Positions 1-10,591 of a stretch of DNA of 10,591 nt are shown here, piece after piece. The DNA comes from Nitrospirae bacterium RBG_19FT_COMBO_42_15. Lineage in GTDB: Bacteria; Nitrospirota; CAKKRA01; 9FT-COMBO-42-15. The notes under the pieces are model-generated. The model had not been told where the DNA came from. It did no database searches and saw nothing but the letters and a program-made list of their open reading frames with translations. The stretch is taken from the NCBI GenBank assembly GCA_001803815.1, contig MHEL01000055.1:1-10591 (forward strand), read 5' to 3'. Each line of letters starts with the position of its first letter. Position 1 is the first letter of the stretch. Both the position numbers and the translations under genes were made by a program.

Positions 1-1
1 G

Positions 2-2425
2 GATGCTCAAAAAATAGAAAATAATCAGGAAGGCCAGATTATTTATCACGACGAAGCTCCTCAAAAGCCCCCCTTCTTTCTTTTAAGATGGTTCCGCAAA
101 AGGCCGATTCCTACTGCTGTTGGCATAATATCCATTATTGTTATTATTGCCGGACTTGCCTTCTTCTATAAAATAACAAGAGGACTCCCTCCAATTGAGG
201 CGCTCCGCGATTACCAGCAGAGCCTTATTACAAATATATATTCAGATAATAATAAGGTATTAGGGCAGTTTTATATTGAAAGGAGGAGGCCTGTATCACT
301 TTCAAGGATGCCAAAGCACCTAAAAAATGCAGTGATTGCTGTTGAGGATTCAAGGTTCTATCAGCATGGCGCGCTTGACTATTTTGGAATTGCAAGGGCA
401 TTGGTTATGAATATCATTACAGGAGAAATCAGGCAGGGCGGCAGCACAATCACACAGCAGCTTGCAAGGACGCTATTCCTGTCCAGAGAAAGGAGCCTTG
501 AGAGAAAAATAAAAGAGGCAATCCTTGCAGGCAGATTGGAAAAATTATATACAAAAGACGACATACTTGAATTTTACCTTAACCAGATATACTTTGGCCA
601 TGGCGCATATGGCATCCAGTCTGCTGCAAATACATATTTTGGAAGGGATGTTGAGGATATTACCTTACATGAGGCAGCATTCCTTTCAGGGCTTCCAAAG
701 GCGCCTGCTGACTATTCTCCCTACCATAATCCTGAAAAGGCAAAGCAGAGGCAGGAGGTAGTGTTAAAAAGGATGGTTGATGAAAAATATATTGCTGAGA
801 AGGATTATCAGGAGGCATATAAAAAGTCGCTTGTCTTTGAAAGGAGAAAGAAGGACAAAGAGATAGCGCCTTATTTCCTTGAATATGTGAGGCAGTACCT
901 TGAGGCAAATTATGGAAGCGACATGCTTTACCGCGGCGGCATGAATGTGTATACAACAGCAAATTATGATATGCAGGAGGCAGCAACAAAGGCCCTTAAA
1001 CACGGACTCAGGGAACTGGACAAAAGGCAGGGGTTCAGGGGCCCGATTGGCCGCAGGCCGCCTGATGAGGTGCAGGATATAAAGAAGGGCAAAGAGGCAA
1101 GGGGGATGATTATCCCTCCCCCTGATTTTGGCAAGGATGAACTATTGGACGCAACTGTGATTGCTGTTGGCAATGAGGGCGCGACAGTTGATACAAGGAG
1201 CTTAAAAGGCAGAATACTATTTGATGATATGAAGTGGGCAAGAAGAAGGCTTCTTGACCCTAATGATGTTGAAAAATTTAAATACAATGAAAAGGCAAAA
1301 CCGCCTGATATCTTAAAAGTGGGCGATATTGTAAAGGTTGCAGTAAAGGGTGTTGATGCAAAGACAAAGGAGACGCTCTTTGCGCTTGAACAGGAGCCGA
1401 TGGTTGAAGGGGCGCTTCTTGCTATAGACCCGAGGACAGGCGCAATAAAGGCAATGGCAGGCGGGTATGATTTTGAAAAGAGCAAATTCAACAGGGCAAT
1501 TCAAGCAAAGCGCCAGCCCGGCTCTGCCTTTAAACCAATAATATATGCCACTGCAATTGACATGGGCTTTTCGCCTTCAACAATCCTTGTTGATGCGCCG
1601 ATTGTATATGAAGACCCGACGCTTGAAAAGGACTGGAAGCCTTTAAACTATGATGAGAAATTCCACGGCTTTATAAGCATGAGAAACGCCCTTGCCTATT
1701 CAAGGAATGTGGCCACAATACGATTGCTTGAAAAGGTTGGCACAAGGGGCGTAATTGATTTTAGCCAGAGGGTGGGAATAAAGAACCCCCTTGCAAATGA
1801 CCTTTCTGTTGCACTCGGCTCATCCAGCGTTACTTTGCATGAGCTTACATCTGTCTTTGGGATATTTGCGAATCAGGGGATAAAGGCAGAGTCAATGTCA
1901 ATTAAGTTGATTACAACCAAGGAGGGGAAGGTTCTTTTGGAAGAGGCAGAGACAAAGTCAGAGCCTGTGCTTTCAAAAGAGACAGCATATCTAATAACAA
2001 ACATGCTTGAGGATGTTATCCAGTACGGCACAGGCCAGAGGGCAAAGGCTTTGGGCAGGCAGATGGCAGGAAAGACAGGCACAACAAATGAATTTACAGA
2101 TGCATGGTTTATGGGCTATACGCCGAATCTTGTGGTTGGCGTATGGGTAGGCTTTGACGACAGGAAGAGCCTTGGGCCCGGAGAGGCAGGCGCGCGCGCA
2201 GCGCTTCCAATCTGGATAGAGTTTATGAAGACAGCCTTAAATCAGATTCCAGAGGAGGCCTTTACAATACCAGAGGATATTGTGTTTACAAGTATAGACC
2301 CTGAAAACGGACTCCTCGCATCGGACAGCACAAAGAATCCTGTAATAGAGGTGTTTAAAAGAGGCTTTGAGCCTACAAAATCTTCAGATGCAAGCAAACC
2401 CACACAGTTTTTCAGGATGGATTAG
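2..2425 (+). CDS. mrcA: Penicillin-binding protein 1A-type bifunctional peptidoglycan synthase, 5'-partial
   Basis: Polymerises lipid II into glycan strands and cross-links peptides on the outer face of the inner membrane. The frame is open from base 2, so the true start lies upstream; 807 residues are visible. Visible residues 1-36 are a cytoplasmic tail, and 37-57 form a membrane anchor rich in Ile and Val. The GT51 glycosyltransferase follows, with VEDSRFYQHG (catalytic Glu at 344-346), GGSTITQQLAR and LNQIYFGHGAYG. A linker or OB-like region comes next. The transpeptidase has the SAFK motif (nucleophile Ser at 1523-1525), SRN (1700) and KTGTT (2072). All key motifs are intact. The ATG at 308 is internal, because the membrane anchor and the conserved lead-in to GT51 lie before it in the same frame. 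Family assignment is firm; PBP1A versus another class A paralogue is inferred. Confidence 0.95.
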   Translation, partial: DAQKIENNQEGQIIYHDEAPQKPPFFLLRWFRKRPIPTAVGIISIIVIIAGLAFFYKITRGLPPIEALRDYQQSLITNIYSDNNKVLGQFYIERRRPVSLSRMPKHLKNAVIAVEDSRFYQHGALDYFGIARALVMNIITGEIRQGGSTITQQLARTLFLSRERSLERKIKEAILAGRLEKLYTKDDILEFYLNQIYFGHGAYGIQSAANTYFGRDVEDITLHEAAFLSGLPKAPADYSPYHNPEKAKQRQEVVLKRMVDEKYIAEKDYQEAYKKSLVFERRKKDKEIAPYFLEYVRQYLEANYGSDMLYRGGMNVYTTANYDMQEAATKALKHGLRELDKRQGFRGPIGRRPPDEVQDIKKGKEARGMIIPPPDFGKDELLDATVIAVGNEGATVDTRSLKGRILFDDMKWARRRLLDPNDVEKFKYNEKAKPPDILKVGDIVKVAVKGVDAKTKETLFALEQEPMVEGALLAIDPRTGAIKAMAGGYDFEKSKFNRAIQAKRQPGSAFKPIIYATAIDMGFSPSTILVDAPIVYEDPTLEKDWKPLNYDEKFHGFISMRNALAYSRNVATIRLLEKVGTRGVIDFSQRVGIKNPLANDLSVALGSSSVTLHELTSVFGIFANQGIKAESMSIKLITTKEGKVLLEEAETKSEPVLSKETAYLITNMLEDVIQYGTGQRAKALGRQMAGKTGTTNEFTDAWFMGYTPNLVVGVWVGFDDRKSLGPGEAGARAALPIWIEFMKTALNQIPEEAFTIPEDIVFTSIDPENGLLASDSTKNPVIEVFKRGFEPTKSSDASKPTQFFRMD

Positions 2426-2606
2426 AAGAGATTTGAACTGTTTAATCAGTTTGGACCGAGTGTTTTTTAAACCGCATTCCCTCTGACACATAATAATTGA
2501 CATTACCTCCGTATCATAGGCGCAGAGATAAATTACTGCTTTTGAAAAACTTAAAAGAGCGTGTAACATAATATTGGGAAAGAAATTATAGGGCGAAACA
2601 AAGGGA
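2426..2606. other. Intergenic spacer with no recognisable gene
   Basis: All forward frames are broken by stops. The only reverse-strand frame runs back into the penicillin-binding protein gene and looks like a shadow. A short inverted repeat (aactg / cagtt around 2436-2451) followed by a later T run at 2463-2469 is too weak and too far from the T run to call a terminator. Confidence 0.5.
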
Positions 2607-2635
2607 TTGAAATAAATGTCTGATTTGCTTATAAT
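2607..2635 (+). promoter_or_regulatory. Sigma70-like promoter of the AbrB/PIN toxin-antitoxin operon
   Basis: The -35 box TTGAAA (2607-2612) and -10 box TATAAT (2630-2635) are separated by exactly 17 nt. This is one mismatch from the full consensus. It lies 35 nt before the antitoxin start, so the leader would be about 30 nt. No other promoter of this quality is near. Confidence 0.75.
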
Positions 2636-2647
2636 AAGAAAATCAGA
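2619..2647. promoter_or_regulatory. Palindromic operator candidate overlapping the -10 box
   Basis: The bases are symmetric around 2633: the outer arms are TCTGATTT and AAATCAGA, and the inner arms CTTAT and ATAAG. There is one mismatched pair (2627/2639). The -10 box lies inside it. An extra half-site AATCAGA recurs at 2649-2655, 8 bp after the copy at 2641-2647. AbrB/MazE-type antitoxins usually bind such sites as dimers and repress their own operon. Autoregulation here is inferred. Confidence 0.6.
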
Positions 2648-2656
2648 TAATCAGAA

Positions 2657-2662
2657 AGGAGG
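2657..2662 (+). promoter_or_regulatory. Ribosome binding site that fixes the antitoxin start
   Basis: AGGAGG stands 8 nt before the ATG at 2671. The in-frame TTG at 2665 is only 2 nt away, too close to be used. Confidence 0.8.
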
Positions 2663-2670
2663 GATTGTGT

Positions 2671-2943
2671 ATGCCTGTTGTTAAACTAAGAGAAAGGGGA
2701 CAGCTAACTATCCCATACGAATACAGAAAAGAGCTCGGTATTGGCAAAGAAGATGTGCTCAATGTCTTAAAAATCGGCGATGTGCTTATCCTTGTGCCAA
2801 AACAGCTTACCGGTGATGTGGTTTCAAGAAAAATCGAAGCCGCCATAAAGAAAAAAGGGCTGACCCTTGATAATCTTCTTAAAAATCTGAGGGAGCAGAG
2901 GAAAAAATATTCCAGAGAGGCATATGCAAAAGCAAAGGCCTAA
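2671..2943 (+). CDS. AbrB/MazE/SpoVT-family antitoxin
   Basis: A 90-residue protein. Residues 1-45 match the swapped-hairpin AbrB DNA-binding fold: a short strand, the GQLTIPYEYRKELGI segment, then LNVLKIGDVLILVPK. The C-terminal half (about 50-90) is helical and highly charged, as expected for the part that wraps and inhibits a partner toxin. Its stop lies 20 nt inside the downstream PIN gene, the usual antitoxin-first arrangement. It should neutralise the PIN RNase and repress its own promoter at the upstream palindrome (inferred from family behaviour). The start is set by the AGGAGG at 2657. Length is normal for the family. Confidence 0.88.
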   Translation: MPVVKLRERGQLTIPYEYRKELGIGKEDVLNVLKIGDVLILVPKQLTGDVVSRKIEAAIKKKGLTLDNLLKNLREQRKKYSREAYAKAKA

Positions 2944-3367
2944 GGTTTTTCTTGACACCAGCGCGTTGATTGCCGGCATAGCATCTTCAAAGGGCGCAGC
3001 AAGAGCTGTACTGCAGCTTGCTGAAATCGGCTTGATAGAACTCATTGTCTCAAGACAGGTTATTGTTGAAGCAGACAGGAATATTGAAGAGAAACTGCCG
3101 GAGATGCTGAATGAATATAGGAAATTTATTGAACTCCTTGCACCCGTATTAGTTGACGACCCCCTTCAGAAAGATATTGCAAAATATTTAGCAGTAATTA
3201 ATCCGGATGATGCGCCTATCCTTGCATCAGCAGTAATTTCAGGCGCTGATTTCCTTGTTACATGGGACAGGAGGCATTTTATCGGCAAAAATATCCATAT
3301 CCATTCAAGCCTAAAGATCGTTACACCGGGGGAATTTTTGAAGCATTTCAGGAAATATGTTGAATAG
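2924..3367 (+). CDS. PIN-domain toxin (VapC-like ribonuclease)
   Basis: A 147-residue single PIN domain, expected to be a metal-dependent endoribonuclease that cuts RNA unless bound by the AbrB-type partner. The acidic active-site residues are visible in order: Asp11 in VFLDTSALIAG, Glu49 in VIVEADRN, Asp96 in NPDDAPIL and Asp115 in TWDRRHF. Nothing catalytic appears lost. The ATG at 2924 follows a GAGAGG and overlaps the antitoxin by 20 nt, so translation is probably coupled. It fits the broad group annotated as putative toxin-antitoxin toxin component, PIN family. The RNA target cannot be read from sequence. Confidence 0.87.
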   Translation: MQKQRPKVFLDTSALIAGIASSKGAARAVLQLAEIGLIELIVSRQVIVEADRNIEEKLPEMLNEYRKFIELLAPVLVDDPLQKDIAKYLAVINPDDAPILASAVISGADFLVTWDRRHFIGKNIHIHSSLKIVTPGEFLKHFRKYVE

Positions 3368-3385
3368 CTGCATTAGGGGGAAAAG

Positions 3386-3472
3386 TTGTATAGGTTTTAT
3401 GCACATAGCGTGGAAGGGAAGCCATTAGACGAATGGCACACTCTTGAGGAGCATTCAATTGATTTTCATTGA
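3386..3472 (+). pseudogene. Cas3 HD-nuclease N-terminal remnant
   Basis: A TTG-initiated 28-codon frame with AGGGGG at 3375-3380, 5 nt upstream. It reads LYRFYAHSVEGKPLDEWHTL and then EEHS before diverging and stopping at TGA 3470. The pattern Y-A-H-S-x-x-G-K-P, followed by W-x-x-L-x-x-H, is how Cas3 and Cas3'' HD domains begin; the last His is normally a metal ligand. The rest of the HD domain and the helicase are absent up to hsdM, so this is a stub. A chance match is possible given its length, but the spacing of several family-typical residues from the first codon favours a true remnant. Confidence 0.65.
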
Positions 3473-3511
3473 CAGATTTTATTGAAATATGTATGTTTTA
3501 GGCAATAATAT
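3469..3511 (+). promoter_or_regulatory. Likely promoter region of the hsd operon
   Basis: TTGACA (3469-3474) with TATGTT (3492-3497) at 17-nt spacing, or TTGAAA (3482-3487) with TAATAT (3506-3511) at 18 nt. Either could work, and the region is very A/T-rich. The first -35 overlaps the stop codon of the Cas3 stub. Which pair is used cannot be decided from sequence. Confidence 0.5.
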
Positions 3512-3559
3512 ATAAGAACACCCTCGTTTATAATTAAAATTAAATTAGGAAAATGATTG

Positions 3560-5194
3560 ATGGCTCGGATTAATAAAGAGAAAAAAAACCAAAACAATGA
3601 ACCGTTAGAAAAGAAGCTCTGGAAGGCTGCAGACAAGCTGCGGAAGAATATGGACGCCGCAGAATACAAGCATGTTGCTTTAGGCTTAATCTTCCTGAAA
3701 TATATCTCCGACGCCTTTGAAGAACTCTATCAAAAACTTAAAGAAGGCAAAGGCGCTTATGAAGGCGCAGACTCCGAAGATAAAAACGAATATACCGCTG
3801 AGAAAGTCTTTTATGTGCCGCCGTCCGCGCGTTGGAACTGGCTGCAAGGCAGGGCAAAACTTCCGACCATTGGCAAGGATGTTGACGATGCAATGGATGC
3901 GATTGAAAAGGACAATCCTTCTCTCAGAGGAGTATTGCCAAAGGTTTATGCGCAGGAAAAGTTAGACAAGCAAAGTCTTGGCGGTTTAATAGACCTTATA
4001 GGCAGCGCAGCACTCGGCACAAAAGAGGCGCAGAGCAAAGATGTATTAGGCAAGGTTTATGAATACTTCCTTGGTGAGTTTGCCTTGGCTGAAGGCAAAA
4101 AGGGCGGACAATTTTATACGCCTTCAAGTGTTGTAAAACTGCTTGTTGAAATGCTTGAACCTTACGAGGGCAGGGTATTTGACCCTTGCTGCGGTTCAGG
4201 CGGTATGTTTGTGCAGAGTGAAAAGTTTGTAGAGGCGCACAGGGATTACTATAAGAAAAAGAAAAACGGGTTGTCCCTTAATCCGGCAGATCGCATCTCA
4301 ATTTACGGACAGGAAAGCAATCAGACAACATGGCGTCTGGCAAAGATGAACCTTGCAATCCGCCATATAGACAGCAGTAATGTGAAATGGAACAACGAAG
4401 GCTCGTTTCTCAATGACGCTCACAAAGACCTGAAGGCTGATTACATCATCGCTAAACCGCCATTTAACGACAGCGACTGGAGCGGAGACCTGCTTCAAAA
4501 TGACGCCCGCTGGAGCGTACTCGGACAGAAACTCCCGCCCCCGCCGAATAATGCAAATTACGCATGGATACAGCACTTCCTATATCACATTGCGCCGACA
4601 GGCATGGCAGGGTTTGTATTAGCGAAAGGTTCGCTGACGACCAAGACCAATAACGAAGGCGAGATACGCAAAGCAATGGTTGAGAACGACCTGATTGATT
4701 GCATCGTAAATCTTCCGACAAAGTTATTTCTTAATACTCAAATACCCGCATGCCTCTGGTTCATTCGCCGGAATAAGCAGAAAAGAAAGGGAGAGATTCT
4801 CTTCATAGACGCCCGCAATATGGGCTATTTAATCAACCGCAGAAACAGGGACTTGTCCGATGAAGACATCGCCTTAATTGCAGGCACATATCACAACTGG
4901 CGCACCACCTCCTCCACCCCTCTCCCTCTGGGAGAGGGCAAGGGTGAGGGTATCTACAAGGATGTGCAGGGCTTCTGCAAGTCAGCGGCATTGGATGAAG
5001 TAAAGGCATTGAATTATGTATTGACACCCGGCAGATACATCGGCTTGCCTGATGATGAAGATGATTTTAATTTTGCGGAGAGGTTTAATGCGTTGAAAGC
5101 TGAACTGGAAAAGCAGATAGCAGAAGAAGCGGAATTGAACAAAGCTATTGTGCAGAACCTTGCGAAGATTGAGGTAAAGGGATATGACAAATAG
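3560..5194 (+). CDS. hsdM: Type I R-M DNA methyltransferase subunit HsdM
   Basis: A 544-residue adenine-N6 methyltransferase that, with HsdS, modifies the recognition site using S-adenosylmethionine. Residues about 13-165 are the helical HsdM N-terminal domain ([26 protein letters not shown]). The catalytic N6-MTase domain follows: [14 protein letters not shown], the SAM-binding motif [10 protein letters not shown] (208-217), and motif IV at 298-303, which reads AKPPFN. Lys299 stands where Asn or Asp is usual. Residues about 449-463 carry a palindromic-repeat-encoded stretch ([13 protein letters not shown]) in a surface-loop position. The C-terminal helix (505-540) should contact HsdS. The ATG at 3560 is preferred over the TTG at 3557, because AGGA at 3547-3550 lies 9 nt before it. 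The gene overlaps the next one by 11 nt. Confidence 0.95.
4915..4950. repeat. GC-rich palindromic repeat inside hsdM
   Basis: Perfect 9-bp arms CCCTCTCCC (4918-4926) and GGGAGAGGG (4930-4938) enclose a 3-nt loop. They are flanked by CACCC (4915-4919) and GGGTG (4942-4946), which are also complementary. It is read in frame as [11 protein letters not shown]. The style matches dispersed REP-like elements that produce PLPxGEG peptides in many bacterial proteins (from memory). Confidence 0.75.
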
Positions 5195-6338
5195 CAAGCA
5201 TCCAAAAAAATCAGTAGATAAGGCACTTACAGGTTTTCAACCTGCAATGCGAAGAGAGTTTTATTGGAGCATTGCCGAAATACTCCAGACAGCAAGGCAG
5301 AATGCTTATCGTGCCGTCAACTTCGCAATGGTTGAGGCATATTGGAGTGTCGGGAAATTGATTGTTGAAGAGGAACAGAGTGGGAAGCAAAGAGCAGATT
5401 ATGGAAGCAGCCTGATTAAAAACCTTTCGGTCAGGCTGACTGAAGATTTTGGAAAGGGCTTCTCTGAACAAAGTTTATGGAATATGCGGCTGTTTTACCT
5501 TAGGTTTCCAATTCTCTCCTCACTGCGGAGAGAATTGACATGGACGCACTACAAAATGCTTTTGCGGGTGGAAAATGAAAAAGCCCGGGATTATTATATT
5601 AGTGAAACAGCAGAGCAGAACTGGAGCGTTCGCACATTAGAACGTCAGGTAAACTCACTCTATTATGAGCGTCTTTTGACAAGCAGGAACAAAAAGCCTG
5701 TAATCAAAGAGATGAAGGAAAAGACCGCTCCTCTTACCCCAACGCCGCAGGATTTCATAAAAGACCCCTATGTCCTTGAGTTTCTGGGGATGCCCGATGT
5801 TACCCAATTTCGGGAGTCCGAACTTGAGCAGGCTATTATTGATAAACTGAGGGAGTTCATTCTTGAACTGGGCAAAGGGTTCGCCTTTGTTGCACGGCAG
5901 CAGAGGATAAATACCGAGACATCTGAATTTTACATAGACCTCGTCTTTTATAATTACCTCCTCAAATGTTTTGTGATCATTGACCTCAAGACCGGAAAGC
6001 TCACCCATCAAGACATCGGACAGATGGATATGTACGTCAGGCTTTATGAAGATACCTTTAAAGGTGAAGACGACAATCCGACCATAGGCATTATCCTTTG
6101 CACCGAAAAAGACCATACAGTTGCCAAATACTCCGTGCTAAATGAAAGCCGCCGGTTGTTTGCTTCTAAATACAAACTCTACCTGCCTACAGAGGAAGAA
6201 TTAGCACGGGAAGTAGAGCGGGAAAAGGCGCTCCTGACAAGGGAAATGAAAGCGAGAGGCAAAAGCAGCCGCACATCTCAGCCGAAGATTGTTAAGGCAA
6301 AAAAACAGCCGAAAAAAATGAAGGTGAGTAATGAGTGA
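5184..6338 (+). CDS. DUF1016/YhcG-family PD-(D/E)XK nuclease
   Basis: A 384-residue protein with two recognisable parts. Residues about 22-175 form the helical DUF1016 N-terminal domain ([46 protein letters not shown]). Residues about 190-345 form the nuclease domain ([37 protein letters not shown]). The probable PD-(D/E)XK residues are Asp252 and Asp267-x-Lys269, with a Glu near 213-215. The tail (350-384) is Lys/Arg-rich and may bind nucleic acid. It sits between hsdM and hsdS, overlapping them by 11 and 8 nt, a context in which this family is often found. A role in DNA cleavage or recombination linked to the R-M system is inferred; the exact substrate is unknown. Confidence 0.9.
5509..5537. 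repeat. 11-bp perfect inverted repeat within the DUF1016 gene
   Basis: CAATTCTCTCC (5509-5519) and GGAGAGAATTG (5527-5537) are perfect reverse complements around a 7-nt loop. The encoded segment [10 protein letters not shown] follows the normal family layout with no obvious extra length, so this looks like a hairpin in ordinary coding sequence rather than an insertion. Confidence 0.6.
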
Positions 6339-7515
6339 GTGGAAGGGATATAAATTCTCTGATTTTGTGAACATCAATCCACCTGTAAAACTGATAAATG
6401 GGGAGCAATATTCTTATGTAGAAATGAAGGATTTGAGCGATGGACAAAGGCATTGTTCCCCAAGTATTGAACGAGAATTAACAGGCGGTGCAAGATTCAA
6501 TGACGGCGACACGTTGTTTGCACGAATTACTCCCTGCCTTGAAAATGGGAAAATATGTCAAGTAACAGGTTTGAAGAACGGCACAGGGTTTGGCTCCACA
6601 GAATTTTTTGTTTTCAGGGGTAAGAAGGATATTTCAGATAATGACTTTGCTTTTTACTTATCAAGATGGGATGAAGTAAGAGCATTTGCGGAAATGAATT
6701 TTGACGGCACATCTGGGAGACAAAGAGTGCCGAAAGATGCTTTCAATAACCTGTTTTTGAACTTGCCTGATTTACCCGAACAAAAATCCATCGCCTCAAT
6801 TCTCAGCAGTCTTGACGACAAGATAGACCTCCTCCACCGCCAGAACAAGACCCTTGAGGCATCAGCAGAGACGCTGTTCAGGCAGTGGTTTATTGAGGCT
6901 GCACCTCAACCCTCACCTCACCTCTCCCATGGGGAGAGGGATAATGCGGAGGAGGGGTGGGAGACGGGGAAGTTGGGGGATGTGATAGAGCTTGTTTATG
7001 GCAAGGGTTTAAAAGAAGAAATTAGAACGGGAAAAGGATTCCCTGTTGTTGGATCGAGCGGCATTGTTGGACATCATTCTGAGTTTTTGGTTGAAGGGCC
7101 TGGCATTGTTATTGGCAGAAAGGGCACACTCGGAAAGGTAATTTATCTTTTTGAAAATTTCTTCCCCATTGATACGACCTATTTTATTAAATCAAGAGTT
7201 AATTCAGTCGGCTTATTTTATGAATATTTTCTTTTAAAGACATTGAATTTTGAAGAGATGAATACAGATTCAGCGGTTCCTGGCCTTAATAGGGAGCTTG
7301 CACTTTCTACTGAAATCAAAGTTGCTCCATTTGATAAATTAAAACAGTACAACGGCTATTGTGCTTCTCTATTTGAAAAACTTAAACAAAATAACTCTCA
7401 GATCCGCACCCTCGCCCGCCTGCGGGATACGCTGCTGCCGAAGCTGATGAGCGGTGAAGTGAGAGGGAAGGATTCGGAGAGGGGTGGGGAGAAGATAAAT
7501 ATAAAAACTGTATAA
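6331..7515 (+). CDS. hsdS: Type I R-M specificity subunit HsdS
   Basis: A 394-residue subunit that reads the bipartite target for HsdM and HsdR. The layout is TRD1 (about 1-145, ending FLNLPDLPEQKSIA), a central conserved coiled coil (about 147-190, LDDKIDLLHRQNKTLEA then ETLFRQWF), a linker (191-211), TRD2 (about 212-335, GKLGDVIELVYGKGLK and GIVIGRKGTLGKV) and a distal coiled coil (about 336-377, ending LRDTLLPKLMSGEV). Both half-site readers are present, so it should recognise a split sequence; which one cannot be predicted here. The start codon lies within ATGAGTGA, overlapping the preceding gene by 8 nt. The linker and the last 17 residues are encoded by G-rich repeat sequence and are probably not functional parts of the fold. 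Confidence 0.94.
   Translation: MSEWKGYKFSDFVNINPPVKLINGEQYSYVEMKDLSDGQRHCSPSIERELTGGARFNDGDTLFARITPCLENGKICQVTGLKNGTGFGSTEFFVFRGKKDISDNDFAFYLSRWDEVRAFAEMNFDGTSGRQRVPKDAFNNLFLNLPDLPEQKSIASILSSLDDKIDLLHRQNKTLEASAETLFRQWFIEAAPQPSPHLSHGERDNAEEGWETGKLGDVIELVYGKGLKEEIRTGKGFPVVGSSGIVGHHSEFLVEGPGIVIGRKGTLGKVIYLFENFFPIDTTYFIKSRVNSVGLFYEYFLLKTLNFEEMNTDSAVPGLNRELALSTEIKVAPFDKLKQYNGYCASLFEKLKQNNSQIRTLARLRDTLLPKLMSGEVRGKDSERGGEKINIKTV
6911..6965. repeat. GC-rich palindromic repeat inside the hsdS linker
   Basis: Perfect arms CCTCTCCC (6921-6928) and GGGAGAGG (6932-6939) enclose a 3-nt loop. The core is preceded by CCTCACCTCA and followed by a G-rich tail with GGAGGAGGGGTGGGAG. It is read in frame as PSPHLSHGERDNAEEGW, between the central coiled coil and TRD2. 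It shares the core arms and style with the hsdM element. Confidence 0.75.
7461..7494. repeat. Half copy of the same repeat at the 3' end of hsdS
   Basis: GAGAGGGAAGGATTCGGAG and the following GGGGTGGGGAG align with the right half of the linker repeat (GAGAGGGATAATGCGGAGG, then AGGGGTGGGAG) apart from small differences. No left arm is present. It encodes the final Arg/Gly/Glu-rich tail of HsdS. Confidence 0.5.
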
Positions 7516-7542
7516 AGTTATTTAGAAGATGGAGGACTTGAT

Positions 7543-8151
7543 ATGGGAGAAGACACGCAGCGTAACCATCGAGAGCTTTGCCTCTTATACGAAAATGCTA
7601 CAGCTAACCTTGAGTTATTAAAGAAAAGCCTGTGGCAGGTATATGTGTTCTATTCGGCTGTCGTGGCAGTTCTCATCTCAAAAGGCAATGGAATTTTCAA
7701 CGAACCACTCATAAAGATTTTAATTTGCTTCTTGCTCTTAATAGGAGTGATAGTAGTAGAATTTTACACGGCGCAATTTCGCATTGATATTTTAAAATAT
7801 CGGAAAATTCTAATAGGCTTGCATAAAGCATTTGGCTATCCATTTAGAGAAATCAGGAAAAGAGCCAAGGGAGAGAAAAAAGCTGAACTTAATCATTTTG
7901 AAAAAGTATTTAGGCACGGAGGCTGTGCTTATATTCTTGTGGTTTTTTCTCTTGCGATATTTACTCTTTGGCCAGAAGAATGTAAATTTATATATATAGA
8001 AAAATGCAAAACAACATGTGCTGAAAAGATTTTCTATGCGAACATTTTACTCACAGCAATAGCTTTTTTCGCTATTGTTTTACCTTTGTTAATGGATAAG
8101 TTTGTTTCATATTTATATAAGAAGGAAACTACACATGGAAATTCGGACTGA
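7543..8151 (+). CDS. Four-helix membrane protein of unknown function
   Basis: A 202-residue protein, not recognised as a named family. Four hydrophobic segments are visible at about 29-46, 56-75, 128-143 and 163-184. A charged cytoplasmic-looking stretch (residues 80-125, rich in Lys and Arg) lies between helices 2 and 3. Two close hairpins joined by a basic loop resemble small membrane partners of defence effectors, but no catalytic motif is seen. GGAGGA at 7531-7536 is 6 nt before the ATG. It follows hsdS by 27 nt and overlaps the next gene by 17 nt, so the two are likely made together. The gene is visibly more A/T-rich than hsdM or hsdS, suggesting separate acquisition. Confidence 0.8.
   Translation: MGEDTQRNHRELCLLYENATANLELLKKSLWQVYVFYSAVVAVLISKGNGIFNEPLIKILICFLLLIGVIVVEFYTAQFRIDILKYRKILIGLHKAFGYPFREIRKRAKGEKKAELNHFEKVFRHGGCAYILVVFSLAIFTLWPEECKFIYIEKCKTTCAEKIFYANILLTAIAFFAIVLPLLMDKFVSYLYKKETTHGNSD
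8122..8126 (+). promoter_or_regulatory. Ribosome binding site that fixes the start at 8135
   Basis: AAGGA lies 8 nt before the ATG at 8135. The in-frame TTG at 8102 has no comparable site and would lengthen the overlap with the upstream gene to 50 nt. Confidence 0.65.
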
Positions 8152-9127
8152 AATTACGAAAAAGGGAATAAATTTTATTAATGATATTGATTTGAGGACA
8201 GTATTGCTTGACCGTTTGAAAGAGTTGGATAAAATTTTTCTTGTCAATGCAAATTACAGCATCATTTTTTTGGCAATAAGCACCATAGAAGGAATTTTTC
8301 AGCATATAGCAAATATTTTCAAAACAGACATCCAAAAGTCAAAAAACTATCCTAAAAATTCAAAAGGCAAGCATAAGGAGTTCGGTAAACTTTCGATAAA
8401 TGAGTTATATATACTTCTCAAAGAGAAGGACATAATTCCTGATATTAAAGATTTTGAACATATTTACGATCTTTTTAGAAATTATCGCAACTTTATTCAC
8501 CCACAGGCTCAAACGAAAAAAGCATGGACTACCGACCTTGGCCATGCACAAATGGCGATGGGCTTGCTTAACGCTACTATCAGCTATCTTGACAGGTACA
8601 TTTTTATAGATAAGGAAATATTTGAAAAAATAACAGGCAATCCAGACTATAGCTCCAGCAGAGTTCTTCATCTTACAATGCACAACACCCCATTAAATTC
8701 CTTTTTAGTATGGAACAAACCAGTATCAAATGCACTATCTTTGAATTTAGATCTTGAGCTTCCAAAAGACTCGGTTTTCAATTTTATTTTTAATTTTGTA
8801 AATGACGGGAGTTTTAAGATGCTTCGTCTCGAGAATAGGCAAATATATAACAATTGTGTTTTACACTGCACTCAAAAATATTTTTGGAGAGAAAGATTGA
8901 TTGCCGATCCTGAATCACCACCTGACAAATCCATATTGCCAGTAGAAATTAAGATTGACTTCAAAAAGAAAGATTTTACATTCACTGTCGATGGGACTCT
9001 ATATACCTTCAAAGATAAAGATACAAAGAAAGTTATAAATCTTTTTACTGAACTTAAACCTGACTTAAAAATAGGTTTTTTCAATGAAGTGGGGCCGGTA
9101 GGCCTTTCAAATATTCGCTTTAAATAA
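8135..9127 (+). CDS. HEPN-like protein with a beta-rich, lectin-like C-terminal half
   Basis: A 330-residue protein of no named family I can assign. Residues 20-65 are helical with an acidic residue in a long apolar helix (IFLAISTIEGIFQHI). Residues 85-125 end in LFRNYRNFIHP, where Arg115 and His122 fit the R-x(4-6)-H motif of HEPN ribonucleases. Such RN..HP signatures are also common in catalytically silent HEPN-like domains. Residues about 175-330 alternate strands (LSLNLDLELP, VEIKIDFKKKDFTFTVDG, LKIGFFNEVGPVGLSNIRF), a pattern like concanavalin/LamG-type sandwiches. The HEPN-like part is moderately supported; the lectin-like part is inference from strand pattern only. It overlaps the upstream membrane-protein gene by 17 nt and is similarly A/T-rich, so the pair probably works and moves together. 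Confidence 0.75.
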   Translation: MEIRTEITKKGINFINDIDLRTVLLDRLKELDKIFLVNANYSIIFLAISTIEGIFQHIANIFKTDIQKSKNYPKNSKGKHKEFGKLSINELYILLKEKDIIPDIKDFEHIYDLFRNYRNFIHPQAQTKKAWTTDLGHAQMAMGLLNATISYLDRYIFIDKEIFEKITGNPDYSSSRVLHLTMHNTPLNSFLVWNKPVSNALSLNLDLELPKDSVFNFIFNFVNDGSFKMLRLENRQIYNNCVLHCTQKYFWRERLIADPESPPDKSILPVEIKIDFKKKDFTFTVDGTLYTFKDKDTKKVINLFTELKPDLKIGFFNEVGPVGLSNIRFK

Positions 9128-9164
9128 AGATAGATAAGACTGATAAAACATAAGGAATAATAAA

Positions 9165-9845
9165 ATGGACAATAAATCCCTAAAACCAAAATCAACCCTC
9201 ATCCCGCCTCACGGCGGATACCGCAGTCTGAAGAGCTATCAGATTGCACAGCTTGTTTATGATGTGACGGTTCGGTTTTGCGACCGCTATGTGGATAAAA
9301 AATCACGGACGCATGACCAGATGGTTCAGGCTGCGCGGAGCGGGGTTCAGAACATTGCCGAGGGGAGTCAGGCTTCCGGCACATCCAAAAAGACCGAGTT
9401 GAAACTGACAAATGTGGCGCGCGCCAGCCTTGAAGAGCTGCGCCTTGATTATGAAGATTATTTGCGCCAGAGGGGTTTGCTGCTCTGGACGCGGGAAGAC
9501 CCCCGCCGTGCAGAACTAATCGCACGGCGTCTGACAACTGCAGATGCAGTTGCAGAATGGGTGAAGGAAGCGCATAAGCAGGAGCAGAAGAAAGAAAATG
9601 GACGCTATAGACAGAATGGACAACAGATTGGACGGGTTGAAAAGTCCGTTGAGTCCACAAAGCCCACTTTGTCCACAATGTCCACTTTCCCTGAAATCGC
9701 GGCTAATGCCGCTTTGGTTTTGATCGCGGTTGCCTGCAGCCTGCTAAATCGCCAATTGGCGGCGCAGGCTACTGCATTTGAAAATGAGGGCGGGTTCACT
9801 GAAAGGCTTTATCAGGCGCGAATACAGGCAAGAAAAACAAAATGA
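9165..9845 (+). CDS. Four-helix-bundle protein with four-helix suffix domain
   Basis: A 226-residue protein. Residues about 19-135 match the four-helix-bundle family related to proteins encoded in 23S rRNA intervening sequences (YRSLKSYQIAQLVYD, QMVQAARSGVQNIAEGS, ASLEELRLDYEDYL). Residues about 175-222 match the short suffix domain often attached to it (LNRQLAAQATAFENEGGFTE). The linker (about 144-174) is encoded by short repeats and looks variable. The biochemical role of the family is unknown; the bundle resembles a scaffold or binding module, not an enzyme. AAGGA at 9152-9156 is 8 nt before the ATG. The gene is more G/C-rich than the two before it. Its stop overlaps the hsdR start (ATGA), so hsdR translation probably depends on it. 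Confidence 0.85.
   Translation: MDNKSLKPKSTLIPPHGGYRSLKSYQIAQLVYDVTVRFCDRYVDKKSRTHDQMVQAARSGVQNIAEGSQASGTSKKTELKLTNVARASLEELRLDYEDYLRQRGLLLWTREDPRRAELIARRLTTADAVAEWVKEAHKQEQKKENGRYRQNGQQIGRVEKSVESTKPTLSTMSTFPEIAANAALVLIAVACSLLNRQLAAQATAFENEGGFTERLYQARIQARKTK
9598..9687. repeat. Two facing arrays of 9-bp repeats in the linker of the four-helix-bundle gene
   Basis: On the right, five 9-bp units run from 9643 to 9687: AGTCCGTTG, AGTCCACAA, AGCCCACTT, TGTCCACAA and TGTCCACTT. On the left (9598-9633), degenerate units carry the reverse complement core, RTGGAC, with the same spacing for the first three (9598, 9607, 9616). The period keeps the frame, giving tripeptide repeats such as LST MST. Confidence 0.75.
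9738..9770. repeat. Nested inverted repeat near the end of the four-helix-bundle gene
   Basis: A 12-bp perfect palindrome CGCCAATTGGCG (9750-9761) is nested between AGCCTGC (9738-9744) and GCAGGCT (9764-9770). It lies in the suffix domain, which keeps its usual pattern, so no insertion is implied. Confidence 0.6.
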
Positions 9846-10591
9846 CTAAAATTACTGAAACCAACATCGAAACCTTTGCCATCGAAACGCTCCAGTTTCT
9901 GGGCTGGGAGTATGTTCACGGCCTCGCTATTGCTCCCGGCGCAGAACATGCGGAAAGGGAAGGTTTTGAGCAAATAATCTTAACGCATCGCTTACGTAAG
10001 GCTGTTGCACGGTTAAATCCCAATATTCCGACAGATGCACAGGAACAGGCTGTGCAAAAGGTCTTGCGTGTTTATTCCCCTGATTTGCTGCACAACAACG
10101 AGACCTTTCACAAATTCTTAGTTGAGAAAATAAAAATCCCTTATCAGCAGGATGGCTATGAAAGAAGTTATGAAGTAAGCCTGATTGATTTCAGCCATCC
10201 GTCCAACAATGAATTCTTAGCAGTCAATCAATATACAATTATTGAGAATAATCAAAACAAGCGGCCTGATGTCTTGCTCTTTATCAACGGCATTCCGCTT
10301 GTAGTAATTGAATTAAAAAATGCGGCGGATGAAAACGCCACTGTCAGAAAGGCCTTTGACCAGATACAGACCTACAAAGCCGCTATCCCAAGCCTGTTTA
10401 CCTATAATGCCGTTTGTGTGATTTCAGACGGCATGGAATGCAGGGCAGGGAGTCTTTCAGCAGGGTTCAGCCGCTACATGACATGGCCTGTCTGCGTGCG
10501 GACACGCACAGGCAGAAAAAGAGCAGACAGTTATTATGTGTATGTAATAGAATGTGATAATGACAGTTACTACATAGGTCAAACATCGGAT
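9842..10591 (+). CDS. hsdR: Type I R-M restriction subunit HsdR, 3'-partial, with foreign segment
   Basis: The first 250 codons of the DNA-cleaving and translocating subunit, open to the window end. Residues about 5-210 are the HSDR_N nuclease domain: LQFLGWEYVHG, RPDVLLFINGIPLVVIELKN with the PD-(D/E)XK residues Asp143 and Glu157-x-Lys159, FDQIQTYK, and SDGMECRAGSLSAGFSRYMTW. The helicase would follow after the window. From Pro216 the expected family sequence is lost: residues 216-230 are encoded by a palindromic repeat, and 231-250 look like the start of a GIY-YIG domain. Either the enzyme carries an inserted domain or the gene is split. The ATG overlaps the preceding stop in ATGA and has no strong ribosome site of its own, pointing to coupling. 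Confidence 0.92.
   Translation, partial: MTKITETNIETFAIETLQFLGWEYVHGLAIAPGAEHAEREGFEQIILTHRLRKAVARLNPNIPTDAQEQAVQKVLRVYSPDLLHNNETFHKFLVEKIKIPYQQDGYERSYEVSLIDFSHPSNNEFLAVNQYTIIENNQNKRPDVLLFINGIPLVVIELKNAADENATVRKAFDQIQTYKAAIPSLFTYNAVCVISDGMECRAGSLSAGFSRYMTWPVCVRTRTGRKRADSYYVYVIECDNDSYYIGQTSD
10486..10530. repeat. Palindromic repeat in hsdR at the point of divergence
   Basis: GCCTGTCTGCGTG (10486-10498) pairs with CACGCACAGGC (10503-10513) apart from a 2-nt bulge, with CGGA as the loop. A second, overlapping pairing joins CTGTCTGC (10488-10495) to GCAGACAG (10523-10530). It is read as PVCVRTRTGRKRADS. It differs in sequence from the hsdM and hsdS elements. Confidence 0.7.
10532..10591 (+). other. 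Start of a GIY-YIG nuclease-like domain fused in the hsdR frame
   Basis: Residues 231-250 read YYVYVIECDNDSYYIGQTSD. This matches the beginning of small UvrC-like GIY-YIG nucleases: a Y-V-Y-V-I strand at the GIY position, a short acidic turn, then Y-Y-I-G-Q-T. The catalytic Arg and Glu would lie beyond the window, so activity cannot be judged. Confidence 0.6.

Follow-up and report, generated by a model that had tools for sequence, protein, structure and literature searches.

A GIY-YIG nuclease cassette and a palindromic repeat in frame within hsdR: a probable selfish element carried inside host proteins

Introduction

Nicking or cleavage of DNA is the known activity of GIY-YIG domains. The Rickettsia palindromic elements are short palindromes placed in frame within protein-coding genes; we know of no nuclease-bearing partner for them and, to our knowledge, the way in which in-frame palindromic repeats spread has stayed an open question since they were described. 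REPs lie between genes, and the RAYT enzyme is an HUH transposase.

A GIY-YIG domain inside an HsdR protein has been described in MCA0838 of Methylococcus capsulatus, where it lies at about residue 800. The insertion is reported to be missing from a Deinococcus geothermalis homologue of 80% identity and is termed unique, and the question is raised whether other GIY-YIG proteins could be parasites (Dunin-Horkawicz et al., 2006; PMC1564403). According to the accessible part of a second source, GIY-YIG insertion sequences dissimilar to group I or II introns occur in the rRNA genes of CPR bacteria, and its authors see their spread as lying outside homing (PMC11270868). The accessible part of a third has no bearing on the subject of this study (PMC12455944). 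A search of open-access literature gave no description of such a cassette as an element.

The stretch of DNA analysed here (the window, 10,591 nt) is the first part of contig L015 (17,544 bp) of a draft genome of 1.57 Mb that is 65.6% complete, and its hsdR gene, too, has a GIY-YIG domain within its reading frame.

Results

The hsdR frame and its continuation

The features of the window are collected in Table 1. Its palindrome, CCTGTCTGCGTGCGGACACGCACAGGCAGA, is 30 nt long and lies in the hsdR reading frame. Because the window stops inside the nuclease domain, residues 231-250 of the frame cover just positions 1-22 of the GIY-YIG profile in a Pfam scan and score below the cut-off. Past the window the contig continues with 69 N, then EELNTREEAVKRESDLKTGFGRKWIKREIAAGR, then HsdR up to its stop, with a second gap of 114 N in the helicase portion. 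The first gap is spanned in frame by P0002, an HsdR from a separate contig of 5309 bp. Its first 250 residues are exactly those of the window; it bridges the gap with 28 residues (IEKRWKEHITGNAAKWTKSHKPVKIIHY) and then continues as the downstream half of the contig, with one residue differing at readable positions up to its own last residues. The sample from which P0002 came may be the same as that of the window. Given the 28 bridging residues, a gap of 83 nt is expected instead of 69, and the frame is kept.

Table 1. Positions of features in the window and, where indicated, on the remainder of its contig
Feature	Position	Strand	Remarks
hsdM, same type I system	3557..5194	+	N6_Mtase, HsdM_N
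Second palindrome family, hsdM copy	4918-4938		
YhcG/DUF1016 PDDEXK nuclease gene	5184-6338		between hsdM and hsdS
hsdS, same type I system	6331..7515	+	Methylase_S
Second palindrome family, hsdS copy	6921-6940		
Gene with 23S rRNA intervening-sequence protein domain	9165-9845		between hsdS and hsdR
hsdR 5' part, 250 codons	9842..10591	+	still open at window end; stop at contig position 13397
HSDR_N domain, residues 4-209	9851..10468	+	PF04313, E 1.6e-51
In-frame palindrome, peptide PVCVRTRTGR, between host codons W and K	10487..10516	+	predicted hairpin
Five host-like codons KRADS, spacer between palindrome and nuclease	10517..10531	+	KSADG in most empty HsdRs
GIY-YIG domain start (YYVYVIECDNDSYYIGQTSD)	10532..10591	+	domain end at contig 10662-10760, past N gap
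Second palindrome family, hsdR copy	contig L015, about 10914-10946		

The protein is recognisable as HsdR from HSDR_N in the window, PF18766 and PF04851 in P0002, and TIGR00348 above its cut-off; PF01541 (GIY-YIG) is also among the Pfam domains of P0002. By comparison with P0002, the hsdR frame runs uninterrupted from HSDR_N through GIY-YIG to the helicase. Splitting of hsdR by the insert is ruled out, P0002 being a single open frame. In an AlphaFold model of P0002 (60 sequences; mean pLDDT 67.6, pTM 0.49), block means are 86-92 at residues 231-310 and below 50 at residues 215-228, which hold the palindrome peptide, and 318-328; such a compact nuclease domain suggests that the host protein may still work. 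A scan of Rfam, confined to the window among all the loci, found no family there at gathering score. As a separate observation, 65 bp of the gene between hsdS and hsdR recur on contig C33 at 85% identity.

Filled and empty HsdR sites

A search with residues 1-218 of P0002 (8000 candidates scored, 7998 found) provided the best 120 HsdR relatives, of which 117 are without the nuclease and three carry GIY-YIG (P0002 itself, P0010 and P0005); the nearest empty HsdRs among the matches listed are 93, 92 and 90% identical over these residues. The empty-site alignment comprised 12 inserted or empty homologues beside P0002, among them the empty P0084 and P0085 (94 and 91% identical to P0002 in alignment A2). 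Empty proteins read MTW-KSADGKKE-ASRF or near, and P0002 reads MTW, the palindrome peptide PVCVRTRTGR, KRADS, the GIY-YIG domain with a 13-residue tail, and ASRF. Each of the 12 either has the insert or lacks residues 216-225 and about 231-324 and keeps the few codons between. The HsdR site thus holds two inserts, palindrome and nuclease, five codons apart.

The first-pass annotation, made from the window, had seen the hsdR frame pass through the palindrome into a GIY-YIG-like domain and had raised the possibility of a second nuclease fold between the HsdR nuclease and helicase. Contig extension and P0002 bear out both points, with GIY-YIG followed by helicase in each. The conserved Arg and Glu residues to be looked for downstream are present, and none of the 12 aligned homologues runs through residues 216-250. 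The proposed order of palindrome and nuclease start also stands, but not their direct contiguity, since about five host codons (KRADS) separate them.

Palindrome and nuclease occur together: the palindrome peptide is found in 56 of the 58 nuclease-bearing HsdR rows (P0002-P0059; two are truncated and begin within the cassette) and in none of the 117 nuclease-free homologues from the best 120, two sets that stem from searches with different aims and are not random samples. At the DNA level, across 11 loci including the window contig, the palindrome is identical or almost so in different phyla. Its mean identity is 99% over the 21 pairs with equal-length palindromes, against 71% for 240 nt of hsdR upstream and 73% for the 75-nt nuclease start in the same pairs (L061, a near copy of L054, was kept out of the pairs, and L063 and L085, with altered palindromes, out of the comparison altogether). 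HsdR-site inserts have no regular CCTGCCTG ends; a distinct palindrome is present on the left only, with the 13-residue tail on the right. They may therefore represent a fixed domain that spreads through ordinary recombination of hsd genes.

Two further features of hsd genes were observed. A second palindrome family (CCTCTCCC...GGGAGAGGG) lies in frame in all three hsd genes of the window's system, with the peptides PLPLGEG, PSPHLSHGER and PSPNGRG, and its hsdR copy replaces about nine residues present in the empty homologue P0084. Six HsdRs (P0004, P0019, P0027, P0034, P0037 and P0099) have a second in-frame nuclease domain, PF04480, which we take to be DUF559/VSR-like; in P0004 the repeat peptide PPLEGW stands ahead of it, and the two are perhaps another type of cassette.

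Cassettes in unrelated genes

Genome contigs scanned with twelve cassettes (A1) yielded 76 loci, comprising 66 embedded in a longer open frame (at least 159 aa), nine free-standing and one broken (L104). The free-standing loci (L105-L113) are of a diverged type without cassette ends, in stop-to-stop frames of 61-156 aa. By pattern match, 36 loci have both regular ends, CCTGCCTGCGCCGCG and CGCGGCAGGCAGG, which form an inverted repeat that is absent from the HsdR-site group; the other 40 are 12 HsdR-site loci, the nine free-standing, the one broken and 18 with altered or cut ends. All 36 are a multiple of three in length (267-324 bp, with 282 bp in 18 of them), have their first base at host codon position three and form an open frame throughout, so that none qualifies as a group I or II intron. 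The two bases to the left, over 35 distinct sites, are GA (23), GG (9), CA (2) and AA (1). Among 24 cassettes of exactly 282 bp (L041, a copy of L040, was dropped), synonymous difference is 0.87 inside the cassette, close to saturation, and 0.32 at the terminal codons, which shows that the ends are conserved as DNA. A simple motif test found a start codon with a ribosome-binding motif within the first 20 codons in none of the 66 embedded cassettes.

At the protein level, a search for long proteins sharing the C-terminal half of the nuclease gave 82 matches among 118 candidates, 58 of them HsdR proteins or pieces and 24 of them other proteins. The latter include AlaRS, trigger factor, DnaG and RNase R (identified by Pfam and solved homologues), a putative LeuRS recognised on reading its sequence, an integrase, HsdS, DUF1156 methylases and SNF2 helicases. 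In 17 of the 24, the insert measures 94 residues and typically reads LPAPRP...GRARQAG. Insertion is exact in DnaG, where residues 220 and 317 of P0062 flank residues 208 and 210 of 2au3, and in RNase R, where residues 215 and 307 of P0068 flank 278 and 276 of 8cdu; a 5-residue linker remains in AlaRS relative to its solved homologue, and placement is less sharp in trigger factor. Pfam naming of hosts covered 29 of the 66 embedded ORFs, all 29 with PF01541 above cut-off. The hosts named were several HsdR types, HsdM, HsdS, DUF1156, SNF2 helicases, Type ISP, N4 methylases, Eco57I, AbiEii, Fic, RibD_C, radical-SAM (ELP3-like), SelR (MsrB), MGMT and TrmD. Counted by eye from junction peptides, there are about 40 separate host-gene sites. 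Six alignment columns of GIY-YIG (Tyr, Tyr, Gly, Arg, His and Glu) are conserved in at least 109 of 111 cases, and we take the Tyr, Arg and Glu columns to be catalytic. The product resembles UPF0213 proteins and is a putative GIY-YIG nuclease. The LeuRS-like protein (P0060, 1247 aa) has, besides its GIY-YIG cassette, domains that we presume from their Pfam names to be hydrolase-type and NUDIX (PF00293).

Against this background, the view that a GIY-YIG domain in HsdR would be exceptional falls, the same arrangement being present in 58 HsdR proteins or pieces. The suggestion that palindrome and GIY-YIG form a mobile unit holds for landing in frame, close relatives lying in frame in many unrelated genes, and not for a split of hsdR.

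Clean insertion and copy number

An empty allele is available for the cassette at L055, which lies in an EcoEI-type HsdR gene. In the Nitrospira genus of this locus, 14 of the 59 genomes searched (that of L055 included) have a match to the HsdR. Five copies are 94-95% identical as proteins, with the match ending at residues 871-874, where the cassette starts. When the L055 flanks are joined in silico, the empty loci L249 and L250 match at 95% and continuously across the junction; at this one site 282 bp have been gained with no target duplication beyond a single ambiguous base. L057 has a cassette at the same place. L251-L253 (76-77% identical at the junction) and L254-L257 (68-73%) are less informative, several having small gaps at or near it.

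In 48 genomes selected for carrying a cassette, 50 matches exceed 94 bits, 49 of them in stop-free frames of 159-1288 aa; that in G146 is interrupted by a stop. There is one match of this strength in 46 of the 48 carriers and two each in G121 and G133, which speaks for slow movement. The other matches do not exceed 77 bits, and their frames are short, 185 aa at most, apart from that of a partial match in G121, which lies in a 668-aa frame and is probably a third cassette. Copies are present in the genomes of two isolates, Tangfeifania diversioriginum DSM 27063 (L075) and Pleomorphovibrio marinus SW125 (L097). In the window's own genome (65.6% complete) we found neither a further cassette copy nor the second palindrome-GIY-YIG pair that had been envisaged, and 98 related genomes had no close copy (best match 30.9 bits). 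No cassette was detected in a scan of viral contigs, and the 21 plasmid and 23 phage records with matches, all below 60% identity and none over 80% of the query, contain more distant GIY-YIG genes only.

Trees of nuclease and host

The nucleases of the HsdR site group in a single clade (46 of 120 rows, SH-aLRT 87) in a tree that started from 147 domains before thinning and has few columns and many unresolved forks. The other cassettes group by host site, with 12 changes for 12 groups against a shuffled mean of 42.7. In an HsdR tree from which the insert columns were removed, with 37 of 56 inserted and 37 of 107 empty rows left after thinning, presence and absence of the insert need at least seven changes. 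A 34-row tree again gave seven and rejected a single insert clade (p-AU 7e-44, LG+G4), a value to be read with caution, since the selection of rows followed inspection of the first tree and hsd genes recombine. Filled and empty alleles are spread patchily over the host tree, as with homing endonucleases. Homing predicts one insert lineage that re-enters one site in several host lineages, as these trees suggest; repeated loss, or replacement through recombination, may also produce patchy presence.

Short palindromes with cassette-like ends

Nuclease-free palindromes are also found. The pattern CCTGCCTGCG-N(1-31)-CGGCAGGCAGG gave 50 matches (two overlapping) in 19 of the 48 carrier genomes, and its reversed control gave none. 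Length was divisible by three in 28 of 30 distinct short palindromes inspected and, across all loci, in 56 of 58 of type A and 57 of 62 of type B, the type of the window's palindrome (113 of 120 together); copies lying 60 nt or less from the end of a locus are excluded from these counts, which may include copies that share descent. The short palindromes are found in every phase and in either orientation, and regular-end nuclease cassettes in one phase only. Both findings fit elements that must be read through. Stop-free frames of at least 150 aa surround 55 of 58 type A palindromes (random places, 1037 of 1160) and 50 of 62 of type B (random, 1045 of 1240), so that short palindromes are no commoner in long frames than random places are and divisibility by three is the only informative measure. 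To the left of 58 short palindromes the two bases are most often GG (9), CG (8), TC (7), CA (7), CC (6) and GA (6); since these lack a GR preference, that of the cassettes may reflect only codons that fit the frame. Viral contigs hold 28 stretches with type A and 44 with type B palindromes, and the window's own genome holds the window palindrome and one shorter copy, CCTGCCTGCGGCAGGCAG. With their cassette-like ends, the short palindromes look like non-autonomous derivatives.

Two loci may be noted for themselves. G133 has 15 short palindrome copies, and one DUF1156 frame of this genome (L087) combines a cassette with several short palindromes, one nested in another. In L156 a short palindrome lies in an AtpD-like frame, so named from its peptide and not from a profile.

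Discussion

Insertion of the cassette is exact and in frame, its phase is fixed, its ends are conserved as DNA, filled and empty alleles exist, and it recurs across phyla. We consider it probable that the window holds one copy of a selfish in-frame nuclease element, and would class this as a homing-type selfish nuclease that moves by homing with occasional transposition, a movement that we infer. The GIY-YIG nuclease would be made as an in-frame domain of a host protein, without a start codon of its own, its expression being paid for by host translation, and the host's function would be tolerated because the nuclease folds separately on flexible linkers in a permissive loop. The fused nuclease may then nick or cut empty alleles, and repair would copy the cassette into the cut allele, which amounts to homing at an established site. 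The palindromic ends could serve the nuclease as a recognition or repair structure and, rarely, allow insertion at a fresh location in a different gene; the short palindromes that share these ends would be moved by the nuclease cassette. We regard as evenly balanced the broader proposal of an autonomous cassette that needs neither splicing nor a start, exists only as a host-protein domain, moves short palindromes, and has reached many phyla and essential genes without damaging them. Many hosts are restriction genes that are often exchanged themselves, and this counts against reading the cassette as an element.

A rival reading is a functional fusion, in which the second nuclease helps HsdR in restriction and is retained for that: one site is conserved in HsdRs of several phyla, linker peptide and active-site-type residues are conserved, and restriction or defence genes are many of the other hosts too. 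However, the same type of nuclease is found in AlaRS, DnaG, RNase R, trigger factor, TrmD, MsrB and MGMT, the palindrome is conserved as DNA and not just as peptide, and all but three of the best 120 HsdR relatives do without the nuclease, so that we think this explanation unlikely. We would give rather little credence to passive insertion, by which another agent moves a family of in-frame palindromes that once acquired a GIY-YIG gene and the nuclease is idle in movement. It would readily accommodate the nuclease-free palindromes of 19 carrier genomes, their lengths in multiples of three and their presence on viral contigs, in which no cassette was found, but a mere passenger would not need a nuclease whose conserved residues have been retained over long divergence.

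Inteins and bypass elements exist, and RNA folding predicts pairing between the two ends in four cassettes, so that one may imagine removal of the cassette from the product by protein splicing or ribosomal skipping of a hairpin, which would leave a normal host protein. Inteins need Cys or Ser at their start and Asn at their end, whereas 21 of 24 cassette rows begin with Leu and end with Gly (the other three are delimited differently or end in Arg); intein splicing residues were not found at the ends in the 24 rows compared, and no intein family was reported at E 1e-5 in the Pfam scan of 29 host ORFs. Skipping, for its part, would require neither an open frame nor lengths divisible by three, which all 36 regular-end cassettes have, and we hold removal from the product to be very improbable. 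A chimaera of metagenome assembly is scarcely credible: the window copy does cross an N gap in an incomplete draft, and P0002 may derive from the same sample, but P0002 bridges the gap on a separate contig, copies occur in two isolates, and many assemblies have one at this HsdR site.

The selfish-element reading has consequences for how such nucleases are carried. Known selfish nucleases hide in introns or inteins that remove themselves, and this cassette seems to remain in the finished protein, even in hosts such as the replication primase or a tRNA synthetase. It is a candidate engine for in-frame palindromic repeats, for whose spread exact empty and filled sites are now at hand. If the nuclease drives movement, this class of element is new.

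MCA0838 resembles the window in having GIY-YIG in HsdR, a likeness drawn from description and not from aligned sequences; the word palindrome is absent from the text of that study, and the passages available to us name neither another such host nor an element (PMC1564403). The CPR inserts, likewise compared by description from part of the source, lie in rRNA genes, whereas the cassette lies in protein genes (PMC11270868). Homing endonucleases, whether in introns, in inteins or free-standing, share with the cassette a small nuclease gene, allele-specific occupancy and a scattered presence over the host tree. The cassette differs from them in being read within the host protein, with no intron, intein or expression signals of its own found. 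The REP/RAYT systems also have short palindromes whose related enzyme gene lies elsewhere, but the cassettes lie in open reading frames and encode a GIY-YIG enzyme. The Rickettsia palindromic elements, again compared by description rather than by sequence and belonging to other bacteria, are short palindromes placed in frame within protein genes, as the repeats reported here may be.
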